Shown here: positions 1 to 64,000 of the stretch, in pieces
Numbering within the stretch: position 1 is the first letter of the stretch
Layout of the letters: each line of letters starts with the position of its first letter
Notes under the pieces: generated by a model
What the model saw: only the letters and a program-made list of their open reading frames with translations
Told to the model about the DNA's origin: nothing
The model's database searches: none
Translations under genes and position numbers: made by a program
DNA from: Bradyrhizobium sp. AZCC 1693
GTDB taxonomy: Bacteria; Pseudomonadota; Alphaproteobacteria; Rhizobiales; Xanthobacteraceae
Direction: 5' to 3'
NCBI RefSeq assembly: GCF_036924745.1
Contig: NZ_JAZHSD010000001.1
Span: 5,208,001-5,272,000 of the forward strand
DNA: 64,000 nt

Positions 1-1
1 C

Positions 2-961
2 GGGCTTGCCGGCGCGGCCGGCTTCGTGCTCGGCGGCATCCTGGTCACGCTTGATCTGGCGGGGCTCGGCTGGCGCGCGGTGTTTTTCGTCAACGTGCCG
101 TTCGGCGCGCTCATCATGGTGGCGGCCTTCAGGATCATGCCGGCGTTTCAGCGCCGCCCCGGGACACGGCTGGATATTCCCGGCGCCATCGTGCTGTTTC
201 TCGGCCTGCTATGTCTGATCGGCCCGCTGCTGTTTGGCCACGACGTGCACTGGTCGCCCATGGTCTGGCTGGTGATGGCGGCGGGCGCGGTCATCATCGC
301 CGCCTTCCTGCGGCTGGAGCGCGCGGTCGCCCGCCGCGGCGGCATGCCGCTGATCGATCTCGCGCTGCTGACGGACAAGGCGTTCATGCGCGGGCTTGCC
401 GCCGTGTTCTTTTTCTTCTTCGCCAATCTGTCGTTCTACCTGGTCATGACGATCTACATGCAGAAGGGGCTGCATATTCCGCCGCTGCAGGCTGGCCTCG
501 TCTTCCTGCCCCTGGCGCTGAGCTTCGTAATCGCTTCGCGCCGTAGTGGAGCGCGTACGAAATATCGCGGCACGCTGGTGCTGATCGAGGGCTGCGCGGT
601 GCAGATTGTCGGCCTTGCTGCATTGGTGATGGCGATCGAATGGATCGATACGCCGTCCGCAATGGCCCTTGCCCTGGTGCTGACGATCTTCGGCTACGGC
701 CAGGGGCTCGTCATGGCGCCATTGTCGAGCGCGGTGCTCTCGACCGTGAAGCCTGTGAGCGCCGGTGCAGCTTCCGGCATCTACGGCACGACGGCGCAGA
801 TTGCGAATGCCGCAGGCGTCGCGGCGATCGGCGCGGTATTCTTCGCGATCGAATCGAATCAGTCGAGCCGGCTGGCGCTACTCGTCGCCTGCGCGCTGTT
901 TGCGCCGTCGATTATCGCCTGCGCCGCATTCCTGACATGGATGCGTCAGGTCACAGGATGA
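2..961 (+). CDS. MFS exporter of the DHA2 (EmrB/QacA) type, 5' end cut off
   Basis: The reading frame is open from the first bases of the window, so the start codon and N-terminal helices lie upstream. About 320 residues remain, with roughly eight to nine hydrophobic segments. The opening segment resembles the DHA2 pattern in which an Ala/Gly-rich helix is followed by WRAVFFVNVPFG, the hallmark of 14-helix drug exporters. It should expel lipophilic compounds with proton exchange in the inner membrane. It ends in TGA, followed by about 140 bp before the esterase start. Substrate unknown. The second DHA2 protein in this window (57135-58691) has a partner adaptor gene; none is visible here. Confidence 0.85.
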   Translation, partial: GLAGAAGFVLGGILVTLDLAGLGWRAVFFVNVPFGALIMVAAFRIMPAFQRRPGTRLDIPGAIVLFLGLLCLIGPLLFGHDVHWSPMVWLVMAAGAVIIAAFLRLERAVARRGGMPLIDLALLTDKAFMRGLAAVFFFFFANLSFYLVMTIYMQKGLHIPPLQAGLVFLPLALSFVIASRRSGARTKYRGTLVLIEGCAVQIVGLAALVMAIEWIDTPSAMALALVLTIFGYGQGLVMAPLSSAVLSTVKPVSAGAASGIYGTTAQIANAAGVAAIGAVFFAIESNQSSRLALLVACALFAPSIIACAAFLTWMRQVTG

Positions 962-1099
962 CAAATTAACGTCATCTGCCAAAATTTGATTGTGGGGAAT
1001 GACAGTGCACGGCCTTTTTATTTCGCAGTGCGGCAACTATCTGTTTCAAGTAACGTCATTAAGAACAATCACCCAGACACAATCGCCCCAGGAGCCATC

Positions 1100-2308
1100 T
1101 TGTCGCTCGCGAAGAACGTCGAATTCTTGCGCCATTTCCCGAAGCTGAACGGGTTCAATGGCTTGGGAATCTATGGCCGAACCGCTTCACCAGCGGGCAG
1201 TCCGCTCGTTGAAATCTCAGGATTTGGCACCAATCCCGGCGCGCTAAAAATGTTTGCCTATGTGCCGGAGCAATCGCCGCGCGCGGCCGCGCTGGTCGTC
1301 GTCCTGCACGGCTGCGGCCAGACTGCGGCTGCTTACGACTTCGGCACCGGCTGGTCGACGCTCGCCAAGCGCTATGGCTTTGCATTACTGATGCCCGAAC
1401 AGCAGGCCGCGAACAACGCCAACACCTGTTTCAACTGGTTCAATCCGGGCGACATCGCGCGCGGCCGCGGCGAGGCCGCGTCGATCCGGCAGATGGTCGC
1501 GCGGATGGTTGCCGATCACAAAATCGATCCGCGCCGCATCTACGTGACCGGGCTTTCCGCCGGCGGCGCGATGACGTCGGTGATGCTGGCGGTCTATCCG
1601 GAAGTATTCGCAGGCGGCGCCATCATCGCCGGTCTGCCCTATGGCATTGCCAGCAATGTCCGGGAAGCGCTGGGCGGCATGATGCAGTCGACATCGCGCC
1701 CCGCCGGCAAGTTGGGCGATCTCGTCCGCAAGGCCTCCAAGCACAAGGGCCCCTGGCCGAAAGTGTCGGTGTGGCACGGCAGCGCCGACCGCACGGTGAA
1801 CCCGGGCAACGCCAACGAGATCGTCAAGCAATGGCTCGACGTTCACGGTCTGCCGGGCGAGCCGATGTCGATGGGGGATGTCGATGGTCATCCGCGCGAG
1901 GTCTGGTGGAACGCCGACGGCGAGACCGTCGTCGAGTCCTACACCATCACCGACATGGCCCATGGCACGCCGCTGGGCTTGGCCGGCAATGACGAGCGCT
2001 ATGGCGCGGAAGGCGCGTTCCTGATCGAAGCGGGGATCTCGTCGTCCTATCACATCGCTGATTTCTTCGGCCTGACCGGGCGCGTCTGTCCGGCCAGCGA
2101 GACGGCCAAACCGGCGCCGGCGCCGAAGGTCGTTCCATCCGCTGCCACGGAATCCCTGCAGTCGTCCGATCTCGCCGCCACGCTCTGGTCAAGGTCCCAC
2201 AAGCCGGTTCGCCAACCCAAGCCAGCGCCGCGCGAACCAAAGCGCCGTGGCATCGACGTCGGCGCCGTCATTACCCGCGCGCTGACGGCGGCGGGACTGA
2301 TGAAATAG
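1100..2308 (+). CDS. PHB depolymerase-family esterase (alpha/beta hydrolase)
   Basis: Predicted 402-residue serine esterase of the poly(3-hydroxybutyrate) depolymerase/LpqC family. Counting from the proposed start, the oxyanion motif HGCGQ is at 70-74, the nucleophile elbow GLSAGG puts Ser at 153, Asp230 lies in HGSADRTV, and His288 lies in MAHGTP, giving a full catalytic triad. The frame is open upstream to a TTG at 986, but the TTG at 1100 has a good ribosome site (GGAG at 1091-1094), so I prefer it. No clear signal peptide is visible with this start. The tail (about 330-402) is Pro/Ala/Lys-rich and probably disordered. Substrate could be PHB oligomers or another ester; an acetylxylan or feruloyl esterase role is possible in this family. 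Confidence 0.85.
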   Translation: MSLAKNVEFLRHFPKLNGFNGLGIYGRTASPAGSPLVEISGFGTNPGALKMFAYVPEQSPRAAALVVVLHGCGQTAAAYDFGTGWSTLAKRYGFALLMPEQQAANNANTCFNWFNPGDIARGRGEAASIRQMVARMVADHKIDPRRIYVTGLSAGGAMTSVMLAVYPEVFAGGAIIAGLPYGIASNVREALGGMMQSTSRPAGKLGDLVRKASKHKGPWPKVSVWHGSADRTVNPGNANEIVKQWLDVHGLPGEPMSMGDVDGHPREVWWNADGETVVESYTITDMAHGTPLGLAGNDERYGAEGAFLIEAGISSSYHIADFFGLTGRVCPASETAKPAPAPKVVPSAATESLQSSDLAATLWSRSHKPVRQPKPAPREPKRRGIDVGAVITRALTAAGLMK

Positions 2309-2321
2309 CCGCGCGGGCCTC

Positions 2322-2395
2322 GAGCATGATCCCGAAAGGTGGAAACCGGTTTTCGCTCGGGACAAACGCGAAGCGTTTGCCCGGAGATCATGCTC
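2322..2395. repeat. Intergenic palindromic repeat (GAGCATGATC family)
   Basis: GAGCATGATC at 2322-2331 is matched by its reverse complement GATCATGCTC at 2386-2395. Inside is a second hairpin, AAACGC-gaa-GCGTTT at 2364-2378. Elements of this form are scattered between genes in Bradyrhizobium genomes. It follows the esterase stop codon and could also fold in the RNA. Confidence 0.75.
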
Positions 2396-2410
2396 AAACA
2401 AAGAGATGAG

Positions 2411-2438
2411 ATGATGCGATTCTCTCAGATCGCATCAT
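2411..2438. terminator. Perfect 10-bp hairpin between convergent genes
   Basis: ATGATGCGAT (2411-2420), an 8-nt loop, then ATCGCATCAT (2429-2438). It sits between the convergent esterase and MBL hydrolase genes. No strong T tract follows on either strand, so a terminator role is an inference from position. Confidence 0.4.
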
Positions 2439-2450
2439 GATCCAGCGGAA

Positions 2451-3137
2451 TTAAATTCCGATCTCGCCGGTGATGAACGGATTGGTCAGGCGTTCCTGGC
2501 CGATGCTGGAGCCGGCGCCATGGCCGCAGATGAATCCCACGTCGTCGCCGAGCGGCAGCAGTTTTTCCTTGATCGAACTGATCAGCGTGGCGTGGCTGCC
2601 GCCGGGCAGATCGGTGCGCCCGACCGAGCCGTTGAACAGCACGTCGCCGACATGGGCGAAGCGCAATTCCTTGTTGAAGAACACCACGCTTCCCGGTGAA
2701 TGGCCGGGGCAGTGCAGGATGTCGAAGGTGAGATCACCGATCGAGACAGAATCGCCTTCGTCGAGCCAGCGGTCGGGGCCGAAATTGCGCACGCCGGTCA
2801 TGCCGAAGCGCTCGCCGCTGCTCACGACATTGTCGAGCAGGTATTTGTCGGCGATGTGCGGGCCCTCGATCTTGACCTGCAGCATGTCGCGCAGTTCGGC
2901 GGCGCCGCCGACATGGTCGATATGGCCGTGGGTGAGCCAGATCTTCTCGACCGTGACGCCGCTCTGCTTGATCGCCTCCAGAATCTTGGGAACGTCCCCG
3001 CCGGGGTCGATCACGACGGCCTTCTTGGAAGGCTCGTGCCAGATGATGGTGCAGTTCTGCTCGAACAGCGTCACCGGCACGATCATCGCGCCGGCCTTGG
3101 CCTGGGTCTCGGTTTTGTCATCCATGGCAGGCACCAT
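2451..3137 (-). CDS. MBL-fold metallo-hydrolase (glyoxalase II-like)
   Basis: A 228-residue metallo-beta-lactamase-fold hydrolase. The metal-binding motif THGHIDH is at 69-75, followed by PGHSPGS (His146), VGDVLF (Asp165) and CGHGAGS (His206): a complete binuclear metal site in the order seen in hydroxyacylglutathione hydrolases and the YcbL group. It is shorter than classical glyoxalase II because the C-terminal glutathione-binding helical domain is absent, so YcbL-like thioester hydrolysis is more likely than true GloB activity. Translation could also begin at the Met codon four residues in (3125). It is convergent with the upstream esterase. Confidence 0.85.
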   Translation of the reverse strand: MVPAMDDKTETQAKAGAMIVPVTLFEQNCTIIWHEPSKKAVVIDPGGDVPKILEAIKQSGVTVEKIWLTHGHIDHVGGAAELRDMLQVKIEGPHIADKYLLDNVVSSGERFGMTGVRNFGPDRWLDEGDSVSIGDLTFDILHCPGHSPGSVVFFNKELRFAHVGDVLFNGSVGRTDLPGGSHATLISSIKEKLLPLGDDVGFICGHGAGSSIGQERLTNPFITGEIGI

Positions 3138-3283
3138 ATTCCACCTTGAAAAGGGGTCAACACGGGCGGGAACCGATATGTGGCCCGTTTCAGTCCGTGA
3201 TAGAGTTTCACAGACGGATATTTGGTGGCGGAAGCCGGAATTCGCATCGGTCAGATCGCGATTTTCGGCCGGGATCGCAGTTC

Positions 3284-4102
3284 ATGAACCAGGCTTCCAA
3301 ATCGACGCTGGAAGGGCCCCGTACAACTGTCCGCGCCTTCTTTGTCGGCGAGCGCCTCAATGCGTCGGGCCTCGAGCGCGGCGACGTTCTCTCCACAACT
3401 CCACTCGCTTTTCGCGTCAATCAAAATGGCGGCGTCGCGATCCTGTTTCGCTACGGCGTTGTGGTTTTGATCGGCCTCAATGCCCTGGAGGAGGAAGAAT
3501 TCCTTCGCGGCCTGCAGTCGCGCATGACAGGAGCATTCGTAAGGCGCGACGAGGAAACGGCCGTCGTTGAACTCGGCTCGGACAAGGAGGACCAAATTCC
3601 ACCCGGCGGCCCGATTTGCCTGCAAAGCTTTTCGCCGGAGCGGCTGATTTTGGTGGGCGAGGCGCTTGCGAAGAGCGTCGTCCTGGCGCGGCACGAGCGC
3701 GAGGTTGCCAGCGTGTTTGACGCCACGGAGCCGTTCGCGCGAGAACTGGCGCGCAGCGGCCGGATGGGTGGCGGCCGCCGCTCGATCCTGAAGCATATTG
3801 GCAATGCGCTCCTGGTGCGGCACCGGGTGTCAGGGCCGGTCGAGGTAGCGGAGAAACCCGACGTGCTGTGGGACAAGCCGCATCTTGAGCGGCTCTATGC
3901 GCGCCTGGAAGACGAGTACGAACTCAAGGAGCGCGCGGAATCGCTGAACAGCAAGCTCGCCGTGATCGCCGAGAGCGCGCAGGTGTTGACCGATATCATC
4001 GATACGCGGCGTTCGCTGCGGCTCGAAGTGATTATCGTGCTGCTGATCCTGTTCGAGGTGATCATGACGATCTATCAGCTCGTCATGGGCCGGCACGGCT
4101 GA
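3284..4102 (+). CDS. RMD1/YagE-family (DUF155) membrane-anchored protein
   Basis: A 272-residue protein resembling the DUF155 family (yeast RMD1, bacterial YagE): an Arg/Phe-rich N-terminus, a run of Glu around EALEEEEF-like residues, and a C-terminal amphipathic stretch ending in one membrane helix (near LRLEVIIVLLILFEVIMTIY) with a short tail. Such proteins are probably held by the C-terminal helix with the bulk in the cytoplasm. The frame is open further upstream (to 3146), but the ATG at 3284 begins where family similarity begins. The bacterial function is not established; mitochondrial relatives support translation of membrane proteins, which should not be carried over without evidence. 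Confidence 0.75.
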   Translation: MNQASKSTLEGPRTTVRAFFVGERLNASGLERGDVLSTTPLAFRVNQNGGVAILFRYGVVVLIGLNALEEEEFLRGLQSRMTGAFVRRDEETAVVELGSDKEDQIPPGGPICLQSFSPERLILVGEALAKSVVLARHEREVASVFDATEPFARELARSGRMGGGRRSILKHIGNALLVRHRVSGPVEVAEKPDVLWDKPHLERLYARLEDEYELKERAESLNSKLAVIAESAQVLTDIIDTRRSLRLEVIIVLLILFEVIMTIYQLVMGRHG

Positions 4103-4107
4103 GCTCT

Positions 4108-4245
4108 GTCGTCCCGGCCAAGCGAGCAAAGCGAGCGCGCGCCGGGACCCATAACCACAGGCGTCTGTTGTGCGACGGCTGTAGCTCCAGCCCGGCGCAA
4201 CAACATGCGCCGGTGGTTATGGGTCCCTGCTTTCGCAGGGACGAC
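4108..4245. repeat. Long inverted-repeat intergenic element
   Basis: Nested inverted repeats: GTCGTCCC at 4108-4115 pairs with GGGACGAC at 4238-4245, and GGGACCCATAACCAC at 4144-4158 pairs perfectly with GTGGTTATGGGTCCC at 4213-4227. It fills almost the whole gap between two convergent genes. It resembles small non-coding repeats common in Bradyrhizobium. Confidence 0.75.
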
Positions 4246-4267
4246 TCGCGGAGATAGCGCCGCAGAC

Positions 4268-5377
4268 CTACCGCTTGATCTGCGCCTTCAGCGTATCCTC
4301 GACCACGCGGTCGAACGACGACGCTTTCGGCGGCGCCTTGGCGCGCTGGTCGGCGACGTATTTGTCGCGCTTCGCCACCAGGGCTGCGAGCTTCTCGTTG
4401 AGCGCCTTGCGCTGGCTCATCTGCTTGTTGACTTCCTCGCTACGCTGCTCCGGCTTCAGCGCGCGGAGATTGTCGGGCAGGTCTTCTTCCTTGACGGCGG
4501 AAAGCCTGCTGCGGCCGGCAAAGACGTCTGCGACAAGGTCGCCATCGCCGGTCACGGCTTCGGACGTCGCCTTGGAACGCTTGTTGAGATAGCTCGCCAT
4601 CTCCGAGGCCTGCGCGGGCGCGACCTCGGACAACTGCTTGGTCTTGCCCTCGGTGCGCTTTTGCATCGCGCGGGGCCCGTAAGGGATCACGGTGCCGTTG
4701 ATCTCCCGCTGCAGGATGATGATGTCCTCGTCGTAAGGCGTTTCGATGATGACGACCTGGCCGCCGTCCTGCGGAATCGGGATGAAGCGGCCGTTGCCGT
4801 TCTGGGCGATGTCGCGCCACACCCGCTCGGTATCGCGGGCATCGCCGGCCAGCACCGCGTTGACGATGATGTCCCTCTGCTTGGCGACCGACAGCGTGAC
4901 CGGATATTTGGTGTCCTGCGCGTAATCCATGTGCGGCGGCGCGTCGCCGACCAGGAACACGATCCGTCTGGTGTCGCCACCGCTGGTCCATTGCAGCTTG
5001 TTGACGGCAACATCGAGCGCCTCATTGACGCTCTCCGGCCAGTCGCCGCCGCCGCGGGCTTTCAGCTCCAGCAGGTTGGCGTAGAGATCCTGGATGTCGG
5101 TGGTGAGTTCGACCTTTTTCGCGACGTAGTCGTCGCCGATGTCGCGATAGGCGACCAGGCCCATGCGGATGTCGGCATCGGGATTGGAATCGACGATCGC
5201 GGTCGCGATCGACCAGATCTTGCGCTTGGCGCCTTCGAGCAGGCCACCCATCGAGCCGGTGGTGTCGAGCACGAACGCCACTTCGACGGCGGGCTTTGCA
5301 AGGGCTGGCGACGGGCCGCCGGACAGGGACAGGGCGGTGAGGGCAAGGGCAAAAGCTGACGTAGCGATGCGGGGCAT
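4268..5377 (-). CDS. Exported von Willebrand factor A (VWA) domain protein
   Basis: A 369-residue protein with a signal peptide (hydrophobic 5-25, Ala-rich cleavage region near ALA-KP at 25-29) directly followed by a VWA domain. The metal-dependent adhesion motif is Asp38-x-Thr40-Gly-Ser42-Met, in DTTGSMGG, typical of secreted VWA proteins. The second half (about 240-369) is Lys/Arg/Glu-rich and likely coiled. The start at 5377 is chosen because GGAGGAGAT lies just upstream; the frame stays open to 5416. It probably acts in the periplasm by binding a protein partner through a divalent metal; the partner is not evident from neighbours. Confidence 0.8.
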   Translation of the reverse strand: MPRIATSAFALALTALSLSGGPSPALAKPAVEVAFVLDTTGSMGGLLEGAKRKIWSIATAIVDSNPDADIRMGLVAYRDIGDDYVAKKVELTTDIQDLYANLLELKARGGGDWPESVNEALDVAVNKLQWTSGGDTRRIVFLVGDAPPHMDYAQDTKYPVTLSVAKQRDIIVNAVLAGDARDTERVWRDIAQNGNGRFIPIPQDGGQVVIIETPYDEDIIILQREINGTVIPYGPRAMQKRTEGKTKQLSEVAPAQASEMASYLNKRSKATSEAVTGDGDLVADVFAGRSRLSAVKEEDLPDNLRALKPEQRSEEVNKQMSQRKALNEKLAALVAKRDKYVADQRAKAPPKASSFDRVVEDTLKAQIKR

Positions 5378-5559
5378 CGTCAGATCTCCTCCAGTGTTTT
5401 TGTCCCTCGAGGCCAAGGTTCCCTTGGCTTCACGGTGCGCTGAGGTCCAAAAAAGGGCGGGTTGCGGACAAATTTGTGGCCGGCTTTATGCCGGACTTGG
5501 CATCCCAGAATTGGCATCGCTCTGGGTGGTCGCCGTGAAATCGGATAGGGTTCACGACC

Positions 5560-6045
5560 ATGGAATCATCAGCCCGCCACGTCAGTCTCGTTCCCGCGCC
5601 GGACCGCCGTCAGTCGGAAACGGCGCTGGCGATCGCACGCGGCACTGCGCGGCTGTTACGATCGCTGGGGTTCTCCTGCATCAGCGAGCTGCCGCTGCCC
5701 TCGGGGCGGCGCGCCGATCTGGTGGCGCTGAACGAGAAGGGCGAAATCTGGATCGTCGAGATCAAGTCATCGGTGGAAGACCTGCGCGCCGACCAGAAAT
5801 GGCAGGATTACCGGATGCATTGCGACCGGCTGTTCTTCGCCTTCACGCAGGACCTGCCTTGCGAGATATTTCCGCAAGACACGGGCCTGATCATCGCCGA
5901 CGCCTACGGCGCGCACCTGCATTGCGAAGCCCCCGAGCACCGCCTGCCGGCGGCCACGCGCAAATCGATGACGGTGCGCTTTGCGATGGCGGCGGCGCAA
6001 CGGATCAACCGCCTGGTCGATCCGCAGGGCCATGGGGAGTTTTAG
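5560..6045 (+). CDS. mmcB: MmcB-family DNA repair protein (PD-(D/E)xK nuclease fold)
   Basis: A 161-residue protein matching the alphaproteobacterial MmcB family, first named for mitomycin C sensitivity in Caulobacter. The central core shows the nuclease-fold signature: Arg-Ala-Asp-Leu (RRADL), then IWIVEIKSS, that is D-x(n)-E-x-K, followed by a Gln in DQKWQDY. That pattern fits a metal-dependent nuclease or DNA-binding derivative. In known relatives expression is part of the LexA SOS regulon; I did not find a clear SOS box in the 140 bp upstream. The gene stands alone, followed directly by a palindromic repeat. Confidence 0.85.
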   Translation: MESSARHVSLVPAPDRRQSETALAIARGTARLLRSLGFSCISELPLPSGRRADLVALNEKGEIWIVEIKSSVEDLRADQKWQDYRMHCDRLFFAFTQDLPCEIFPQDTGLIIADAYGAHLHCEAPEHRLPAATRKSMTVRFAMAAAQRINRLVDPQGHGEF

Positions 6046-6050
6046 TTCGT

Positions 6051-6139
6051 CGTCATGCCCGGGCTTGTCCCGGGCATCCACGTTTTACAATGGTGTGGCA
6101 GCAAAGACGTGGATGGCCGGGACAAGCCCAGCCATGACG
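6051..6139. repeat. CGTCATGCCCGGGC palindromic repeat, copy 1 of 3
   Basis: Begins CGTCATGCCCGGG and ends with CCAGCCATGACG, with arms that pair as CCCGGGC/GCCCGGG and CGTCATG/CATGACG around an A/T-richer centre. The same element occurs at 15354-15442 and 35531-35620, always directly after a stop codon of a plus-strand gene. Confidence 0.85.
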
Positions 6140-6167
6140 AGAAGAGCGATCGTCACAAATTAAGAGC

Positions 6168-6722
6168 TTACCGCGGCGCGCGTTTCGCCAGAATCCGCTG
6201 CAGGGTGCGACGGTGCATGTTCAGCCGCCGCGCCGTCTCCGAGACGTTGCGGTTGCACATCTCGTAGATGCGCTGGATGTGTTCCCAGCGCACGCGATCC
6301 GCCGACATCGGGTTCGACGGCAGCTCGGATTTTTCGGTGCCGCTGGCGAGCAGCGCCGCCACGACGTCGTCGGCATCCGCTGGCTTCGAGAGATAATCCA
6401 CCGCGCCCATCTTCACTGCCGTGACGGCGGTGGCGATGTTGCCGTAGCCGGTCAGCACGATGGTGCGCGCGTCGGGGCGCTTGCGCTTCAGCGCCGACAC
6501 CACGTCGAGCCCGTTGCCATCGCCAAGCCGCAGGTCCACCACGGCGAAGGCCGGCGCGGCCTTGTTGATCTGCGCCAGCCCGTCGGACACGGTGTCGCAG
6601 GATGTCACCGCGAAGCCGCGGGTTTCCATCGCGCGCGACAGGCGCTCGAGAAACGGCTTGTCGTCCTCGACGATCAGCAGCGAGCGGTCGGCGAGATCGT
6701 TCAGTTCGGCGATGGCGTTCAA
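6168..6722 (-). CDS. regR: Redox response regulator RegR (ActR/PrrA/RegA family)
   Basis: A 184-residue response regulator. The receiver domain occupies about 13-130 with Asp20-Asp21, the phosphoacceptor Asp63 (VVDLRLGDGNG) and Lys113 (LSKP). A short linker leads to a Fis-type helix-turn-helix at the extreme C-terminus (NVSETARRLNMHRRTLQRIL, about 159-178). This layout and length are those of RegA/PrrA/ActR, which control nitrogen fixation, respiration and carbon metabolism in response to redox state. Its cognate kinase lies just upstream on the same strand, separated by 109 bp, a gap that could hold a separate regR promoter. Confidence 0.95.
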   Translation of the reverse strand: MNAIAELNDLADRSLLIVEDDKPFLERLSRAMETRGFAVTSCDTVSDGLAQINKAAPAFAVVDLRLGDGNGLDVVSALKRKRPDARTIVLTGYGNIATAVTAVKMGAVDYLSKPADADDVVAALLASGTEKSELPSNPMSADRVRWEHIQRIYEMCNRNVSETARRLNMHRRTLQRILAKRAPR

Positions 6723-6831
6723 GTCGGGTTCCCCCGGTTGTGGTACTTATGAACCATATGGCGTGACAATATAGCACTGCCAAGGCCCTCAAAAGCCAAT
6801 CGGTTTGCTTTCCCCCATGCCTGGGATGGTT

Positions 6832-8157
6832 CTAATCCGCTGGGCCTGCAGCACTTTCCTCGGTCTCGAAACGGGCGCGGGGCCAGGCGATCTGCACCAC
6901 GGCGCCGTGATCGGGAAAGGTCCGGTTGGAGAAGGAAACCTTGGCGCCGGTCCGTTCCAGCAGCGTGCGGGCGATGAACACGCCAAGACCGAGTCCTGTG
7001 CGTTCGCGGTTGGCCTCATCGGCGCTGCGGCGCCTTGATAAATAGGGTTCCCCGATCCGTTTCAGCATATCGGGCGCGATGCCTGGGCCGTCGTCCGAAA
7101 TGACGATCTCGACCGTATCGGCGTTCCACCAGGCGTTCACCTCCACGGTCGTCCGTGCGAAATCGACGGCATTCTCCAGGATGTTGCCGACGCCATAGAG
7201 GATCGCCGGGTTCCGCGCGCCGACCGGCTCGCGCGTGGCTGCGACAGCTAGCCGCACCTTGATGGCGACGCCGAAATCGCGGTGCGGCGCCACCGCTTCC
7301 TCGATCAGCGTCGACAGCGGCATGAGGTCGAACGGTGCGCCGGAGGAGGAAAGCTGGGTGATCTTGGCCAGGATGTCGCGGCAGCGCTGCGCCTGCTCGC
7401 GCAGGGTTTTCAGGTCGGAAGCCAATGGGTCGTTGCCGTCGACCGTCTTTTCCAGCTCCCGCGAAATCAGGAAGATCGTCGACAGCGGCGTGCCGAGTTC
7501 ATGGGCGGCGGCGGCCGCGAGGCCATCGAGCTGGGTCAAATGCTGCTCGCGCGTCAGCACCAGCTCGGTCGCAGCCAGCGCGTCGGAAAGTTTTCGCGCC
7601 TCCTCGGTCGCCTGGAACGCATAGAGGCTGGTGACGCCGATCGCGAGCACGATCGAGAGCCAGACCCCGAACAGATAGATCGGCGGCAGTACCAGCGGGT
7701 CTTCGCTGTCCCACGGGAGCGGCAGATGGAAGAACACCAGCGCCGAGGCGCAGGCGACCGCGAGCAGGCCGAGCCCGACCGTCATCCGGATCGGCAGCAC
7801 CGTCGCCGAGATCAGGACCGGGGCGAGGAACAGGAACGAAAACGGATTTTGCAAGCCCCCGGTCAGGAACAGCAGCGCGGCGAGTTCGACGATGTTGAGC
7901 GCGAGCAGCGCCGCTGCATAGACAGGTTCCAGTCGCTGCATCGGGTTGAAGGCAATTTGCAGCGCGAGATTGAGCAGCGCCGAAATGCCGACGATGGCGA
8001 CGCAGGCGATGACGGGAAAGGCGAATTCCAGCCCATGCGCCACGATGAAGATCGCGGTGAGCTGGCCGAGCGCAGCCAGCCAGCGCAGCCGGAGGATCGT
8101 ATCGAGACGGACATAGCGGTGCGGAAGGCGGAAATCGGAGGCGGCGACGTCGGTCAT
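6832..8157 (-). CDS. regS: Redox sensor histidine kinase RegS (ActS/PrrB/RegB family)
   Basis: A 441-residue membrane histidine kinase. About six membrane helices fill residues 25-180; the quinone-related motif GGLQNPF is at 100-106. The phosphorylation box AAAAHELGTPLSTI puts His at 219, and exactly 40 residues on is Cys259 (QAQRCRDIL), equivalent to the redox-active cysteine of Rhodobacter RegB. The ATPase part has the N, G1 (DDGPGI) and G2 (GLGLGVF) boxes. All parts needed for redox sensing by disulfide and by the quinone pool are present. It should phosphorylate RegR. It is divergent from the ABC exporter operon starting at 8291. Confidence 0.95.
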   Translation of the reverse strand: MTDVAASDFRLPHRYVRLDTILRLRWLAALGQLTAIFIVAHGLEFAFPVIACVAIVGISALLNLALQIAFNPMQRLEPVYAAALLALNIVELAALLFLTGGLQNPFSFLFLAPVLISATVLPIRMTVGLGLLAVACASALVFFHLPLPWDSEDPLVLPPIYLFGVWLSIVLAIGVTSLYAFQATEEARKLSDALAATELVLTREQHLTQLDGLAAAAAHELGTPLSTIFLISRELEKTVDGNDPLASDLKTLREQAQRCRDILAKITQLSSSGAPFDLMPLSTLIEEAVAPHRDFGVAIKVRLAVAATREPVGARNPAILYGVGNILENAVDFARTTVEVNAWWNADTVEIVISDDGPGIAPDMLKRIGEPYLSRRRSADEANRERTGLGLGVFIARTLLERTGAKVSFSNRTFPDHGAVVQIAWPRARFETEESAAGPAD

Positions 8158-8290
8158 ATCCGGAGTTTAGCCGCGCGGGCGTGCGATCACAAATTCGCGC
8201 GGTCATCCGGTCCGGCACGGGGGCCTGCATGGCGGCAAGCAGCCCAAAGCCTTGCGCTGCCAGCCATGATGGCCCAATGAACGGGGCGTC

Positions 8291-9088
8291 ATGGACAATA
8301 GTGAGACAGCGCCAGCACAGTCTCCCGCGGCCGGGCCGGAAAGCTCCGCCGCGATCGACGTCGCGCATCTGATAAAACTCTACAAGACCACCCGCGCGGT
8401 GGATGACGTGTCGTTCCGGATCGCGCGCGGCAGCATCACCGGGCTGCTCGGCGGCAATGGCGCCGGCAAGACCACGACGATCGCCATGATCATGGGACTG
8501 GTGCTGCCGACCTCGGGGCGCGTCCAGGTGCTCGGTCATCCGATGCCGGAGCAAAGCGCCGAGGTGCTCGGCCGGATGAATTTCGAGAGCCCCTATGTCG
8601 ACATGCCGATGCGGCTCACGGTGCGGCAGAACCTCACCATCTTCGGCCGGCTCTATGCGGTGAAGAATCTCGCCGAGCGCATCGAACAGCTCGCATCCGA
8701 CCTCGATCTCAAGGATTTCCTCGATCGCGCCAACGGCAAACTCTCGGCCGGGCAGAAGACCCGCGTCGCGCTGGCGAAGGCGCTGATCAACCAGCCTGAA
8801 CTGTTGCTGCTCGACGAGCCGACGGCGTCTCTCGACCCTGATACCGCCGACTGGGTGCGGCAGCATTTGCAAGACTTCCGCAAGACCCATGACGCCACCA
8901 TCCTGCTGGCGTCGCACAACATGCTGGAAGTGGAGCGGCTGTGCGACCGCGTCATCATCATGAAGCGCGGCCGCATCGAGGATGACGACAGTCCCGACCA
9001 GATCATGGCGCGCTACAACCGGAACACGCTGGAAGAAGTGTTCCTCGACGTCGCGCGCGGCCGGGTGGCGGAGGGGGCATCGTCGTGA
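8291..9088 (+). CDS. ABC exporter ATP-binding subunit
   Basis: A 265-residue ABC ATPase: Walker A GGNGAGKT at 54-61 (with Gly rather than the usual Pro at the second position), signature LSAGQ at 151-155, Walker B LLLLDEP at 171-177, and the switch His in LASHNM. The closest type is the CcmA/NodI-like group that pairs with ABC-2 permeases. Its stop codon overlaps the next gene's GTG start by 4 bp, so the two are translationally coupled. Substrate unknown; NodI-like nodulation exporters are in this superfamily, but no nod context is present, so I do not name it so. Confidence 0.9.
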   Translation: MDNSETAPAQSPAAGPESSAAIDVAHLIKLYKTTRAVDDVSFRIARGSITGLLGGNGAGKTTTIAMIMGLVLPTSGRVQVLGHPMPEQSAEVLGRMNFESPYVDMPMRLTVRQNLTIFGRLYAVKNLAERIEQLASDLDLKDFLDRANGKLSAGQKTRVALAKALINQPELLLLDEPTASLDPDTADWVRQHLQDFRKTHDATILLASHNMLEVERLCDRVIIMKRGRIEDDDSPDQIMARYNRNTLEEVFLDVARGRVAEGASS

Positions 9089-9903
9089 GCGAGATCACAG
9101 TCCATCGCGCCATTTCCTGGCACCGTATCCAGGCGATGGTGCTGCGCTATTGGTATCTCCTGATGTCGTCCTGGCCGCGGCTGCTGGAGCTGATCTACTG
9201 GCCGGCGCTGCAGATTATCACATGGGGCTTTCTGCAGAACTACATTTCGCAGAACGACAATTTCTTTGCGCGTGCCGGCGGCACGCTGATCGGGGCGGTG
9301 ATCCTGTGGGACATCCTGTTCCGCGGCCAGCTCGGCTTCTCGATTTCGTTCCTCGAGGAGATGTGGGCGCGCAACCTCGGCAACCTGATGATGAGCCCGT
9401 TGAAGCCGATCGAGTTTCTGATCTCGCTGATGATCATGAGCCTGATCCGGCTGGCGATCGGCGTGATCCCGATGACGCTGCTGGCGCTGTTCTTCTTCGA
9501 TTTCAATTTCTTCGCGATCGGGCTGCCGCTGATCGCGTTCTTCTGCAATCTGATCTTCACGAGTTGGTCGGTCGGAATTTTCGTATCCGGCCTGGTGCTG
9601 CGCAACGGGCTGGGCGCCGAGAGCATCGTCTGGACCTTGATGTTCGGCCTGATGCCGCTCGCCTGCATCTATTATCCAGTCGCGGTGCTACCTGCCTGGC
9701 TGCAATATATCGCCTGGACGCTGCCGCCGACCTATGTGTTCGAGGGCATGCGCGCGCTTCTGATCGATCACGTCTTCAGGGCCGACCTGATGGTCTGGTC
9801 GCTGGGCATCAACGCGGTGCTGTTCGTTGCCTCCTTTGCGATCTTCCTCGCCCTTTTGCGCAGCGCCAAACACCACGGATCTTTGCTCGGAGGTGGCGAA
9901 TAA
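9085..9903 (+). CDS. ABC-2 type exporter permease
   Basis: A 272-residue integral membrane protein with about six hydrophobic helices and an ABC-2 pattern, including an amphipathic N-terminal segment before the first helix and a conserved ALLIDHVF-like C-terminal loop. It starts at GTG 9085, inside the stop region of the ATPase gene. Together the pair would form a 2+2 exporter in the inner membrane. A factor-independent terminator follows at once (9913-9935), closing a two-gene operon. Confidence 0.9.
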   Translation: MSEITVHRAISWHRIQAMVLRYWYLLMSSWPRLLELIYWPALQIITWGFLQNYISQNDNFFARAGGTLIGAVILWDILFRGQLGFSISFLEEMWARNLGNLMMSPLKPIEFLISLMIMSLIRLAIGVIPMTLLALFFFDFNFFAIGLPLIAFFCNLIFTSWSVGIFVSGLVLRNGLGAESIVWTLMFGLMPLACIYYPVAVLPAWLQYIAWTLPPTYVFEGMRALLIDHVFRADLMVWSLGINAVLFVASFAIFLALLRSAKHHGSLLGGGE

Positions 9904-9912
9904 GTCACAGTT

Positions 9913-9935
9913 CCCCGTGGATTTGCGGGGTTTTT
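9913..9935 (+). terminator. Rho-independent terminator of the ABC exporter operon
   Basis: CCCCG (9913-9917), 8-nt loop, CGGGG (9926-9930), then TTTTT (9931-9935), nine bases after the permease stop codon. Confidence 0.8.
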
Positions 9936-10030
9936 CGTCCCTTATACATCTGGATAGGAGCGTTCGGTGCATTGACGCATTATTACCCATTCTGCACTAT
10001 GCTGCGGCGCAAACAGAGGTCAGAAATAAA

Positions 10031-11380
10031 ATGCCGATTGGTGAGTTTGGCGGCGCACCGCCCCTAGTGGCCGAAGGCAGTCCGGCGCTCACGACGCCGA
10101 TGTACTGGATGTACGAAATGGGCCACGCGTCGCTCAACCCGGCGCGCGCCGTGACCGACGCCACCAAGATCCTGTTTCAAAATCCGCTTAATCCCTGGTC
10201 ACACACCGAAGTCGGCAAATCGATCGCCGCGGCCTGCGAGTTGTTCGAACGCACCACCCGCCGTTACGGCAAGCCCGAATGGGATCTCGACACCACCGAG
10301 GTCAACGGCGTACGTACGCCGGTCGAAGTCCGCTCGATCTGGGAAAAGCCGTTCTGCCGTTTGCTGCATTTCGATCGCAAGCTGACCCGGCCGCTGCGCG
10401 CACCCCATCCGCGCGTGCTGATCGTGGCGCCGATGTCCGGCCACTACGCGACGCTGCTGCGCGGCACGGTCGAGGCGTTCCTGCCGACGCATGAAGTCTA
10501 CATCACCGACTGGTCCGACGCGCGCATGGTTCCTCTCGCCGAGGGCCGCTTCGATCTCGATGACTATGTCGATTACGTCATCGAGATGCTGCACGTGCTT
10601 GGCGGCAACATGCATGTGATCGCGGTGTGCCAGCCTTCGGTGCCCGTGGTGGCGGCTGTTTCCGTGATGGAAGCCGCGCGCGATCCCTTCGTGCCGCTGT
10701 CGATGACGCTGATGGGCGGCCCGATCGATACCCGCCGCAATCCCACGTCAGTGAACAACCTCGCGGCCCAGCGCGGCATCGAATGGTTCCGCAACCATGT
10801 CATCACCAAGGTGCCGTTTCCGCATCCCGGCGTGATGCGCGACGTCTATCCGGGCTTTTTGCAGCTCTCGGGCTTCATCACCATGAATCTCGATCGCCAC
10901 ACCGACGCGCACAAGGCGCTGTTCAATAATCTGGTGAAGGGCGACGGCGACATGGTCGACAAGCACCGCGAATTCTATGACGAGTATCTCGCGGTGATGG
11001 ATCTGACGGCGGAGTACTATCTGCAGACCGTCGATGTCGTCTTCGTCAAGCACGCGCTGCCCAAGGGCGAGATGACTCATCGCGGCCAGCCGGTCGATCC
11101 GTCGCAGATCCGCCGCGTGGCGCTGATGACGGTGGAAGGCGAGAAAGACGACATCTCCGGCCTCGGTCAGACCGAAGCGACGCACGCATTGTGCCCGCAT
11201 ATTCCGGATCATCGACGTGTGCATTACGTGCAAAAGGGCGTTGGGCACTACGGAGTGTTCAACGGTTCGCGATTCCGTTCCGAAATCGTGCCGCGCATCT
11301 CCGATTTCATGATGTCGGCGGCCAATACCAAGCTGTCAGCGGCTAATATCAAGCCGACATTGGTCCGTGCCGCCGAATAG
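10031..11380 (+). CDS. phaZ: Intracellular polyhydroxyalkanoate depolymerase
   Basis: A 449-residue protein of the intracellular PHA depolymerase family, which attacks native PHA granules in the cytoplasm. The family's unusual cysteine nucleophile is seen in AVCQPSVP (Cys200), in place of the Ser elbow of other esterases. The N-terminus carries the family feature MYWMYEMGHASLNPARAV and the second half matches the PHB_depo_C region. No signal peptide. The frame extends upstream to 9827 across a terminator, so the ATG at 10031 is the sensible start; a Met at residue 24 is an alternative. With the esterase at 1100 it suggests PHA turnover. Confidence 0.9.
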   Translation: MPIGEFGGAPPLVAEGSPALTTPMYWMYEMGHASLNPARAVTDATKILFQNPLNPWSHTEVGKSIAAACELFERTTRRYGKPEWDLDTTEVNGVRTPVEVRSIWEKPFCRLLHFDRKLTRPLRAPHPRVLIVAPMSGHYATLLRGTVEAFLPTHEVYITDWSDARMVPLAEGRFDLDDYVDYVIEMLHVLGGNMHVIAVCQPSVPVVAAVSVMEAARDPFVPLSMTLMGGPIDTRRNPTSVNNLAAQRGIEWFRNHVITKVPFPHPGVMRDVYPGFLQLSGFITMNLDRHTDAHKALFNNLVKGDGDMVDKHREFYDEYLAVMDLTAEYYLQTVDVVFVKHALPKGEMTHRGQPVDPSQIRRVALMTVEGEKDDISGLGQTEATHALCPHIPDHRRVHYVQKGVGHYGVFNGSRFRSEIVPRISDFMMSAANTKLSAANIKPTLVRAAE

Positions 11381-11460
11381 TGCCCGGGCGGCATCGATTC
11401 CGAGCTGCCGATAAGTTGCTGAGAAGATTCAAACATTCCGGATTCCGGTCGAATCAAGCG

Positions 11461-11494
11461 GTGAGTTCAGACTCACTTCTTGAGGGGCCTTTTT
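11461..11494 (+). terminator. Possible terminator after phaZ
   Basis: GTGAGT-tcag-ACTCAC at 11461-11476 is a perfect 6-bp hairpin, followed by a second GC-rich patch and TTTTT near 11490. Spacing between stem and T tract is longer than ideal, so the call is tentative. Confidence 0.4.
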
Positions 11495-11606
11495 GACTCC
11501 TGGTTCCAGCCAAAATTTTGGGTTCCAACCCCATCCCCTAGAGGCCATTTGCCGCCAAGGCCCTGTATATTGGGCAACTGATTTGTTTTTGCGCCGAGCA
11601 ATTTAG

Positions 11607-12428
11607 ATGCGATTTCCCTGGCGGCGGATATGGCAGAATCCGGGCGAACTCCTGCTCCCCGGACTCCAAGATATGGCTACTCGCGCCCTCCTTTATCGGC
11701 GGCCCGCCGAACCCGCGACTCTTTTGGTCAAGCACGGCTCGCAAGTCTTTGCGATCAGGTTGCGCCGGCATCGCCGCGCGCGGCGATACACCTTGCGCAT
11801 TCATCCAACGGATCGCGAAGCCATCCTGACGATGCCGCCGCGCGGCACGATCATGGAAGCCAAGGATTTTGCGCAGCTTCACGGCGGCTGGATCGCCGCC
11901 CGTCTCGGCCGTCTGCCGAAGGCCGCGCCGTTTCAGGCCGGCACTGTCATACCGTTGCGCGGTGTGCCGCACCGGATCGTGCATCGCGCAGGTGAGCGCG
12001 GCACGGTGTGGACCGAAACCCGCGACAGCGGCGAGAAGATTTTGTGCGTGGCCGGCGGTTACGAGCACATGGACCGGCGCGTCCACGACTTTCTCAAGCG
12101 CGAAGCGCGGAAGGACCTGCACAAGGCATCGCTGGCCTACGCGGCGGATCTCGGCGTGCGGGTCAGGCGGGTTTCGATCCGCGACCAGTCGAGCCGCTGG
12201 GGATCGTGCACCTCGGCCGGCTCATTGTCGTATTCCTGGCGATTGATTCTCGCGCCGCCCTATGTGCTGGACTATCTCGCCGCCCATGAGGTCGCCCATC
12301 TCGTCGAGATGAACCACTCGCCCAGGTTCTGGCGCGTCGTCGGCCGCATCTGCGACCATGTCGAACGCGCCAAGCGCTGGCTCGACACCTACGGCAACGA
12401 CCTGCATCGCTACGGGGTCGAGGATTGA
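11607..12428 (+). CDS. YgjP-like zinc metallopeptidase (M48/SprT-like domain)
   Basis: A 273-residue protein with the zinc motif HEVAH (His227-Glu228-His231), and downstream His237 in HSPRFW, the arrangement seen in YgjP/DUF45 proteins. The preceding RWGSC (197-201) is another family marker. The N-terminal third is Arg-rich and basic. No signal peptide or membrane segment, so it is likely cytoplasmic. The substrate of this family is unclear; in other bacteria these genes sit near restriction or nuclease genes, but here it stands between phaZ and a convergent penicillin-binding protein gene. Confidence 0.85.
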   Translation: MRFPWRRIWQNPGELLLPGLQDMATRALLYRRPAEPATLLVKHGSQVFAIRLRRHRRARRYTLRIHPTDREAILTMPPRGTIMEAKDFAQLHGGWIAARLGRLPKAAPFQAGTVIPLRGVPHRIVHRAGERGTVWTETRDSGEKILCVAGGYEHMDRRVHDFLKREARKDLHKASLAYAADLGVRVRRVSIRDQSSRWGSCTSAGSLSYSWRLILAPPYVLDYLAAHEVAHLVEMNHSPRFWRVVGRICDHVERAKRWLDTYGNDLHRYGVED

Positions 12429-12432
12429 CGCT

Positions 12433-12548
12433 CGTGTCCCGGACGCGGTGCAGCGCTCTTCGCGCTGCTCCGCAGAGCCGGGACCCACATCTTGCTAGGC
12501 CCCGGATCAGCAGCGCATCACTGCGTGCTGCGCAGCATCCGGGGCACG
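12433..12548. repeat. Intergenic GTCCCGG...CCGGGAC repeat cluster
   Basis: Two adjacent hairpin-forming units: the first runs from GTCCCGG to CCGGGAC with an inner GCAGCGC...GCGCTGC stem, and the second from CCCCGGAT to ATCCGGGG enclosing GCAGCGCA...TGCTGCGC. The element lies between convergent genes and belongs to the same general class of Bradyrhizobium palindromes. Confidence 0.65.
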
Positions 12549-12557
12549 GAAGACCGC

Positions 12558-14780
12558 CTATCTTCCAAACAACCGGTCCACCAGCCAGCCATCGAGTCCC
12601 GCCGCGGCCTCCGGCCGCGCATTTGGATTGGGTGGTGGCGCGGAGGTTCGCGCCGGCGCTGGCCGATACGAACCGCCCTGCGGGGCTGACGGAGCCGGCG
12701 TTGCGCTGGCCTGCGACGCGGTCTGGAACAGGTTCGACATGAATCCGCCGCGCTGCGAGTTCGGCAGGCTGGCCACCGGCACGCCCTGATGCGCCGACCG
12801 CATGAAGCGGGTCCAGACTTCCACCGGCAGGCCGCCGCCGGTTGCCTTCTTGGTCGGCGAGTTGTCGTCATTGCCGAGCCAGACGCCGGTGACGAGGTTG
12901 GCCGTGTAGCCGATGAACCAGGCGTCGCGGAAATCCTGGCTGGTGCCGGTCTTGCCGGCGGCCATCCAGCCCGGAATCTCCGCCTTGCGCGCGGTGCCCG
13001 AGAGCAGGGTCTCCTGCATCATCGTGTTCATGGCAGCGACATGGCGCGGCTCGATCACTTGGCTGAGCTGGTCGGGCTGCCGCACATACAGCAGCTTGCC
13101 TTCATTGGTGCGGATCCTGGTCACGACATGCGGGGAGACGCCGAGCCCGCCATTGGCAAACGGCGCATAGGCGCCGACCAGTTCGATGACGGACACTTCC
13201 GAGGTGCCGAGCGCGATCGAGGGATTGGCCTCGAGTTTTGATGAAATGCCGAGCCGGTGCGCGGTCCGCACCACGTTCTTCGGTCCGACTTCGAGGCCGA
13301 CCCGCACCGCGACCGTGTTGAGCGACATCGCCAGCGCCTGTGTCAGCGTCACCGCGCCGAAATATTCATGGGTGTAGTTCTCAGGGCGCCAGCCCTTGAG
13401 ATCGAGCGGCGCGTCCTGGCGGATCGTTTCCGGCGTCAGGCCGCCTTCGATCGCGGTCAGGTAGATGAACGGCTTGAATGCCGAGCCGGGCTGGCGTTTG
13501 GCCGTCACCGCGCGGTTATACTGGCTGTCGGCATAGTTCCGCCCGCCCACCATGGCGCGCACCGCGCCCTCGGGCGTCATCGCCACCAGCGCCCCTTGCG
13601 TGACGTTGAATTTCACGCTCTTCGCCGCGAGCTCGTCGATGATGGCGGCTTCCGCGACACTCTGCAGCTTCGGATCGATCGTGGTCTCGACCACGATGCT
13701 CTGGTCGATCTGGCCGACGAGATCGTCGAGCACCTCGCCGATCCAGTCGGCGACGTAATTGATCGTGCCGGCGCCGGCCGGCTTCACATTATACGAGGGA
13801 TGGCCGATCGAGGCCTTGGCCTGGGCGGCGCTTATGAATTTGGCGTCCGCCATCGCCGCGAGCACGATCTGAGCGCGCGCTTCCGCGCCTTCGGGATTGC
13901 GGTTCGGCGCCAGCCGCGACGGCGACTTGACGAGGCCGGCCAGCATCGCGGCTTCCGCGACCGTGACGTTCTTGGCGGATTTGCCGAAATAGCGCTGCGA
14001 AGCCGCCTCGACGCCATAGGCGCCGGAACCGAAATAGACGCGGTTAAGATAGAGCTCGAGAATTTCGTTCTTGGAGTGCTTGCGTTCCAGCCACAGCGCC
14101 AGCTCCACTTCCTGCAGCTTGCGCGCCATCGTGCGTTCCTGGGTCAGGAACAGGTTTTTGGCGAGCTGCTGCGTCAGCGTCGAGCCGCCCTGCGACACGC
14201 CGCGATGCAGAACGTTGGCCACGGCCGCGCGCGCGATGCCGACGGGGTCGACGCCGTAATGCGAATAGAAGCGGCGGTCCTCGATGGCGATGAACGCCTT
14301 CGGCAAATAAGGCGGCAGATCCTTCAGTGCGACATTGGTCCCGGCCATTTCGCCGCGCGAAGCCAGCAGGCTGCCGTCGACGCCTGTAATCTGGATGGTT
14401 GGCGGGCGCTTTGGAATTTCCAGCGACTGGATCGCCGGCAGATGCGCCCCGACCCAGACCACGACGCCGATGATCGCGATCGTCGCCCACAGGCCGAGCA
14501 CCGCGCCCCAATAGATCAGGCGGCCGAACCTGAACCGGCCGCGCGATTTCGCACGCCGCTTGGCGCCGCCTCTCCCCGCGCGCGGCTTGCGCTCGCGCGG
14601 CGGCGGCTCATCGTCGTCCTCTTCGTGCTTGCGCCTGGGCACTGATTTCTTCGGTTTGTCGTCGTCGTCGACGGCGGCTGGAATGCGATCCTCAGGTGAA
14701 AGCCGCAAGTCCGCGAGCGCTGCCGGAAGCCCGAACAGCGGCTCCTTGCGTCCGCCGCTCTTTTTCCGTCCCCACGCCAT
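12558..14780 (-). CDS. Class A penicillin-binding protein (PBP1A type)
   Basis: A 740-residue bifunctional peptidoglycan synthase. Cytoplasmic tail about 1-85 (very basic and acidic clusters), one membrane helix about 88-112, glycosyltransferase GT51 domain about 130-310 with catalytic Glu167 in IEDRRF and the QGGSTLTQQLAKN motif at 197-209, then a transpeptidase domain with Ser433-x-x-Lys436 (SAFK), SLN at 486-488 and KTGT at 610-613. All catalytic motifs are intact. The last 70 residues are Pro/Ala/Ser-rich and probably disordered in the periplasm. The gene appears monocistronic. mrcA/pbpC naming among alphaproteobacterial paralogues is uncertain. Confidence 0.95.
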   Translation of the reverse strand: MAWGRKKSGGRKEPLFGLPAALADLRLSPEDRIPAAVDDDDKPKKSVPRRKHEEDDDEPPPRERKPRAGRGGAKRRAKSRGRFRFGRLIYWGAVLGLWATIAIIGVVVWVGAHLPAIQSLEIPKRPPTIQITGVDGSLLASRGEMAGTNVALKDLPPYLPKAFIAIEDRRFYSHYGVDPVGIARAAVANVLHRGVSQGGSTLTQQLAKNLFLTQERTMARKLQEVELALWLERKHSKNEILELYLNRVYFGSGAYGVEAASQRYFGKSAKNVTVAEAAMLAGLVKSPSRLAPNRNPEGAEARAQIVLAAMADAKFISAAQAKASIGHPSYNVKPAGAGTINYVADWIGEVLDDLVGQIDQSIVVETTIDPKLQSVAEAAIIDELAAKSVKFNVTQGALVAMTPEGAVRAMVGGRNYADSQYNRAVTAKRQPGSAFKPFIYLTAIEGGLTPETIRQDAPLDLKGWRPENYTHEYFGAVTLTQALAMSLNTVAVRVGLEVGPKNVVRTAHRLGISSKLEANPSIALGTSEVSVIELVGAYAPFANGGLGVSPHVVTRIRTNEGKLLYVRQPDQLSQVIEPRHVAAMNTMMQETLLSGTARKAEIPGWMAAGKTGTSQDFRDAWFIGYTANLVTGVWLGNDDNSPTKKATGGGLPVEVWTRFMRSAHQGVPVASLPNSQRGGFMSNLFQTASQASATPAPSAPQGGSYRPAPARTSAPPPNPNARPEAAAGLDGWLVDRLFGR

Positions 14781-14925
14781 GACAAACGCCGTTCACACCC
14801 GTCCCGCCATACGCTAGCGGGGGCTGTTTAAAGGTCGGTTACGGAAAGGTTAATGCGGGATTAGGAGGTGCGGCGGGGCCATATTAAGATGGCTGCAAAC
14901 CAAGGCGTTCTCGGGAGAAATCGGC

Positions 14926-15351
14926 ATGGGCCACATCGATCCTACCAGGGAAGTGTTTGCGCAATTTCGGGCCAATGACCGGCCGGGTCCGATCCACATG
15001 CTCAATCTGGTTCGCTTGCGCGCGCAGGCCGCCTATCCCGACGGCCGCAAGGCGACGGGCGCGGAAGCCTACGCGGCCTATGGGCGCGAAAGCGGCCCGG
15101 TGTTCGAACGGCTCGGCGGCCGCATCGTCTGGCAGGGCAGGTTCGAACTGATGCTGATCGGGCCGCAAGACGAGCGCTGGGATCACTGCTTCATCGCCGA
15201 ATACCCAAGCGTCGCGGCATTCGCCGAGATGATCCGCGATCCCGTCTACCGCGAAGCGGTGAAACACCGCCAGGCTGCGGTGGAGGATTCCCGCCTGATC
15301 CGCCACGCGGTGCTGCCGGTCGGCAAGACGTTTGGCGAGATACCTGCCTAG
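14926..15351 (+). CDS. DUF1330 family protein
   Basis: A 141-residue protein of the DUF1330 / dimeric alpha-beta barrel type, recognisable from MLNLVRLRAQAAYPDG near the N-terminus, EAYAAYGRES in the middle and the EYPSVAAFAEMIRDPVYREAVKHR segment that closes the ferredoxin-like fold. Small proteins of this fold act as monooxygenase-like or binding proteins; no activity is assigned. A GGGAGAA ribosome site precedes the ATG. It is divergent from the penicillin-binding protein gene, 145 bp away, and followed by a palindromic repeat. Confidence 0.75.
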   Translation: MGHIDPTREVFAQFRANDRPGPIHMLNLVRLRAQAAYPDGRKATGAEAYAAYGRESGPVFERLGGRIVWQGRFELMLIGPQDERWDHCFIAEYPSVAAFAEMIRDPVYREAVKHRQAAVEDSRLIRHAVLPVGKTFGEIPA

Positions 15352-15353
15352 AT

Positions 15354-15442
15354 CGTCATGGCCGGGCTTGTCCCGGCCATCCACTCTTTCTGGCTGCTAT
15401 ACCGTTAAGACGTGGATGCCCGGGCCAGGCCCGGGCATGACG
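15354..15442. repeat. CGTCATGCCCGGGC palindromic repeat, copy 2 of 3
   Basis: Begins CGTCATGGCCGGGC and ends GCCCGGGCATGACG, two bases after the DUF1330 stop codon. The two half-elements carry GGCCGGG and CCCGGGC in the opposite order to copy 1, as expected for an element inserted in either direction. Confidence 0.85.
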
Positions 15443-15447
15443 AATGC

Positions 15448-15480
15448 AAAAAAAATCGGCGGTCCCGAGGGACCGCCGAT
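15448..15480 (-). terminator. Strong Rho-independent terminator for the first solute-binding protein gene
   Basis: Perfect 11-bp stem ATCGGCGGTCC (15455-15465) / GGACCGCCGAT (15470-15480) with a 4-nt loop. Eight A residues at 15448-15455 become a T run on the minus strand, 40 bp after that gene's stop. Confidence 0.9.
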
Positions 15481-15519
15481 CGCTTCTTTCCGCCGATCGT
15501 TTCGATTGGGTCGTCGCGA

Positions 15520-16746
15520 CTAGCCTGCCGCGCCCTTGTCCTCGAGGATCGGGCCGAACAATTCCCAGCGCTCGCCGTTGAACTTCATCATCTGCAACTG
15601 CTTGTTGACGCGGTAATCGTCAGGCCGGGTGTTGACGGTGATGCCCGGCAGCAGCAGGTCGAGCTGAACGTTCTTCAGGCTGGTGGCCTGTTTCAACACG
15701 TTCTCCCGGGTCAGGTTGTCGCCGCAGGCCTTGAGCACATGGATCAGCAATTCCGTGGTCATGTAGCCGTAGGAGTTGAAGCTCGAATCCTTGTCGCCGT
15801 CGGGATAGTACTTCGCCATGAACTCGAAATACTTCTTCATGCCCGCGTCATCTTTCCAGGTCGGATCGAGCGGATCCTTGCCGTAGTTGACGCTGATCAC
15901 GCCCTTGGAGGCTTCGAGTCCCGCCGGCTTCATCACGGCGCCGACCGACGTGGCGTTGATGTCGAGGATGTGCACCGGCTTCCAGTTGAGCTCGTGGATC
16001 TTCTTGATCGCCTGCGCCGCCTGCTTGGGCGTCGTCGCCGAGAAGAACAGGTCCGCGCCGGCATCCTTGATCTTGAGGATCTGCGAGTCGATGGTCGGGT
16101 CGGAGACTTCGTAGGAGGCTTCCGCCACGATCATCTTCGCCGCCTTGTCGCCGAGGCCGGCCTTGATGCCGTTCAAATAATCCTTGCCGAGGTCGTCGTT
16201 CTGATAGAGCACGCCGACCTTGGCGTTCGGATATTCCTTGATGATGTACTGGCCGTAGATGCGCCCCTCGACGAAGTAGTTCGGGTTGAAGCCCATCGTC
16301 CATGGAAAATTCTTCGGGTCGGTGAACTTCGATGCGCCGGTTGCGGCGAAGAGCTGCGGCACCTTCTTGGAGTTGAGATATTTCTGCACCGCTGCGTTCG
16401 AGGGCGTGCCGAGGAGCTGGAAAGTGAGCAGCACTTCGTCGCTCTCGACCAGCTTGCGGACCTGCTCGACGGCCTTCGGCGGCGAGTAGGCGTCGTCATA
16501 CTGGACCAGATTGATCTTGCGGCCGTTCACGCCGCCCTGATCGTTGATCATCTTGATATAGGCGGCTTGCGTCTTGCCGATGGTGGCATAGGCGGAGGCC
16601 GGTCCGCTGAATGGATTGGTCTGGCCGATCTTGATCTCGGTGTCGGTCGCGCCGGTGTCGTATTTTTTCTGCGCGGAAGCCGTCGAGACCGACAGCGCAA
16701 GTGCGAGCGCCGTGCCGGTCACCAGATGGAAAATACCCTTCTTCAT
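15520..16746 (-). CDS. ABC transporter solute-binding protein, branched-chain amino acid type (copy 1 of a tandem pair)
   Basis: A 408-residue periplasmic binding protein of the LivJ/type 1 fold. A signal peptide (MKKG... to ASAQ, about 25 residues) precedes IKIGQTNPFSGPASAY, the usual first strand. Start 16746 has AGGAA upstream; an extended frame further up (to 16944) is not supported. It is the same length as, and very similar to, the next gene, with most differences in the ligand-facing middle region. No permease or ATPase gene is adjacent, so it must use a transporter encoded elsewhere. Its terminator lies at 15448-15480. Ligand unknown; family members bind amino acids, amides, urea or aromatic acids. 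Confidence 0.9.
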   Translation of the reverse strand: MKKGIFHLVTGTALALALSVSTASAQKKYDTGATDTEIKIGQTNPFSGPASAYATIGKTQAAYIKMINDQGGVNGRKINLVQYDDAYSPPKAVEQVRKLVESDEVLLTFQLLGTPSNAAVQKYLNSKKVPQLFAATGASKFTDPKNFPWTMGFNPNYFVEGRIYGQYIIKEYPNAKVGVLYQNDDLGKDYLNGIKAGLGDKAAKMIVAEASYEVSDPTIDSQILKIKDAGADLFFSATTPKQAAQAIKKIHELNWKPVHILDINATSVGAVMKPAGLEASKGVISVNYGKDPLDPTWKDDAGMKKYFEFMAKYYPDGDKDSSFNSYGYMTTELLIHVLKACGDNLTRENVLKQATSLKNVQLDLLLPGITVNTRPDDYRVNKQLQMMKFNGERWELFGPILEDKGAAG

Positions 16747-16968
16747 TATGCTGCGTTCCTCGTGTGTTTTATGATTGGCGCTGATCGTGCCGCAGGCCGG
16801 TCCGGCCGCACGGATATCGTCGCTGCCACAATAGTGGCGGAAGGCATGTTGCAATGCAAGGCGCCCAAAGGGCGTGGGTTCGGGTATCAGGTTCCGCCTG
16901 CTCAAAAAGAACCCATTACCTGTGCCAGCCACAAAATGATGCACGGTCGCGCGGGCGTTGCGGCGCTC

Positions 16969-17007
16969 AAAACAAAAGCCGCCGGCATCATAGGTGATGC
17001 TGGCGGC
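16969..17007 (-). terminator. Rho-independent terminator for the second solute-binding protein gene
   Basis: A 13-bp stem with one mismatch (16978-16990 with 16995-17007) followed on the minus strand by TTTTGTTTT. It separates the two tandem genes transcriptionally. Confidence 0.85.
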
Positions 17008-17032
17008 TTGTGTCTTGAATCAGCGCGGGGCG

Positions 17033-18259
17033 CTAACCGGCCGGTCCGGTATCCTCGATGATCGGTCCGAACAGTTCCCAGCGTTCCCCGTTGAACTTCA
17101 TCATCTGCATCTGCTTGTTGATGCGGTAGTCGGTCGGCGAGGTGTTGGTGACCATGCCGGGCAGCGACAGGCTGCCGGTGACGTTCTTCAGATTGGCGGC
17201 CTGCTTCATGATGTTTTCGCGCGTGAGATCGTCGCCGCATTGCTGCAGGATCTTCACCAGCAATTCCGCCGTTGAATAACCATAGGTGTTGACGGTGTTG
17301 AGCTTGTCACCCTCGGGGTAATATTTGTCCATGAAGGCGAAATAGGCCTTGATGCCGGCATCGTCCTTCCACTGCGGATCGCCCGGGTCCTTGCCGTAAT
17401 TGGTAGAGATGATGTCCTTGGAGATATCGAGGCCCGCGGGCTTGAGCGTGGCCGACACCGGGCTCGCATTGATGTCGAGGATGTGCACCGGCTTCCAGCC
17501 GAGGTCGGCGACCTTCTTGATGGCCTGCGCTGCGAATTTTGGCGTCGAGGCGTCGTAGAGCAGGTCAGCGCCCGCTGCCTTCAGCTTGACGATCTGCGAG
17601 TCGATCGTCGGATCGGTTAGTTCATAGGAGGCTTCGGCGACGATCATCAACGTGGCCTTGGTGCCCAGGCCCTCCTTCAGTCCGGTGATGTAATCGCGGC
17701 CGAGGTCGTCGTTCTGGTAGAGAATGCCGATCTTGGCGTTGGGGTGATTTTGCAGAATGTATTTTGCGTAGATACGTCCCTCGGACTGGTAGTTGGGATT
17801 GTAGCCCATCGTCCAAGGGAAGTTCTTGGGATCGGTGAATTTGGAGGCCCCGGTCGCGGCGAGGAGCTGCGGCACCTTCTTGGCGTTGAGATATTTCTGG
17901 ACGGCCGCATTCGACGGCGTGCCGATGATCTGGAAGGTGAACAGAACCTCGTCGCTCTCGACCAGCTTGCGCACCTGCTCCACGGCTTTCGGCGGCGAGT
18001 AAGCGTCGTCATACTGGATCAGATTGAGCTTGCGGCCGTTGATGCCGCCCCGTTCGTTGATCATCTTGAAATAGGCTGCCTGCGTCTTGCCGATGCCGGC
18101 ATAGGCCGACGCCGGGCCTGAGAATGGAACGGTCTGGCCGATCTTGATTTCGGTATCGCTCGCGCCGGTATCGTACTTCTTCTGCGCGCTTGCGGATGTC
18201 GCCGATAGCGCGATCGCAACCGCCGCGCCTGCAAGCAGATGAAGAATGCCACTTCTCAT
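17033..18259 (-). CDS. ABC transporter solute-binding protein, branched-chain amino acid type (copy 2 of a tandem pair)
   Basis: 408 residues with a signal peptide ending at ASAQ and the same KKYDTGASDTEIKIGQ mature start as copy 1. The two proteins align end to end without obvious gaps; segments such as NLKNV and DDAYSPPKAVEQVRKLVESDEV are identical. The region upstream of the ATG also resembles the region upstream of copy 1 (a shared TGGCGGAA...GCAAGGC stretch near 16837-16863 and 18341-18368), so the duplication included the promoter. Each copy has its own terminator. Ligand unknown; divergence in the pocket would suggest different but related ligands. Confidence 0.9.
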   Translation of the reverse strand: MRSGILHLLAGAAVAIALSATSASAQKKYDTGASDTEIKIGQTVPFSGPASAYAGIGKTQAAYFKMINERGGINGRKLNLIQYDDAYSPPKAVEQVRKLVESDEVLFTFQIIGTPSNAAVQKYLNAKKVPQLLAATGASKFTDPKNFPWTMGYNPNYQSEGRIYAKYILQNHPNAKIGILYQNDDLGRDYITGLKEGLGTKATLMIVAEASYELTDPTIDSQIVKLKAAGADLLYDASTPKFAAQAIKKVADLGWKPVHILDINASPVSATLKPAGLDISKDIISTNYGKDPGDPQWKDDAGIKAYFAFMDKYYPEGDKLNTVNTYGYSTAELLVKILQQCGDDLTRENIMKQAANLKNVTGSLSLPGMVTNTSPTDYRINKQMQMMKFNGERWELFGPIIEDTGPAG

Positions 18260-18385
18260 ATCGCTGCCTCCGTAGTGTTGACCGATGATCGTGTCCGGTC
18301 ACCGGTTCGGATGGCCAGCCGTCATCGTTGCCAGCGAGTGTGGCGGAACGGATTTGGCAACGCAAGGCAGTGAAAGGTGAGCCCG

Positions 18386-18748
18386 TCAAGCCAGCCAGAG
18401 CAGGACCAAAGCGAGCGTCGCGGGCGCCGCCTGCACGTAGAGGATCCGGCGGCTGACGGTCGCCGCGCCATAGGCGCCCGCCACGATCACGCAGAGCAGA
18501 AAGAATACCTTGATCTGGAAGGCGAAGCCCGGAGTGGGATGGAACAGGCCCCAGACGAGGCCCGCGGCGAGGAAGCCGTTATACAGGCCCTGGTTGGCGG
18601 CCAGCACCTTCGAATCCCTTGCCTTCTCGATTTCGTTGCGGAAGATCTTCAGGCCCAGCGGCTTGTCCCAGAGAAACATCTCCAGCACCAGAAAGAACAC
18701 ATGCAGCGCGGCAACCACCGCGACCAGAGAATTGGCGATGAAGATCAT
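18386..18748 (-). CDS. DUF1304 small membrane protein
   Basis: A 120-residue protein with four hydrophobic helices, matching DUF1304: MIFIANSLVAVVAALHVFFLVLEM at the start, then NEIEKARDSKVLAANQGLYNGFLAAGL in the centre, both well conserved in that family. The ATG at 18748 with GGGGGA upstream is preferred over a TTG five codons earlier. The function of the family is unknown; it is an inner-membrane protein. It is divergent from the alkyltransferase gene. Confidence 0.8.
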   Translation of the reverse strand: MIFIANSLVAVVAALHVFFLVLEMFLWDKPLGLKIFRNEIEKARDSKVLAANQGLYNGFLAAGLVWGLFHPTPGFAFQIKVFFLLCVIVAGAYGAATVSRRILYVQAAPATLALVLLWLA

Positions 18749-18847
18749 GTTGCGGTCCCCCAAACCGGCAGCGGAATTCGGGTGGACGCTAGCATGGCGT
18801 GCGTGAAAAGTGCGGATCGCCCCGCCGATATTTTTCAGGGAATGACG

Positions 18848-19399
18848 ATGCCCGAAAACTTCAACCTCGATCGCCTTCCAACGCCCATCGGGACGGCGCT
18901 ATTGGTCACCGATGCGGACGGCCTGCTCCGCGCGCTGGACTGGGACGATTATGAGCCGCGCATGCAGCAATTGCTGCGCCTGCATTATGGCACGGTGAAT
19001 TTGAAAGATGCGCCGGCGCCGGGCGAGTTGCGCGCCGCATTGACCGGCTATTTCAAGGGCGACCTCGACCGCCTTGCTGCGATCGAGTGGCGCGTCGCCG
19101 GCACGCCGTTCCAGCAAAAGGTCTGGAACGCGCTGCCCCGGATTCCCTTAGGCACGACGCTGAGCTATGGCGCGCTCGCCGCGAAGCTCAAAATGCCCAA
19201 AGCCGTCCGCGCCGTCGGCCACGCCAACGGCTCGAATCCGATCAGCGTAGTCCTGCCCTGTCACCGCCTGATCGGTGCCAGCGGCTCGCTGGTGAAGTAT
19301 GGCGGTGGGCTGCAGCGCAAGCGCTGGCTGTTGCAGCACGAGGGCGCCCGGATTCAAGAAGGGGGGCGGGTCAATCGAGCGACTGGAAGCTGCGCTTGA
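18848..19399 (+). CDS. ogt: Methylated-DNA-protein-cysteine methyltransferase
   Basis: A 183-residue suicide DNA repair protein that takes the methyl group from O6-methylguanine onto its own cysteine. The active-site motif VVLPCHRLIG places Cys at 138; the helix-turn-helix region with the Arg finger is seen in MPKAVRAVGHANGSNP, and [10 protein letters not shown] follows. The start at 18848 is chosen because AGGGA lies 6 bp upstream; ATG 18842 is in frame but too close to that site. The last 15 residues (after QHEGARI) are not typical. A decayed fragment of a second gene of this kind lies at 23773-23880. Confidence 0.9.
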   Translation: MPENFNLDRLPTPIGTALLVTDADGLLRALDWDDYEPRMQQLLRLHYGTVNLKDAPAPGELRAALTGYFKGDLDRLAAIEWRVAGTPFQQKVWNALPRIPLGTTLSYGALAAKLKMPKAVRAVGHANGSNPISVVLPCHRLIGASGSLVKYGGGLQRKRWLLQHEGARIQEGGRVNRATGSCA

Positions 19400-19413
19400 G
19401 AACCCGTCATACG

Positions 19414-19524
19414 CTAATCGAGGCCTCGTGTGTTTCGCATGTCCCGCACGATATAGATGAACACAAGAACCGTGGGGGCCCAGGCCAGTATCGCTCCCAC
19501 CAGCATCGCATACACTGTCGTCAT
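19414..19524 (-). CDS. Very small single-helix membrane protein
   Basis: A 36-residue peptide consisting of a hydrophobic segment (YAMLVGAILAWAPTVLVFIYIV) and a charged C-terminal tail RDMRNTRGLD. AAGGAG sits 5 bp before the ATG at 19524, an almost ideal ribosome site, which is the main reason to accept it. It is last in a run of three small minus-strand genes. No family recognised. The single helix with a positive tail suggests an inner-membrane micro-protein. Confidence 0.55.
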   Translation of the reverse strand: MTTVYAMLVGAILAWAPTVLVFIYIVRDMRNTRGLD

Positions 19525-19562
19525 GGCCGCTCCTTGGGTGTTCGTTCCACCCCGTAGCTGGA

Positions 19563-19748
19563 TCAGCTTCTTCCCGCGACCGACGGTTCGGGACATTTGT
19601 AGAGCCATTTCCAGTAGGCGCGGTTGCGTTCCAGCTGACGTTTGTAAATCTCGCGGCACTTCACCGAGCAAAACTGTTCGAAATACCAGCTGCGCCGGAC
19701 CAGCCCGAAGGGGCGCTTGCACTCAGGATTTCCGCAGCAGTTTGTCAT
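19563..19748 (-). CDS. Small Cys-rich zinc-finger-like protein (61 aa)
   Basis: 61 residues with two cysteine clusters: Cys4/Cys5 and Cys10 (CCGNPEC), then Cys27 and Cys31 in FCSVKC, and a further Cys near the C-terminus. The FCSxxCxxxY pattern is typical of FCS/TRASH-like zinc-binding units. The remainder is rich in Arg, Lys and Trp, suggesting binding to nucleic acid or an acidic partner. Its ATG overlaps the stop of the upstream gene by 4 bp, so the two are translated together. No named family recognised. Confidence 0.65.
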   Translation of the reverse strand: MTNCCGNPECKRPFGLVRRSWYFEQFCSVKCREIYKRQLERNRAYWKWLYKCPEPSVAGRS

Positions 19749-19909
19749 GACGCGACCTCCGCATTTGTACGCCGTATCCAGCGAATGAAACTCTCGTGAC
19801 CCTTGTCGAGACAGAAGCGTCCGCAGTAGCGTTCAATCGCAGGATTTCGCAGGCAGATGATTTTCGGGTCTTCATTGTCGCAATGAGAGCAGCGCGGTTC
19901 TAAACGCAT
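19745..19909 (-). CDS. Small Cys-rich zinc-finger-like protein (54 aa)
   Basis: 54 residues with Cys-x-x-Cys (CSHC, 7-10), Cys19 and then YCGRFC (29, 33), followed by a basic tail (ESFIRWIRRTN). The pattern YCxxxC resembles FCSVKC in the next gene, so the two are probably distant paralogues or partners. The ATG at 19909 has AAGGAGG 5 bp upstream, a near-perfect site; the frame runs further upstream (to 20080) without support. It starts the small-gene operon. Confidence 0.65.
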   Translation of the reverse strand: MRLEPRCSHCDNEDPKIICLRNPAIERYCGRFCLDKGHESFIRWIRRTNAEVAS

Positions 19910-20104
19910 GGCGACCTCCTTCTGAGGAATTGCCACTGCCTGATCAAAATGTGATGCTTTGCTGTCGCCCTTGTTCTCTCGGGGAGCGACGATGCGAAGT
20001 CTCGCGCCGTCACCACTTTTCTTCAACTTGTCTAGATGTTTGGCGGGGTCATCCTTGCGTATAGCCGGCCCGCAACCCATTACCGCGGCGCCAACCCGGC
20101 CGGG

Positions 20105-20494
20105 TCATTTGCCCGTTGCGGCGCCTTTTCGTTCCAGGGCGGCATCGAGGCACCCGATCAAGGTTTCTCCGTCGAAGGGCTTGGTCAGATAGCAGATCGC
20201 TCCGGCTTTCAGAGCGCGCGCGCGATCGCTCTCGACGGCGAAAGCGGTGATGAAAATGAACGGCAGGCTGTGTCCCCGGGCAAGCAGGTAGGCCTGCAAT
20301 TCGAGCCCGCTCATGGACGGCATTCTGACATCCGCTATCACGCACGATGTGTCACCCAGCTGCGACGATCGCAAGAACTCTTCGGGCGACGCGAATGTAT
20401 GGACGGCGTAGCCAAGCGATCTCACGAGGTTGTGGGTCGCGGCGCGAACGGATCCATCATCGTCGATGATTGAAATTACCGGTGGGTTGGACAC
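20105..20494 (-). CDS. Stand-alone receiver-domain response regulator
   Basis: A 129-residue CheY-like protein with Asp11-Asp12, phosphoacceptor Asp55 (VIADVRMPSMSG) and Lys105 (LTKPF), but no output domain. The receiver is of the FixJ subtype. It lies 111 bp downstream of the FixJ-like regulator at 20606 and in the same direction as the kinase at 21274, so it probably competes for or relays phosphate from that kinase. The ATG is a normal start. Confidence 0.85.
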   Translation of the reverse strand: MSNPPVISIIDDDGSVRAATHNLVRSLGYAVHTFASPEEFLRSSQLGDTSCVIADVRMPSMSGLELQAYLLARGHSLPFIFITAFAVESDRARALKAGAICYLTKPFDGETLIGCLDAALERKGAATGK

Positions 20495-20605
20495 CGTGGT
20501 CCTTCCTGGAACGGCGGTCCTTCCTGGAGACGACCGGAAGGTGTCTCTTGCTGTATAGCCGCGTGGTGGGAGAGTGCGTCCGAAATCAGAGTCGGAGAAT
20601 CATAC

Positions 20606-21277
20606 TTAGGTTTGCGGCCTGCCGGATGCGGGCCCGATCCCGAGCATCTCGGCCATTCTCACCAGATCGGGCAGCGACTTCGCGGTCATTTTTCGCATGA
20701 TGTGCCCGCGGTGTATCTTCACGGTGATCTCGGCAATGCCGATTTCGGCGGCAATCTGCTTGTTCATGAGGCCGGCCGTGACCAGAGCCATCACTTCCCG
20801 TTCCCGCGGGGTCAGGGTCGCGAAACGAGCATGCAGGCCGGAGAGCATCCTGGCTTCATCGCGGCTGACCCGGTCGCGTTCGATTGCCGCGGTTACGGCA
20901 TCCAGCATGTCCTGGTCGCGGAACGGCTTGGTCAGGAAGTCGACGGCTCCGGCCTTCATCGCCCTGACCGTCATCGGGATATCGCCGTGGCCCGTCATGA
21001 AGATGATCGGAATCTGAATATCGGCCTTCGCCAGCTCGGCCTGAAAGTCGAGGCCGCTCAGCCGGGGCAGCCTGATGTCGAGGATCAGGCAGCCGGCAAC
21101 GTTCGGAAGCTTGCTCTGCAGAAACTCGTGAGCCGAACCGAACACTTCGACCCGCAACCCTACCGACCGGAAAAGGTTGCTCAGGGCTTCACGCACCGAC
21201 GCGTCGTCGTCGACAACAAAGACGACCGGTTCCTCGGCGCTTGCGAGGGTGTGAGGCGATGCTGGACGGCCGTTCAC
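20606..21277 (-). CDS. FixJ-family response regulator (receiver plus LuxR HTH)
   Basis: A 223-residue regulator. The receiver (about 16-130) has the acidic cluster at 23-25, phosphoacceptor Asp67 (LILDIRLPRLSG), Thr in FMTGHGD and Lys117 (LTKPF). The LuxR-type helix-turn-helix (about 150-212) is evident from LTPREREVMALVTAGLMNKQIAAEIGIAEITVKIHRGHIMRK, split here into recognisable blocks. The GTG start at 21277 overlaps the kinase stop by 4 bp and has AGGAGG 7 bp upstream; a longer frame to 21385 would overlap the kinase and is rejected. It should be phosphorylated by that kinase and activate transcription. Confidence 0.9.
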   Translation of the reverse strand: MNGRPASPHTLASAEEPVVFVVDDDASVREALSNLFRSVGLRVEVFGSAHEFLQSKLPNVAGCLILDIRLPRLSGLDFQAELAKADIQIPIIFMTGHGDIPMTVRAMKAGAVDFLTKPFRDQDMLDAVTAAIERDRVSRDEARMLSGLHARFATLTPREREVMALVTAGLMNKQIAAEIGIAEITVKIHRGHIMRKMTAKSLPDLVRMAEMLGIGPASGRPQT

Positions 21278-23049
21278 GTACTGTCCTCCTGATGCAATGG
21301 CAGGGTGAACTGAAACGTCGCGCCGGTACCGGCATTGCCGGACGCCGACAGCCGTCCTCCGTGTGCGTCGACGATCGAGCGGCAAATCGACAGGCCCATG
21401 CCCATGCCGCTGGATTTGGTGGTGAAGAAGGCATCGAACAGCCGATCGGCATTCTCGGCGGCCACGCCGACACCGCAGTCGCTCACCGTGACCAGAACCT
21501 GGCGGGCCTCGTCCTGGAGCGTTCGGATCACCAGTTCGCGCGGCCGGTCCTTGACCGGTTGCATCGCTTCAATCCCGTTGACGACGAGGTTGAGGATGAC
21601 TTGTTGCAGCTGGATCCGGTCGGCGAGGACCGGCGGGAGGGCAGGGGCGAGTTCCAGCCGCAGCGCCACGCGGTGGCTGAGCAACTCATGCTGCACGAGG
21701 CTCAGGACCTCGTTGACGACTTCGTTGATGTGGAGCGCCTTCCGATCGGTGGTCTTGTTCACGAGCGCGCGGACGCGCTGGATGACCTCTCCCGCCCGAT
21801 TGCCGTCATTGATAATCGACTGCAGGGTGCCGCGCGCTTCCTTCAGGTTGGCAGGTTCGCGGTCGAGCCAGCGCAGGCATGCCGCGGCATTGGTGACGAC
21901 GGCGGCGAGCGGCTGGTTCACTTCATGGGCGATCGACGCAGCCATTTCCCCGAGCGCCGTCACCCGCGCGACATGCGCCAGGTTCGTCTGCGCTTCATGC
22001 AATTCGATCTCGGCTTGCTTGCGGGCGGTAACATCCGTCACGGCCCCGACAAATTCGACGCCACCTGATGCATCCGTCACCGCACGGGCCGTGGCGTGGA
22101 CATGCTTGACCGCGCCGTCAGGCATCAGCAATCGATATCCGTGCTCGAAGTCCCTTCCGTCGCGGGACGCGCGGTCGATGGTCTGTTGCACGCGCGCACG
22201 ATCGTCCGGATGAACGCGTTGAAAGACCGCGGCGTGGTTGATGGAGGGAGCCTTGTCGTAGCCAAACATTCTGAATGTTTCTTCCGACCAAATGATTTCT
22301 CCGCTGGCGACGCGCCAGCCGAAGCTGCCTGTGCCGCTCAATCGCTGAGCTTCGGCCAGATACATTTCACTCTGCCGCAAGGCATTTTCGGCCTCCTTGC
22401 GCTCGGTGATGTCCTCGCACGCGATCAGCACGATCAGCTGATTGTCCAGCCGCCGCACGGCCTTGGCGTTTTCACGAACCCAAAGCGCTGAACCGTCCTT
22501 GCGGACCTTCCGGATTTCCCAACTGTGGGGTTGGCCGATGTTCTCCAGGCATATGGCAACGTTGCTCCGGGCTGCCTGCTGCTCTTCGGCAGGAAAGACT
22601 TTCAGCACGGATTGCCCGAGCAATTCGCTGACGGAGTAGCCGAGTTGTGCCGCGCCGAATGTGTTGACCGACAGCACTGTGCCGGCCGCGTCGACCATGA
22701 AATACATCACCGGGTTGTGCTCGAATACTTCCTTCCATTGCGCCTCACGCTGACGCAACGCCTCTATCGCGTGTTGTTCGGCTCTCGACCGGCCGTGGAG
22801 CACGGCTTCCATCTGCCTGCGGGCAGTGCCCACCCGGCGCATCATGATCAGTGAGGCGAGAAGCGAGGCAATGAGCAGCACGACGGCGGTCAAATAGGCG
22901 GGGGCCGCCGGCGCGGGGCCGAGCACAAGCCAGATGAAGGCCGCCGCAGCCAACGCCAACACCATGCTGCCCAGCAGCCATTGCTCGGCGGAGCGCCAGG
23001 ATTTCATGGTCTGGTCCCGCATCATAGGCAGCACAAAAGGCTTGGCCAT
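21274..23049 (-). CDS. PAS-domain sensor histidine kinase with two N-terminal membrane helices
   Basis: 591 residues. Two helices (about 25-45 and 50-70) form a hairpin with almost no periplasmic loop, so the signal is probably intramembrane or cytoplasmic. Two PAS domains follow (about 103-220 and 232-345), each ending in a DIT/DVT motif with ERK/ARK. The phosphorylation box has His375 (ASIAHEVNQPL), the same HEVNQPLAA subtype as FixL and DctB-like kinases, and N, G1 and G2 boxes are present. No haem-binding His pattern of FixL was identified. First gene of a kinase-regulator-receiver operon. A Met at 9, 10 or 15 could also be the start. Confidence 0.9.
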   Translation of the reverse strand: MAKPFVLPMMRDQTMKSWRSAEQWLLGSMVLALAAAAFIWLVLGPAPAAPAYLTAVVLLIASLLASLIMMRRVGTARRQMEAVLHGRSRAEQHAIEALRQREAQWKEVFEHNPVMYFMVDAAGTVLSVNTFGAAQLGYSVSELLGQSVLKVFPAEEQQAARSNVAICLENIGQPHSWEIRKVRKDGSALWVRENAKAVRRLDNQLIVLIACEDITERKEAENALRQSEMYLAEAQRLSGTGSFGWRVASGEIIWSEETFRMFGYDKAPSINHAAVFQRVHPDDRARVQQTIDRASRDGRDFEHGYRLLMPDGAVKHVHATARAVTDASGGVEFVGAVTDVTARKQAEIELHEAQTNLAHVARVTALGEMAASIAHEVNQPLAAVVTNAAACLRWLDREPANLKEARGTLQSIINDGNRAGEVIQRVRALVNKTTDRKALHINEVVNEVLSLVQHELLSHRVALRLELAPALPPVLADRIQLQQVILNLVVNGIEAMQPVKDRPRELVIRTLQDEARQVLVTVSDCGVGVAAENADRLFDAFFTTKSSGMGMGLSICRSIVDAHGGRLSASGNAGTGATFQFTLPLHQEDST

Positions 23050-23490
23050 CCCGGGCCCGCGCTGCGTCGCTAGGTGATCTCTATCATCAGCGGCGACAAC
23101 GTCGCCCTCCTAACAGGCGCATACTAGCAGCTTTTGGACGTCCGGAAGGATATTCCGGAGGCATAAAGATCCGGGGCGTTCCCTGCGTGCAGTCGATGCG
23201 CCACCCGGGGAATGCGACATTCCGATTCCCCGCCCGCGGCCCGGATAGCGATCCCAAACCTAGGTATGATCCTGCCAACCGAATGTAATGTGTGGATCAA
23301 CCTCCGTTCAATGGTTCGTCCGGTTTCAATGATGAAGCTTATTGGGTAACCCGGTGGCACCAGAGTTTCTGGAAATTGCCCTGCGGGAAGGCGAGACCTT
23401 CAACCGGACGTCTCGCCGAACGCAAACATCCCGTCGCAGTTGTCAAACCCGTAACCCGGCGATCGCCGATCGCAAACTTTGGGGATTGAT
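23050..23490. promoter_or_regulatory. Intergenic region upstream of the PAS kinase with two inverted repeats
   Basis: This 441-bp gap holds no convincing gene. Two perfect inverted repeats stand out: TCCGGAA-ggata-TTCCGGA at 23141-23159 and GGAATG-cga-CATTCC at 23209-23223. Both lie 90-175 bp upstream of the kinase start, where operators are expected. Whether a regulator of this operon binds them is unknown. Confidence 0.4.
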
Positions 23491-23772
23491 ATGCCGAAAG
23501 CACGCCTGCGGTTGATCCTTTGCTCTGATGACGTCGGACCCGAGGCAAGGCGCCGGAGATCGGACCGCAGCTTCCGACCTTCCGTGATCGATGGTGGCAA
23601 GCGGGCAATCGCCGTGTCGGCAGGGGACCCATGGCAAGCGTTGCTCGAACTGTTCGATCTGGGTCTTCTGGTTTCCCAGACAAATTATCTTGCCTTCGTG
23701 GCGGCGAGCCTGACTGCTCTCGAGCTCCATGGCTGGGCTGATTTCCAAACAGAACAATCAGACTCGCGATAG
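23491..23772 (+). CDS. Short hypothetical protein
   Basis: A 93-residue frame beginning ATG at 23491 with GGGGAT just upstream. It contains a hydrophobic/amphipathic second half (WQALLELFDLGLLVSQTNYLAFVAASL). No family recognised and no partner. Its stop codon is followed in the same frame by the remnant of an alkyltransferase gene, so this whole stretch may be decayed DNA and the frame may not be expressed. Confidence 0.3.
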   Translation: MPKARLRLILCSDDVGPEARRRRSDRSFRPSVIDGGKRAIAVSAGDPWQALLELFDLGLLVSQTNYLAFVAASLTALELHGWADFQTEQSDSR

Positions 23773-23880
23773 CGCGGTCGCTGTCATCGCCCGATCCGCG
23801 CCGATGGTTCGCTGGTCAAATATGGCGGCGGGCTCGCGCGGAAACGCTCGCTGCTGCGGCACGAAGGCGTGAACCTCTAA
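23773..23880 (+). pseudogene. 3' remnant of a methylguanine-DNA methyltransferase (ogt-like) gene
   Basis: Read in one frame from 23773, the codons give [18 protein letters not shown] and then [15 protein letters not shown] before a TAA at 23878. This matches the C-terminal third of Ogt/Ada: [27 protein letters not shown]. The Pro before the catalytic Cys has become Arg and LIG has become PIR. Nothing upstream resembles the rest of the gene, and an in-frame TAG stands at 23770. The intact gene at 18848-19399 has the same segment, so this is a decayed copy or the edge of an old deletion. Confidence 0.8.
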
Positions 23881-23922
23881 TTGGCGCCAGAATTGCCGCC
23901 CGCCCGCCCGCGAGGCGCGGCC

Positions 23923-23956
23923 AAGTCAGCTGAATAGAAGTCAGCTGAATAGAAGT
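23923..23956. repeat. Tandem 15-bp repeat upstream of blaI
   Basis: AAGTCAGCTGAATAG occurs at 23923-23937 and again immediately at 23938-23952, with AAGT of a third start at 23953. Each unit contains the palindrome CAGCTG. It lies 65-100 bp before the blaI-type start codon. Confidence 0.6.
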
Positions 23957-24020
23957 TGCGGATTCCGGCCACGTATGCGACGCTCTGTAGCATTGAGGCC
24001 CGAGATCGCAAGGTAGCACC

Positions 24021-24455
24021 ATGGATGACAGCCTGCCCGAACTGGGCGACCTCGAACGCGAGGTCATGCAACTGGTTTGGGCCAATGGTCCTGTCACGGC
24101 CGAGGCCGTCCGCGAACGGCTTTCCCGCCCGTTGAAAGAATCGACCGTCCGCACCGTGCTGCGACGATTGGAAGACAAGGGCTACACCACGCACACCGTG
24201 GATGGACGAACCTATGTCTATCAGGCCGCCGAGCCACGCGCGCGGGTTGCGGCGAAAGCCGTCCAGCGCATCGTCGACTGGTTCTGCAACGGCTCCGTCG
24301 AAGAGGTCCTGGTCGGCATGGTGGACACGGCGATGCTCGACCAGCGCCAGTTACGCACGCTGGCCGACCAGGTTGCGAAGGCCAAGACTAAAATCAAGAC
24401 CAGGACTGAGACCAAAGCCGAGACCAAGACAGAGGCGAAGGGAAGGAGGAGATAA
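24021..24455 (+). CDS. BlaI/MecI/CopY-family transcriptional repressor
   Basis: A 144-residue winged-helix repressor: LPELGDLEREVMQLVWANGPVTAEAVRERL is the family's opening, followed by STVRTVLRRLEDKGYTTH (recognition helix) and the wing with DGRTYVYQA. The dimerisation half includes VEEVLVGMVD. The last 25 residues are an unusual Lys/Thr/Glu repeat tail (TKIKTRTETKAETKTEAKGRRR region). Its stop and the start of the M56 protease share one base (TAATG). In the known systems the paired membrane protease triggers cleavage of the repressor; the same logic is inferred here. CopY metal-binding Cys residues are absent. Confidence 0.9.
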   Translation: MDDSLPELGDLEREVMQLVWANGPVTAEAVRERLSRPLKESTVRTVLRRLEDKGYTTHTVDGRTYVYQAAEPRARVAAKAVQRIVDWFCNGSVEEVLVGMVDTAMLDQRQLRTLADQVAKAKTKIKTRTETKAETKTEAKGRRR

Positions 24456-26989
24456 TGCTGGCGATTCTGGCGGAGTCGGCGCTACGCGCCTTGCTTCTCG
24501 GAGGCGTCGTGTGGATTGGCTTGAATCTTTTGCGGGTACGGAATCCGCACGTGCACATGACCTGCTGGGCCATGGTGCTGGTGGCGTCATTGTCGATGCC
24601 GCTGTTGATGCATTGGACCACGGTAACCGTTACCGTGGACGCGCTGCCGGTGCCGGCGGCCGAACATTTCTGGCCTGCCGGTCCAACGGGCAGTCCGCTG
24701 GCGGAGCCGCTGCGTGAGATGCTCCCGGCTGAGCAGGGCATGGCGGCCGCTCGCTCAGCGCCTGTGCAGGCGCTGAATTGGCTGGCACTGGCCACCATCG
24801 TTTATGCGCTCGTCGCCGGCCTGCTGTTGTCGAGGCTGGCGGTCGGCCTTTACCTGACCTGGCGGCTGGCCCGTGCCGCCAAGCCGATGCGCGCACCCTG
24901 GACCGCCGACTGGAGCGTGCGCGTGAGCAGCGTGATCGCCGGGCCTGTCACCTTCGGCTCGACCATTCTGCTTCCGCCGCAATGCTTCGACTGGGACATG
25001 CGCAAGCGCCAGGCCGTGCTGGCCCATGAGGGCGCGCACGTCGCCAACCGCGATTTCTATCTGCTGCTGCTCGCGTCGCTCAATCGTTCGGTGTTCTGGT
25101 TCAGTCCGTTCGCGTGGTGGCACCACACCAGGCTGGCGGAATTAGCCGAAATCATCAGCGACGCAAGGGCGCTCGAAGTGGTCGAGGACAGGCTGTCCTA
25201 CGCCGAGATCCTGCTCGACCTCGTGCAGCACGTTCGGCGGGCGCCGGCGGGCATCGAAATGGCAAGGGCGTGCACGGTGCGTAGCCGGGTGGAGCGCATT
25301 CTCGCGGCTACCGCGGCCCCGGCGAAGCTGGGCTGGGGCAAACGAATCGGCACCGTGGCAGTCATCCTGCCGGTTGTGCTCGTCTCTGCCGGCTCCATCG
25401 CCTATCGCACCCAGCCGGCGGCTTCGGCCGCGCTCGACCATGCGGCAGATGCCGTGACCGCGGCGCGTAAGCCGCAGTCGGTTTCCTTTTATGCATTGGA
25501 TCGCGCGTCGATCTTCACCGTTTCGCGGGAGGGCGACGACTTCTTCGGGCAAGTCAGCGGACAGCGAAAGCTCCGGTTGGTGGTGCTGGGTGATGGGACC
25601 TATTTCTACCCCGCGGCGGCCGGCCCGATCACATTGGCCGTCAGCCATGAACGGAAGCCATTCGCTCCGGTGCTGAACCAGAATGGCCGCGGCATCAGCG
25701 CGATCAGGACGGCCGAATTGTCGTGGCAAGGGATCGCGGTGGATGCGGGCCGGCTGGATTCATATGTCGGCACGTACCAGTTGGGACCCGGCCGCGTCCT
25801 CACCGTCATCCGCGATGGCGAGCGGCTCCATGTGCAGGAGACGGGGCGGCCGAAATTCGAGATCGTGGCGCGCGGCGTCGATGCCTTTGCCAGCAGCCAT
25901 AATGATCTGGTTGTTTTCCTGCGCGACGGTCAGGCCAAGGTGACCCAGGTTCTACTACACGAGCCGGTGTATGGCGCCCGGTTGGCGCCGCGGGTCTCTG
26001 CGGCCAGGGCGAAGGCGATCGAGGAAGACTTTTCGCGTCGGATCGCGGCGGCGCCGGATCGATTCAGGGATCAAATCCCGCTGCCGGGCAGCAAGGAGAT
26101 GATCCTGCAAGGGATCGATGATCTGCAGCGGGGAGCGCCCAGTTACGAGCGGATGAGCGCGGCGCTGGCGGCCAGGATCCGGCGCCAGGCTTCCGAGTTG
26201 CAGGCCATGTTCAAGGCGTTCGGCGCGGTGGAATCGATCTTCTTCCGCGGCGTCGGCCCGGGTGGCTATGACATCTATGGCGTGAAGTTCGCCAATGGCG
26301 TCGCGGAATTCCGCATCCTGCTGGGGGCGGACGACAAGGCCGACGATGTCATCTTCCGGCCGGATGGCAACAACAAGCCCGGTGGCATCGTCGCCTGTTC
26401 GGAGGAAGGGGGCCTCAGAGCCACGGCCGAGACCGCGCCGATCAAGGTGCTGATCTACAATGGCAGCGGGAGCGATCTTCAGCTCTTCAAGCTGGACGCG
26501 GAGGGCAAACGCGCGGCCTTCGGGACCATCGGCGAGGACATGACGTTTCCGGTCACGACCAATGTCGACAGTCCATGGGTGATCGCCGATGGAGCGGGGA
26601 AGTGTCTGGAGATCGTGCTGCCGGGACAGCGCACGCGCTTCCACACGGTCGAGGCGAGCGGCCGGCCCGGCGGCGCAATGCTGCCACGCACCGTTCCACT
26701 GGCCGGCAGCGAAGCGACGCTGCGCGGATATATCGAGGCCGTTGGCCGCGGCGAGCCGGACTACGATCGCATGACGTCCGAAGTCGCGGCGCAGACCCGC
26801 CAGCAGCTTCCCTTCAACCAGGCCATTGTCTCCAGGCTCGGCGCCCTGCGCGCGATGTCGTTCCGGGGCGTCTCGGCTCTCGGCAGCGACATCTATATCG
26901 TCCAGTTCGCCAATGGTTCGGCGGAGTGGCGGATCGGCCTGGTCAAGGACGGCACGATCGGACGGATTGCGCTGGGTCCGCAGTATTAG
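24455..26989 (+). CDS. BlaR-like M56 membrane metalloprotease with DUF3471-like and VHL-like sensor modules
   Basis: An 844-residue membrane protease. The N-terminal part (1-about 315) has four hydrophobic helices and the zinc motif HEGAH (191-195), with EIISDA (232-237) as the probable third ligand region, as in BlaR1/MecR1. The large C-terminal part differs: no SxxK penicillin-binding domain is visible. Instead there are two DUF3471-like beta units (about 343-412 and 432-505), a repeat unit (541-636), a segment like the von Hippel-Lindau beta domain (about 662-725; LFKLDAEGKRAAFGTI, SPWVIADGAGKCLEI), and a second copy of the repeat (747-844). The two repeats share FRGV, DIY, FANG and AE.RI. 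The signal sensed is unknown. Confidence 0.85.
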   Translation: MLAILAESALRALLLGGVVWIGLNLLRVRNPHVHMTCWAMVLVASLSMPLLMHWTTVTVTVDALPVPAAEHFWPAGPTGSPLAEPLREMLPAEQGMAAARSAPVQALNWLALATIVYALVAGLLLSRLAVGLYLTWRLARAAKPMRAPWTADWSVRVSSVIAGPVTFGSTILLPPQCFDWDMRKRQAVLAHEGAHVANRDFYLLLLASLNRSVFWFSPFAWWHHTRLAELAEIISDARALEVVEDRLSYAEILLDLVQHVRRAPAGIEMARACTVRSRVERILAATAAPAKLGWGKRIGTVAVILPVVLVSAGSIAYRTQPAASAALDHAADAVTAARKPQSVSFYALDRASIFTVSREGDDFFGQVSGQRKLRLVVLGDGTYFYPAAAGPITLAVSHERKPFAPVLNQNGRGISAIRTAELSWQGIAVDAGRLDSYVGTYQLGPGRVLTVIRDGERLHVQETGRPKFEIVARGVDAFASSHNDLVVFLRDGQAKVTQVLLHEPVYGARLAPRVSAARAKAIEEDFSRRIAAAPDRFRDQIPLPGSKEMILQGIDDLQRGAPSYERMSAALAARIRRQASELQAMFKAFGAVESIFFRGVGPGGYDIYGVKFANGVAEFRILLGADDKADDVIFRPDGNNKPGGIVACSEEGGLRATAETAPIKVLIYNGSGSDLQLFKLDAEGKRAAFGTIGEDMTFPVTTNVDSPWVIADGAGKCLEIVLPGQRTRFHTVEASGRPGGAMLPRTVPLAGSEATLRGYIEAVGRGEPDYDRMTSEVAAQTRQQLPFNQAIVSRLGALRAMSFRGVSALGSDIYIVQFANGSAEWRIGLVKDGTIGRIALGPQY

Positions 26990-27082
26990 CGCCGATGAAC
27001 TCACGACATCAGGGGATGCCAAAAGCCTCGGATTCCCGGCACCGCGGCGAGCGACCGCAAAAGGCGTGAACGGGAGGATCGA

Positions 27083-28240
27083 ATGAGACGGCGCCAGTTT
27101 GTTTCACTTCTCGGTGGAGCTGCGCTGGCGCCGCTCACCGGGTTGCCGGTGTACGCGGACCTGCCCGACGGCTGCGATGTTCCGGTCGCGCGAGACGACG
27201 GCTGGCCCGTCGCTTCCCTCAATGAGGATAAGCTCATCGACCGCGCGGCGCTGTGCAGGATGGCTGATCGGCTGGCCGCCTCGAGCGATGCCAATATACA
27301 TGCCGTGCTGGTCGCTCGGAGTGGCAAGCTGGTGTTCGAGCGGTACTTCAGGGGTTCCGACGAGATCTACGGCCGCCCGGTCGGGAAAGTCACCTTCGAC
27401 GCCGATACATTGAACAATGTGAAATCGGTTTCAAAGAGCGTCGCGTCACTCGCCGTCGGGATAGCGATCGATCGCGGGCTGATACGCAGCATCAACGAAC
27501 CGATCTTCAGCTTTTTCCCCGAGTTGTCAGACTTGCGTTCCCCTGAGAAGGACCGCATCCAGTTGTTGCACGTGCTCACCATGTCGATGGGGCTGGGGTG
27601 GGTGGAGGCGACGCCTAGCAACGAGGGCAACAACGACGAGGGGCGCATGCATATGGCGCCAGATCCGTGTCGTTATGTCCTCGGTCTTCCGGTGACTGCC
27701 CCGGCAGGACAAGAATTCTTTTACAACACCGGCGCGCTCACGCTCATGTCGGCCATTATCCGTAAGGCGACCAGACGCCCCCTCGATGAATTTGCGCGCG
27801 AGACGTTGTTCGAGCCCCTGGGCATTACTCGCGTAGAGTGGAATCGGTACAAGGGAGATACCGATGCCGGTGGGGGATTGCGCTTGCGGCCGCGCGATAT
27901 GGCAAAACTCGGCCAGCTCGTCCTCGCGGGCGGTCGTTGGAACGACCGCCAGATCGTTTCCAAGGAATGGATCGAGACCTCGACGGCACCGAAGCTCAAG
28001 GCCACGGACCGTCAATCTTATGGATACCTATGGTGGCTCGGTCGCTCCCTGCTCAATGGGCGTGAGGTCCACTGGGTTGGCGCACTTGGTCGAGGCGGGC
28101 AGTCGATTCGCATCGTCCCGGAGCTCGATCTCGTTGTCGTGGTGACCGCGGGATACTACCAGGACTACAGCCCCAAAGCGTTTCAATTGCAGTACGGCGT
28201 TTTCAGGGACGTCCTGCGCGGGATTTCGCCGCCGGGCTGA
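27083..28240 (+). CDS. Tat-exported serine hydrolase of the class C beta-lactamase family
   Basis: A 385-residue protein with a twin-arginine signal (RRRQFVSLLGGAA at 2-14, cleavage near VYA-DL). The catalytic SxxK motif is SVSK (115-118), the Tyr motif is in FFYNTGA (Tyr214), and GALGRGGQSI near 330 supplies the third, HxG-like element, with Gly in place of His/Lys. These are marks of the esterase/peptidase branch (beta-lactamase-like serine hydrolases) rather than a proven beta-lactamase. GGGAGGA precedes the ATG. It lies 93 bp behind the BlaI/M56 pair on the same strand, so it may be their regulated product or a supplier of the signal. Confidence 0.85.
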   Translation: MRRRQFVSLLGGAALAPLTGLPVYADLPDGCDVPVARDDGWPVASLNEDKLIDRAALCRMADRLAASSDANIHAVLVARSGKLVFERYFRGSDEIYGRPVGKVTFDADTLNNVKSVSKSVASLAVGIAIDRGLIRSINEPIFSFFPELSDLRSPEKDRIQLLHVLTMSMGLGWVEATPSNEGNNDEGRMHMAPDPCRYVLGLPVTAPAGQEFFYNTGALTLMSAIIRKATRRPLDEFARETLFEPLGITRVEWNRYKGDTDAGGGLRLRPRDMAKLGQLVLAGGRWNDRQIVSKEWIETSTAPKLKATDRQSYGYLWWLGRSLLNGREVHWVGALGRGGQSIRIVPELDLVVVVTAGYYQDYSPKAFQLQYGVFRDVLRGISPPG

Positions 28241-28247
28241 ACTGGAA

Positions 28248-28264
28248 GCGCCGCCGTGCGGCGC
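28248..28264 (+). terminator. Hairpin after the serine hydrolase gene
   Basis: GCGCCGC-cgt-GCGGCGC, a perfect 7-bp stem 8 bases after the stop codon. No T run follows, so it may act as an RNA-stabilising 3' end rather than a terminator. The rest of the 284-bp gap to 28525 shows nothing I can assign. Confidence 0.45.
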
Positions 28265-28524
28265 TGCATTGGTCCGCTTGTAGCCCATCGCGTCACTTCG
28301 CTGCTGCGCAGCAACGCCGAGGTCAAAATAGCGTATCCGCCACCGATGTCAGATCATGGTGAGGAGACGGCAGCGCCGCGCCCCCTCGGAGGATGCTCTG
28401 CATCCGATCAAACCACGAGGCCTGGCTCGACCCGAGCGAGCCGCACTCAATCGGGACTTGCATGGCCTGTTCGTAAGTGTTACTACTCGTAGCACTACAG
28501 GGTGTCGCAGCCTCGGGTGTTGCC

Positions 28525-29967
28525 ATGAGCCGTTCTGCAAAGGCTGAAGCCGCGCTGGCCCTCCATCGGTTCGGGATGGGGCCGCGTCCGGGATCGATCG
28601 CGGCGATCGAGGCCGACCCGCGCGGCGCGTTGATCGCCGAACTCGATCGTCCCGCGATCAGCGAACTCGCTGCCGCCAATCTGCCGTCGAGCGCCAAGGC
28701 CTATCGCGCGGTGACCGACGCGTTTGCGAAGCGGCAAGCCAAGGCGATCGTCGCCAAGAAAGAGCAGGACGCGAAGCGCCAGCAGATGGCGGAAGCGTCC
28801 GCGATGATGGAAGGCGCCGCGTCAAATACGGGCGAGATGGCGCAAAAGATCGCCGCCGAAGCCGTGCCCGATCCGGGGCGGCAGATCTATCTCGACGAGG
28901 CGCGGATTCGTATCGCGGCCGCGCTCGGCGCCGAGATCGGGTTTGTCGAGCGGCTGGTCTGGTTCTGGTCCAATCATTTCTGCGTCTCGGCCGACAAGAT
29001 CCGCAGCATGTCCGGCGCTTATGAGCGCGAGGCCATCCGCCCTCATGTGCTTGGCCGCTTCACCGACCTGTTGCTGGCGGCCGAGGGCCATCCGGCGATG
29101 TTGTTCTATCTCGACCAGACGGTTTCGATGGGCGCGAACTCGACCGCTGGCCTCAATCGCAGCCGCGGCCTTAACGAGAATCTCGCGCGCGAGATTCTGG
29201 AGTTGCATACGCTCGGCGTGCGTAGCGGCTACACCCAGGATGACGTGATCGGCTTCGCCAACATTCTCACCGGATGGACCCTGGTGCCGCCCGGCGACAA
29301 TCCCGAGCACGGCGGCGAATTCACCTTCAATCCCCGCCTACACGAGCCCGGCGCGCAGAAGGTGCTGGGAAAATCCTACGAGGACGAAACGGTGGAGCAG
29401 GGACGTGCCGTGCTGCGCGATCTCGCCGCCAATCCTGCGACAGCTTCGCATGTGGCGACCAAGCTGGCCCGCTATTTCGTGGCCGATACGCCGCCGCCTG
29501 CGCTGGTGGAACGGATAGCGAAGGCGTTCCTCGATACCGGCGGCGATCTCAAGCAGGTCGCCAGGGTGATGGTCTCGTCCGACGAGGCGTGGAGCGAGCC
29601 GCCGGCCAAACTTAAGCGGCCCGGCGAGTGGGTGGTCGGCATGGTGCGCGCGACCGGGCTCACGCAGACCGACCCTGTGCGGTACACGGATGGACAGGTC
29701 CTGCTCGGCGAACCGTTGTGGCGGCCGCCGTCGCCCAAGGGTTTCCCGGACGACGAAGCATCCTGGATCGACGGCATGGGACGGCGGCTCGACGTCGCCA
29801 ATTATTTCGCCGAGCGCATCGCAGGCAGGACCGATCCCCAGGATGTCATCGAGACCGTGCTCGGGTCACAGGTGTCGCCGGAGGTGAAGCAGGCGGTCGG
29901 CCGCGCCGAGAGCCGTCAGCAGGCACTCGTGCTGTTGTTCATGTCGGCCGAATTCCAGAGGAGGTGA
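28525..29967 (+). CDS. DUF1800 family protein
   Basis: A 480-residue protein matching DUF1800: LHRFGMGPRPGS near the start, VWFWSNHFCVSADK (about 150), the strongly conserved LNENLAREILELHTLGV, and YTQDDVIGFANILTGWT. The family nearly always lies next to a DUF1501 gene, as here. A central region of the N-terminal half is Lys/Gln/Glu-rich and probably coiled (AKKEQDAKRQQMAEASAM). The start is uncertain: ATG 28525 begins the family similarity, while GTG 28477 would add 16 mainly hydrophobic residues that could act as a signal. Function unknown; thought to be exported. Confidence 0.85.
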   Translation: MSRSAKAEAALALHRFGMGPRPGSIAAIEADPRGALIAELDRPAISELAAANLPSSAKAYRAVTDAFAKRQAKAIVAKKEQDAKRQQMAEASAMMEGAASNTGEMAQKIAAEAVPDPGRQIYLDEARIRIAAALGAEIGFVERLVWFWSNHFCVSADKIRSMSGAYEREAIRPHVLGRFTDLLLAAEGHPAMLFYLDQTVSMGANSTAGLNRSRGLNENLAREILELHTLGVRSGYTQDDVIGFANILTGWTLVPPGDNPEHGGEFTFNPRLHEPGAQKVLGKSYEDETVEQGRAVLRDLAANPATASHVATKLARYFVADTPPPALVERIAKAFLDTGGDLKQVARVMVSSDEAWSEPPAKLKRPGEWVVGMVRATGLTQTDPVRYTDGQVLLGEPLWRPPSPKGFPDDEASWIDGMGRRLDVANYFAERIAGRTDPQDVIETVLGSQVSPEVKQAVGRAESRQQALVLLFMSAEFQRR

Positions 29968-29969
29968 GC

Positions 29970-31220
29970 ATGACCTTTCGCCACCATCTGCCAACTCGCC
30001 GCGAGGCGCTGATCGGCGCCGGCAGCTTGTTCGCATGGAGCCAAATGCCGCGGCTCGCACGCGCCGAGGGCCGTGATCCGCGCATGCTCGTCATTGTGCT
30101 GCGAGGCGCGCTCGATGGTCTCGGCGCGGTCGCCCCCGTCGGCGATCCCGACTGGATCGGCCTGCGCGGCGAGCGCGCGCTCGTGCTCGACGGCAAGCCG
30201 CCGGCGCTGCCGCTCGACGGCTTCTTCGCGCTCAATCCCGCGATGCCGAACCTGCACCGGCTCTACAAGGCGCAGCAGGCGACCATCGTGCACGCGACCG
30301 CAACGCCCTATCGCGAGCGCTCGCATTTCGACGGCCAGGATGTTCTCGAAAGCGGCATCGCGCGGCCGGGCGCCGTCGACACCGGCTGGCTCAACCGTGC
30401 GCTGGCCGAGCTGGCGTCGGACGGCCGGGTCGATCCGCGCGGCAGTCGCGTCCTTGGTGTCGGCTCCGTGACCCCGCTGGTGGTCCGCGGCCGCGCGCCG
30501 GTGCTGTCATGGGTGCCGCAAAAATTGCTGCCGGCCAACGAAGACACCCAGGCCCGGCTGCTCGATCTCTATAAACACACCGATCCGAAACTGGCGGCCG
30601 CGCTCGAGGCAAGGATGCGTCTGGCCGCGCTCGGCGCCACAGGACCATCCGATGCTGCCATGGTCGACGCCGCTGCGCTTGCGGCTCCCGGCATTGCCGG
30701 GGTGCGGGCCTATTTTGCGGAAGCCGCCGGCACCGCGGCCCGCTTTCTCGCCAAGCCCGACGGCCCCCGTGTCGGGGCGGTCGGCTTCGTCGGCTGGGAC
30801 ACCCACATCAACGAGGGCGCGGCCTCCGGTCAGCTCGCCAACCTCCTTGGCGCGCTCGACGGGGCGTTGGCGGCCATCGAGACCAATATGGGCGACGCCT
30901 GGCGCGAGACGGTGGTCGCCGTCATCACCGAGTTCGGACGCACCGCGCGCATCAACGGCACCAACGGAACCGACCATGGCACCGGCACCGTGGCGTTTCT
31001 CGCCGGCGGCGGCTTGCGGGGCGGGCGCGTGGTCGCCGACTGGCCGGGGCTGAAGCAAGCCCAGCTCTATGAGGAACGCGACCTCAAACCCACGACCGAT
31101 CTGCGCGCCGTGCTCAAGGGCCTGCTCCGCGATCATTTGAGAATCGACGAGCGTGCGCTCGCAACCACCGTGTTTCCCGACAGCATCGGCGTCGCGCCGA
31201 CTGCCGGTCTGGTTGGTTAG
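29970..31220 (+). CDS. DUF1501 family protein, Tat-exported
   Basis: A 416-residue protein with a twin-arginine signal (TRREALIGAGSLFAW at 9-23, cleavage near ARA-EG). The family belongs to the alkaline phosphatase/sulfatase-like fold: MLVIVLRGALDGLGAVAPVGD near the mature start, RSHFDGQDVLESG, VGWDTHINEGA and TEFGRTARINGTNGTDHGTG are all seen, the last supplying metal-ligand-like Asp/His. GAGGAGG lies just upstream of ATG 29970, two bases after the DUF1800 stop, so the two form an operon. Function unknown; export through Tat suggests the protein folds, perhaps with metal, before export. Confidence 0.9.
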   Translation: MTFRHHLPTRREALIGAGSLFAWSQMPRLARAEGRDPRMLVIVLRGALDGLGAVAPVGDPDWIGLRGERALVLDGKPPALPLDGFFALNPAMPNLHRLYKAQQATIVHATATPYRERSHFDGQDVLESGIARPGAVDTGWLNRALAELASDGRVDPRGSRVLGVGSVTPLVVRGRAPVLSWVPQKLLPANEDTQARLLDLYKHTDPKLAAALEARMRLAALGATGPSDAAMVDAAALAAPGIAGVRAYFAEAAGTAARFLAKPDGPRVGAVGFVGWDTHINEGAASGQLANLLGALDGALAAIETNMGDAWRETVVAVITEFGRTARINGTNGTDHGTGTVAFLAGGGLRGGRVVADWPGLKQAQLYEERDLKPTTDLRAVLKGLLRDHLRIDERALATTVFPDSIGVAPTAGLVG

Positions 31221-31237
31221 TCATCTGGTTGGTTAGT
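31208..31237. repeat. 14-bp direct duplication at the DUF1501 3' end
   Basis: TCTGGTTGGTTAGT at 31208-31221 and again at 31224-31237, separated by CA. The stop codon of the DUF1501 gene lies in the first copy, so the duplication did not alter the protein. Confidence 0.7.
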
Positions 31238-31256
31238 TAATCGAGGAGGTAATGCC

Positions 31257-31598
31257 GTGAAGAGGAGATCTGCCATGAAGTCACCAGCCATTGTCCTGTC
31301 GCTCGCCATTTCCACCATCGTGCTGCCGTCGGGATTTACGACGGCGTCAGCCAGCAAGATGAACGGCAAATGTTGCCAGTCGTCCGACGGCGGGCGCTCC
31401 TATCGATACCGGATGGCCATGCAGCGGGCCGCGATCCCCCACACCTGCAGCGCCTATGCCGCCTCGTGCATGCGAAATTCCAGCGCACGGCCGGACCACG
31501 CGCAGATGTGCGGCGCCGCGAAATCGCAATGCCTGCAGAGCGGGGTTTATGTCGGCCCCTACAGCGGTATGAACTTCGCCGGAATGCAGAAGATGTAA
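31257..31598 (+). CDS. Small exported Cys-rich protein
   Basis: A 113-residue protein with a signal peptide (hydrophobic AIVLSLAISTIVLPSGF, cleavage near ASA-SK). The mature part of about 75 residues has six cysteines: CC in NGKCCQ, then one in HTCSAY, one in ASCMRN, one in QMCGAA and one in SQCLQS, which could form three disulfides in the periplasm. GTG 31257 has AGGAGG 7 bp upstream; ATG 31275 with its own GAGGAG is an alternative start giving 107 residues. It follows the DUF1800-DUF1501 pair by 36 bp in the same direction. No family recognised with certainty. Confidence 0.65.
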   Translation: MKRRSAMKSPAIVLSLAISTIVLPSGFTTASASKMNGKCCQSSDGGRSYRYRMAMQRAAIPHTCSAYAASCMRNSSARPDHAQMCGAAKSQCLQSGVYVGPYSGMNFAGMQKM

Positions 31599-32002
31599 CG
31601 GCCTCGCGCAATCGGTCCGATGTCTCCTGCTTCCGCATCCCGGCGTTTCCTATGTCGATACTCACAGGCCGCGAGCTCGAATTCCTCACCAGCTTGAATG
31701 GTAGCTGGGCGAGGCTCTATCGCAATGAGCTCGCGCGTCTCCTGCACAAGGTTGACGACCGATGCGACGCCCACCACGAAACCCGTTCCATCATTCGGAT
31801 CTCGGCGGCCCCTTCCTCGCATTCGCACCGAAATTTTGCGACGACGAGCAAGAGGTAACGCACGGGCCGTTGTCGGACGACCACCTGCCTTACCCGACGC
31901 GCCATCAGCGGTCGTCCGTTCTCTCGCTGCTGATCGATGCGCTGCGCTATCGCAGAAGGCGAAAGCCAGCCGCGGGACCCGTAGAGCCGTAGGACTGGCG
32001 TA
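31599..32002. other. 404-bp gap with no supported gene
   Basis: Only short overlapping frames are present, none with a good ribosome site or a recognisable product. No strong hairpin or repeat was seen. It separates the small Cys-rich protein gene from the convergent glnD. Confidence 0.5.
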
Positions 32003-34798
32003 TCACGCCGCCGGCTGCGCAACGTTGTCTTCGCTGGCGAGCAGATGAATCAGCGCGCTCTTGATCGCGGCCTGCCGGGTCGGGGCGTTGATCTGGGCGC
32101 CGAGCAGGTCGGTGACGTAGAACACGTCGCGGGCGCGCTCGCCGAAGGTCGCGACATGGGCCGAGGCGATGTTGAGGTTGAGCTTCGAGATCGCCGTCGT
32201 CAGCTGGTACAACAGGCCGGGGCGGTCGAGGCCGGAAACCTCGATCACGGTGTAGCGGTCCGACCACTGATTGTTGATGGTGACCTCCGGCTCGACCACG
32301 AAGGCGCGTACCTTGCCGCGGTTGGCCGCCTTGCGCGCCACCACTTCGGGCAGCCGCAATTTGCCTTCGAGCACGTGCTCGATCATCTCGCCGATCCGGG
32401 TTGCACGCCGTCCCTCGTCCTCGTCGCGGTCGTATTCCCTCGATATCGCGATGGTATCGAGCGCGCGTCCGTCGGTGGTCGTGTAGATCTGCGCGTCGAC
32501 GATGTTGGCGCCGGCGGACGCGCAGGCGCCCGCAATGATCGACAGCAGCCATGGATGGTCGGTCGCGAGGATCGTCAGCTCTGTAACGCCGCGGGCCTCG
32601 TCGAAACCGACATTGATCGCAAGCTGGTGGCCTGCCTGTTCGCTGGCGCGGATGAAGCGCGCCTGGCGGATTTTTCGTTGCAGGTCGACCTTGAGCCAAT
32701 AGGCGGGATAGTGCCGCCCGATATAGGCGTTGAGCTCCGCTTCCGGCCACTCGTTGAACGCGGCGCGGAATTCGGATTGCGCCACCGCAATGCGCTGCGC
32801 GCGGTTCACTTCCGAGAAACCGCCGGTCAGCACCGGCTCGGTTTCGTAATACAGCGTGCGCAGCAGCTGCGCCTTCCAGCCGTTCCACACGCCGGGCCCG
32901 ACGCCCCTGATGTCGGCGGTGGTCAGGATCGTCAACAGCTTCATCTGCTCGACGGATTGCACGACGGCGGCAAAATTCTCGATCGTCTTGCGGTCGGAGA
33001 GATCGCGCGACTGCGCCACCGTCGACATCGTCAGATGCTCTTCGATCAGCCATGCCACCAGCTCAGTATCGGCGGTGTTGAAGCCGAGCCGCGGGCACAA
33101 TCGCCGCGCCACCCGGGCGCCCGCAATCGAATGATCCTCGGGCCGGCCCTTCGCGACGTCGTGCAGCAAGGTCGCGATGTAGATCACCGCACGATGCTCG
33201 GGCTGGATCTTGCGGAACAGGTCGCTCGCGACCGTGAATTCGTCATTGCCGCCGCGCTCGATCTCCTGCAGGAAGCCGATGCATCGGATCAGATGCTCGT
33301 CCACCGTATAATGGTGGTACATATTGAACTGCATCATCGACACGATCTTGCCGAAGGCGCGGATGAAGTGACCGAGCACGCCGGTCTCGTTCATGCGCCG
33401 CAGCACGATCTCGGCGTTGTCGGACGTCAGGATCTCCATGAACAGCCGGTTGGCTTCCGGATTCTCCCGAAGCTGGGTGTTCACCAGTTTCAGCGAGCGC
33501 GTCACCGTGCGCATCGCGTCGGGATGGAAGGCGAGGTTGTTCCTCTGCGCCAGCTGGAAGATCCGGATCAGATTGACCGGGTCGTGCTTGAAGATGTCGG
33601 GTGCGGCGAGGTTGATGCGGTTGTTGTCGATGATGAAGTCGTCGCTGTCGGGCACCCGCCGCCGCTTGATGCCCGGCCGCAGCCGCGCCACCATGCGGCT
33701 CAAGACCGGCGCGGGCTTGGCCTGTTCCTCTTCCAGCTTGGCGCACAGGATCGCGGTAAGATCGCCGACATCCTTGGCGACCAGGAAGTAGTGCTTCATG
33801 AAGCGTTCAACATCCTGCATGCCGGGATGCGAGGTGTAACCGAGCCTCACCGCGATCTCGCGCTGCATGTCGAACGACAGCCGCTCCTCGGCGCGCCCCG
33901 AGACGAAATGCAGATTGCAGCGCACCGACCACAGGAAATCGGCGCAGCGGCGGAAGGTGCGGTACTCCTGCGCGTCGAACACGCCGCGCTCGACCAGTTC
34001 GTCGGTCTCGCGCACGCGGTAGACGTATTTGGCGATCCAGAACAGGGTGTGCAGGTCGCGCAAGCCGCCCTTGCCGTCCTTGACGTTGGGCTCGACCAGA
34101 TAGCGCGACTGCCCGGCGCGGCGGTGGCGTTCTTCGCGCTCGGCGAGCTTGGCGGTGACGAATTCGGAAGCGGTGCCCTGCACGACGTCCTTGTCGAAGC
34201 GGGCGACCAGTTCGTCATAGAGCGGCTGGTCGCCGGTCAAGAATCGCGTTTCCAGGATCGCGGTGCGGATCGTCATGTCGCCGCGCGCCTGGCGGATGCA
34301 TTCGTCGACCGAGCGCGTGGCGTGGCCGACCTTCAATCCCATGTCCCACAGGCAATAGAGGATGGCTTCCGCGACCTGCTCGCCCCAGGCGGTCTGCTTG
34401 TAGGGCAGGATGAACAGCAGATCGATATCGGATTCCGGCGCCATCAGCCCGCGGCCGTAACCGCCGGTGGCGACCACCGCCATGCGCTCGGCGCCGGAGG
34501 GCACATGCGAGCGATAGAGATGCCGTGTCGCGGCCGAGTAGAGGATGCGAATGATTTCGTCCTGCATGAAGCAGAGCCGCTCCGCGCAGCGGCGGCCGTG
34601 GCGATCCTTCAGCAGCACGGCCTGCGCGGTCGCGCGCGCCGCGATCATCTCGGCCTTGAGAAGTTGCGCCAGCGCCGAGCGAAACACGTCCTCGCGGCCG
34701 GCATGCTTTTCGGCCAGCGCATCGACCGCCGCGGTGATCCGCGCGGTATCGAAACGTTCATCCGCTCCGGAGCGGCTCTCTAGCACGATGCTATCCAT
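32003..34798 (-). CDS. glnD: [Protein-PII] uridylyltransferase / uridylyl-removing enzyme
   Basis: A 931-residue GlnD. The nucleotidyltransferase motif GGYGRG (112-117) is followed by Asp124 and Asp126 in SDIDLLF. Next come the GlnD helical domain with FLWSVRCNLHF and LKHYFL-like parts, an HD phosphohydrolase domain (LLHDVAKG, with a HSIAGA segment), and two C-terminal ACT domains that bind glutamine (first with LSIIAGACASAGANIVDAQI, second with DRPGLLYQLTTAISKLNLNI). It senses glutamine and uridylylates or deuridylylates PII proteins, controlling nitrogen assimilation. All domains are intact. It is transcribed away from the OsmC gene. Confidence 0.97.
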   Translation of the reverse strand: MDSIVLESRSGADERFDTARITAAVDALAEKHAGREDVFRSALAQLLKAEMIAARATAQAVLLKDRHGRRCAERLCFMQDEIIRILYSAATRHLYRSHVPSGAERMAVVATGGYGRGLMAPESDIDLLFILPYKQTAWGEQVAEAILYCLWDMGLKVGHATRSVDECIRQARGDMTIRTAILETRFLTGDQPLYDELVARFDKDVVQGTASEFVTAKLAEREERHRRAGQSRYLVEPNVKDGKGGLRDLHTLFWIAKYVYRVRETDELVERGVFDAQEYRTFRRCADFLWSVRCNLHFVSGRAEERLSFDMQREIAVRLGYTSHPGMQDVERFMKHYFLVAKDVGDLTAILCAKLEEEQAKPAPVLSRMVARLRPGIKRRRVPDSDDFIIDNNRINLAAPDIFKHDPVNLIRIFQLAQRNNLAFHPDAMRTVTRSLKLVNTQLRENPEANRLFMEILTSDNAEIVLRRMNETGVLGHFIRAFGKIVSMMQFNMYHHYTVDEHLIRCIGFLQEIERGGNDEFTVASDLFRKIQPEHRAVIYIATLLHDVAKGRPEDHSIAGARVARRLCPRLGFNTADTELVAWLIEEHLTMSTVAQSRDLSDRKTIENFAAVVQSVEQMKLLTILTTADIRGVGPGVWNGWKAQLLRTLYYETEPVLTGGFSEVNRAQRIAVAQSEFRAAFNEWPEAELNAYIGRHYPAYWLKVDLQRKIRQARFIRASEQAGHQLAINVGFDEARGVTELTILATDHPWLLSIIAGACASAGANIVDAQIYTTTDGRALDTIAISREYDRDEDEGRRATRIGEMIEHVLEGKLRLPEVVARKAANRGKVRAFVVEPEVTINNQWSDRYTVIEVSGLDRPGLLYQLTTAISKLNLNIASAHVATFGERARDVFYVTDLLGAQINAPTRQAAIKSALIHLLASEDNVAQPAA

Positions 34799-35009
34799 GA
34801 TCTATCCCGATATCGGACGGCGCAGGGGCTGTCACGGGCGATTGTACGGCCAAATCAAAGCTATGCCGCCGGGTGCGCGAATGCCAGCCATAAGCTGTTG
34901 GAAAAGCGTGGATTTCCCATGCCGCATGGGTTGGCCGCGGAGGACCGTGATGACAGCGCGTCGATAGCCCTTTATATCCGATGCATAAACAAAAAGTCGG
35001 GAGACGAAG

Positions 35010-35519
35010 ATGGACGCCGCCGAACTCCGCGCGATGCAGGCCCCGATCAAGGAACGCTACAAGTCCGATCCCTCGGCCGCGGTCATTACCCTCAAAGCCA
35101 AAGGCTCGATCGACAATGAAGGCATCGCCTGCAAGGTCGAGACCGGCCGCGCGCTGGCGGTAGCTGGCCTCCACCCCGCCACCGGCGGCTCCGGCCTGGA
35201 GCTGTGCTCCGGCGACATGCTGCTGGAAGCCCTGGTCGCCTGCGCCGGTGTGACGCTGAAGTCGGTCGCCACCGCCGTCGATGTTCCCCTGAAGACCGGC
35301 AACGTCATAGCCGAAGGCGATCTGGATTTTCGCGGCACGCTCGGCGTCGACAAGGAAGCCCCGGTCGGTTTCGAGGAGATCCGCCTGCGCTTCGAGGTCG
35401 GCACCGACGCGCCGCAGGACAAGCTCGACCTGCTGCTGAAGCTCACCGAGCGCTATTGCGTGGTCTACCAGACCATCAAGAACGGCCCGAAGGTTTCGGT
35501 GTCGATGAAGCGGGTGTGA
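35010..35519 (+). CDS. OsmC family peroxidase-like protein
   Basis: A 169-residue OsmC-fold protein. The two conserved redox cysteines of the family are seen as Cys78 (EALVACAGVTL) and Cys150 (LTERYCVVYQT). A third, Cys66 (LELCSGD), is not part of the usual pair. Members reduce organic hydroperoxides in the cytoplasm, using lipoylated or thiol partners; the subgroup with ERYC rather than a CPV motif is less well characterised. GGGAGACGAAG precedes the ATG. The 211-bp gap before it, divergent to glnD, shows no clear operator. Confidence 0.8.
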   Translation: MDAAELRAMQAPIKERYKSDPSAAVITLKAKGSIDNEGIACKVETGRALAVAGLHPATGGSGLELCSGDMLLEALVACAGVTLKSVATAVDVPLKTGNVIAEGDLDFRGTLGVDKEAPVGFEEIRLRFEVGTDAPQDKLDLLLKLTERYCVVYQTIKNGPKVSVSMKRV

Positions 35520-35530
35520 GGCCAGTTCTC

Positions 35531-35620
35531 CGTCATGCCCGGGCTCGTCCCGGGCATCCACGTCCTTAACCTGACGAAAAGCAAGAAGACGTGGATGGCC
35601 GGGACAAGCCCGGCCATGAC
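35531..35620. repeat. CGTCATGCCCGGGC palindromic repeat, copy 3 of 3
   Basis: Begins CGTCATGCCCGGGC and ends GGCCATGACAG, 11 bp after the OsmC stop codon. It closely resembles copy 1, including the GGGACAAGCCCGGCC arm. The open frame of the next gene runs back through this element, which should not be counted as coding. Confidence 0.85.
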
Positions 35621-35624
35621 AGCG

Positions 35625-36428
35625 ATGCAAATGTCCCCCGAACTCGCCTTCATCCTCACGCTCGGCCTGCGCATGGCGATCACCGCGGCGTTCGTGGTGA
35701 CGGCTTCGATTGTCACCGAACGCTCGGGCCCGGTGATCGGGGCATTGATTGCGACGCTGCCGATCTCGGCGGGGCCATCCTATGTGTTCCTCGCGCTCGA
35801 TCATGACGCTGCCTTCATCGCCGAGGGCGCGCTGGCGAGCCTGCCGATCAACGCCGCAACGATCTTCCTCGGGTTGACCTATGTCGTGCTGGCGCAACGC
35901 CACGGCGCACTGCTGAGTTGCTTCACGGCGGTGGCCGTATGGCTCGCGCTCGCCACGGTCATCCGCTCGGTGCAGTGGTCGTTGGCCGGTGGGTTGATCG
36001 CCAATGTCATCGCTTACGCGATCTGCGTCCCGCTGCTCGCCCGCTACCGCCACGCCAAGATGCCGCCAATCAGACGCCGCTGGTACGACATCCCGCTGCG
36101 GGCGTCACTGGTCGCGACATTGGTGGCGACGGTGGTCACCACCTCGAGCTGGGTCGGTCCCAAGGTCAGCGGCATGATCGCGCTGTTCCCGGTCGTGTTC
36201 ACGTCGATGATGCTGATCCTGCACCCGCGCATCGGCGGCCCGCCGACCGCCGCCGTGCTCGCCAACAGCGCCTGGGGGCTGATCGGCCTCGGCATCGCGA
36301 TTGCGGTGCTGCATGTCGCGGCACCGCAATTCGGCTCGGGGATCGGGTTGAGCCTGGCGCTGGCGACGTGTGTCGGCTGGAATCTCGGCCTGTGGCGGCT
36401 CGGGCGAGGGAAGGCGTTGCGAACTTAA
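35625..36428 (+). CDS. Integral membrane protein of unknown family
   Basis: A protein of about 267 residues with roughly eight hydrophobic helices (for instance LAFILTLGLRMAITAAFVV, AATIFLGLTYVVL, LAGGLIANVIAYAICV, MIALFPVVFTSMML) and few charges outside loops. The conserved-looking ERSGPVIGALIATLPISAGPSY follows the first helix. No transporter family recognised. The start is unclear: ATGs at 35616, 35625 and 35631 are all in frame with no ribosome site, and the first lies within the palindromic repeat. Its TAA stop shares the palindrome TTAA with the stop of the convergent gene. Confidence 0.65.
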   Translation: MQMSPELAFILTLGLRMAITAAFVVTASIVTERSGPVIGALIATLPISAGPSYVFLALDHDAAFIAEGALASLPINAATIFLGLTYVVLAQRHGALLSCFTAVAVWLALATVIRSVQWSLAGGLIANVIAYAICVPLLARYRHAKMPPIRRRWYDIPLRASLVATLVATVVTTSSWVGPKVSGMIALFPVVFTSMMLILHPRIGGPPTAAVLANSAWGLIGLGIAIAVLHVAAPQFGSGIGLSLALATCVGWNLGLWRLGRGKALRT

Positions 36429-37549
36429 TCGAGCTCTGCCTGTGAATTCGATGTCCGCGGATGTCTCAACAGGAAGTCCGCCCTCGACCGCACCAGCGAA
36501 CTTTGGTCCGTTGCCAGATCGGCAATTAGCGATTCCTCGTCAGGTATCTCCGACCGCACGGCGATCATCGCGTCTGCGGCAACCTTCCTCACGAAGGGTG
36601 ACTTGTCGCGGATGGCTGTTTTGACGAAGTCGGCAGGAGGACGATTGCGCTGAATGGTTCGCGTGTGCAGCACCGGCGTACGTCGTCGCAAGCCGTATAC
36701 CTTGTCGATCCACATCCATTCGAAGCCAACGGGCCAGATCGCTTTCCCGGAAATCAAGCACGTATAGGCGGCGGCTCTGACTGATGGTTGCACGGCCGCC
36801 TTTGCCAGTCGCGGGAGGTGCTGATCCATGCCGGGATATCGCAAGGCGTGGCGAAGACAGGCTGCGAGAGGACCGGTTGACTGCTCCTGCAGGCGTGTCG
36901 CCAGGGCGGCAAGGACATCTTCGCGCTCAAACACCAGATCGAGGATATTTCCCTCGTCACGCCACCGGCCCCAGACAAAGCGCCGCTCGAGCAGGTATAC
37001 GGCCGCATCTCCCGCAACGGCTGCTGCGACATCAGGCGCGATACGCTTGACGCATCGCTTCGCGGCCTGACGAACCGGTTCAGCCCAGTCATTCAGTCGC
37101 CACGCCAAAGCCGCAAGGAAGAATGGCGAGGTCGGTGGTGTGGTTATGTGGTGGAGCGCCGCCTCCCTGAGGTAGCCGCTTGGGTGGAACAGGAACAGCC
37201 ACGCGAGATCCGCATTTGCGGCGAGCAATTCTCGGTCAGATGGAAAAGGGACAGGAGTGGATTTCGGCCGAAGCCGGTCTCTGATCCGCTGGAAAAAGAG
37301 GCTTGCTCGGTGGGTTGGGATGACTTGCCGAGGGCGCTTTTCCGGCTGCCACCAGCCGAGACCTGCGCCGGTCGCGATTTCCCGGCTGGCCCGTACGACA
37401 AGATGCGCCGGCAGCGTAGCGAGTTCGGTAAGGATGTCGTCCAATTCGCGATTGGTCGCCGGCCGTGTGGCAAGAGCGGCAAGCTTGGCCGAAAGCGATG
37501 GCGAGAGGATAGGCAAGGCAGGCGATGACATACCCCAGCTTGGCAGCAT
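36425..37549 (-). CDS. HEAT-repeat-like protein of unknown function
   Basis: A 374-residue, mostly helical protein. Repeating helical pairs, such as REAALHHI...SPFFLAALAWRLNDWAEPVRQAAKRCVKRIAPDVA and SPFVRKVAADAMIAVRSEIPDEESLIADLATDQSSLVRSRADFLL, have the spacing of HEAT repeats, which act as protein-binding scaffolds. It contains many Trp and Arg residues. No catalytic motif or signal peptide. Start at 37549 or at Met7 (37531). It lies between mutS, 27 bp upstream on the same strand, and the convergent membrane protein gene. Confidence that it is coding is good; its role is unknown. Confidence 0.6.
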   Translation of the reverse strand: MLPSWGMSSPALPILSPSLSAKLAALATRPATNRELDDILTELATLPAHLVVRASREIATGAGLGWWQPEKRPRQVIPTHRASLFFQRIRDRLRPKSTPVPFPSDRELLAANADLAWLFLFHPSGYLREAALHHITTPPTSPFFLAALAWRLNDWAEPVRQAAKRCVKRIAPDVAAAVAGDAAVYLLERRFVWGRWRDEGNILDLVFEREDVLAALATRLQEQSTGPLAACLRHALRYPGMDQHLPRLAKAAVQPSVRAAAYTCLISGKAIWPVGFEWMWIDKVYGLRRRTPVLHTRTIQRNRPPADFVKTAIRDKSPFVRKVAADAMIAVRSEIPDEESLIADLATDQSSLVRSRADFLLRHPRTSNSQAELD

Positions 37550-37576
37550 TCTCTGGTTGTTGGAAGCCGCGCCAGC

Positions 37577-40312
37577 CTACTTCGGCAATTTCGCCTTCAG
37601 CGCATAGAGCGCCTCCAGTGCCTCGCGCGGCGACATCTCGTCGGGATGTAGCGCCTTCACCGCATCGACCAGTTGCTCCGCCTCGCTCGGCGGCGCGGGT
37701 TCGGCGGCGGCGCGGGAGGGGACGGCGAACAGCGGCAGATCGTCGGCGAGCGCGCGGGCGGTCTGGCCGCGGTCCTGCGCTTCGAGCTTCGCCAGCACCG
37801 ACTTGGCGCGCGTGATCACCGCCGGCGGAAGCCCGGCGAGTTTCGCGACCTGGATGCCGTAGGAGCGGTCGGCCGAACCCGGCAGCACTTCGTGCAGGAA
37901 CACGACATCGCCCTGCCACTCCTTGACGCGCACGGTGGCGTTGAACATCCGCGGCAGTTTTGCGGAAAGCGCGGTCAATTCGTGATAATGCGTGGCGAAC
38001 AGCGCGCGGCAGCGGTTAGCCTCGTGCAGATGCTCGATCGCGGCCCACGCGATCGACAGGCCGTCGAAGGTGGCGGTGCCGCGGCCGATTTCATCGAGGA
38101 TCACCAGCGAGCGCTCGCTGGCCTGGTTGAGGATGACGGCGGTCTCGACCATCTCGACCATGAAGGTCGAACGTCCTCGCGCGAGATCATCCGCCGCGCC
38201 GACGCGGCTGAACAGCCGGTCGACGACGCCGATCCGCGCGCGCGAAGCCGGCACGTAGGAACCGATCTGCGCCATCAGCGCGATCAGCGCATTCTGGCGC
38301 AGGAAGGTCGATTTGCCCGCCATGTTCGGGCCGGTGATCAGCCATATCTGGCCGGATTTCTGAGCGGGGCTGGGCGACAGGTCGCAGGCATTGGCGATGA
38401 ACGGCTGACCGTCGCGCTTCAACGCCTGTTCGACGACGGGGTGCCGGCCGCCCTCGACGGCGAAGCCGAGCGAGCCATCGACCTCGGGCCGCACGTAATT
38501 GTCATCGGCCGCCAGCTTCGCCAGCGCGGTCGCGACATCGAGCAAGGCAAACGCATGCGCGGCGGCGCGCAGGTCGTCGCTTGCTGCGAGCGCCATCGCG
38601 CAGAGCCGCTCGAAGATTTCGAGTTCGAGATTGAGCGCGCGATCGCCGGCATTGGCTATCTTGGCCTCGATCTCGCCGAGTTCGGCCGTAGTGAAGCGAA
38701 CTTGCCCCGCCAGCGTCTGGCGATGGATAAAGGTCGCATTCAACGGCGGCGCCATCAATTTGTCGCCGTGCTGCGCCGTGACCTCGACGAAATAGCCGAG
38801 CACGTTGTTGTGCCGGATCTTGAGCGCCTTGATGGAGGTGTCATCGGCGTAGCGGGCCTGCATCGCGGCGACGACAAGGCGGGAGGCGTCGCGCAAGTTC
38901 CGGCTCTCGTCGAGGGCTGGTTCATAATTCTCGCGGATGAAACCGCCATCACGCTTGATCAGCGGCAGTTGCTCGGCGAGTGCGCGCTCGAACTCGCGGG
39001 CGAGGTCGCGCGAGGGCCGGCGCAGCGCCTCCATCACAGCGATGATTTCCAGCGGGGGCGTTTCGAGCTGCGCGAGCCGCGCCAGTGCCTGATCGGCGGC
39101 AAGAATGCCATCGCGCAGGCCTGCAAGATCACGCGGGCCGCCGCGTCCGACTGACAGCCGCGCCAAAGCGCGCGACATGTCGGGTGCCGCGCGCAGCGTG
39201 GTCCTGATATCGTCGCGCGTAGCGCTATCGGTGACAAAAGTTGCAATCGCATCCAGCCGTCGCGCGATTCCCGCGCTGTCGGTGAGCGGTGCGGCGAGGC
39301 GTTGCGCCAGTAGGCGCGAGCCGGCGGCGGTAACCGTGCAATCGATCGCATCGAGCAGCGATCCGCGGCGCTCGCCGGCCAGCGTGCGGGTCAGTTCGAG
39401 ATTGGCGCGGGTAGCGGGGTCGATCGCCATGGTCGTTCCGGCCGCCTCGCGCGACGGCGGCGACAGCGGCGGACGCTTCCCGACCTGCGTGCGGTCGATA
39501 TAGGTGACGGCGGCAGCCGCCGCGGTCGCTTCCAGCCGCGACATCGCGGAGAGGCCATCCATCGTCGCGACCGCAAAATAGTCGCATAGCCGCCGTTCCG
39601 CCGTGGCGCCATCGAAAACGTCGCGGGTCAGGGGCGTGACAGACGGCAATTCGCGCAGCAGCGGGCCGAGATCGGCATCGCCATAGAGCGCGTCGGTGAC
39701 GATGGCCTCGTTCGGATTGATCCGCGCCAGCGTCGCCGCCAGTTCCGCAGTCGAGCATTCCGTGACTGTGAATTCCGAGGTCGAGATATCGATCCAGGCA
39801 AGGCCAATGCGATCGCCGCCGGACGAGGCGCGGGCGCGCGCGATTGCCAGCAGGTAGTTGTTGGTGCGTGCATCCAGGAGTGTATCTTCGGTCAAGGTGC
39901 CGGGCGTCACCAGCCGCACCACGCCGCGGGCCACCACGCTCTTGTTGCCGCGGGCGCGTGCCGCGGCGGGATTCTCGGTCTGCTCGCACACCGCGACCCT
40001 GTGGCCGGCGTTGATCAGACGGTGCAGATAGTCCTCGGAGCGTTCCACCGGCACGCCGCACATCGGGATGTCCGTGCCCTGATGCTTGCCGCGCTTGGTC
40101 AGCACGATGCCGAGCGTTTTGGAGGCGATCTCGGCGTCCTCGAAGAACAGCTCGTAGAAATCGCCCATCCGGTAGAACAGCAGGAGCCCGGGATGGGCGG
40201 CCTTGATCTCGAGGTACTGTTCCATCATCGGCGTGACGCGCGAATTTGCGTCAGCGGCCGGCGTGGCTTCGGGGGCGGGAATGGATTGCTGGATCGTCAT
40301 TGCGGGCGGCAA
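37577..40312 (-). CDS. mutS: DNA mismatch repair protein MutS
   Basis: A 911-residue MutS. The mismatch-reading motif is Phe52-Tyr53-Glu54 in [15 protein letters not shown]; the connector, lever and clamp domains follow, and the ATPase has Walker [10 protein letters not shown], Walker B-like [11 protein letters not shown], and the FATHYHEL motif, with the C-terminal dimer region ending in [14 protein letters not shown]. It recognises base mismatches and short loops after replication and recruits MutL. Full length and intact. An alternative start is at Met5 (40300). In related genomes mutS and glnD are close; here four other genes lie between them. Confidence 0.97.
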
Positions 40313-40531
40313 ACTACAAAATTTCGCCGCCCGGTCCTATTCCCTTACCCCCATTGTCAGAGTTTTCCACGCCCCACGCCGCATAATTGATCACGCCCGC
40401 ATGACGGGCATCCCGCCGGAGCACGACAGGAGTGGCAAGCCTCAATTGACCTGCCGCGGGCACGCTCCTAAAACTCGCCAACAGTTCCGTAGGGCTCAAC
40501 GCCTAAAGCACGGCATTCAGGGAGAGATTCT

Positions 40532-41740
<1,209 letters not shown>

Positions 41741-41748
41741 GACAAATA

Positions 41749-41780
41749 TTTGGGAGGACGAAAAAACGTCCTTTCCCAAA
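41749..41780 (+). terminator. Hairpin between pcaF and pcaH
   Basis: TTTGGG-A-GGACG (41749-41760), an A6 loop (41761-41766), then CGTCC-TTT-CCCAAA (41767-41780): 11 paired bases with a small internal bulge. There is no T run after it, so it may be a processing or partial termination site that separates thiolase and dioxygenase expression. A TATAAT hexamer at 41793-41798 follows, without a good -35 partner. Confidence 0.45.
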
Positions 41781-41875
41781 TTAGTTATGTCATATAATGA
41801 TCTGGCGGCGCGGCTCAGCGACAAAATCGCGAAGCAATTTTGCGCTGATAGCGCGATGCGAGGGAGGGATACGTC

Positions 41876-42577
41876 ATGACATTGGTCTATCCGGTGCAAA
41901 GTCTCGCGGCGCATCCGCCGCGGCTGTCCCCCGCCTACAAGAGCACGGTCAAGCGCTCGCCCTCCAAGCCGCTGATTCCGATGCGGCACACGCTGTCGGA
42001 ATTGACCGGGCCGGTCTACGGCCACGAGACGGTTCGCGCGAACGATCATGACCTCACCGTTCAGGGCAAGGGCGAGCCGCTCGGCGAGCGCATCATCGTG
42101 CACGGCCATGTGCTCGATGAAGACGGCCGCGGCGTGCCGAACGCGCTGGTCGAACTGTGGCAGGCCAATTCCTGCGGCCGTTACGTGCATGTCGTCGATC
42201 AGCATCCCGCGCCGCTCGATCCGAATTTCACCGGCGCTGGTCGCACGCAGTCGGACGCGCAGGGCTATTACCGCTTCGTCACCATCAAGCCCGGCGCTTA
42301 CCCCTGGGGCAATCACCACAACGCCTGGCGTCCGGCCCACATCCACTTCTCGGTGTTCGGCCACTCCTTTGTCTCGCGTCTCGTCACGCAGATGTATTTC
42401 CCCGGCGATCCGCTGTTCCCGTTCGATCCGATCTTCAATTCGGTCACCGACGAGAAGGCACGCAACCGGATGATCTCGTCGTTCGATCTGGAGAACACCA
42501 AGCCGGATTGGGCGCTGTGCTACCGCTTCAACATTGTGCTGCGCGGGCGCAACGCCACGCCGATGGAGAAAAAGTAA
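41876..42577 (+). CDS. pcaH: Protocatechuate 3,4-dioxygenase beta subunit
   Basis: A 233-residue beta subunit carrying the non-haem Fe(III) ligands: Tyr103 (SCGRYVHV), Tyr142 (GAYPWGNHHNAW), His155 and His157 (RPAHIHFSVFG), all present in the right order. The N-terminal PcaH region (LSPAYKSTVKRSP) is also seen. With PcaG it opens protocatechuate between the two hydroxyls, giving beta-carboxy-cis,cis-muconate. GGGAGGGA precedes the ATG. Its TAA is followed at once by the pcaG GTG. Confidence 0.97.
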   Translation: MTLVYPVQSLAAHPPRLSPAYKSTVKRSPSKPLIPMRHTLSELTGPVYGHETVRANDHDLTVQGKGEPLGERIIVHGHVLDEDGRGVPNALVELWQANSCGRYVHVVDQHPAPLDPNFTGAGRTQSDAQGYYRFVTIKPGAYPWGNHHNAWRPAHIHFSVFGHSFVSRLVTQMYFPGDPLFPFDPIFNSVTDEKARNRMISSFDLENTKPDWALCYRFNIVLRGRNATPMEKK

Positions 42578-43180
42578 GTGCAACAGACCAAGCCAGACGG
42601 CCTCACCCCGTCGCAGACCGTGGGCCCCTATTTCGCCTATGGTCTGACCTCGAACGGCAAATACGACTGGAACGACGCGTTCAGCAACAACCTCGTTACG
42701 GCGGATACGTCGGGCGAACGCATTCGCATCGAGGGGCAGGTGTTCGATGGCGACGGCGCGGTCGTGCCGGATTGCATGCTGGAGATCTGGCAAGCGGATG
42801 CGCAGGGACGGTTCTCCGATCCGCAGGACAAGCGGGCGCTGCCGAATTCCACGTTCAAGGGATTCGGCCGGATCGGTACCGATGCGAAGGGCGGTTATGC
42901 CTTCGACACCATCAAACCGGGGCAGGTCGCCGATCCCGACGGCAAGCCGCAGGCGCCGCATATCGTGCTCGCCGTGTTCGCGCGTGGCATGCTCTTGCAC
43001 AATTATTCGCGGATCTATTTCGACGGCGAGGCCGCCAATGCGTCCGATCCCGTACTGGCGCTGGTGCCGGCCGACCGCCGCGCCACGCTGATCGCGACGC
43101 GCCAGCCGGGCGGCAATGCGGTCTATCGTTTCGACATCCATCTGCAGGGCGACAAAGAGACGGTGTTCTTCGACGTGTAG
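42578..43180 (+). CDS. pcaG: Protocatechuate 3,4-dioxygenase alpha subunit
   Basis: A 200-residue alpha subunit: LTPSQTVGPYFAYGLT at the N-terminus, EGQVFDGDGAVVPDCMLEIWQADAQGRF and PHIVLAVFARGMLLHNYSRIYF are typical of PcaG. The iron ligands of the beta subunit are not conserved here, as expected, though the subunit lines the substrate pocket. It begins with GTG directly after the pcaH stop (no gap), so the subunits are made in step. The active enzyme is an (alpha-beta) multimer in the cytoplasm. Confidence 0.97.
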   Translation: MQQTKPDGLTPSQTVGPYFAYGLTSNGKYDWNDAFSNNLVTADTSGERIRIEGQVFDGDGAVVPDCMLEIWQADAQGRFSDPQDKRALPNSTFKGFGRIGTDAKGGYAFDTIKPGQVADPDGKPQAPHIVLAVFARGMLLHNYSRIYFDGEAANASDPVLALVPADRRATLIATRQPGGNAVYRFDIHLQGDKETVFFDV

Positions 43181-43225
43181 CCGCGACGACATCGCAGAGG
43201 CAACGCGACAGGCAAGACTTCACAC

Positions 43226-44164
43226 ATGATGACGCTTCGCCAGGTCGAGGTGATCCGCGCCGTGATGGTGACCGGCACGATCGGCGGCGCTGCGAGGCTT
43301 CTGAACGTATCAGCGCCGGGCATCAGCCGGCTGGTGAAGTACACCGAGAAGTCCCTGGGCGTCCGCTTCTTCCAGCGCCAGAACGGGCGCTATTTTCCGA
43401 CGGCGGAAGCCCGCAACATCTTCGAGCAGATCAACGGCGTCTACGAGAAGATGGATGATCTTACCGAGATCATCTCCAAGATCGGGCGCGGTGACCTGTC
43501 CGAACTGCGTATCGGCTCCGTACCCAGCATCTCGCAGGTGATGGTGCCGCGCGCAATCGAGCGGGTTCGACGCCGCTATCCGGAGCTGCGGATCGACATC
43601 AACATCCTCAAGATCGAGGAGGCCGTCGATTATCTGCTGCTGGGCCGTGGCGATTGCGTCGCCATGAGCTACCGGCTCGAGCATCCCGGCCTCGACTTCC
43701 TGCCGCTGGCGTCCGGCGAATTGTTCTGCATCGTGCCGGCGGGGCATGAGCTGGCCGGATGCAAGCAGGTCTCGGCCGCGGAGATCATCCGCTATCCCCT
43801 GATCGGCATCGATCCCAACGATCCCTACGGGCGGATCATGGCGGAGATCTTTGCGCGCAACAAACTCGACTACGACATCACCATCCGCGCGCGCTTCGGC
43901 ACCACCGTGTGCGCGCTGGTGAAGGCCGGTCTCGGCATTGCCGTGATCGACCAGTTCACTGTCGCCCATGGCGGTTATCCCGGCATCGAGTTGCTCAGAA
44001 TTGTCGAGCCGACCAGGTTCGACACTTACATTGCGGTGAAACGGGGCGCGCCGCTGTCGCTTCACATCGAGCATTTCATCGAATGCTTGCGCTCCGAAAT
44101 GCGGGCGGTGGGACCGGGGAAAGCTGCGCCGCGAAAGCCTGATGTCAGGCCTCGCAAGAAATAA
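43226..44164 (+). CDS. LysR-family transcriptional regulator
   Basis: A 312-residue LysR regulator: helix-turn-helix about 3-62 (LRQVEVIRAVMVTGTIGGAARLLNVSAPGISRLVKYTEKSLGVRFF, read in parts), linker helix, and a two-lobed effector domain about 95-295. It lies 45 bp after pcaG in the same direction, unlike the divergent PcaQ regulators of rhizobia, so I do not call it PcaQ. Position between pcaHG and the shikimate dehydrogenase paralogue suggests that it responds to shikimate, quinate or protocatechuate. A T-N11-A palindrome overlaps its stop codon (44161-44175) and may be its binding site for the downstream operon. Confidence 0.9.
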   Translation: MMTLRQVEVIRAVMVTGTIGGAARLLNVSAPGISRLVKYTEKSLGVRFFQRQNGRYFPTAEARNIFEQINGVYEKMDDLTEIISKIGRGDLSELRIGSVPSISQVMVPRAIERVRRRYPELRIDINILKIEEAVDYLLLGRGDCVAMSYRLEHPGLDFLPLASGELFCIVPAGHELAGCKQVSAAEIIRYPLIGIDPNDPYGRIMAEIFARNKLDYDITIRARFGTTVCALVKAGLGIAVIDQFTVAHGGYPGIELLRIVEPTRFDTYIAVKRGAPLSLHIEHFIECLRSEMRAVGPGKAAPRKPDVRPRKK

Positions 44165-44175
44165 CATGATGTTAT
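44161..44175. promoter_or_regulatory. Candidate LysR operator (15-bp palindrome)
   Basis: ATAACAT-G-ATGTTAT, a perfect inverted repeat that contains the T-N11-A core of LysR-type sites (T at 44162, A at 44174). It overlaps the regulator's stop codon and lies 119 bp before the dehydrogenase start. Confidence 0.5.
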
Positions 44176-44293
44176 CTATCCGGCATAAATGGGTAATTGT
44201 GTTAGGTCGGCAAAACGCTATCGTCTGGCCGGATCGGGGCGTATCCCGAACCAACCGCTGCCGCCAACGCGCATTGCGCCCGATGACGAGATC

Positions 44294-45184
44294 ATGAGCC
44301 CTGCCGCCCGCCCCATCGCTCCAGCCGATCGCCGCTTTCTCAGCGGCCTGATCGGCGCGCCGATCGCGCATTCGGCTTCGCCCGCGATGCATGAGCGGGC
44401 CGCCGAGGCGCTCGGCGCGCATTGCCACTACCAACTGATCGAAGTTGCGGGCGCTGACCGCGAGGAATTGCGGCTACTGCTCGATGGCGTACGCCGTCTG
44501 GGCTTTGCAGGCGTCAACGTTACCTTTCCGTACAAGGAAGCGGTAGTCTCCCTGCTCGATGAGATGTCACCGGGGGCGCGTGCGATCGGCGCGGTCAACA
44601 CGGTCGTGGTCAGGGACGGCCGGCTGATCGGATACAACACCGACACAACAGGGTTTGCCCGGGCGATCACCGAGCTTGTCCGTGACCCCGCGCAGAGCAC
44701 AGTTGCCGTGATCGGCGCAGGCGGCGTCGGGAAGGCGATCGCTTTTGCGCTGGCCGGGATTGGTGTCGCCGAGATCAGGATCTTCGACACCGACCGCGCC
44801 AAGGCTACGCAACTCGCCGACCAGATCGGGAAGCGCGGCAAAACAAGTGTCGCCGACAGCGTCGAGGACGCGATGCGCGGCGCCACCGGTGTCGTCAACG
44901 GCTCGCCGGTCGGCATGTTGCCGAACCGCGGCACGCCGGTCCCGGACGCCCTGCTGCATAAGAGCGTGTGGGTCGCCGACGCGGTCTACACGCCGCTCTG
45001 GACGCCGCTGTTGAACGCCGCCAAGGCAAAGGGCGCGGAGGCCATGACCGGGCGCGAGCTCGCGATCTACCAGGCCGCGGATGCATTCGAACTGTTCACG
45101 GGATTGAAGCCATCGGCCGTCGAGATGGGAAATGCATTCGACGCCGTGATGGCCAAGCGCTACGCTAAAGTGAACGCAGCTTAA
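44294..45184 (+). CDS. Shikimate dehydrogenase family protein, probably catabolic
   Basis: A 296-residue NAD(P)-dependent dehydrogenase of the AroE family. Substrate residues: Ser27 and Ser29 (IAHSASP), Lys81 (NVTFPYKE, catalytic), Asn102 (GAVNT) and Asp117 (YNTDTTGF, catalytic). Cofactor loop: GAGGVGKA at 141-148. The residue after the second strand is Asp (FDTDRAKA), which favours NAD over NADP and hence oxidation of shikimate or quinate rather than biosynthesis. The start at 44294 agrees with family length. Its place before the importer and the dehydroshikimate dehydratase gene supports a catabolic quinate/shikimate dehydrogenase role. Confidence 0.88.
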   Translation: MSPAARPIAPADRRFLSGLIGAPIAHSASPAMHERAAEALGAHCHYQLIEVAGADREELRLLLDGVRRLGFAGVNVTFPYKEAVVSLLDEMSPGARAIGAVNTVVVRDGRLIGYNTDTTGFARAITELVRDPAQSTVAVIGAGGVGKAIAFALAGIGVAEIRIFDTDRAKATQLADQIGKRGKTSVADSVEDAMRGATGVVNGSPVGMLPNRGTPVPDALLHKSVWVADAVYTPLWTPLLNAAKAKGAEAMTGRELAIYQAADAFELFTGLKPSAVEMGNAFDAVMAKRYAKVNAA

Positions 45185-45187
45185 AAC

Positions 45188-45210
45188 ACGGCCGGTCACA
45201 AGGCCGTTTA
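45188..45210 (+). terminator. Weak hairpin between the dehydrogenase and importer genes
   Basis: ACGGCC (45188-45193), 8-nt loop, GGCCGT (45202-45207), then TTATTATAA. It could reduce read-through into the importer operon or stabilise the upstream end. Confidence 0.4.
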
Positions 45211-45234
45211 TTATAACGAGAAGAGGGGATGGAA

Positions 45235-46371
45235 ATGAGATCTGGAATTTTTGCAGGACTCCTGCTTGCCACCGTGTCGGCCGCGGCCGCATTCACGCAA
45301 GGGGCGCCGATCAAGCTCGCCAATGTCGCCGAATTGTCCGGCGGCGGGGCGACCGTCGGCAACAACTGGAAGAACGGCATCGACCTCGCGATCGAGGAGA
45401 TCAACGCCAAGGGCGGGTTGCTCGGCCGCAAGCTGGAAGTGACGCATGCGGATTCGCAATCGAACCCGGGCGTTGCGCGCGCGCAGGTGCAGAAGGCGCT
45501 CGACAACGAGCCCTACGTTCTGCTCGGACCCGGCTATTCCGGCTCCGTCAAGGTCACTTCGCCGCTCGCCGCCGAAGCCGGTATCACCCAGATCATGGGT
45601 GGCGAGGCCGCCGAACTGACGCAGGGCGGCAACAAGTTCCTGTTCCGCACCTCGTTCGGCCAGCAATCCTCGATGCCGAAGGTCGCCAAATACATCAACG
45701 ACGAGCTGAAGGCGAAATCGGTCGCGATCGTCTGGGTCAACAATGATTTCGGCAAGGGCGGCCGCGACGTCATCACCAAGGAATTCGCCAAGTATAACAT
45801 CAAGGTCGCCGCCGACATTTCCACCGAAGCGGGGCAAGCCGACTTTGCCGCCGACGTCAGCAAGATCAAGGCGGCGGCGCCCGACGCGGTGTTCATCTAC
45901 GTCAATGAAGAAGAAAGCGCGCGGATGCTCAAGGAGCTGAAGCGCCAGGCGATATCAGTGCCGCTGATGGGCGAGACGACGCTGGTCGGCCAGAAGGTCG
46001 TCGAACTCGCCGGCGATGCCGCGAACGGCGCGCGCGGCCATGTCGGCCTCACCACCGATGCACCGGTCGATCTGGTCAAGGCGTTCCGCGAAAAGTTCGT
46101 CAAGAAGTACAATTACGTCCCTGATCATAACGGGCTGAAAGGCTATCTCGCGATCTACATGATCAAGGCCACCACCGAGAAGATGGGCAAGGTCGACGCC
46201 AAGGCGTTCGCCGATAATCTGCACGGCCTCACCATCAAGGCCGCGAGCGAGCCCGGCATCCTGATGGATGTGACTTTCGACGAGAAGGGCGACATCGATC
46301 GCCAGGGATTCCTGGTCGAGATCGTCGACGGCAAGCAGGTTGTCAAGCAGGTGCTGCCGAAACTGAACTGA
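45235..46371 (+). CDS. ABC importer solute-binding protein, probably for shikimate/quinate-type acids
   Basis: A 378-residue LivJ-type periplasmic binding protein with a signal peptide (RSGIFAGLLLATVSAAAAF, cleavage near AAA-FT) and the mature start IKLANVAELSGGG. The ATG at 45235 is preferred because AGAGGGG at 45222-45228 is well spaced for it; ATG 45229 touches that site. It heads a complete importer operon (permeases, then ATPases). By context between a shikimate dehydrogenase and a dehydroshikimate dehydratase it most likely binds quinate, shikimate or protocatechuate-like hydroaromatic acids; this is inference. It is clearly different from the tandem pair at 15520-18259. Confidence 0.9.
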   Translation: MRSGIFAGLLLATVSAAAAFTQGAPIKLANVAELSGGGATVGNNWKNGIDLAIEEINAKGGLLGRKLEVTHADSQSNPGVARAQVQKALDNEPYVLLGPGYSGSVKVTSPLAAEAGITQIMGGEAAELTQGGNKFLFRTSFGQQSSMPKVAKYINDELKAKSVAIVWVNNDFGKGGRDVITKEFAKYNIKVAADISTEAGQADFAADVSKIKAAAPDAVFIYVNEEESARMLKELKRQAISVPLMGETTLVGQKVVELAGDAANGARGHVGLTTDAPVDLVKAFREKFVKKYNYVPDHNGLKGYLAIYMIKATTEKMGKVDAKAFADNLHGLTIKAASEPGILMDVTFDEKGDIDRQGFLVEIVDGKQVVKQVLPKLN

Positions 46372-46464
46372 GCCGCGACGGGGCGTGCGCTTAAACGTAG
46401 GCCCCCGAGATCAGCATGGTGAAATGATTGACGCCGTCCGCATGTGACGGGTGAGGGGAGGAGC

Positions 46465-47340
46465 ATGTCCAATCTGCTCGATCTGCTCGTGGCGGGCCTT
46501 GCGACCGGGGCGATCTATGCCCTCGTCGCGGTCGGGTTCACGCTGCTGTGGCAGACGTCGCAAACCATCAATTTCGCGCAGGGCGAATTCGTGATGCTGC
46601 CGGCGTTCCTGATGCTGGCGGTGATGCACGCAGGCGCGCCATTCTGGCTCGCCATTATCCTCGGCATCCTGCTGTCGCTGCTGCTGCTCGGGCTCGGCTT
46701 CAAGCTGCTGCTGGTCGATCCGATGCTGCGGCACGGCGTGCTGCCGCTGGCCATTGCCACCATGGCGCTGGCGATCGGCATGAAGGAAGCCGTGAAGCAG
46801 TTCTTCAGCGCCGAAGCCTCGCCGTTCCCCTCCATCGTGCCGGCCGGTGACGTCTCGATCCTTGGCCGGGTGGTCTCGTTGCAGAGCCTTGGTGTGCTGG
46901 CGCTCGCGATTGCGGTGGTGATCGGCCTGACTGCGCTGTTGAACCGCACCTCGATCGGCCACCAGATGCAGGCCACCGCCCAGAACCCGACGGTCGCCCG
47001 CATCATCGGCGTGCCGGTCGAGCGCATGATCCTGCTGACCTTCCTGATCAACGCGTTTCTGGTGGCGCTGGCCTCGCTGCTAATCACGCCGATCTATCTG
47101 GCGAAATTCTCCTCCGGCGAGGTGCTCGGGCAGGCCGCCTTCATCGCGGCGATCGTCGGCGGCTTCAACCAGGTGCGTGGCGCCATCGCCGGCGGGCTGT
47201 TGATCGGCGTGGTAGACAATCTGTCAGCCGCCTATGTATCGACGCAGTATCGCGCCGCGGTGCCGCTGATCCTCCTGATCGTCATCATCCTGTTCCGTCC
47301 GCAAGGCCTGCTCGGCCGGCCCGAGGAGCGCACGGTATGA
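46465..47340 (+). CDS. ABC importer permease, LivH type
   Basis: A 291-residue permease with about eight membrane helices and the family features GAIYALVAVGFTLLWQTSQTINFAQGEF, GHQMQATAQNPTVARIIGV (the coupling loop with an EAA-like helix) and a C-terminal LLGRPEERTV. The ATG at 46465 has GGGGAGGA upstream; a frame open to 46444 is not needed. Its stop overlaps the next start by 4 bp. It would move the ligand delivered by the protein coded at 45235. Confidence 0.92.
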   Translation: MSNLLDLLVAGLATGAIYALVAVGFTLLWQTSQTINFAQGEFVMLPAFLMLAVMHAGAPFWLAIILGILLSLLLLGLGFKLLLVDPMLRHGVLPLAIATMALAIGMKEAVKQFFSAEASPFPSIVPAGDVSILGRVVSLQSLGVLALAIAVVIGLTALLNRTSIGHQMQATAQNPTVARIIGVPVERMILLTFLINAFLVALASLLITPIYLAKFSSGEVLGQAAFIAAIVGGFNQVRGAIAGGLLIGVVDNLSAAYVSTQYRAAVPLILLIVIILFRPQGLLGRPEERTV

Positions 47341-48335
47341 CCGCTACCGGGAAATATCTGCGCATTGCGCTCGGCGTCGTGGTGATCGCGGCCCTGATCA
47401 TCGTGCCCATGAACTTCAACCGCTACGGCCTGTTCATCCTGAGCCAGTGGGCGGTGATGACCATCGCCGCGATGGGGCTCAATCTGACGCTGGGCTATGC
47501 CGGCCAGGTGTCGCTGGCGCAGGGCGCGTTCGTCGGCATCGGCGCCTATGCGGCGGCGATCATGACCACGCAGGGCATGCCGCTGATCGCAGCGCTGGGT
47601 GTTGCCATCGTGCTGTGCTTCGCCATCGGCTGGATCCTGGGCTATCCGGCGCTGCGCGTGCAGCATCACTACCTCGCGTTCGTGACGCTGGCGTTCTCGA
47701 CGCTGGCGTTCCTGGTGTTCCGCAACGAGGACTGGCTCACCAAGGGCATCTATGGCATCTCCAACATTCCGCGGCCCAACGTCATGGGCTTTGTGACCAA
47801 CCGGCCGTTGCCGTTCTATTATTTCTGCCTCGGCTCGCTTGCGATCGTATCATTGGCGATGTGGTGGCTGATCCGCTCGCCCTGGGGCCGCGCCTTCGTC
47901 GCGCTGCGTGAAAACCCGGTGCGGGCGCTGTCGCTCGGCATCGATACGCGGCGCTATACGCTGATGGCGTTCGCGATCGGGTCGGCGCTCGGCGGCGTCG
48001 CCGGCACGCTCTATGCGCCGCTGACGCAATATATCGACCCGGTTCCCTTCAACCTCTCGCTCTCGCTCGATCTGTTGATGATGGTGATCGTCGGTGGCTC
48101 CGGATTCTTCTTCGGGCCGTTCCTCGGCGCCATGATCGCGGTGCTGCTGCCGGAATGGCTGCGCTTCACGCAAGGCTATTACCTGATGCTCTATGCGGTC
48201 GCGGTGATGCTGCTGCTGATTTATTCGCCGACCGGCATTCTCGGCATCCTCGATCGCTATCTGGCCGAGCGGCGCACCAAGGCGGCGTCCGCACTGCGCG
48301 CGGTTGCAAAATCCAGGCTGGAGACGGCGCCATGA
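47337..48335 (+). CDS. ABC importer permease, LivM type
   Basis: A 332-residue permease with about nine helices and the LivM hallmarks LNLTLGYAGQVSLAQGAFVGIGAYAAA and ALRENPVRALSLGIDTRRYTLMAFAIGSALGGVAGTLYA (both seen in part), the latter being the ATPase-contact loop. The start overlaps the LivH-type stop (ATGA). Its own stop overlaps the ATPase start at 48332 by 4 bp, so the three are translated in a chain. Confidence 0.92.
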   Translation: MTATGKYLRIALGVVVIAALIIVPMNFNRYGLFILSQWAVMTIAAMGLNLTLGYAGQVSLAQGAFVGIGAYAAAIMTTQGMPLIAALGVAIVLCFAIGWILGYPALRVQHHYLAFVTLAFSTLAFLVFRNEDWLTKGIYGISNIPRPNVMGFVTNRPLPFYYFCLGSLAIVSLAMWWLIRSPWGRAFVALRENPVRALSLGIDTRRYTLMAFAIGSALGGVAGTLYAPLTQYIDPVPFNLSLSLDLLMMVIVGGSGFFFGPFLGAMIAVLLPEWLRFTQGYYLMLYAVAVMLLLIYSPTGILGILDRYLAERRTKAASALRAVAKSRLETAP

Positions 48336-49075
48336 CCGCGGTCCTCGAAGTCAGCGACATCAAGAAGAGTTTTGGTGGCATCAAAGCGGTCGATGGCGTC
48401 AGTTTCGACGTGCAGGAGGGCGAAATCCTCGGGCTGATCGGCCCGAACGGTTGCGGCAAGTCCACGCTCTTCAATTGCATCCTCGGCCAGCTCACGCCGA
48501 CCGATGGTGAGGTGAAGGTCGACGGCAAACTCGTAACGGGATTGCGGCCGTCCGAGTTGAACCGCCTCGGCGTCAGCCGCACCTTCCAGCTTCTGCAGGT
48601 GTTTCCAAAGCTGTCGGTGCGGGAAAATCTGATCCTCGCCGGCCAGGAGCACCAGGGCAACATGATGTCGCGGCTGCTCGGTCCCTCCGACGCCGGGCTA
48701 TCGGCGGCGGCCGACCAGATGATCGGCTTCTTCAAGCTCGATCATCTCGCGACCGAAGCCGCCGGCGGCCTGTCCTACGGCCAGCAAAAGCTGCTCGATG
48801 CTGCGATGGCGTTCATGGGCGGTCCGCGGCTGGTGCTGCTCGATGAGCCGGCCGGCGGCGTCAACCTCACCATGCTCGGCGATCTCAAGGAGCGGCTGGC
48901 GGCGATCAACCGCGAGAAGCGCGCCACCTTCGTGGTGATCGAGCACAACATGGAATTTGTGATGTCGCTGTGCACGCGCGTCATGGTGATGGCGGAAGGC
49001 AAGCTGTTGGCGATGGGCACCCCAAGCGAAGTCCGCGCCAACCCCGCCGTCATCGAAGCCTATCTCGGCCATTGA
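48332..49075 (+). CDS. ABC importer ATPase, LivG type
   Basis: A 247-residue ATPase: Walker A GPNGCGKST, signature LSYGQQK, Walker B LVLLDEPAGG and switch His in VIEHNM, followed by the LivG-type tail (AEGKLLAMGTPSEVRANPAVIEAYLGH). The signature has LSYGQ, common in LivG. ATG 48332 overlaps the LivM-type stop by 4 bp; the frame upstream runs inside that gene and is not coding. It pairs with the ATPase at 49087. Confidence 0.94.
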   Translation: MTAVLEVSDIKKSFGGIKAVDGVSFDVQEGEILGLIGPNGCGKSTLFNCILGQLTPTDGEVKVDGKLVTGLRPSELNRLGVSRTFQLLQVFPKLSVRENLILAGQEHQGNMMSRLLGPSDAGLSAAADQMIGFFKLDHLATEAAGGLSYGQQKLLDAAMAFMGGPRLVLLDEPAGGVNLTMLGDLKERLAAINREKRATFVVIEHNMEFVMSLCTRVMVMAEGKLLAMGTPSEVRANPAVIEAYLGH

Positions 49076-49086
49076 GGGATCGATCC

Positions 49087-49827
49087 ATGAGCGATGCCAT
49101 TCTGGATGTTCAAGGCCTCGTCGGCGGCTACGGCAAGATGACGATCCTCAACGGCACCACCTTCTCGGTGCCCGCCGGCTCGATCACCACCGTGATCGGC
49201 CCGAACGGCGCCGGCAAGTCCACTGTGTTCAAGGCGATCTTCGGCCTGTTGAAGCTGCGCGAAGGCAGGGTTGTATTCAAAGGGCGCGACGTCACCGGGT
49301 TGAGTCAACGCGAATTGCTCAATGCAGGCATCTGCTACGTCCCGCAGGGACGCAATATCTTTCCGGAACTATCGGTACGCGACAACATCCAGCTTGGCGC
49401 CGTCGTCGCCGGGCGGGACATCACTGATCTGCCTGCCCGAATCGAGGCAGCGCTCGACAAGTTCCCGGCGCTGCGCAAGAGGGCCGCGCAACAAGCCTCC
49501 ACGCTGTCGGGCGGCGAACAGAAGCAGCTTGAAATCGTTCGCGGCCTGCTGCTCAATCCGCAGCTGGTGTTGATCGACGAGCCGTCGATCGGGCTTTCGC
49601 CGCTGATGGTGCAGCAGACCTTCAACATTCTGAAGGATCTGCGCGACCGTGGCGTATCGATCCTGATGATCGAACAGAACGCGCGCTCGGCGCTGGAGAT
49701 TTCCGACTACGGCATCGTGCTCGAACTCGGCCAGACCCGGCTCTTCGACACCGCGCAGCGCGTTCTGAACGATCCCCGCATCGGGCAATTGTTCCTGGGC
49801 GGCGCGATGACGGAGACTGCGGCATGA
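49087..49827 (+). CDS. ABC importer ATPase, LivF type
   Basis: A 246-residue ATPase with Walker A GPNGAGKST, signature LSGGEQKQLEI, Walker B LVLIDEPSIGLSP and MIEQNA in place of the switch His region (typical of LivF, which has Gln here). It starts 11 bp after the LivG-type stop and overlaps the Gfo/Idh gene by 4 bp, tying uptake genes to catabolic genes in one transcript. Confidence 0.94.
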   Translation: MSDAILDVQGLVGGYGKMTILNGTTFSVPAGSITTVIGPNGAGKSTVFKAIFGLLKLREGRVVFKGRDVTGLSQRELLNAGICYVPQGRNIFPELSVRDNIQLGAVVAGRDITDLPARIEAALDKFPALRKRAAQQASTLSGGEQKQLEIVRGLLLNPQLVLIDEPSIGLSPLMVQQTFNILKDLRDRGVSILMIEQNARSALEISDYGIVLELGQTRLFDTAQRVLNDPRIGQLFLGGAMTETAA

Positions 49828-50882
49828 GCGGTACGTTGCGGATCGGCGTGGCGGGCGCGGGGCTGATTGGCCGCAAGCATATCGAGCTGGTCGCGACGTC
49901 GTCCGATTGCGTCCTGACCGGGATCGCCGATCCCTCGTCCGAGGCAAAAGCGTTCGCCGAATCGCAGGGGATTGCCTGGCACGCCGATCATCGCGCGCTG
50001 CTGGAGCGGGAGACGCCCGACGGGATGATCGTCGCGTCGCCCAACGCGCTGCATCTACCGATGGCGCTCGATTGCGTCGCGCGCGGGGTCCCCGCGCTGG
50101 TCGAGAAGCCGGTGACGGATACGGTCGCTTCCGCACGGCGGCTTTGCGAGGCGGTGCGGCGCAGCGGTGTGCCGGTTCTGGTCGGCCACCACCGCCGCCA
50201 CAATCCCCGCATCAAGGCGATACGCGACAAGGTCGCCGGCGGCGGGATAGGCCAGCTCACCGCGGTTGTCGGCTTGTGGCTGCTGAAGAAGCCGGACGAC
50301 TATTTCGATGTCGCATGGCGGCGCGAGGCGGGTGGCGGACCGCTGCTGATCAATCTGGTGCATGACATCGACAATCTGCGCTTCATCTGCGGCGAGATAT
50401 CAGAGGTTCAGGCCATAACCTCGAACAAGGCGCGCGGCTTTGCCGTCGAGGATACCGCGGCCCTGCTGTTGAAGTTCGCGGGTGGCGCGATTGGCACGAT
50501 CACGCTGTCGGATGCGACGCCGGCGCCGTGGAGCTGGGAACTGTCATCGGGCGAGAACGCGGCCTATCCGAAGCAGGATCAGCCTTGCTATCTGTTCGCC
50601 GGCACCAAGGGGTCGCTGTCGGTGCCCACCATGGAGCTGTGGTCGTATCCGGGCCAAGGCGCCTGGTATGCGCCACTTTCCCGAAGCCTCGTCGATGTGC
50701 CCTTGGCAGATCCGTTGGTGGAGCAGCTCCGGCATTTCCGTGCGGTGATCGCGAGAAGCGAGGAGCCGCTGATTTCCGTCGAGGATGCCATGGGGACGCT
50801 TGCCGTGGTCGAGGCCGTGCGTGAAGCGGCATTTACCGGCGCACGCGTATTCCCGGGCCGGATCATGGAGCAGGCGGCATGA
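49824..50882 (+). CDS. Gfo/Idh/MocA-family oxidoreductase
   Basis: A 352-residue NAD(P)-dependent dehydrogenase. N-terminal Rossmann fold with GAGLIGRKH (9-17), then ADHRALLERETPDGMIVASPN and the family EKP motif (ALVEKPVTDT); the C-terminal alpha/beta domain has GGGPLLINLVHDIDNLRFICGE, with the usual His of the active site in LVHDID. The family oxidises sugars, inositols and related polyols. Overlaps at both ends (4 bp with the ATPase and 4 bp with the dehydratase gene) place it firmly in this pathway, so a hydroaromatic acid such as quinate or shikimate, or a modified form of it, is a good candidate substrate. This is not proven by sequence. Confidence 0.9.
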   Translation: MSGTLRIGVAGAGLIGRKHIELVATSSDCVLTGIADPSSEAKAFAESQGIAWHADHRALLERETPDGMIVASPNALHLPMALDCVARGVPALVEKPVTDTVASARRLCEAVRRSGVPVLVGHHRRHNPRIKAIRDKVAGGGIGQLTAVVGLWLLKKPDDYFDVAWRREAGGGPLLINLVHDIDNLRFICGEISEVQAITSNKARGFAVEDTAALLLKFAGGAIGTITLSDATPAPWSWELSSGENAAYPKQDQPCYLFAGTKGSLSVPTMELWSYPGQGAWYAPLSRSLVDVPLADPLVEQLRHFRAVIARSEEPLISVEDAMGTLAVVEAVREAAFTGARVFPGRIMEQAA

Positions 50883-52750
50883 ACAAGCGCTCGATCGCTA
50901 CCGTCTCGCTTAGCGGCGCACTCGATGAAAAGCTGCGTGCAATCGCCGCGGCCGGCTTCGACGCCGTCGAGATCTTCGAGAACGATCTGCTTTCGTTCAA
51001 CGGCAGCCCGCGAGACGTCGGCCAGATGTGCCGGGATCTCGGGCTGTCGATCTGCGCCTTCCAGCCGTTCCGTGACTTCGAAGGCATGCCGGAGCCGCAG
51101 CGCACCCGCAATTTTGCGCGCGCCGAGCGCAAGTTCGACCTGATGCAGGAGTTGCAGACCGATTTGATGCTGATCTGCAGCAACATCTCTCCGGCCTCGC
51201 TCGGCGGCATTGACCGCGCGGCCGCCGATTTCCGCGAACTGGGTGAGCGCGCCGGGCCGCGGGGCTTACGCGTCGGCTATGAGGCGCTCGCCTGGGGACG
51301 GCATGTCAACGACTATCGCGACGCCTGGGAGATCGTGTGGCGCGCCGATCACAAATCGATCGGCATCATTCTCGACAGTTTTCATGCGCTGGCGCCGTCG
51401 TTCCCAACGATGGCGATTCAATCGATCCCGGCCGACAAGATCTTTCTGGTGCAATTGGCCGACGCGCCAAAGCTCGGCCTCGACGTGCTGTCCTGGAGCC
51501 GGCATTTTCGCTGCTTCCCGGGTCAGGGCGACCTGCCGGTCGCTTCGTTCGTGGAAGCCGTGCTCGCCACCGGCTATGCCGGCCCGCTGTCACTGGAAAT
51601 ATTCAACGACCAGTTTCGCGCCGGTTCCGCGGTCCGCACCGCAACCGACGGGCTGCGCTCGCTCATCCTGCTCGAGGATAACGTCCGCGCCGCGGCGTCC
51701 GCCGCTCCGGCGGTGCCGCTGCAACCGAAGGCAAAGAGCCGTGGCGTCGGCTTCATCGAGTTCGCCGTCAGCGAAGAGAAAGGCCGCGACCTCGCCGCCC
51801 TGTTCGGCCAGCTCGGTTTTCGCAAGACCGGCGCGCATCGCAGCAAGGATGTCGAGCGCTGGTCGCAGGGCCATATCGACCTCGTGATCAACTGCGAGCC
51901 GGATGGCTTTGCGCATTCGCACTTCGTCGCGCACGGCCCCGGCGTCTGCGCCATCGCCGTTGATGTGGATGACGCCGGCAGCACCATGGCGCGGGCGGAG
52001 GCGCTGCAGGCGCGGACCTTCTACCAGCCCGTCGGTCCGGGCGAACTCGAGATTCCGGCGATCCGCGGCGTCGGCGGCAGCCTGCTGTATTTCCTGGAGG
52101 AGGCCGGCAAGAACTGGGACCTCGATTTCGAGCCGCTGCGCAGCGATGCGGCTACCGATCGTCTCGATGCCGTCGACCATATCTCGCAGTCGATGCCCTA
52201 TGACGAGATGTTGTCGTGGCTGTTGTTCTATACCGGCATTCTCGATCTGGAACGGCTGCCGCAGATGGAGATCGCGGACCCGGTTGGGCTGGTGCAGAGC
52301 CAGGCGCTGATCAACGGCAATCAAAGCCTGCGCGTGGTGCTCAACGGCTCATCGGCCACCCGCACGCTGTCGGCCCGCTTCATCCACGAGTTTTTCGGCT
52401 CCGGCGTGCAGCACGTCGCGTTCTCCTGCCGCGATATCTTCGCTGCGATCGCCGACATGCGTGCGCGCGGCGCGGACTTCCTCAGGATTCCCGACAATTA
52501 CTACGACGACATCGAGGCCAAATACGGCCTCGACGCCGCGACCATGACAGCCCTTCGCGACAACCAGATTCTCTACGACCGCGAAGGCGACGGCGAATTC
52601 TTCCAGGTCTATACCCACGCCTTCGACGAGCGGTTCTTCTTCGAGATCGTCGAGCGGCGCAACTATCACGGCTTCGGCGCCGCCAACGCCGCGATCAGGC
52701 TCGCGGCCCAGACGCGGGAATCGCGGCCGATCACTATGCCCAAGGCGTGA
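50879..52750 (+). CDS. quiC: Fused 3-dehydroshikimate dehydratase (QuiC-like) with HPPD-like domain
   Basis: A 623-residue two-domain protein. The N-terminal half (1-about 285) is a xylose-isomerase-like TIM barrel with metal-ligand candidates Glu135 (GYEALAWG), Asp166 (ILDSFHAL), Gln192 (VQLADA) and Glu240 (SLEIFND). The C-terminal half (about 290-610) resembles 4-hydroxyphenylpyruvate dioxygenase, with the His-His-Glu iron triad His434 (DAVDHIS), His512 (GVQHVAF) and Glu589 (FFFEIVERRNYHGFG). This fusion is the form of bacterial QuiC1, which dehydrates 3-dehydroshikimate to protocatechuate. Protocatechuate is the substrate of PcaHG coded nearby. The HPPD-like part keeps its ligands; its activity is uncertain. 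Confidence 0.9.
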   Translation: MNKRSIATVSLSGALDEKLRAIAAAGFDAVEIFENDLLSFNGSPRDVGQMCRDLGLSICAFQPFRDFEGMPEPQRTRNFARAERKFDLMQELQTDLMLICSNISPASLGGIDRAAADFRELGERAGPRGLRVGYEALAWGRHVNDYRDAWEIVWRADHKSIGIILDSFHALAPSFPTMAIQSIPADKIFLVQLADAPKLGLDVLSWSRHFRCFPGQGDLPVASFVEAVLATGYAGPLSLEIFNDQFRAGSAVRTATDGLRSLILLEDNVRAAASAAPAVPLQPKAKSRGVGFIEFAVSEEKGRDLAALFGQLGFRKTGAHRSKDVERWSQGHIDLVINCEPDGFAHSHFVAHGPGVCAIAVDVDDAGSTMARAEALQARTFYQPVGPGELEIPAIRGVGGSLLYFLEEAGKNWDLDFEPLRSDAATDRLDAVDHISQSMPYDEMLSWLLFYTGILDLERLPQMEIADPVGLVQSQALINGNQSLRVVLNGSSATRTLSARFIHEFFGSGVQHVAFSCRDIFAAIADMRARGADFLRIPDNYYDDIEAKYGLDAATMTALRDNQILYDREGDGEFFQVYTHAFDERFFFEIVERRNYHGFGAANAAIRLAAQTRESRPITMPKA

Positions 52751-52793
52751 CCGCAGGAATAGAAAGCAAGAAAACTGAAAGGGAAGCGAGACG

Positions 52794-54620
52794 ATGTCGA
52801 TCAAAGGGACGGGTATTCGTGCGGCAATACTGTTTGCGGTCTGCGGGTATCTAACGCCGGCGTTGGCCGATTCGCTTTCCTGCGATGACGGTATCAAGGC
52901 CGCCTTTCGCCCCGACGCCGAAACGTCTGTCGTCGCGGTCCGGCTGGTGAAAAAGGGCGAGGAGCTGAAGGCGCCTGATGCGCCGCAGCCGGTGACGGCG
53001 GCGGCCGATCTATGCCTCGTGAAGTTGTTGGTCGGCCCCGGCGCCACGGCGGAAAAGGACACGAACGCGCGCTCCTATTCCGAAGGTATCGGCATCGAGG
53101 TCTGGCTGCCGACGCATGCCAACTGGAACGAACGCATCCGCAACTATGGCGGCGGCGGATGGGTCGGCGGCGGCCATCGCTATGCGGACAAGATCGGCAG
53201 CAAGGTTCCGGCCATCGTCAATGCAAATATCGGATATGCCTCGGGCACGACGGATGCCGGCCAGCCCTGGTATCAGGATGGCTCGTTCGCGTTTCTGTCC
53301 GACGGCAAGGTCAACGTGGAATCGCTTCGTGATTTCTCGGTGCGCGCCATGGTGGAGCAGGCTGTCAAGACCAAGGCGCTGGTCAGCCTCTATTACGGCA
53401 AGGCGCCGAAATACACCTACTATGACGGCCATTCGCAGGGCGGCCGGCAGGGCATGAAGATCGCCCAGGAATATCCGCAACTCTACGACGGCTACATGAT
53501 CGCGCAGCCGGCGCTAAATATCGCGAAGTTCGGCACGGCGGGACTCTATCCGCAGATCGTGATGAAGACCGAACTCGGCTTCACCGCGGCCAACAAGCCG
53601 GAGGCCGCGGCCTTTGCCGCCAGGGTCGCGGCCGCGAACAAGCGCGCGGTCGCCGTCTGCGACAAGGCGGGCCTCGGCTTCCTGCTCGATCCCTTCGCCT
53701 GCGACTACAATCCGGCGCGCGATGCCGACATCCTGTGTGCGGAAGTGGCCGGCGAGGGTGTAACCGGCAGGAATGCCGACTCGGCAACCTGCATGAATCT
53801 GAAAGAGGCGAATGCGCTGAACCGGATCTGGTTCGGCGCCACCAGCGACGGAAGCTTTGACGCCTCACAGAGCGCCAACGCGCGATCCGGCAAGTCGCTC
53901 GGCAGGAACCAACTCTGGTGGACGTTCACCAAGAGCACCGCCATCGGCAGTCAGATCACGAATGCCTCTTCGCTCGGCGTCGCGTTGGCGTTGCAGGACG
54001 TCAGCTATGCCCCCGACGCCAGCACGGCATCGGGCGATCCAATCACGAACGTCTCGTCGAATGTTCGTAACAAATGGCGTGAACTGGACTATGCCGGGCT
54101 CGCCGACGCCGTGAACAAGGGCGTCGCATTGCAGCCGACGCTGTTCAGTGACCTCATCACGGACAAGGCGGACCTTGGGAAGCTGCGCGACCTTGGCCGC
54201 AAGGTCATCGTCTATAGCGGTCTCGTCGACGACGCGATCCCGCCGGCCGGCAACATCAATTATCACGAGCGCGTGGTGGCGGCGATGGGCGGACACGCCG
54301 AGGTGCAGAAGTTCATGCGGATGTATCTCCTGCCGGGCTCGGCTCACTCGTCGCAGGGCCGGGCCTACACGGTTAGTGGCAAGAACGACACCGTGCCGCT
54401 GCCGAAACTTCCGGGCAATGCCAACCAGACGCCGACACGCGAGCAGGATCAGTTCTTCACCGCACTGGTGGACTGGGTCGAGAAAGGCACCGCGCCGGGC
54501 GAAATCCTGCTGACGTCGCGCGACAACAGCGTCAGCTATCCGGCTTGCGTCTATCCGCTGCGGACGACATGGAACGGCAACGGGGATACAAAGCAGGCTT
54601 CGAGCTATAGCTGCCGGTAA
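52794..54620 (+). CDS. Exported tannase/feruloyl esterase-family hydrolase
   Basis: A 608-residue serine hydrolase with a signal peptide (AAILFAVCGYLTPALA, cleavage near ALA-DS at about 25). Catalytic Ser214 lies in YYDGHSQGGRQG, followed late by an Asp in YSGLVDDAIPP and a His in LLPGSAHSSQG. The tannase/feruloyl esterase family normally has cysteines beside the Ser and His joined by a disulfide; here these positions are His (GHS) and Ser (AHS), so the disulfide is missing. It is 43 bp behind the dehydratase gene in the same direction. It would split plant phenolic esters in the periplasm or outside, for example chlorogenate to quinate and caffeate, feeding the operon upstream; substrate is inferred. 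Confidence 0.85.
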   Translation: MSIKGTGIRAAILFAVCGYLTPALADSLSCDDGIKAAFRPDAETSVVAVRLVKKGEELKAPDAPQPVTAAADLCLVKLLVGPGATAEKDTNARSYSEGIGIEVWLPTHANWNERIRNYGGGGWVGGGHRYADKIGSKVPAIVNANIGYASGTTDAGQPWYQDGSFAFLSDGKVNVESLRDFSVRAMVEQAVKTKALVSLYYGKAPKYTYYDGHSQGGRQGMKIAQEYPQLYDGYMIAQPALNIAKFGTAGLYPQIVMKTELGFTAANKPEAAAFAARVAAANKRAVAVCDKAGLGFLLDPFACDYNPARDADILCAEVAGEGVTGRNADSATCMNLKEANALNRIWFGATSDGSFDASQSANARSGKSLGRNQLWWTFTKSTAIGSQITNASSLGVALALQDVSYAPDASTASGDPITNVSSNVRNKWRELDYAGLADAVNKGVALQPTLFSDLITDKADLGKLRDLGRKVIVYSGLVDDAIPPAGNINYHERVVAAMGGHAEVQKFMRMYLLPGSAHSSQGRAYTVSGKNDTVPLPKLPGNANQTPTREQDQFFTALVDWVEKGTAPGEILLTSRDNSVSYPACVYPLRTTWNGNGDTKQASSYSCR

Positions 54621-54669
54621 CCCGCCGGGGTAGGATCGTATCGTCGGGGGCGTAACCGCCGGATCGAGC

Positions 54670-55590
54670 ATGACCGAACCCAAGGAAGCAGCGAGCAGAA
54701 CGCGCGAAGTGCTCGGTCTGCTCGGTTTTCTGCTCGTTGCCACCGCTCAGGTCTCCAACATGATCCTGGCGCGCGGTGTTGCCGGGAGCGTTCCACCGTT
54801 CTCGATCGCGTTCTTTCGCTGGAGCATCGTGGCGCTCGGCCTGATGCCGGCTGTCGTGATGGCGCTGCGGGAAAGCCCCGGCCTGTTGCGCAAGGACGGT
54901 CTCGGCATCGCGCTGGCCGGCTTTCTCGGCATGTTCATCTGCGGCGGTCCGGTCTATGTCGCCGGCATTACCACTTCGGCCATCAACATCGCGTTGATCA
55001 TGGCGTTATCGCCGCTTGTCGTGCTGCTGTTTTCCTTCGTGTCGGGGCGGGAGGCCGTCGACCGGCGACAAATCATCGGCATGCTGGTCGCGCTGGCGGG
55101 CGCCCTGCTGATCATCACAAGGGGACAAGCCGCCGTTGGCGCGGGCCTCTCACCCGGTGACCTGCTCGCATTGCTCGCGATGCTGGGCTGGGCGGGATAC
55201 ACGCTGATGCAAAATCGCGTCGGCCAGGGTGTGAGCTTTCTGGCAAGGATCGGGCTGTTTGCGGCGGCAGGCGCGCTCTTCTCGCTGCCCTTTGCGGTCC
55301 ATGAAATCTGGCCGATGCCGTCGGCTGCGTTCAGCGGGCGCGCGGCGCTGGTGTATCTGTTCGCCGGGCTCGTGCCCGGGCTGTTTGCCTATTCGGCCTA
55401 TGCCTATCTCGGCTCGATGTTCGGCGCGGTATCGACCTCCTTGAGCCTTTATCTGGGTCCGATCGTCAGCGCGGTGCTGTCGATCATCTTTCTTGGCGAG
55501 GCGCCGACCATGATCCATTTGATCGGCGGCGCGCTGTCGCTCGGCGGCATGTGGTTGTGCCTGCGGGCCAAGCAGAGTGGGTCGCGATAA
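54670..55590 (+). CDS. EamA-family (DMT) transporter
   Basis: A 306-residue protein with ten hydrophobic helices arranged as two EamA halves; the conserved helix pair PFSIAFFRWSIVALGLMPAVV and the final SLYLGPIVSAVLSIIFLGEAPTMIHLIGGALSLGG are typical. These proteins export metabolites or amino acids from the cytoplasm. It lies 49 bp after the esterase gene and may share its transcript, but nothing in the sequence identifies a substrate. A weak ribosome site precedes ATG 54670. Confidence 0.85.
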   Translation: MTEPKEAASRTREVLGLLGFLLVATAQVSNMILARGVAGSVPPFSIAFFRWSIVALGLMPAVVMALRESPGLLRKDGLGIALAGFLGMFICGGPVYVAGITTSAINIALIMALSPLVVLLFSFVSGREAVDRRQIIGMLVALAGALLIITRGQAAVGAGLSPGDLLALLAMLGWAGYTLMQNRVGQGVSFLARIGLFAAAGALFSLPFAVHEIWPMPSAAFSGRAALVYLFAGLVPGLFAYSAYAYLGSMFGAVSTSLSLYLGPIVSAVLSIIFLGEAPTMIHLIGGALSLGGMWLCLRAKQSGSR

Positions 55591-55669
55591 ATCCTAGCCG
55601 CCCGGGTGTGACCACCGCCTGTCCATTCACCGCATGAGCCGCCACCGATCGACCGTCGGCGAATCTGGC

Positions 55670-55698
55670 TTGACGATGCACATCTCGTTATATAACAA
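55670..55698 (+). promoter_or_regulatory. Probable promoter and operator of the ArsR-family gene
   Basis: TTGACG at 55670-55675 followed by an A/T-rich -10 area (TATAAC at 55691-55696). The perfect palindrome GTTATATAAC at 55687-55696 overlaps that -10 area, a suitable place for autorepression. The gene's ATG is at 55724 with AAGGA upstream. Confidence 0.5.
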
Positions 55699-55723
55699 AT
55701 AGGATATATAAAGGATTGAGCAT

Positions 55724-56047
55724 ATGCCAAATCTCGATGCCGCTTTCTCGGCGCTGGCGGACCCAACACGGCGGGCGATCCTTGCCCGCCTCGCATTGGG
55801 CGAGGCCACCGTCATGGAACTGGCCGAGCCCTTCGAGATGACGCAACCCGCCATCTCCCGGCACCTCAAGGTGCTCGAGGGCGCAGGTCTGATCCTCCGC
55901 CGCGTCGAAGGCACGAAGCGGCCATGCCGGCTGGCGCCTGCAGCCGTCAACGAAATCGACCAATGGCTTGCGATGCTTCGGCACGCCCTGTCCGCGAATT
56001 ACAACCGGCTCGACGACGTTCTGGCCGCCATGAAAACCGAAGAGTGA
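55724..56047 (+). CDS. ArsR-family transcriptional regulator
   Basis: A 107-residue winged-helix regulator: FSALADPTRRAILARLALGEATVMELAEPFEMTQPAISRHLKVLEGAGLI is the full ArsR DNA-binding core, and the rest ends in LPAAVNEIDQWLAML-like dimer helices. It has no metal-binding Cys pairs, as in the subgroup that sits beside SRPBCC (AHSA1) genes and senses something other than metal. The SRPBCC gene begins 12 bp downstream. It is probably autoregulated through the palindrome at 55687-55696. Confidence 0.9.
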   Translation: MPNLDAAFSALADPTRRAILARLALGEATVMELAEPFEMTQPAISRHLKVLEGAGLILRRVEGTKRPCRLAPAAVNEIDQWLAMLRHALSANYNRLDDVLAAMKTEE

Positions 56048-56059
56048 AAGGCAAACCCT

Positions 56060-56530
56060 ATGAGCAAGATAACGCTGAAGACCGAAGGTGAGCGCCATGT
56101 CGTCGTTACCAGGCGCTTCGCCGCCGCGCCGGAAGCGGTGTATCGCGCACACACCGAGCCGGCGCTGATCCAGAAGTGGCTGCTCGGTCCGGACGGCTGG
56201 ACGATGCCGGTTTGCATCAACGAGGCGCGACCGGGCGGCAAGATCCGCTACGAGTGGACGAACGGCGAAGGCGGCGGATTTTATCTGACCGGCGAATACC
56301 TGGAACTGGTGCCCTTCAGCCGGCTCGTTCATGTCGAACGGATGCACATGCCCGATGCAACGCCGGACAACCACGTCGAAACGACCTTCGCGCCAGACGG
56401 GACCGGTACATTGATGACCATGCGGATGACCTTGCCCGATGCCGCGACGCGGGCTGCCATGCTGTCCACCGGCATGGAGCATGGAATGGAAGCGAGCTAC
56501 GTGCGGCTCGAGACCACACTCAAATCATAA
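56060..56530 (+). CDS. SRPBCC (AHSA1-like) domain protein
   Basis: A 156-residue protein of the START/Bet v1-like fold: VVVTRRFAAAPEAVYRAHTEPALIQKWLLGPDGWTMP is the usual AHSA1 opening, with GGKIRYEWTNGEGGGFYLTGEYLELVPFSRLVHVERM following. These form a hydrophobic pocket for a small ligand. ArsR-SRPBCC pairs are common, and the SRPBCC protein may bind or modify the compound the regulator senses. No export signal. The stop is 100 bp before the GyrI-like gene. Confidence 0.85.
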   Translation: MSKITLKTEGERHVVVTRRFAAAPEAVYRAHTEPALIQKWLLGPDGWTMPVCINEARPGGKIRYEWTNGEGGGFYLTGEYLELVPFSRLVHVERMHMPDATPDNHVETTFAPDGTGTLMTMRMTLPDAATRAAMLSTGMEHGMEASYVRLETTLKS

Positions 56531-56630
56531 CCGGCGCTCAACCACTGAACATGTGCCGCGCGCCACACCAGGCGGCTGAAATGAGCGTAGAAGCTCATGT
56601 CAGCCAAGCCTCAAAATTTGGAGAGTAACC

Positions 56631-57098
56631 GTGATCGAACCGCTTCGTATCGTTCAAACCAAGCCGCAGCTCACCGCGTTGATTCCGATCACGGTTCCGC
56701 GCGAAGACATTCGCAAGGTCATGGGGCCCGGCCTCACCGAATTGAAGGCCGCCGCCGCCGCGCAGAACGTTGCGGTTACGGGCCCATGGTTCACTCACCA
56801 TGTTCGCAATCCCGGTGAGGTCTTCGATTTTGAGATATGCCTGCCGGTCGCCACTTCAGTCGCGCCGGTAAATCGCGTGAAACCAGGGCAGTGGCCCGCG
56901 ATGAATATCGTCCAGACCACCTATCATGGCGGCTATGAAGGTCTCGGCAACGCGTGGGGCGAATTCATCGCCATGATCAAGGCCGCGGGACACAGAACCG
57001 TGGACGGCCTCTATGAATCCTATGCGGTCGGCCCGGAGGATAGCGCTGACCCGAAAGCCTGGCGGACGGTGCTCAGCAAGGAATTGGTGGAGTTTTAG
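56631..57098 (+). CDS. GyrI-like small-molecule-binding domain protein
   Basis: A 155-residue protein of the GyrI/AraC effector-binding fold (SOUL-like beta-alpha-beta2 duplicates): LTALIPITVPREDIRKVMGPGLTELKAAAAAQ opens the fold and WPAMNIVQTTYHGGYEGLGNAWGEFIAMIKAAGHRTVDGLYESYAVGPEDSADPKAWRTVL is the canonical second half. It starts at GTG with GGAGAG before it. Members bind drugs or other small molecules, or inhibit gyrase; which applies here is unknown. It is separated by a short hairpin (ATGAGC...GCTCAT, 56581-56598) from the SRPBCC gene. Confidence 0.85.
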   Translation: MIEPLRIVQTKPQLTALIPITVPREDIRKVMGPGLTELKAAAAAQNVAVTGPWFTHHVRNPGEVFDFEICLPVATSVAPVNRVKPGQWPAMNIVQTTYHGGYEGLGNAWGEFIAMIKAAGHRTVDGLYESYAVGPEDSADPKAWRTVLSKELVEF

Positions 57099-57134
57099 AA
57101 ATCTCGAAGCGCAGAAAATGCGCGGCGGGAAATT

Positions 57135-58691
57135 CTACTCCATCACGGCATGCTCCGGCGCGGCCGACTGTTCGCGCAGGGTCGCCTTGGTCGAGCCGAT
57201 CATGATCGCGAGCGGGATCGCGCAGGCGGTGAAGATCATCACCATCTGGTAGTCGTGCGAGAACGCGATGATCTGCGCCTGCGCCTTGACCAACATGTCC
57301 GCCATGGCGCGGCCCGTGTCGTTGGAGAGGTCGATCAGGCCGCGCACGTCCGGCATCTGCAGGGCGTGGTTGAACGGATTGATGTACTCCGACAGGACCG
57401 CGTAGGTGTAGCGCGTGCCTTGCGTCAGTTGCGCGATCACGAGCGAGATGCCGATCGAGCTTGCGACGTTGCGCATCAAGGTCAGCATCGATGTGCCGTC
57501 GGTGCGCAGATGATTGGGCAGCGTCAGGAACGCCACCGTGGAAAGCGGCACGAACACCAGGCCGAAGCCAAAGCCCTGGACCACGCTGATGATCACGATC
57601 TCGGTCACGCCGGTCTGATCGGTCCAGCCGGTCATATAGAACAGCGAGGCCGCGGTCAGGCTGAGGCCTGCGACGATCAGCGTTCGCGCCTCGATATGGC
57701 GCATCAGGCGGCCGACCAGCATCATCGCCACGAAGGTGCCGCAGCCGCGGCTTGCCAGCAGCAGACCTGCCGTGATGATCGGATAGCCGATCACGTTCTG
57801 CAGGAAGGGTGACGACAGCGCCATGGTCGAGAACAGCACCAGGCCCATGACGGCCATGAACACGCAGCCGCCGACGAAATTCTTGTCCTTGAACAGCGCG
57901 AACTGGATGAACGGATGCTGCGTGGTCAGCGAATGCGCCAGGAAGTAGTAGAAGCCGATCGCCGATATGACGAACTCGGCGATGATCTCGTTGGATTCCA
58001 GCCAGCCGAGTTGCTCGCCGCGGTCGAGCGCGAGCTGCAGCGCGCCGATAGCGATCGCGAGCGCGGTGAAGCCGAACCAGTCGAAGCGCAGCTCGATGGC
58101 CTTCTTTGTCTCGTCCATGAAGATCATGAGGCCGAGCACGGTAAAAATGCCGAACGGCAGATTGACGAAGAACACCCAGTGCCAGGAATAGGTCTCGGTC
58201 AGCCAGGCGCCGAGTGACGGGCCCATGATCGGCCCCATCATCACGCCCATGCCCCAGATCGCCATCGCTTTCGCCCGTTCATGCAGCGCGTAAGAGTCGA
58301 GCATGACGGCTTGCGACAGCGGCACCAGCGCCGCGCCGAACACGCCCTGCAGCAGGCGAAACAGCACCATCTGGCCGATGTCCTGCGCCAGCCCGCACAT
58401 CACGGAAGCAATGGTGAAGCCGGCCGAGCAGATAATGAAGATGCGCTTGCGGCCGAAGCGGTTGGCGATCCACCCCACCGGCGCGGTCATGATCGCGGCT
58501 GCGACGATGTAGGAGGTCAACACCCAGTTGATCTGGTCTTGAGAGGCCGACAGCGTGCCCTGCATGTAGGGCAGCGCGACGTTGGCGATGGTGGTGTCCA
58601 GCGCCTGCATGATCGTCGCCGTCATGGCGCAGATCGTCACCATGTTCCGGCGCAGGCCGGGAACGGCAGCCGATGGTGCGCCCGTCGTCAT
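57135..58691 (-). CDS. emrB: DHA2-family multidrug exporter, EmrB-like
   Basis: A 518-residue inner-membrane exporter with 14 predicted helices. Motifs: NVALPYMQGTLSASQDQINWVLTSYIVAAAIMTAPVGWIANRFGRKRIFI (motif A region) and MMGPIMGPSLGAWLTETYSWHWVFFVNLPFGIF (motif C with the DHA2 WR.FFINVP-like segment, here HWVFFVNLPFG). It starts 4 bp after the EmrA-like stop. With that adaptor and an outer-membrane channel coded elsewhere it would form a tripartite pump for hydrophobic drugs or phenolics. Last gene of the marR-emrA-emrB operon; it is convergent with the GyrI-like gene. Confidence 0.92.
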   Translation of the reverse strand: MTTGAPSAAVPGLRRNMVTICAMTATIMQALDTTIANVALPYMQGTLSASQDQINWVLTSYIVAAAIMTAPVGWIANRFGRKRIFIICSAGFTIASVMCGLAQDIGQMVLFRLLQGVFGAALVPLSQAVMLDSYALHERAKAMAIWGMGVMMGPIMGPSLGAWLTETYSWHWVFFVNLPFGIFTVLGLMIFMDETKKAIELRFDWFGFTALAIAIGALQLALDRGEQLGWLESNEIIAEFVISAIGFYYFLAHSLTTQHPFIQFALFKDKNFVGGCVFMAVMGLVLFSTMALSSPFLQNVIGYPIITAGLLLASRGCGTFVAMMLVGRLMRHIEARTLIVAGLSLTAASLFYMTGWTDQTGVTEIVIISVVQGFGFGLVFVPLSTVAFLTLPNHLRTDGTSMLTLMRNVASSIGISLVIAQLTQGTRYTYAVLSEYINPFNHALQMPDVRGLIDLSNDTGRAMADMLVKAQAQIIAFSHDYQMVMIFTACAIPLAIMIGSTKATLREQSAAPEHAVME

Positions 58692-58695
58692 GGCG

Positions 58696-59868
58696 TTATT
58701 CGTGGTCCTGGTTCGCCACCGCCGGCGACAGGCCGAGCAGGGCTGGAAGCGAGCGGCGATGGTTGGTGTCGATGGTGGCGTAGACGCTCATGCCCGCCTT
58801 CAGCTTGCGGACGAACCTGTCGTTCTTGTCGAAATAGATCCGCACCGGGACGCGCTGCACCACCTTGACGAAATTGCCCGACGCGTTCTGTGGCGGCAGG
58901 ATCGCGAACTGCGCGCCGGTGCCGGGCGAGAGCGAGCCGACCGTGCCCTTGAACACATGATTGGGGAAGGCGTCGACCTCGAGCGTGACGGACTGGCCAA
59001 CCGCGACATGGGTGAAATCGGATTCCTTCGGGTTGGCGTCGACCCAGGGGTTCGAGGTGTCGATGATGCTGAACACCGGTGCGCCCGCCATCACGAAGCG
59101 GCCGAGCTGAATCTGCTCGACCTGCGTGGCGATGCCCGCCATCGGCGCGCGCATCACCGTGTGGTCGAGATTGCGCTGGGCCTGGTCGAGCGCCGCCTTG
59201 GCCTGGGCATAGGGCGGGAATTCGGCGAGCGGCAGATCGGGATTGCCGAGCAACTGTGCTTTGGCGGTGGCGATCTTCTGCTGCAGCAACTGGTACTGGG
59301 CGCTCGCGGTGACGAGGGCGGTCGATGCATTGTCGAGGTCGAGCTGCGAGCCGAAATTGTTCTTCACCAGCGCCGACTTGCGCTCGACGTCGCGCCGCTT
59401 CAGGTCCATGCCCTGCTGCGAAAGCTCGCTCATCTGGCCGTAGATCCTGAGGTCGGCGATCAGATTGTCATAGGTGACATTGGCCTGTGCAAGGGTGGCC
59501 TTGGCCTGCGCGACGGCGAGACGAAACGGGACGGGATCGATCTCGAACAGCACATCGCCCGGATTAACCTGCTGGCCCTCTTTCACCACGACCTTCTCGA
59601 TCTTGCCTGATATGTCGGGCGTGATCAGAACCTTCTGCGCGCCGACATAGGCGTCGTCGGTGGTCACGTAGCGGCCGCCATTGAGATAAAACGTCACGCC
59701 GGCCACCAGCGCCACCAGCGGCAACACCACCAGCAGCAGGAAGCGGCGGTAACGTCGCATGCCGGCCATCAGGCGGCGGCGTGGCTCGGCCGCGAGCTTC
59801 GGCCGCGACGATGGCGAAGCGGGATTGCCCTTTTGTTCGGGCGGAAATTTGAGTACGGGATCAGCCAT
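58696..59868 (-). CDS. emrA: HlyD-family membrane fusion protein, EmrA-like
   Basis: A 390-residue periplasmic adaptor: cytoplasmic basic N-terminus (about 1-38), one membrane helix (about 42-62), then YVTTDDAYVGAQKVLITPDISGKIEKVVVKEGQQVNPGDVLFEIDP (lipoyl half motif), a coiled hairpin (about 115-225), the second lipoyl half and beta-barrel (about 230-365). It links the exporter to an outer-membrane channel. The start overlaps the MarR stop by 8 bp. The Pro/Lys-rich N-terminus is longer than in E. coli EmrA. Confidence 0.93.
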   Translation of the reverse strand: MADPVLKFPPEQKGNPASPSSRPKLAAEPRRRLMAGMRRYRRFLLLVVLPLVALVAGVTFYLNGGRYVTTDDAYVGAQKVLITPDISGKIEKVVVKEGQQVNPGDVLFEIDPVPFRLAVAQAKATLAQANVTYDNLIADLRIYGQMSELSQQGMDLKRRDVERKSALVKNNFGSQLDLDNASTALVTASAQYQLLQQKIATAKAQLLGNPDLPLAEFPPYAQAKAALDQAQRNLDHTVMRAPMAGIATQVEQIQLGRFVMAGAPVFSIIDTSNPWVDANPKESDFTHVAVGQSVTLEVDAFPNHVFKGTVGSLSPGTGAQFAILPPQNASGNFVKVVQRVPVRIYFDKNDRFVRKLKAGMSVYATIDTNHRRSLPALLGLSPAVANQDHE

Positions 59869-60340
59869 AACGCTGTTCCTTTCGCGGAGGTTCGTTCGCC
59901 GGATGCTGGATCGCGTTGCGAACGTTTTCCTTGATCAGGTCGAGTTGGTCGAGCAGGCGGTGGGCATCGGCGGGGTTGATGCCGTCGAGCGCGGTCGCCG
60001 TCAGTTCGGAGCGAAGCCCGGCGAGCTTGCCGAGCAGCGGACGCGCAGCCTTGCGCAGATAGAGACGGTTGACGCGGCGATCGTTCTCGTCGCCGCGGCG
60101 TTCGATCCAGCCGTTGTCGCAGAGCTTGTCGATCAGCCGCGTCAGCGTGATCGGCTGCATCTCCATCTGCTCGGCCAGTTCCGACTGCTTGAGGCCTTCG
60201 GTGCGTTCGACCTTGGCCAGAACCGCCCATTGCGCGCGGGTGATGCCGTAGCGCGCCGCCTGCCGGTCGGCATAGGCGCGCACCATCCGCTGCACCTCGC
60301 CGAGCGTAAACAGGAAGTTCATATCCACGGAACCGCGCAT
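59861..60340 (-). CDS. MarR-family transcriptional regulator
   Basis: A 159-residue MarR-type winged-helix regulator: ARYGITRAQWAVLAKVERTEGLKQSELAEQMEMQPITLTRLIDKLCDNGWIERRGDENDRRVNRLYLR is the complete DNA-binding region, with the wing DENDRRVNR. The start at 60340 is chosen because GGAGG lies about 8 bp upstream; Met codons at 60355 and 60322 are alternatives. First gene of the efflux operon and most likely its repressor, released by a small phenolic or lipophilic ligand. A palindrome just upstream (60370-60383) is its probable site. Confidence 0.92.
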   Translation of the reverse strand: MRGSVDMNFLFTLGEVQRMVRAYADRQAARYGITRAQWAVLAKVERTEGLKQSELAEQMEMQPITLTRLIDKLCDNGWIERRGDENDRRVNRLYLRKAARPLLGKLAGLRSELTATALDGINPADAHRLLDQLDLIKENVRNAIQHPANEPPRKEQRYG

Positions 60341-60369
60341 CGTCCTCGCCTCCATAAGCCACCGATATA

Positions 60370-60383
60370 ATAAGCTTGCTTAT
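60370..60383. promoter_or_regulatory. Probable MarR operator upstream of the efflux operon
   Basis: ATAAGC-TT-GCTTAT, a perfect inverted repeat with a 2-bp centre, 30 bp before the regulator start. The length, symmetry and A/T content fit MarR-family sites. Confidence 0.55.
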
Positions 60384-60493
60384 GAATTCTGCATGGCGCG
60401 TTAACAATGGCCTGATCCGCTTCCAGCACATGGCTGGGAACCAGGGGCGGCCGGGCTTTGGGATTGGCGTTCAAACTGCTACAAAGGCCGGAT

Positions 60494-60979
60494 ATGACCC
60501 TGACGAAGCCCACATTTCCCGCGCCGGACCACGATCACGGCCGCTGCACCGCGGAAGCGATGACGCATGCGGAGGAGGTCTGCGCGCGGCGGGCGCAGAA
60601 ATTCACCCCGATCCGGCGTCAGGTGCTGCAGGCGCTGCTCTCGAGCCACCGCCCGCTCGGCGCCTATGAGGTGATCGACGAACTCGCCCGATCGATGCCG
60701 CGGCCGGCGCCGATCACGGTCTACCGCGCGCTCGATTTTTTGATGGAAAACGGCCTCGTCCACCGCATCGAAAGCCGCAACGCCTTCCTCGCCTGCGCGC
60801 ATGACCATGATGAGACCTCGATGGTGGCGTTCCTGATCTGCGATCATTGCGGTTCCGTCGGCGAAATTCCCGCCGCCCCCGTGGCGCAAAGCCTCAATGC
60901 GGCGGCCCGCGCGTCGGGTTTTGCGCCAAAGCTCTCCGTCGTCGAAATCGCCGGCACCTGCGCCCATTGCCAGAAATAA
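60494..60979 (+). CDS. zur: Zinc uptake regulator Zur (Fur family)
   Basis: A 161-residue Fur-family repressor. The N-terminal winged helix contains FTPIRRQVLQALLSSHRPLGAYEVIDELARSMPRPAPITVYRALDFLMENGLVHRIES, with DNA-reading helix in PITVYRALDFL. The C-terminal metal domain has CAHDHDE, then ICDHCG and a final CAHCQK, giving two CxxC pairs for structural zinc and His/Cys ligands at the sensing site. The short final segment and early Cys/His-rich N-terminus (DHDHGRCT) are Zur-like rather than Fur-like. It represses zinc uptake genes when zinc is plentiful. A transporter gene follows 35 bp on. Confidence 0.85.
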   Translation: MTLTKPTFPAPDHDHGRCTAEAMTHAEEVCARRAQKFTPIRRQVLQALLSSHRPLGAYEVIDELARSMPRPAPITVYRALDFLMENGLVHRIESRNAFLACAHDHDETSMVAFLICDHCGSVGEIPAAPVAQSLNAAARASGFAPKLSVVEIAGTCAHCQK

Positions 60980-61014
60980 CAAGAACACGGCGGCGAGGCC
61001 GGCCACGAGGATAG

Positions 61015-61953
61015 ATGTCGTCCAAGCCAGTAAAACTGTCCGCCGGGCGTGCGCTCACCCCGGGCGCCATCGCCTTGATGCTGATGCTGTGCCTGAGCTG
61101 GGGGTTCAACCAGATCGCGGTGAAGCTGGTGTTGGCGGACGTGCCGCCGATGCTGCAGGCGCTGATTCGCTCTGTCGGCGCGTTGCCGGTGTTGCTCGCG
61201 ATCGGCTGGTTTCGCGGCGTGAAATTCTTCGAGCGCGACGGCACGCTATGGGCCGGCGTGACCGCAGGCGCGATCTTCGGCATCGAATTCGTGCTGATCT
61301 ATCGCGGCCTGCTGCTGACATCGGCATCGCGCGCGGTGGTGTTTCTGTATACGGCGCCATTCTTCGTCGCGCTCGGCTCGTATGTCTTTCTCGGCGAACG
61401 GTTGCGGGCGCCGCAATGGGGTGGCCTGGCGCTCAGTTTCGCCGGCGTCGCGCTGGCGATCGGGGTCCCCCAGACCAATGTCGATGCGACTGTTTTGCTG
61501 GGCGACCTCCTGATCGTCGCCGGCGGCGCGCTCTGGGCGACCACGACGCTGATCGTCAAGACCACCGCGCTGATCAAGGCCCCTGCGGAAAAGGGGCTCG
61601 GCTATCAGGTGGCGCTGTCGATCCCGATTCTCGCGCTTGCTGCGTGGATATCGGACGAAACCATCACCCACGTTCCCGGGCCGCTGTCGCTCTCGCTGCT
61701 GGCCTATCAGGCGTTCTGGGTGGTGGGTCTGACGTTCCTGTTGTGGTTCGCATTGGTCAAAACCTACTCCGCCAGCAAATTGTCAGCGTTCACCTTCGTG
61801 ACGCCGCTGTTCGGCGTCGCCGCCAGCTATTTCATCCTGCATGACACGCTGACCATCGCCTTCGGTGTCGCGGCGCTGCTGGTCATTGCCGGGCTCTATC
61901 TCGTGAACAAGCCGGATCCGAAGGTCGTGCCGGATCCGAACCTGCCGGCGTGA
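61015..61953 (+). CDS. EamA-family (DMT) transporter
   Basis: A 312-residue protein with ten helices in two EamA halves: ALMLMLCLSWGFNQIAVKLVLADVPPMLQALIRSVGALPVLLAIGW at the start and LLWFALVKTYSASKLSAFTFVTPLFGVAASYFILHDTLTIAFGVAALLVIAGLYLVNKP at the end. Exports amino acids or other metabolites in known relatives. It lies 35 bp behind zur on the same strand and may be co-transcribed, but zinc-related function cannot be concluded. It is not closely related to the EamA protein at 54670. Confidence 0.85.
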   Translation: MSSKPVKLSAGRALTPGAIALMLMLCLSWGFNQIAVKLVLADVPPMLQALIRSVGALPVLLAIGWFRGVKFFERDGTLWAGVTAGAIFGIEFVLIYRGLLLTSASRAVVFLYTAPFFVALGSYVFLGERLRAPQWGGLALSFAGVALAIGVPQTNVDATVLLGDLLIVAGGALWATTTLIVKTTALIKAPAEKGLGYQVALSIPILALAAWISDETITHVPGPLSLSLLAYQAFWVVGLTFLLWFALVKTYSASKLSAFTFVTPLFGVAASYFILHDTLTIAFGVAALLVIAGLYLVNKPDPKVVPDPNLPA

Positions 61954-61985
61954 TGGTGACGGAGTCCGTCGCCAAGCTCGTCATT

Positions 61986-62094
61986 GCCTGCGACAAACGC
62001 GAAGTGTTTGCGCAAGGGAGCGCAAGCGACGAAGCAATCCATGCTTCCGCGCGTGTGGAAGGATGGATTGCTTCGCTTCGCTCGCAATGACGTG
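61986..62094. repeat. Intergenic palindromic repeat
   Basis: GAAGCAATCCAT at 62031-62042 pairs with ATGGATTGCTTC at 62063-62074, inside a larger unit ending GCTCGCAATGACG. The left flank GACAAACGCGAAGTGTTTGC shares all but one base with part of the element at 2322-2395, so these repeat families are mosaics. It lies between convergent genes. Confidence 0.75.
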
Positions 62095-62118
62095 GAGAAA
62101 GCGCGGAATCGTCAGCGT

Positions 62119-62994
62119 CTACCCCGTCTCGATCGGCAGCGACGCGTCCTTGGCCCATTCGCCCATCGAGCCGTCGTAGAGCGTGAGATTGTCGTAGCCG
62201 AGCCGGTAGAGCAGGAACAGATCGATCGTCGCCGAGATGCCGCCGCCGCAATAGGCGACCACGCGCTTGCCCTTCGTAATGCCCTGCGCCTTGAATTTGG
62301 CCTCCGCCTCGCCAAGCGGGACGAAGGCCTTGGTCTGTGGGTCGAGCAATGTGGCTGCCGACACGTTGCAACTGCCGGGCACGCGGCCGGGCCGACCATA
62401 GCGGCTCGGCTCTAGGCCCTTGTGGAATTGCGGACCGAGCGCGTTGACGACGACGGTGCCCCGCTCGGTGGTGGCGGCGAGCGTTTCGTGCTTGTCGACG
62501 AAAAATCCGCTCCTCGGTTTGGCCGTGAACGTTGCTGGCGGATATCCCTTCGCCGGTCCGGTTTCGAGCGGGCGGCCTTCGAGCTTCCATTTGTCGAGCC
62601 CACCGTCGAGCACCGCGACATTCTCGAAGCCGAACGATTTAAGCATCCACCAGAACCGCGTCGCCCACATCGGCGTGCCGATGCTGTAGAGCACGATCTG
62701 GCTTTCGTTGGACACGCCGTGACGGCCAAACGCCCGTTCGAGCTGCGCAACATCCGGCATCATGAAGCGAAGCGGGGTATTGGAATCGGAGAACTCGCCC
62801 TGCAAATCCAGAAAGTCCGCGCCCGGAATATGCCCGGCCTCGAACGTGTGCCGTCCGGGTACCGCGAGATAGGGCTGGCTGCTGCCCTCGGGCGCGGGTT
62901 CGAGATAGGTGGTGCAGTCGAACAGGCGCAGATCGGCCTGGCCCAGAATATCAGCGAGTTCCGCGGTAGAGATGAGCCCGTTACGCCCCGACAT
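62119..62994 (-). CDS. Tandem-rhodanese sulfurtransferase (3-mercaptopyruvate type)
   Basis: A 291-residue protein with two rhodanese domains (about 10-145 and 165-288). The N-terminal domain is inactive in this class; the catalytic Cys249 lies in AYCGGGISAT. The active loop C-G-G-G-I-S lacks the basic residues of thiosulfate sulfurtransferases (CRKGVT), and is nearer to 3-mercaptopyruvate sulfurtransferases (CGSGVTA), with Gly and Ser replacing Ser and Thr. It transfers sulfur from a small thiol donor to an acceptor. The frame runs from ATG 62994 and the gene is convergent with the EamA transporter. Confidence 0.85.
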   Translation of the reverse strand: MSGRNGLISTAELADILGQADLRLFDCTTYLEPAPEGSSQPYLAVPGRHTFEAGHIPGADFLDLQGEFSDSNTPLRFMMPDVAQLERAFGRHGVSNESQIVLYSIGTPMWATRFWWMLKSFGFENVAVLDGGLDKWKLEGRPLETGPAKGYPPATFTAKPRSGFFVDKHETLAATTERGTVVVNALGPQFHKGLEPSRYGRPGRVPGSCNVSAATLLDPQTKAFVPLGEAEAKFKAQGITKGKRVVAYCGGGISATIDLFLLYRLGYDNLTLYDGSMGEWAKDASLPIETG

Positions 62995-63260
62995 TTGTCG
63001 GCCTCCGGTTATTTCAGGCCGATGTTAGGGCCCGTATCGGGCCATGAAAAGGCGGCCGGCACGTGCGCGCGCCCTTTCAATTCGGCGATTCCTGTCCAAT
63101 ATAGCTGACAACGGAAGTTGCGGTGTTCCTGCCTGCTTCCGGCCGCCGTCATCGGCATAAGCTATTGAATATACAACGTAAAAATCCGTGTGTGACGAGG
63201 CGCACTGCGCATTCGCCGCCCCCTTGGTGAATGTCATCAAAACCTGATATTCGAGGCCCC

Positions 63261-64000
63261 ATGAACAAGCCCGAAATAATTCCGCAAGACGACGTCGCAG
63301 GCCCCCGCGCCCGGCATAAAACCACCCAGGTCATGGTCGGCAATGTTGCCGTCGGCGGCGGGGCGCCGATCGTCGTGCAGTCGATGACCAACACCGACAC
63401 CGCCGATGTCGACGGCACGATCGCGCAGGTCGCGGCGCTGTCGCGCGCCGGATCGGAAATGGTGCGCATCACCGTCGATCGCGAGGAGGCGGCTGCCGCC
63501 GTTCCGCATATCCGCGACGGCCTGCGCAAGCGCGGCATCACCACGCCCCTGATCGGCGATTTCCATTATATCGGCCACAAGCTGCTCGCCGAATATCCGG
63601 CCTGCGCCGAGGCGCTCGACAAGTACCGCATCAACCCCGGCAATGTCGGCTTCAAGAACAAGCGCGACACCCAGTTCGCCGACATCATCGAGATCGCCAA
63701 CAAGAACAACAAGCCGGTCCGCATCGGCGCCAATTGGGGCTCGCTCGACCAGGAATTGCTCACCAAGCTGATGGACGAGAACACGGCTTCGCCGAATCCG
63801 CGCGATGCGCGTGCGGTGACCCGTGAGGCCATGGTGCAGTCGGCCTTGCTGTCGGCCGCCCGCGCCCAAGAGCTCGGCATGCCCAAAAACCGCATGATCC
63901 TGTCGGCCAAGGTTTCCGCCGTGCAAGACCTGATCGCGGTCTATCAGACGCTCGCCTCGCGCTCGGACTACGCGATCCATCTCGGCCTCACCGAAGCCGG
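63261..64000 (+). CDS. ispG: 4-hydroxy-3-methylbut-2-enyl diphosphate synthase, 3' end cut off
   Basis: The first 246 residues of IspG (GcpE), the iron-sulfur enzyme that converts methylerythritol cyclodiphosphate to HMBPP in isoprenoid synthesis. [60 protein letters not shown] and [11 protein letters not shown] are the standard TIM-barrel signatures. The cluster-binding cysteines lie in the missing C-terminal part. ATG 63261 is preceded by an A/G-poor region, so the ribosome site is weak; no earlier start is apparent. The frame is open to the window edge. Confidence 0.95.

Follow-up and report, generated by a model that had tools for sequence, protein, structure and literature searches.

A probable BlaR1/BlaI-type switch with a predicted multimodule sensor and a candidate operator shared by variable putative target genes in Bradyrhizobium

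INTRODUCTION

In the BlaR1-BlaI and MecR1-MecI systems of S. aureus and B. licheniformis, a BlaI/MecI repressor is encoded beside an M56 gluzincin protease that has an extracytoplasmic part at its C terminus, and operators precede both the regulator genes and an effector gene. The sensor of BlaR1 and MecR1 is a class-D-like domain that becomes acylated, and on signal BlaR1 cleaves BlaI, as described in a passage of PMC9834060. Small regulons comprising blaI, blaR1, and unknown proteins have been reported for BlaI_1845 and BlaI_0696 of C. thermocellum (a section of PMC8457756), a composition similar to the one described below, in another bacterial group and with other effectors.

The window analyzed here is a 64,000-nucleotide stretch of the genome of Bradyrhizobium sp. 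AZCC 1693 (NZ_JAZHSD010000001.1, positions 5,208,001 to 5,272,000). It contains a BlaI-M56 gene pair that resembles the above systems in gene content and operator placement. Unlike in BlaR1 and MecR1, the sensor is predicted to consist of five noncatalytic modules, and the presumed effectors comprise a constant pair, DUF1800-DUF1501, and others that vary among strains. M56 proteins without a penicillin-binding domain are already present in databases, so that the novelty lies in the make-up of the sensor and in the mapped candidate regulon. In the open-licence literature searched, neither an M56 sensor containing DUF3471 or VHL modules nor BlaI control of DUF1800-DUF1501 was found described, and no mention of DUF3471 was found. 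The function of DUF1800-DUF1501 is called unknown in a passage of PMC5122149, where a link to chitin is suggested for other bacteria.

RESULTS

A BlaI-type repressor and an M56 protease are encoded in tandem

The locus lies on the plus strand and starts with the genes for a BlaI/MecI-family repressor of 144 amino acids (aa) (24021 to 24455; PF03965, E = 2e-28), an M56 protein of 844 aa (24455 to 26989; PF05569, E = 1e-13), and a PF00144 serine hydrolase of 385 aa (27083 to 28240; PF00144, E = 4e-36). An open reading frame (ORF) check re-found all three where the first-pass annotation had placed them, with the stop codon of blaI and the start codon of the M56 gene sharing 1 bp and a gap of 93 bp before the hydrolase gene. 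These are followed by a DUF1800 protein (PF08811, E = 8e-120; 28525 to 29967, 480 aa from the homologue-supported start) and a DUF1501 protein of 416 aa with a twin-arginine motif, TRREAL (PF07394, E = 3e-33; 29970 to 31220). Among the flanking genes, one at 31257 to 31598 encodes a small, secreted protein that contains cysteines and lacks Pfam matches and is present in 6/80 loci from related genomes, and a PAS histidine kinase and a LuxR-type response regulator lie upstream on the minus strand (20606 to 23049), the kinase having a counterpart in 1/80 loci.

The repressor passes the family cut-off (PF03965, 99.3 bits versus 22.6), has PDB matches to BlaI and MecI, and is the sole PF03965 match listed for the genome of the window (7.6-Mb contig). 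Two M56 matches were found on the same contig, the second being a 408-aa open frame at G000:C1:3190099-3190500. Residues 1 to 315 of the window's M56 protein (24455 to 25399) form the membrane-embedded gluzincin protease core, in which the PF05569 domain exceeds the Pfam cut-off and both the HExxH and the ExxxD motif are present: in the alignment with BlaR1 (8exs/8exp), HEGAH (residues 191 to 195) and E232xxxD236 line up with the protease motifs described in a passage of PMC9834060. All 67 aligned M56 sequences, that of the window among them, have H191, E192, H195, E232, and D236. The AF2 model is of poor quality in the protease core. In the repressor, the N101-F102 residues that form the cleavage site of S. 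aureus BlaI (same passage of PMC9834060) are replaced by G-M, and N-F is not conserved. Taken together, the Pfam families, the protease motifs, and the BlaI partner bear out the initial reading of this pair as a BlaI/BlaR-like switch.

The sensor part is predicted to be a chain of noncatalytic modules

SxxK and K[ST]G are absent after residue 320 of the window's M56 protein, and among the 67 aligned sequences, neither occurs at any single place in half or more. A hidden penicillin-binding domain was sought in residues 320 to 844 by motif, Pfam, NCBIfam, PDB sequence search, and fold, and none was found; the NCBIfam model blaR1_generic scored 27.9 bits, against a cut-off of 400. The enzyme fold match of the sensor is confined to accessory barrels, and the catalytic penicillin-recognising domain was not found, omissions from the fold lists (VIA-align) carrying no weight as exclusion. 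The reading in the first-pass annotation of a sensor built of other modules is supported, and the predicted folds give five such modules. Module 1 (residues 341 to 422; 25475 to 25720) is a beta barrel, and module 2 (residues 424 to 515; 25724 to 25999) is a lipocalin-like, DUF3471-like barrel with the predicted fold of the C-terminal barrel of penicillin-recognising-type enzymes. Module 3 (residues 546 to 637; 26090 to 26365) is an alpha/beta repeat, A, tentatively NTF2/cystatin-like or DUF3887-like; module 4 (residues 652 to 737; 26408 to 26665) has a predicted fold like that of the VHL beta domain (PF01847); and module 5 (residues 752 to 840; 26708 to 26974) duplicates module 3 as alpha/beta repeat B, with a similar order of helices and strands. 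All five are on the plus strand. Residues 750 to 838 have relatives in other ORFs of the same genome and of the order.

A weaker point of this fold assignment is that Foldseek by itself gave E = 1.3e-4 for the whole model against 1ei5, the D-aminopeptidase of O. anthropi, and E = 4.7e-3 for the module model against the PBP-type cyclase Ulm16. In these enzymes and in the PBP-type cyclase SurE, the barrels accompany a catalytic penicillin-recognising domain, whereas in the window's M56 protein, where that domain was not found, they are joined to a protease switch. The Pfam cut-off of PF11954 (DUF3471) is not reached by the M56 protein, so its kinship to DUF3471 barrels rests on the fold and on homologues. 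Among the latter, two CubicO-type PF00144 hydrolases with DUF3471 and an alpha/beta repeat (P0138 and P0139) share 38 and 41% identity with M56 residues 420 to 645; this barrel-plus-repeat unit, akin in sequence to the C termini of CubicO-type hydrolases, is fused to an enzyme in the one case and to a sensor in the other. The same unit is common to the M56 sensor and to MerR-family regulators (P0121 to P0137 except P0127; L009), at 21 to 34% identity in the 16 aligned. These are one-component regulators with a MerR DNA-binding domain and no protease, in which the unit is tied to transcription control, as it is here. Its occurrence in both kinds of protein means that the barrel-plus-repeat unit may be a portable ligand sensor.

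The roles of such barrels in enzymes suggest, by analogy, a peptide-like ligand for the M56 sensor. In the PBP-type cyclase PenA, a loop of the lipocalin-like domain lies over the substrate cleft, and in Ulm16, an inclined domain narrows the cleft (both in a passage of PMC11735501). The lipocalin domain of Pab87, an enzyme with a proposed role in the processing of D-amino-acid peptides, contributes to closing off the active site (a passage of PMC2651629).

The switch is usually followed by DUF1800-DUF1501

A survey of 242 genomes of the same genus found the M56 gene near full length in 83, including one copy with two in-frame stops (G267), and split in 4 more, giving 87 carriers. From the 82 full-length loci besides that of the window, 80 were fetched; G335 and G165, in which the contig ends 111 bp after the M56 gene, are outside this set. 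BlaI is encoded upstream of M56 in 80/80 fetched loci, a recurrence beyond chance, and DUF1800 and DUF1501 are encoded downstream in 59/80, in each of these 59 and in the window with DUF1501 directly after DUF1800 on the same strand at an estimated gap of 0 to 6 bp. The usual order is BlaI-M56-operator-DUF1800-DUF1501, with this last pair as the most frequent presumed output. The loci are related by descent, and these counts are not independent events. Two general downstream neighbours are a small ORF (71/81 loci) and an RlpA-like PF03330 gene (67/81), each found with or without DUF1800; the latter occurs in 50 of 60 loci with DUF1800 and 17 of 21 without and was rejected as a specific target.

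The hydrolase gene behaves differently. The first-pass annotation had grouped repressor, M56 protein, and hydrolase as neighbours, yet the three are rarely so: the hydrolase gene directly adjoins the M56 gene in 3/87 carriers (the window, G211, and, truncated, G137), which rules out the trio as a conserved unit. An orthologue at 77 to 80% identity lies downstream in 8 of the 80 loci, in one of them truncated, and counting the window and G333, it lies within 3.3 kb of M56 in 10/87 carriers and is not near in the other 77. Genomes with at least one orthologous stretch at 74% identity or more number 32 of 242, 17 with M56 and 15 without. The G137 locus (L102) retains a remnant (residues 244 to 385) between M56 and the DUF1800 operator, the place that the intact gene occupies in the window.

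At the more distant BlaI-M56 loci of Niveispirillum, Azospirillum, AAP38, a Rhodospirillales bacterium, and a Tardiphaga metagenome-assembled genome (MAG), neither DUF1800, DUF1501, nor the hydrolase was found in the DNA around the locus. By eye, the M56 proteins of L232 and L233 have other C-terminal parts.

An inverted repeat is a strong candidate for the BlaI operator

The inverted repeat GYKAC-N5-GTARC (G[CT][TG]AC-N5-GTA[AG]C) precedes blaI in 81/81 loci and DUF1800 in all 60 loci that possess this gene. In the window, candidate operator 1 (TGCGAC-N5-GTAGCA; 23976 to 23992, without assigned strand) lies 28 bp before the start codon of blaI and scores 22.6 bits, and candidate operator 2 (TGTTAC-N5-GTAGCA; 28478 to 28494, likewise, then CTACA to 28499) lies 30 bp before that of DUF1800 and scores 22.8 bits. 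The scoring matrix, built solely from sites of the genus (141, these two included), ranks them as the two best of the 64-kb window, with operator 2 first, and the next nonoverlapping match scores -6.6. An extended pattern has operator 2 as its only exact match in the genome of the window, with five further places at two mismatches, one of which overlaps operator 2. The longer form TG[CT][TG]AC-N5-GTA[AG]C[AG] was found at the blaI site in 78/81 loci and at the second site in 76/81, by the bounds used. Among its 221 matches on both strands of the loci (1.78 Mb, counted twice-stranded), 219 fall at these two sites and the remaining 2 are the displaced DUF1800 site of L107, versus 12 matches for the reversed-pattern control. 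Seventeen of the 21 loci without DUF1800 retain a site about 50 to 110 bp after M56. Before M56, the pattern occurs in 0/81 loci, a weak control given that this stretch is mostly blaI coding sequence. Although the matrix stems from one genus, sites of 20 to 44 bits also precede blaI in alphaproteobacterial relatives, namely, Niveispirillum, Azospirillum, AAP38, the Rhodospirillales bacterium, and the Tardiphaga MAG. On these sequence grounds, GYKAC-N5-GTARC is a strong candidate for the BlaI operator.

In 25 chosen genomes, the pattern has 62 matches, versus 48 for its reverse, so that single matches in trans are within chance and weight is placed on recurrence and position. Outside the M56 locus there are 17 matches, including one in G319 at a distance of 12 kb, and 15 of these 17 precede genes of six recurrent kinds: S9 peptidase (4), RND adaptor (3), a PF00144 hydrolase of the 557-aa type (2), a small secreted protein (2), DUF1800 (2), and the hydrolase orthologue (2). 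The matches of L300 and L301 are outside all recurrent kinds and were dropped. DUF1800-DUF1501 with a site is found far from M56 in G181, and the G319 match, about 12 kb off, precedes DUF1800. The small secreted protein, found in G211 and G035 (L308 and L312), ends in KITKKSQLHDGCHSRYAQMLGKPCH (62 aa in G035), with the operator near its start; what we take to be a gene resembling recA lies close to it.

In some strains, the hydrolase is one of several genes behind the candidate operator

The window's hydrolase scores 125.2 bits for PF00144 (cut-off, 27) and carries S115xxK118 and Y214-N-T. It is putatively exported by the Tat pathway, as judged from an N-terminal RRxF motif that also stands at the N terminus of relatives (12 rows printed of a 27-row alignment, one being the window's own gene). 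Its best solved relatives are Lsa45 (8dc1) and 8rlj, followed by 6-aminohexanoate-dimer hydrolases; the class C beta-lactamase model NF033085 gave 16.3 bits, far below its cut-off of 415.

In G211, an operator lies between M56 and the hydrolase gene, directly before the latter. The window and the intact linked loci L109, L111, L117, L126, L130, and L140 have no operator of its own before the hydrolase gene, which would thus depend on read-through. Among the 20 unlinked hydrolase loci examined, an operator precedes the orthologue in 3 of 7 M56 carriers (G250, G134, and, by matrix, G326), the other 4 having none, versus 0 of 13 genomes without an M56 orthologue, a set that includes G316, with a distant M56, but neither G266 nor G308, the latter lacking its 5' end. 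This difference gives a Fisher P value of 0.03 with kinship ignored, and G250 and G134 belong to one supported group of three. The first-pass annotation had proposed a link between hydrolase and switch, and as far as regulation is concerned, the G211 operator and the sites in trans speak for it; this support does not extend to the suggested role of the hydrolase in supplying or removing the ligand of the sensor. In a hydrolase tree of 26 rows, which left out fragments or split copies of G137, G236, G266, G308, G326, and G333, the seven linked hydrolases form one supported group and that of the window falls outside it; the linkage to M56 could conceivably have had a single origin.

Other genes recur in the same positions. 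A different PF00144 hydrolase occupies the slot between M56 and the DUF1800 operator in L107, L116, and L125, the L125 copy with a PDZ domain, and L091, which comes from the nearest genome (88% identity), has a divergent gene for a PDZ-bearing relative of the L125 hydrolase (52% identity), with an extra 16-bit site. In tblastn searches with four queries, two of them from these loci, PF00144-like genes were found within 6.5 kb downstream in 14/80 loci, versus 1.1 expected from 230 genes in 110.9 Mb (12 genomes). A PF00144 hydrolase (557 aa in G289, where it has two DUF3471 stretches) is preceded by a site in G250 and G289, as is an RND adaptor in G250, G289, and G326 (12 to 18 bits), and in the Tardiphaga MAG (L184), an RND operon follows BlaI-M56 with an operator between. 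S9 peptidase genes follow DUF1501 in L168 and L170 and stand behind an operator elsewhere in G246, G250, G137, G318, and, by matrix, G289. A contrast for S9 between genomes with and without M56 (5/15 versus 0/15, and 0 in the window's own genome) was set aside as biased, since 4 of the 5 genomes had been picked for an operator already seen. With such varied PF00144 hydrolases, S9 peptidase, and RND pump in the locus or behind the repeat, the hydrolase is, as read from sequence, an optional member of the putative regulon.

DISCUSSION

The locus probably encodes a BlaR1/BlaI-type transmembrane switch in which the penicillin-acylating sensor has been replaced by a chain of noncatalytic binding modules. 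It appears to work like BlaR1-BlaI and, by the tests run, not as a beta-lactam sensor. BlaI dimers would sit on the GYKAC-N5-GTARC repeats seen before blaI-M56 and DUF1800-DUF1501. Outside the inner membrane, the predicted tandem barrels, the two alpha/beta repeats, and the VHL-beta-like domain would bind a ligand noncovalently, most likely a peptide-like one, perhaps with D-residues, to go by the enzymes that share the modules. Binding would activate the M56 protease, whose motifs are present, and BlaI would be cleaved, as by BlaR1. Derepression would then extend to blaI-M56 and DUF1800-DUF1501 and, in this strain, by read-through from the blaI promoter, to the hydrolase. Given that other serine hydrolases, an S9 peptidase, and an RND pump stand behind the same operator in relatives, the output looks like an exchangeable set for envelope protection or detoxification.

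With such a switch, Gram-negative soil bacteria would have a system of the BlaR1 type whose candidate operator and target set are mapped and in which different serine hydrolases are wired to one candidate operator in different strains. It would place the DUF1800-DUF1501 pair under a known kind of switch, and because the sensor modules point to a class of ligand, the signal can be sought directly. A bolder reading, rather unlikely as it stands, is that the accessory barrels of a D-peptide-processing, penicillin-recognising-type enzyme were placed on a BlaR1-type protease as a decoy, which would read by binding the compounds that the exchangeable hydrolases destroy and the RND pump expels, namely, D-residue or nonribosomal peptides of competitors. 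If so, DUF1800-DUF1501 would be the core effector, with an inducer and a role against peptide antibiotics.

The same barrels, by accompanying enzymes that act on D-residue or nonribosomal peptides, would also suit a monitor of the cell's own envelope, in which the sensor would bind muropeptides of the cell or wall peptides that are misassembled, and the regulon would serve to repair the envelope. This, the main alternative, is likewise rather unlikely. BlaI itself is the target of a gamma-D-Glu dipeptide in B. licheniformis (a passage of PMC3305447), which fits envelope monitoring, as does the lytic-transglycolase-type PF03330 gene downstream in 67/81 loci; however, the presence of that gene does not depend on DUF1800 (50/60 loci with it and 17/21 without) and says little on the regulon, and a set of exchangeable hydrolases and an RND pump would rather be expected of a defence against compounds from outside.

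It is improbable that the hydrolase is a mere passenger, having settled between M56 and operator 2 where insertion is tolerated, with the switch serving DUF1800-DUF1501 only. The common gene order without it (59/80), its proximity to M56 in only 10/87 carriers, its presence in 15 genomes that have no M56 orthologue, and its truncation beside M56 in G137 would all be expected of a passenger, but the operators that immediately precede it, next to M56 in G211 and at unlinked loci of G250, G134, and G326 (versus 0/13 examined genomes without an M56 orthologue), would not, nor would the recurrence of other PF00144 hydrolases in the slot after M56.

Finally, despite the family resemblance of the repressor, the protease, and the PF00144 fold, an ordinary beta-lactam switch, with beta-lactams still recognized by the sensor and a beta-lactamase as the hydrolase, is very improbable, in view of a sensor without SxxK or KTG, the scores of blaR1_generic (27.9 bits versus 400) and of the class C models (far below cut-off for the hydrolase), and the solved structures closest to the hydrolase, which are Lsa45, a class C-related serine hydrolase, and 6-aminohexanoate-dimer hydrolases.
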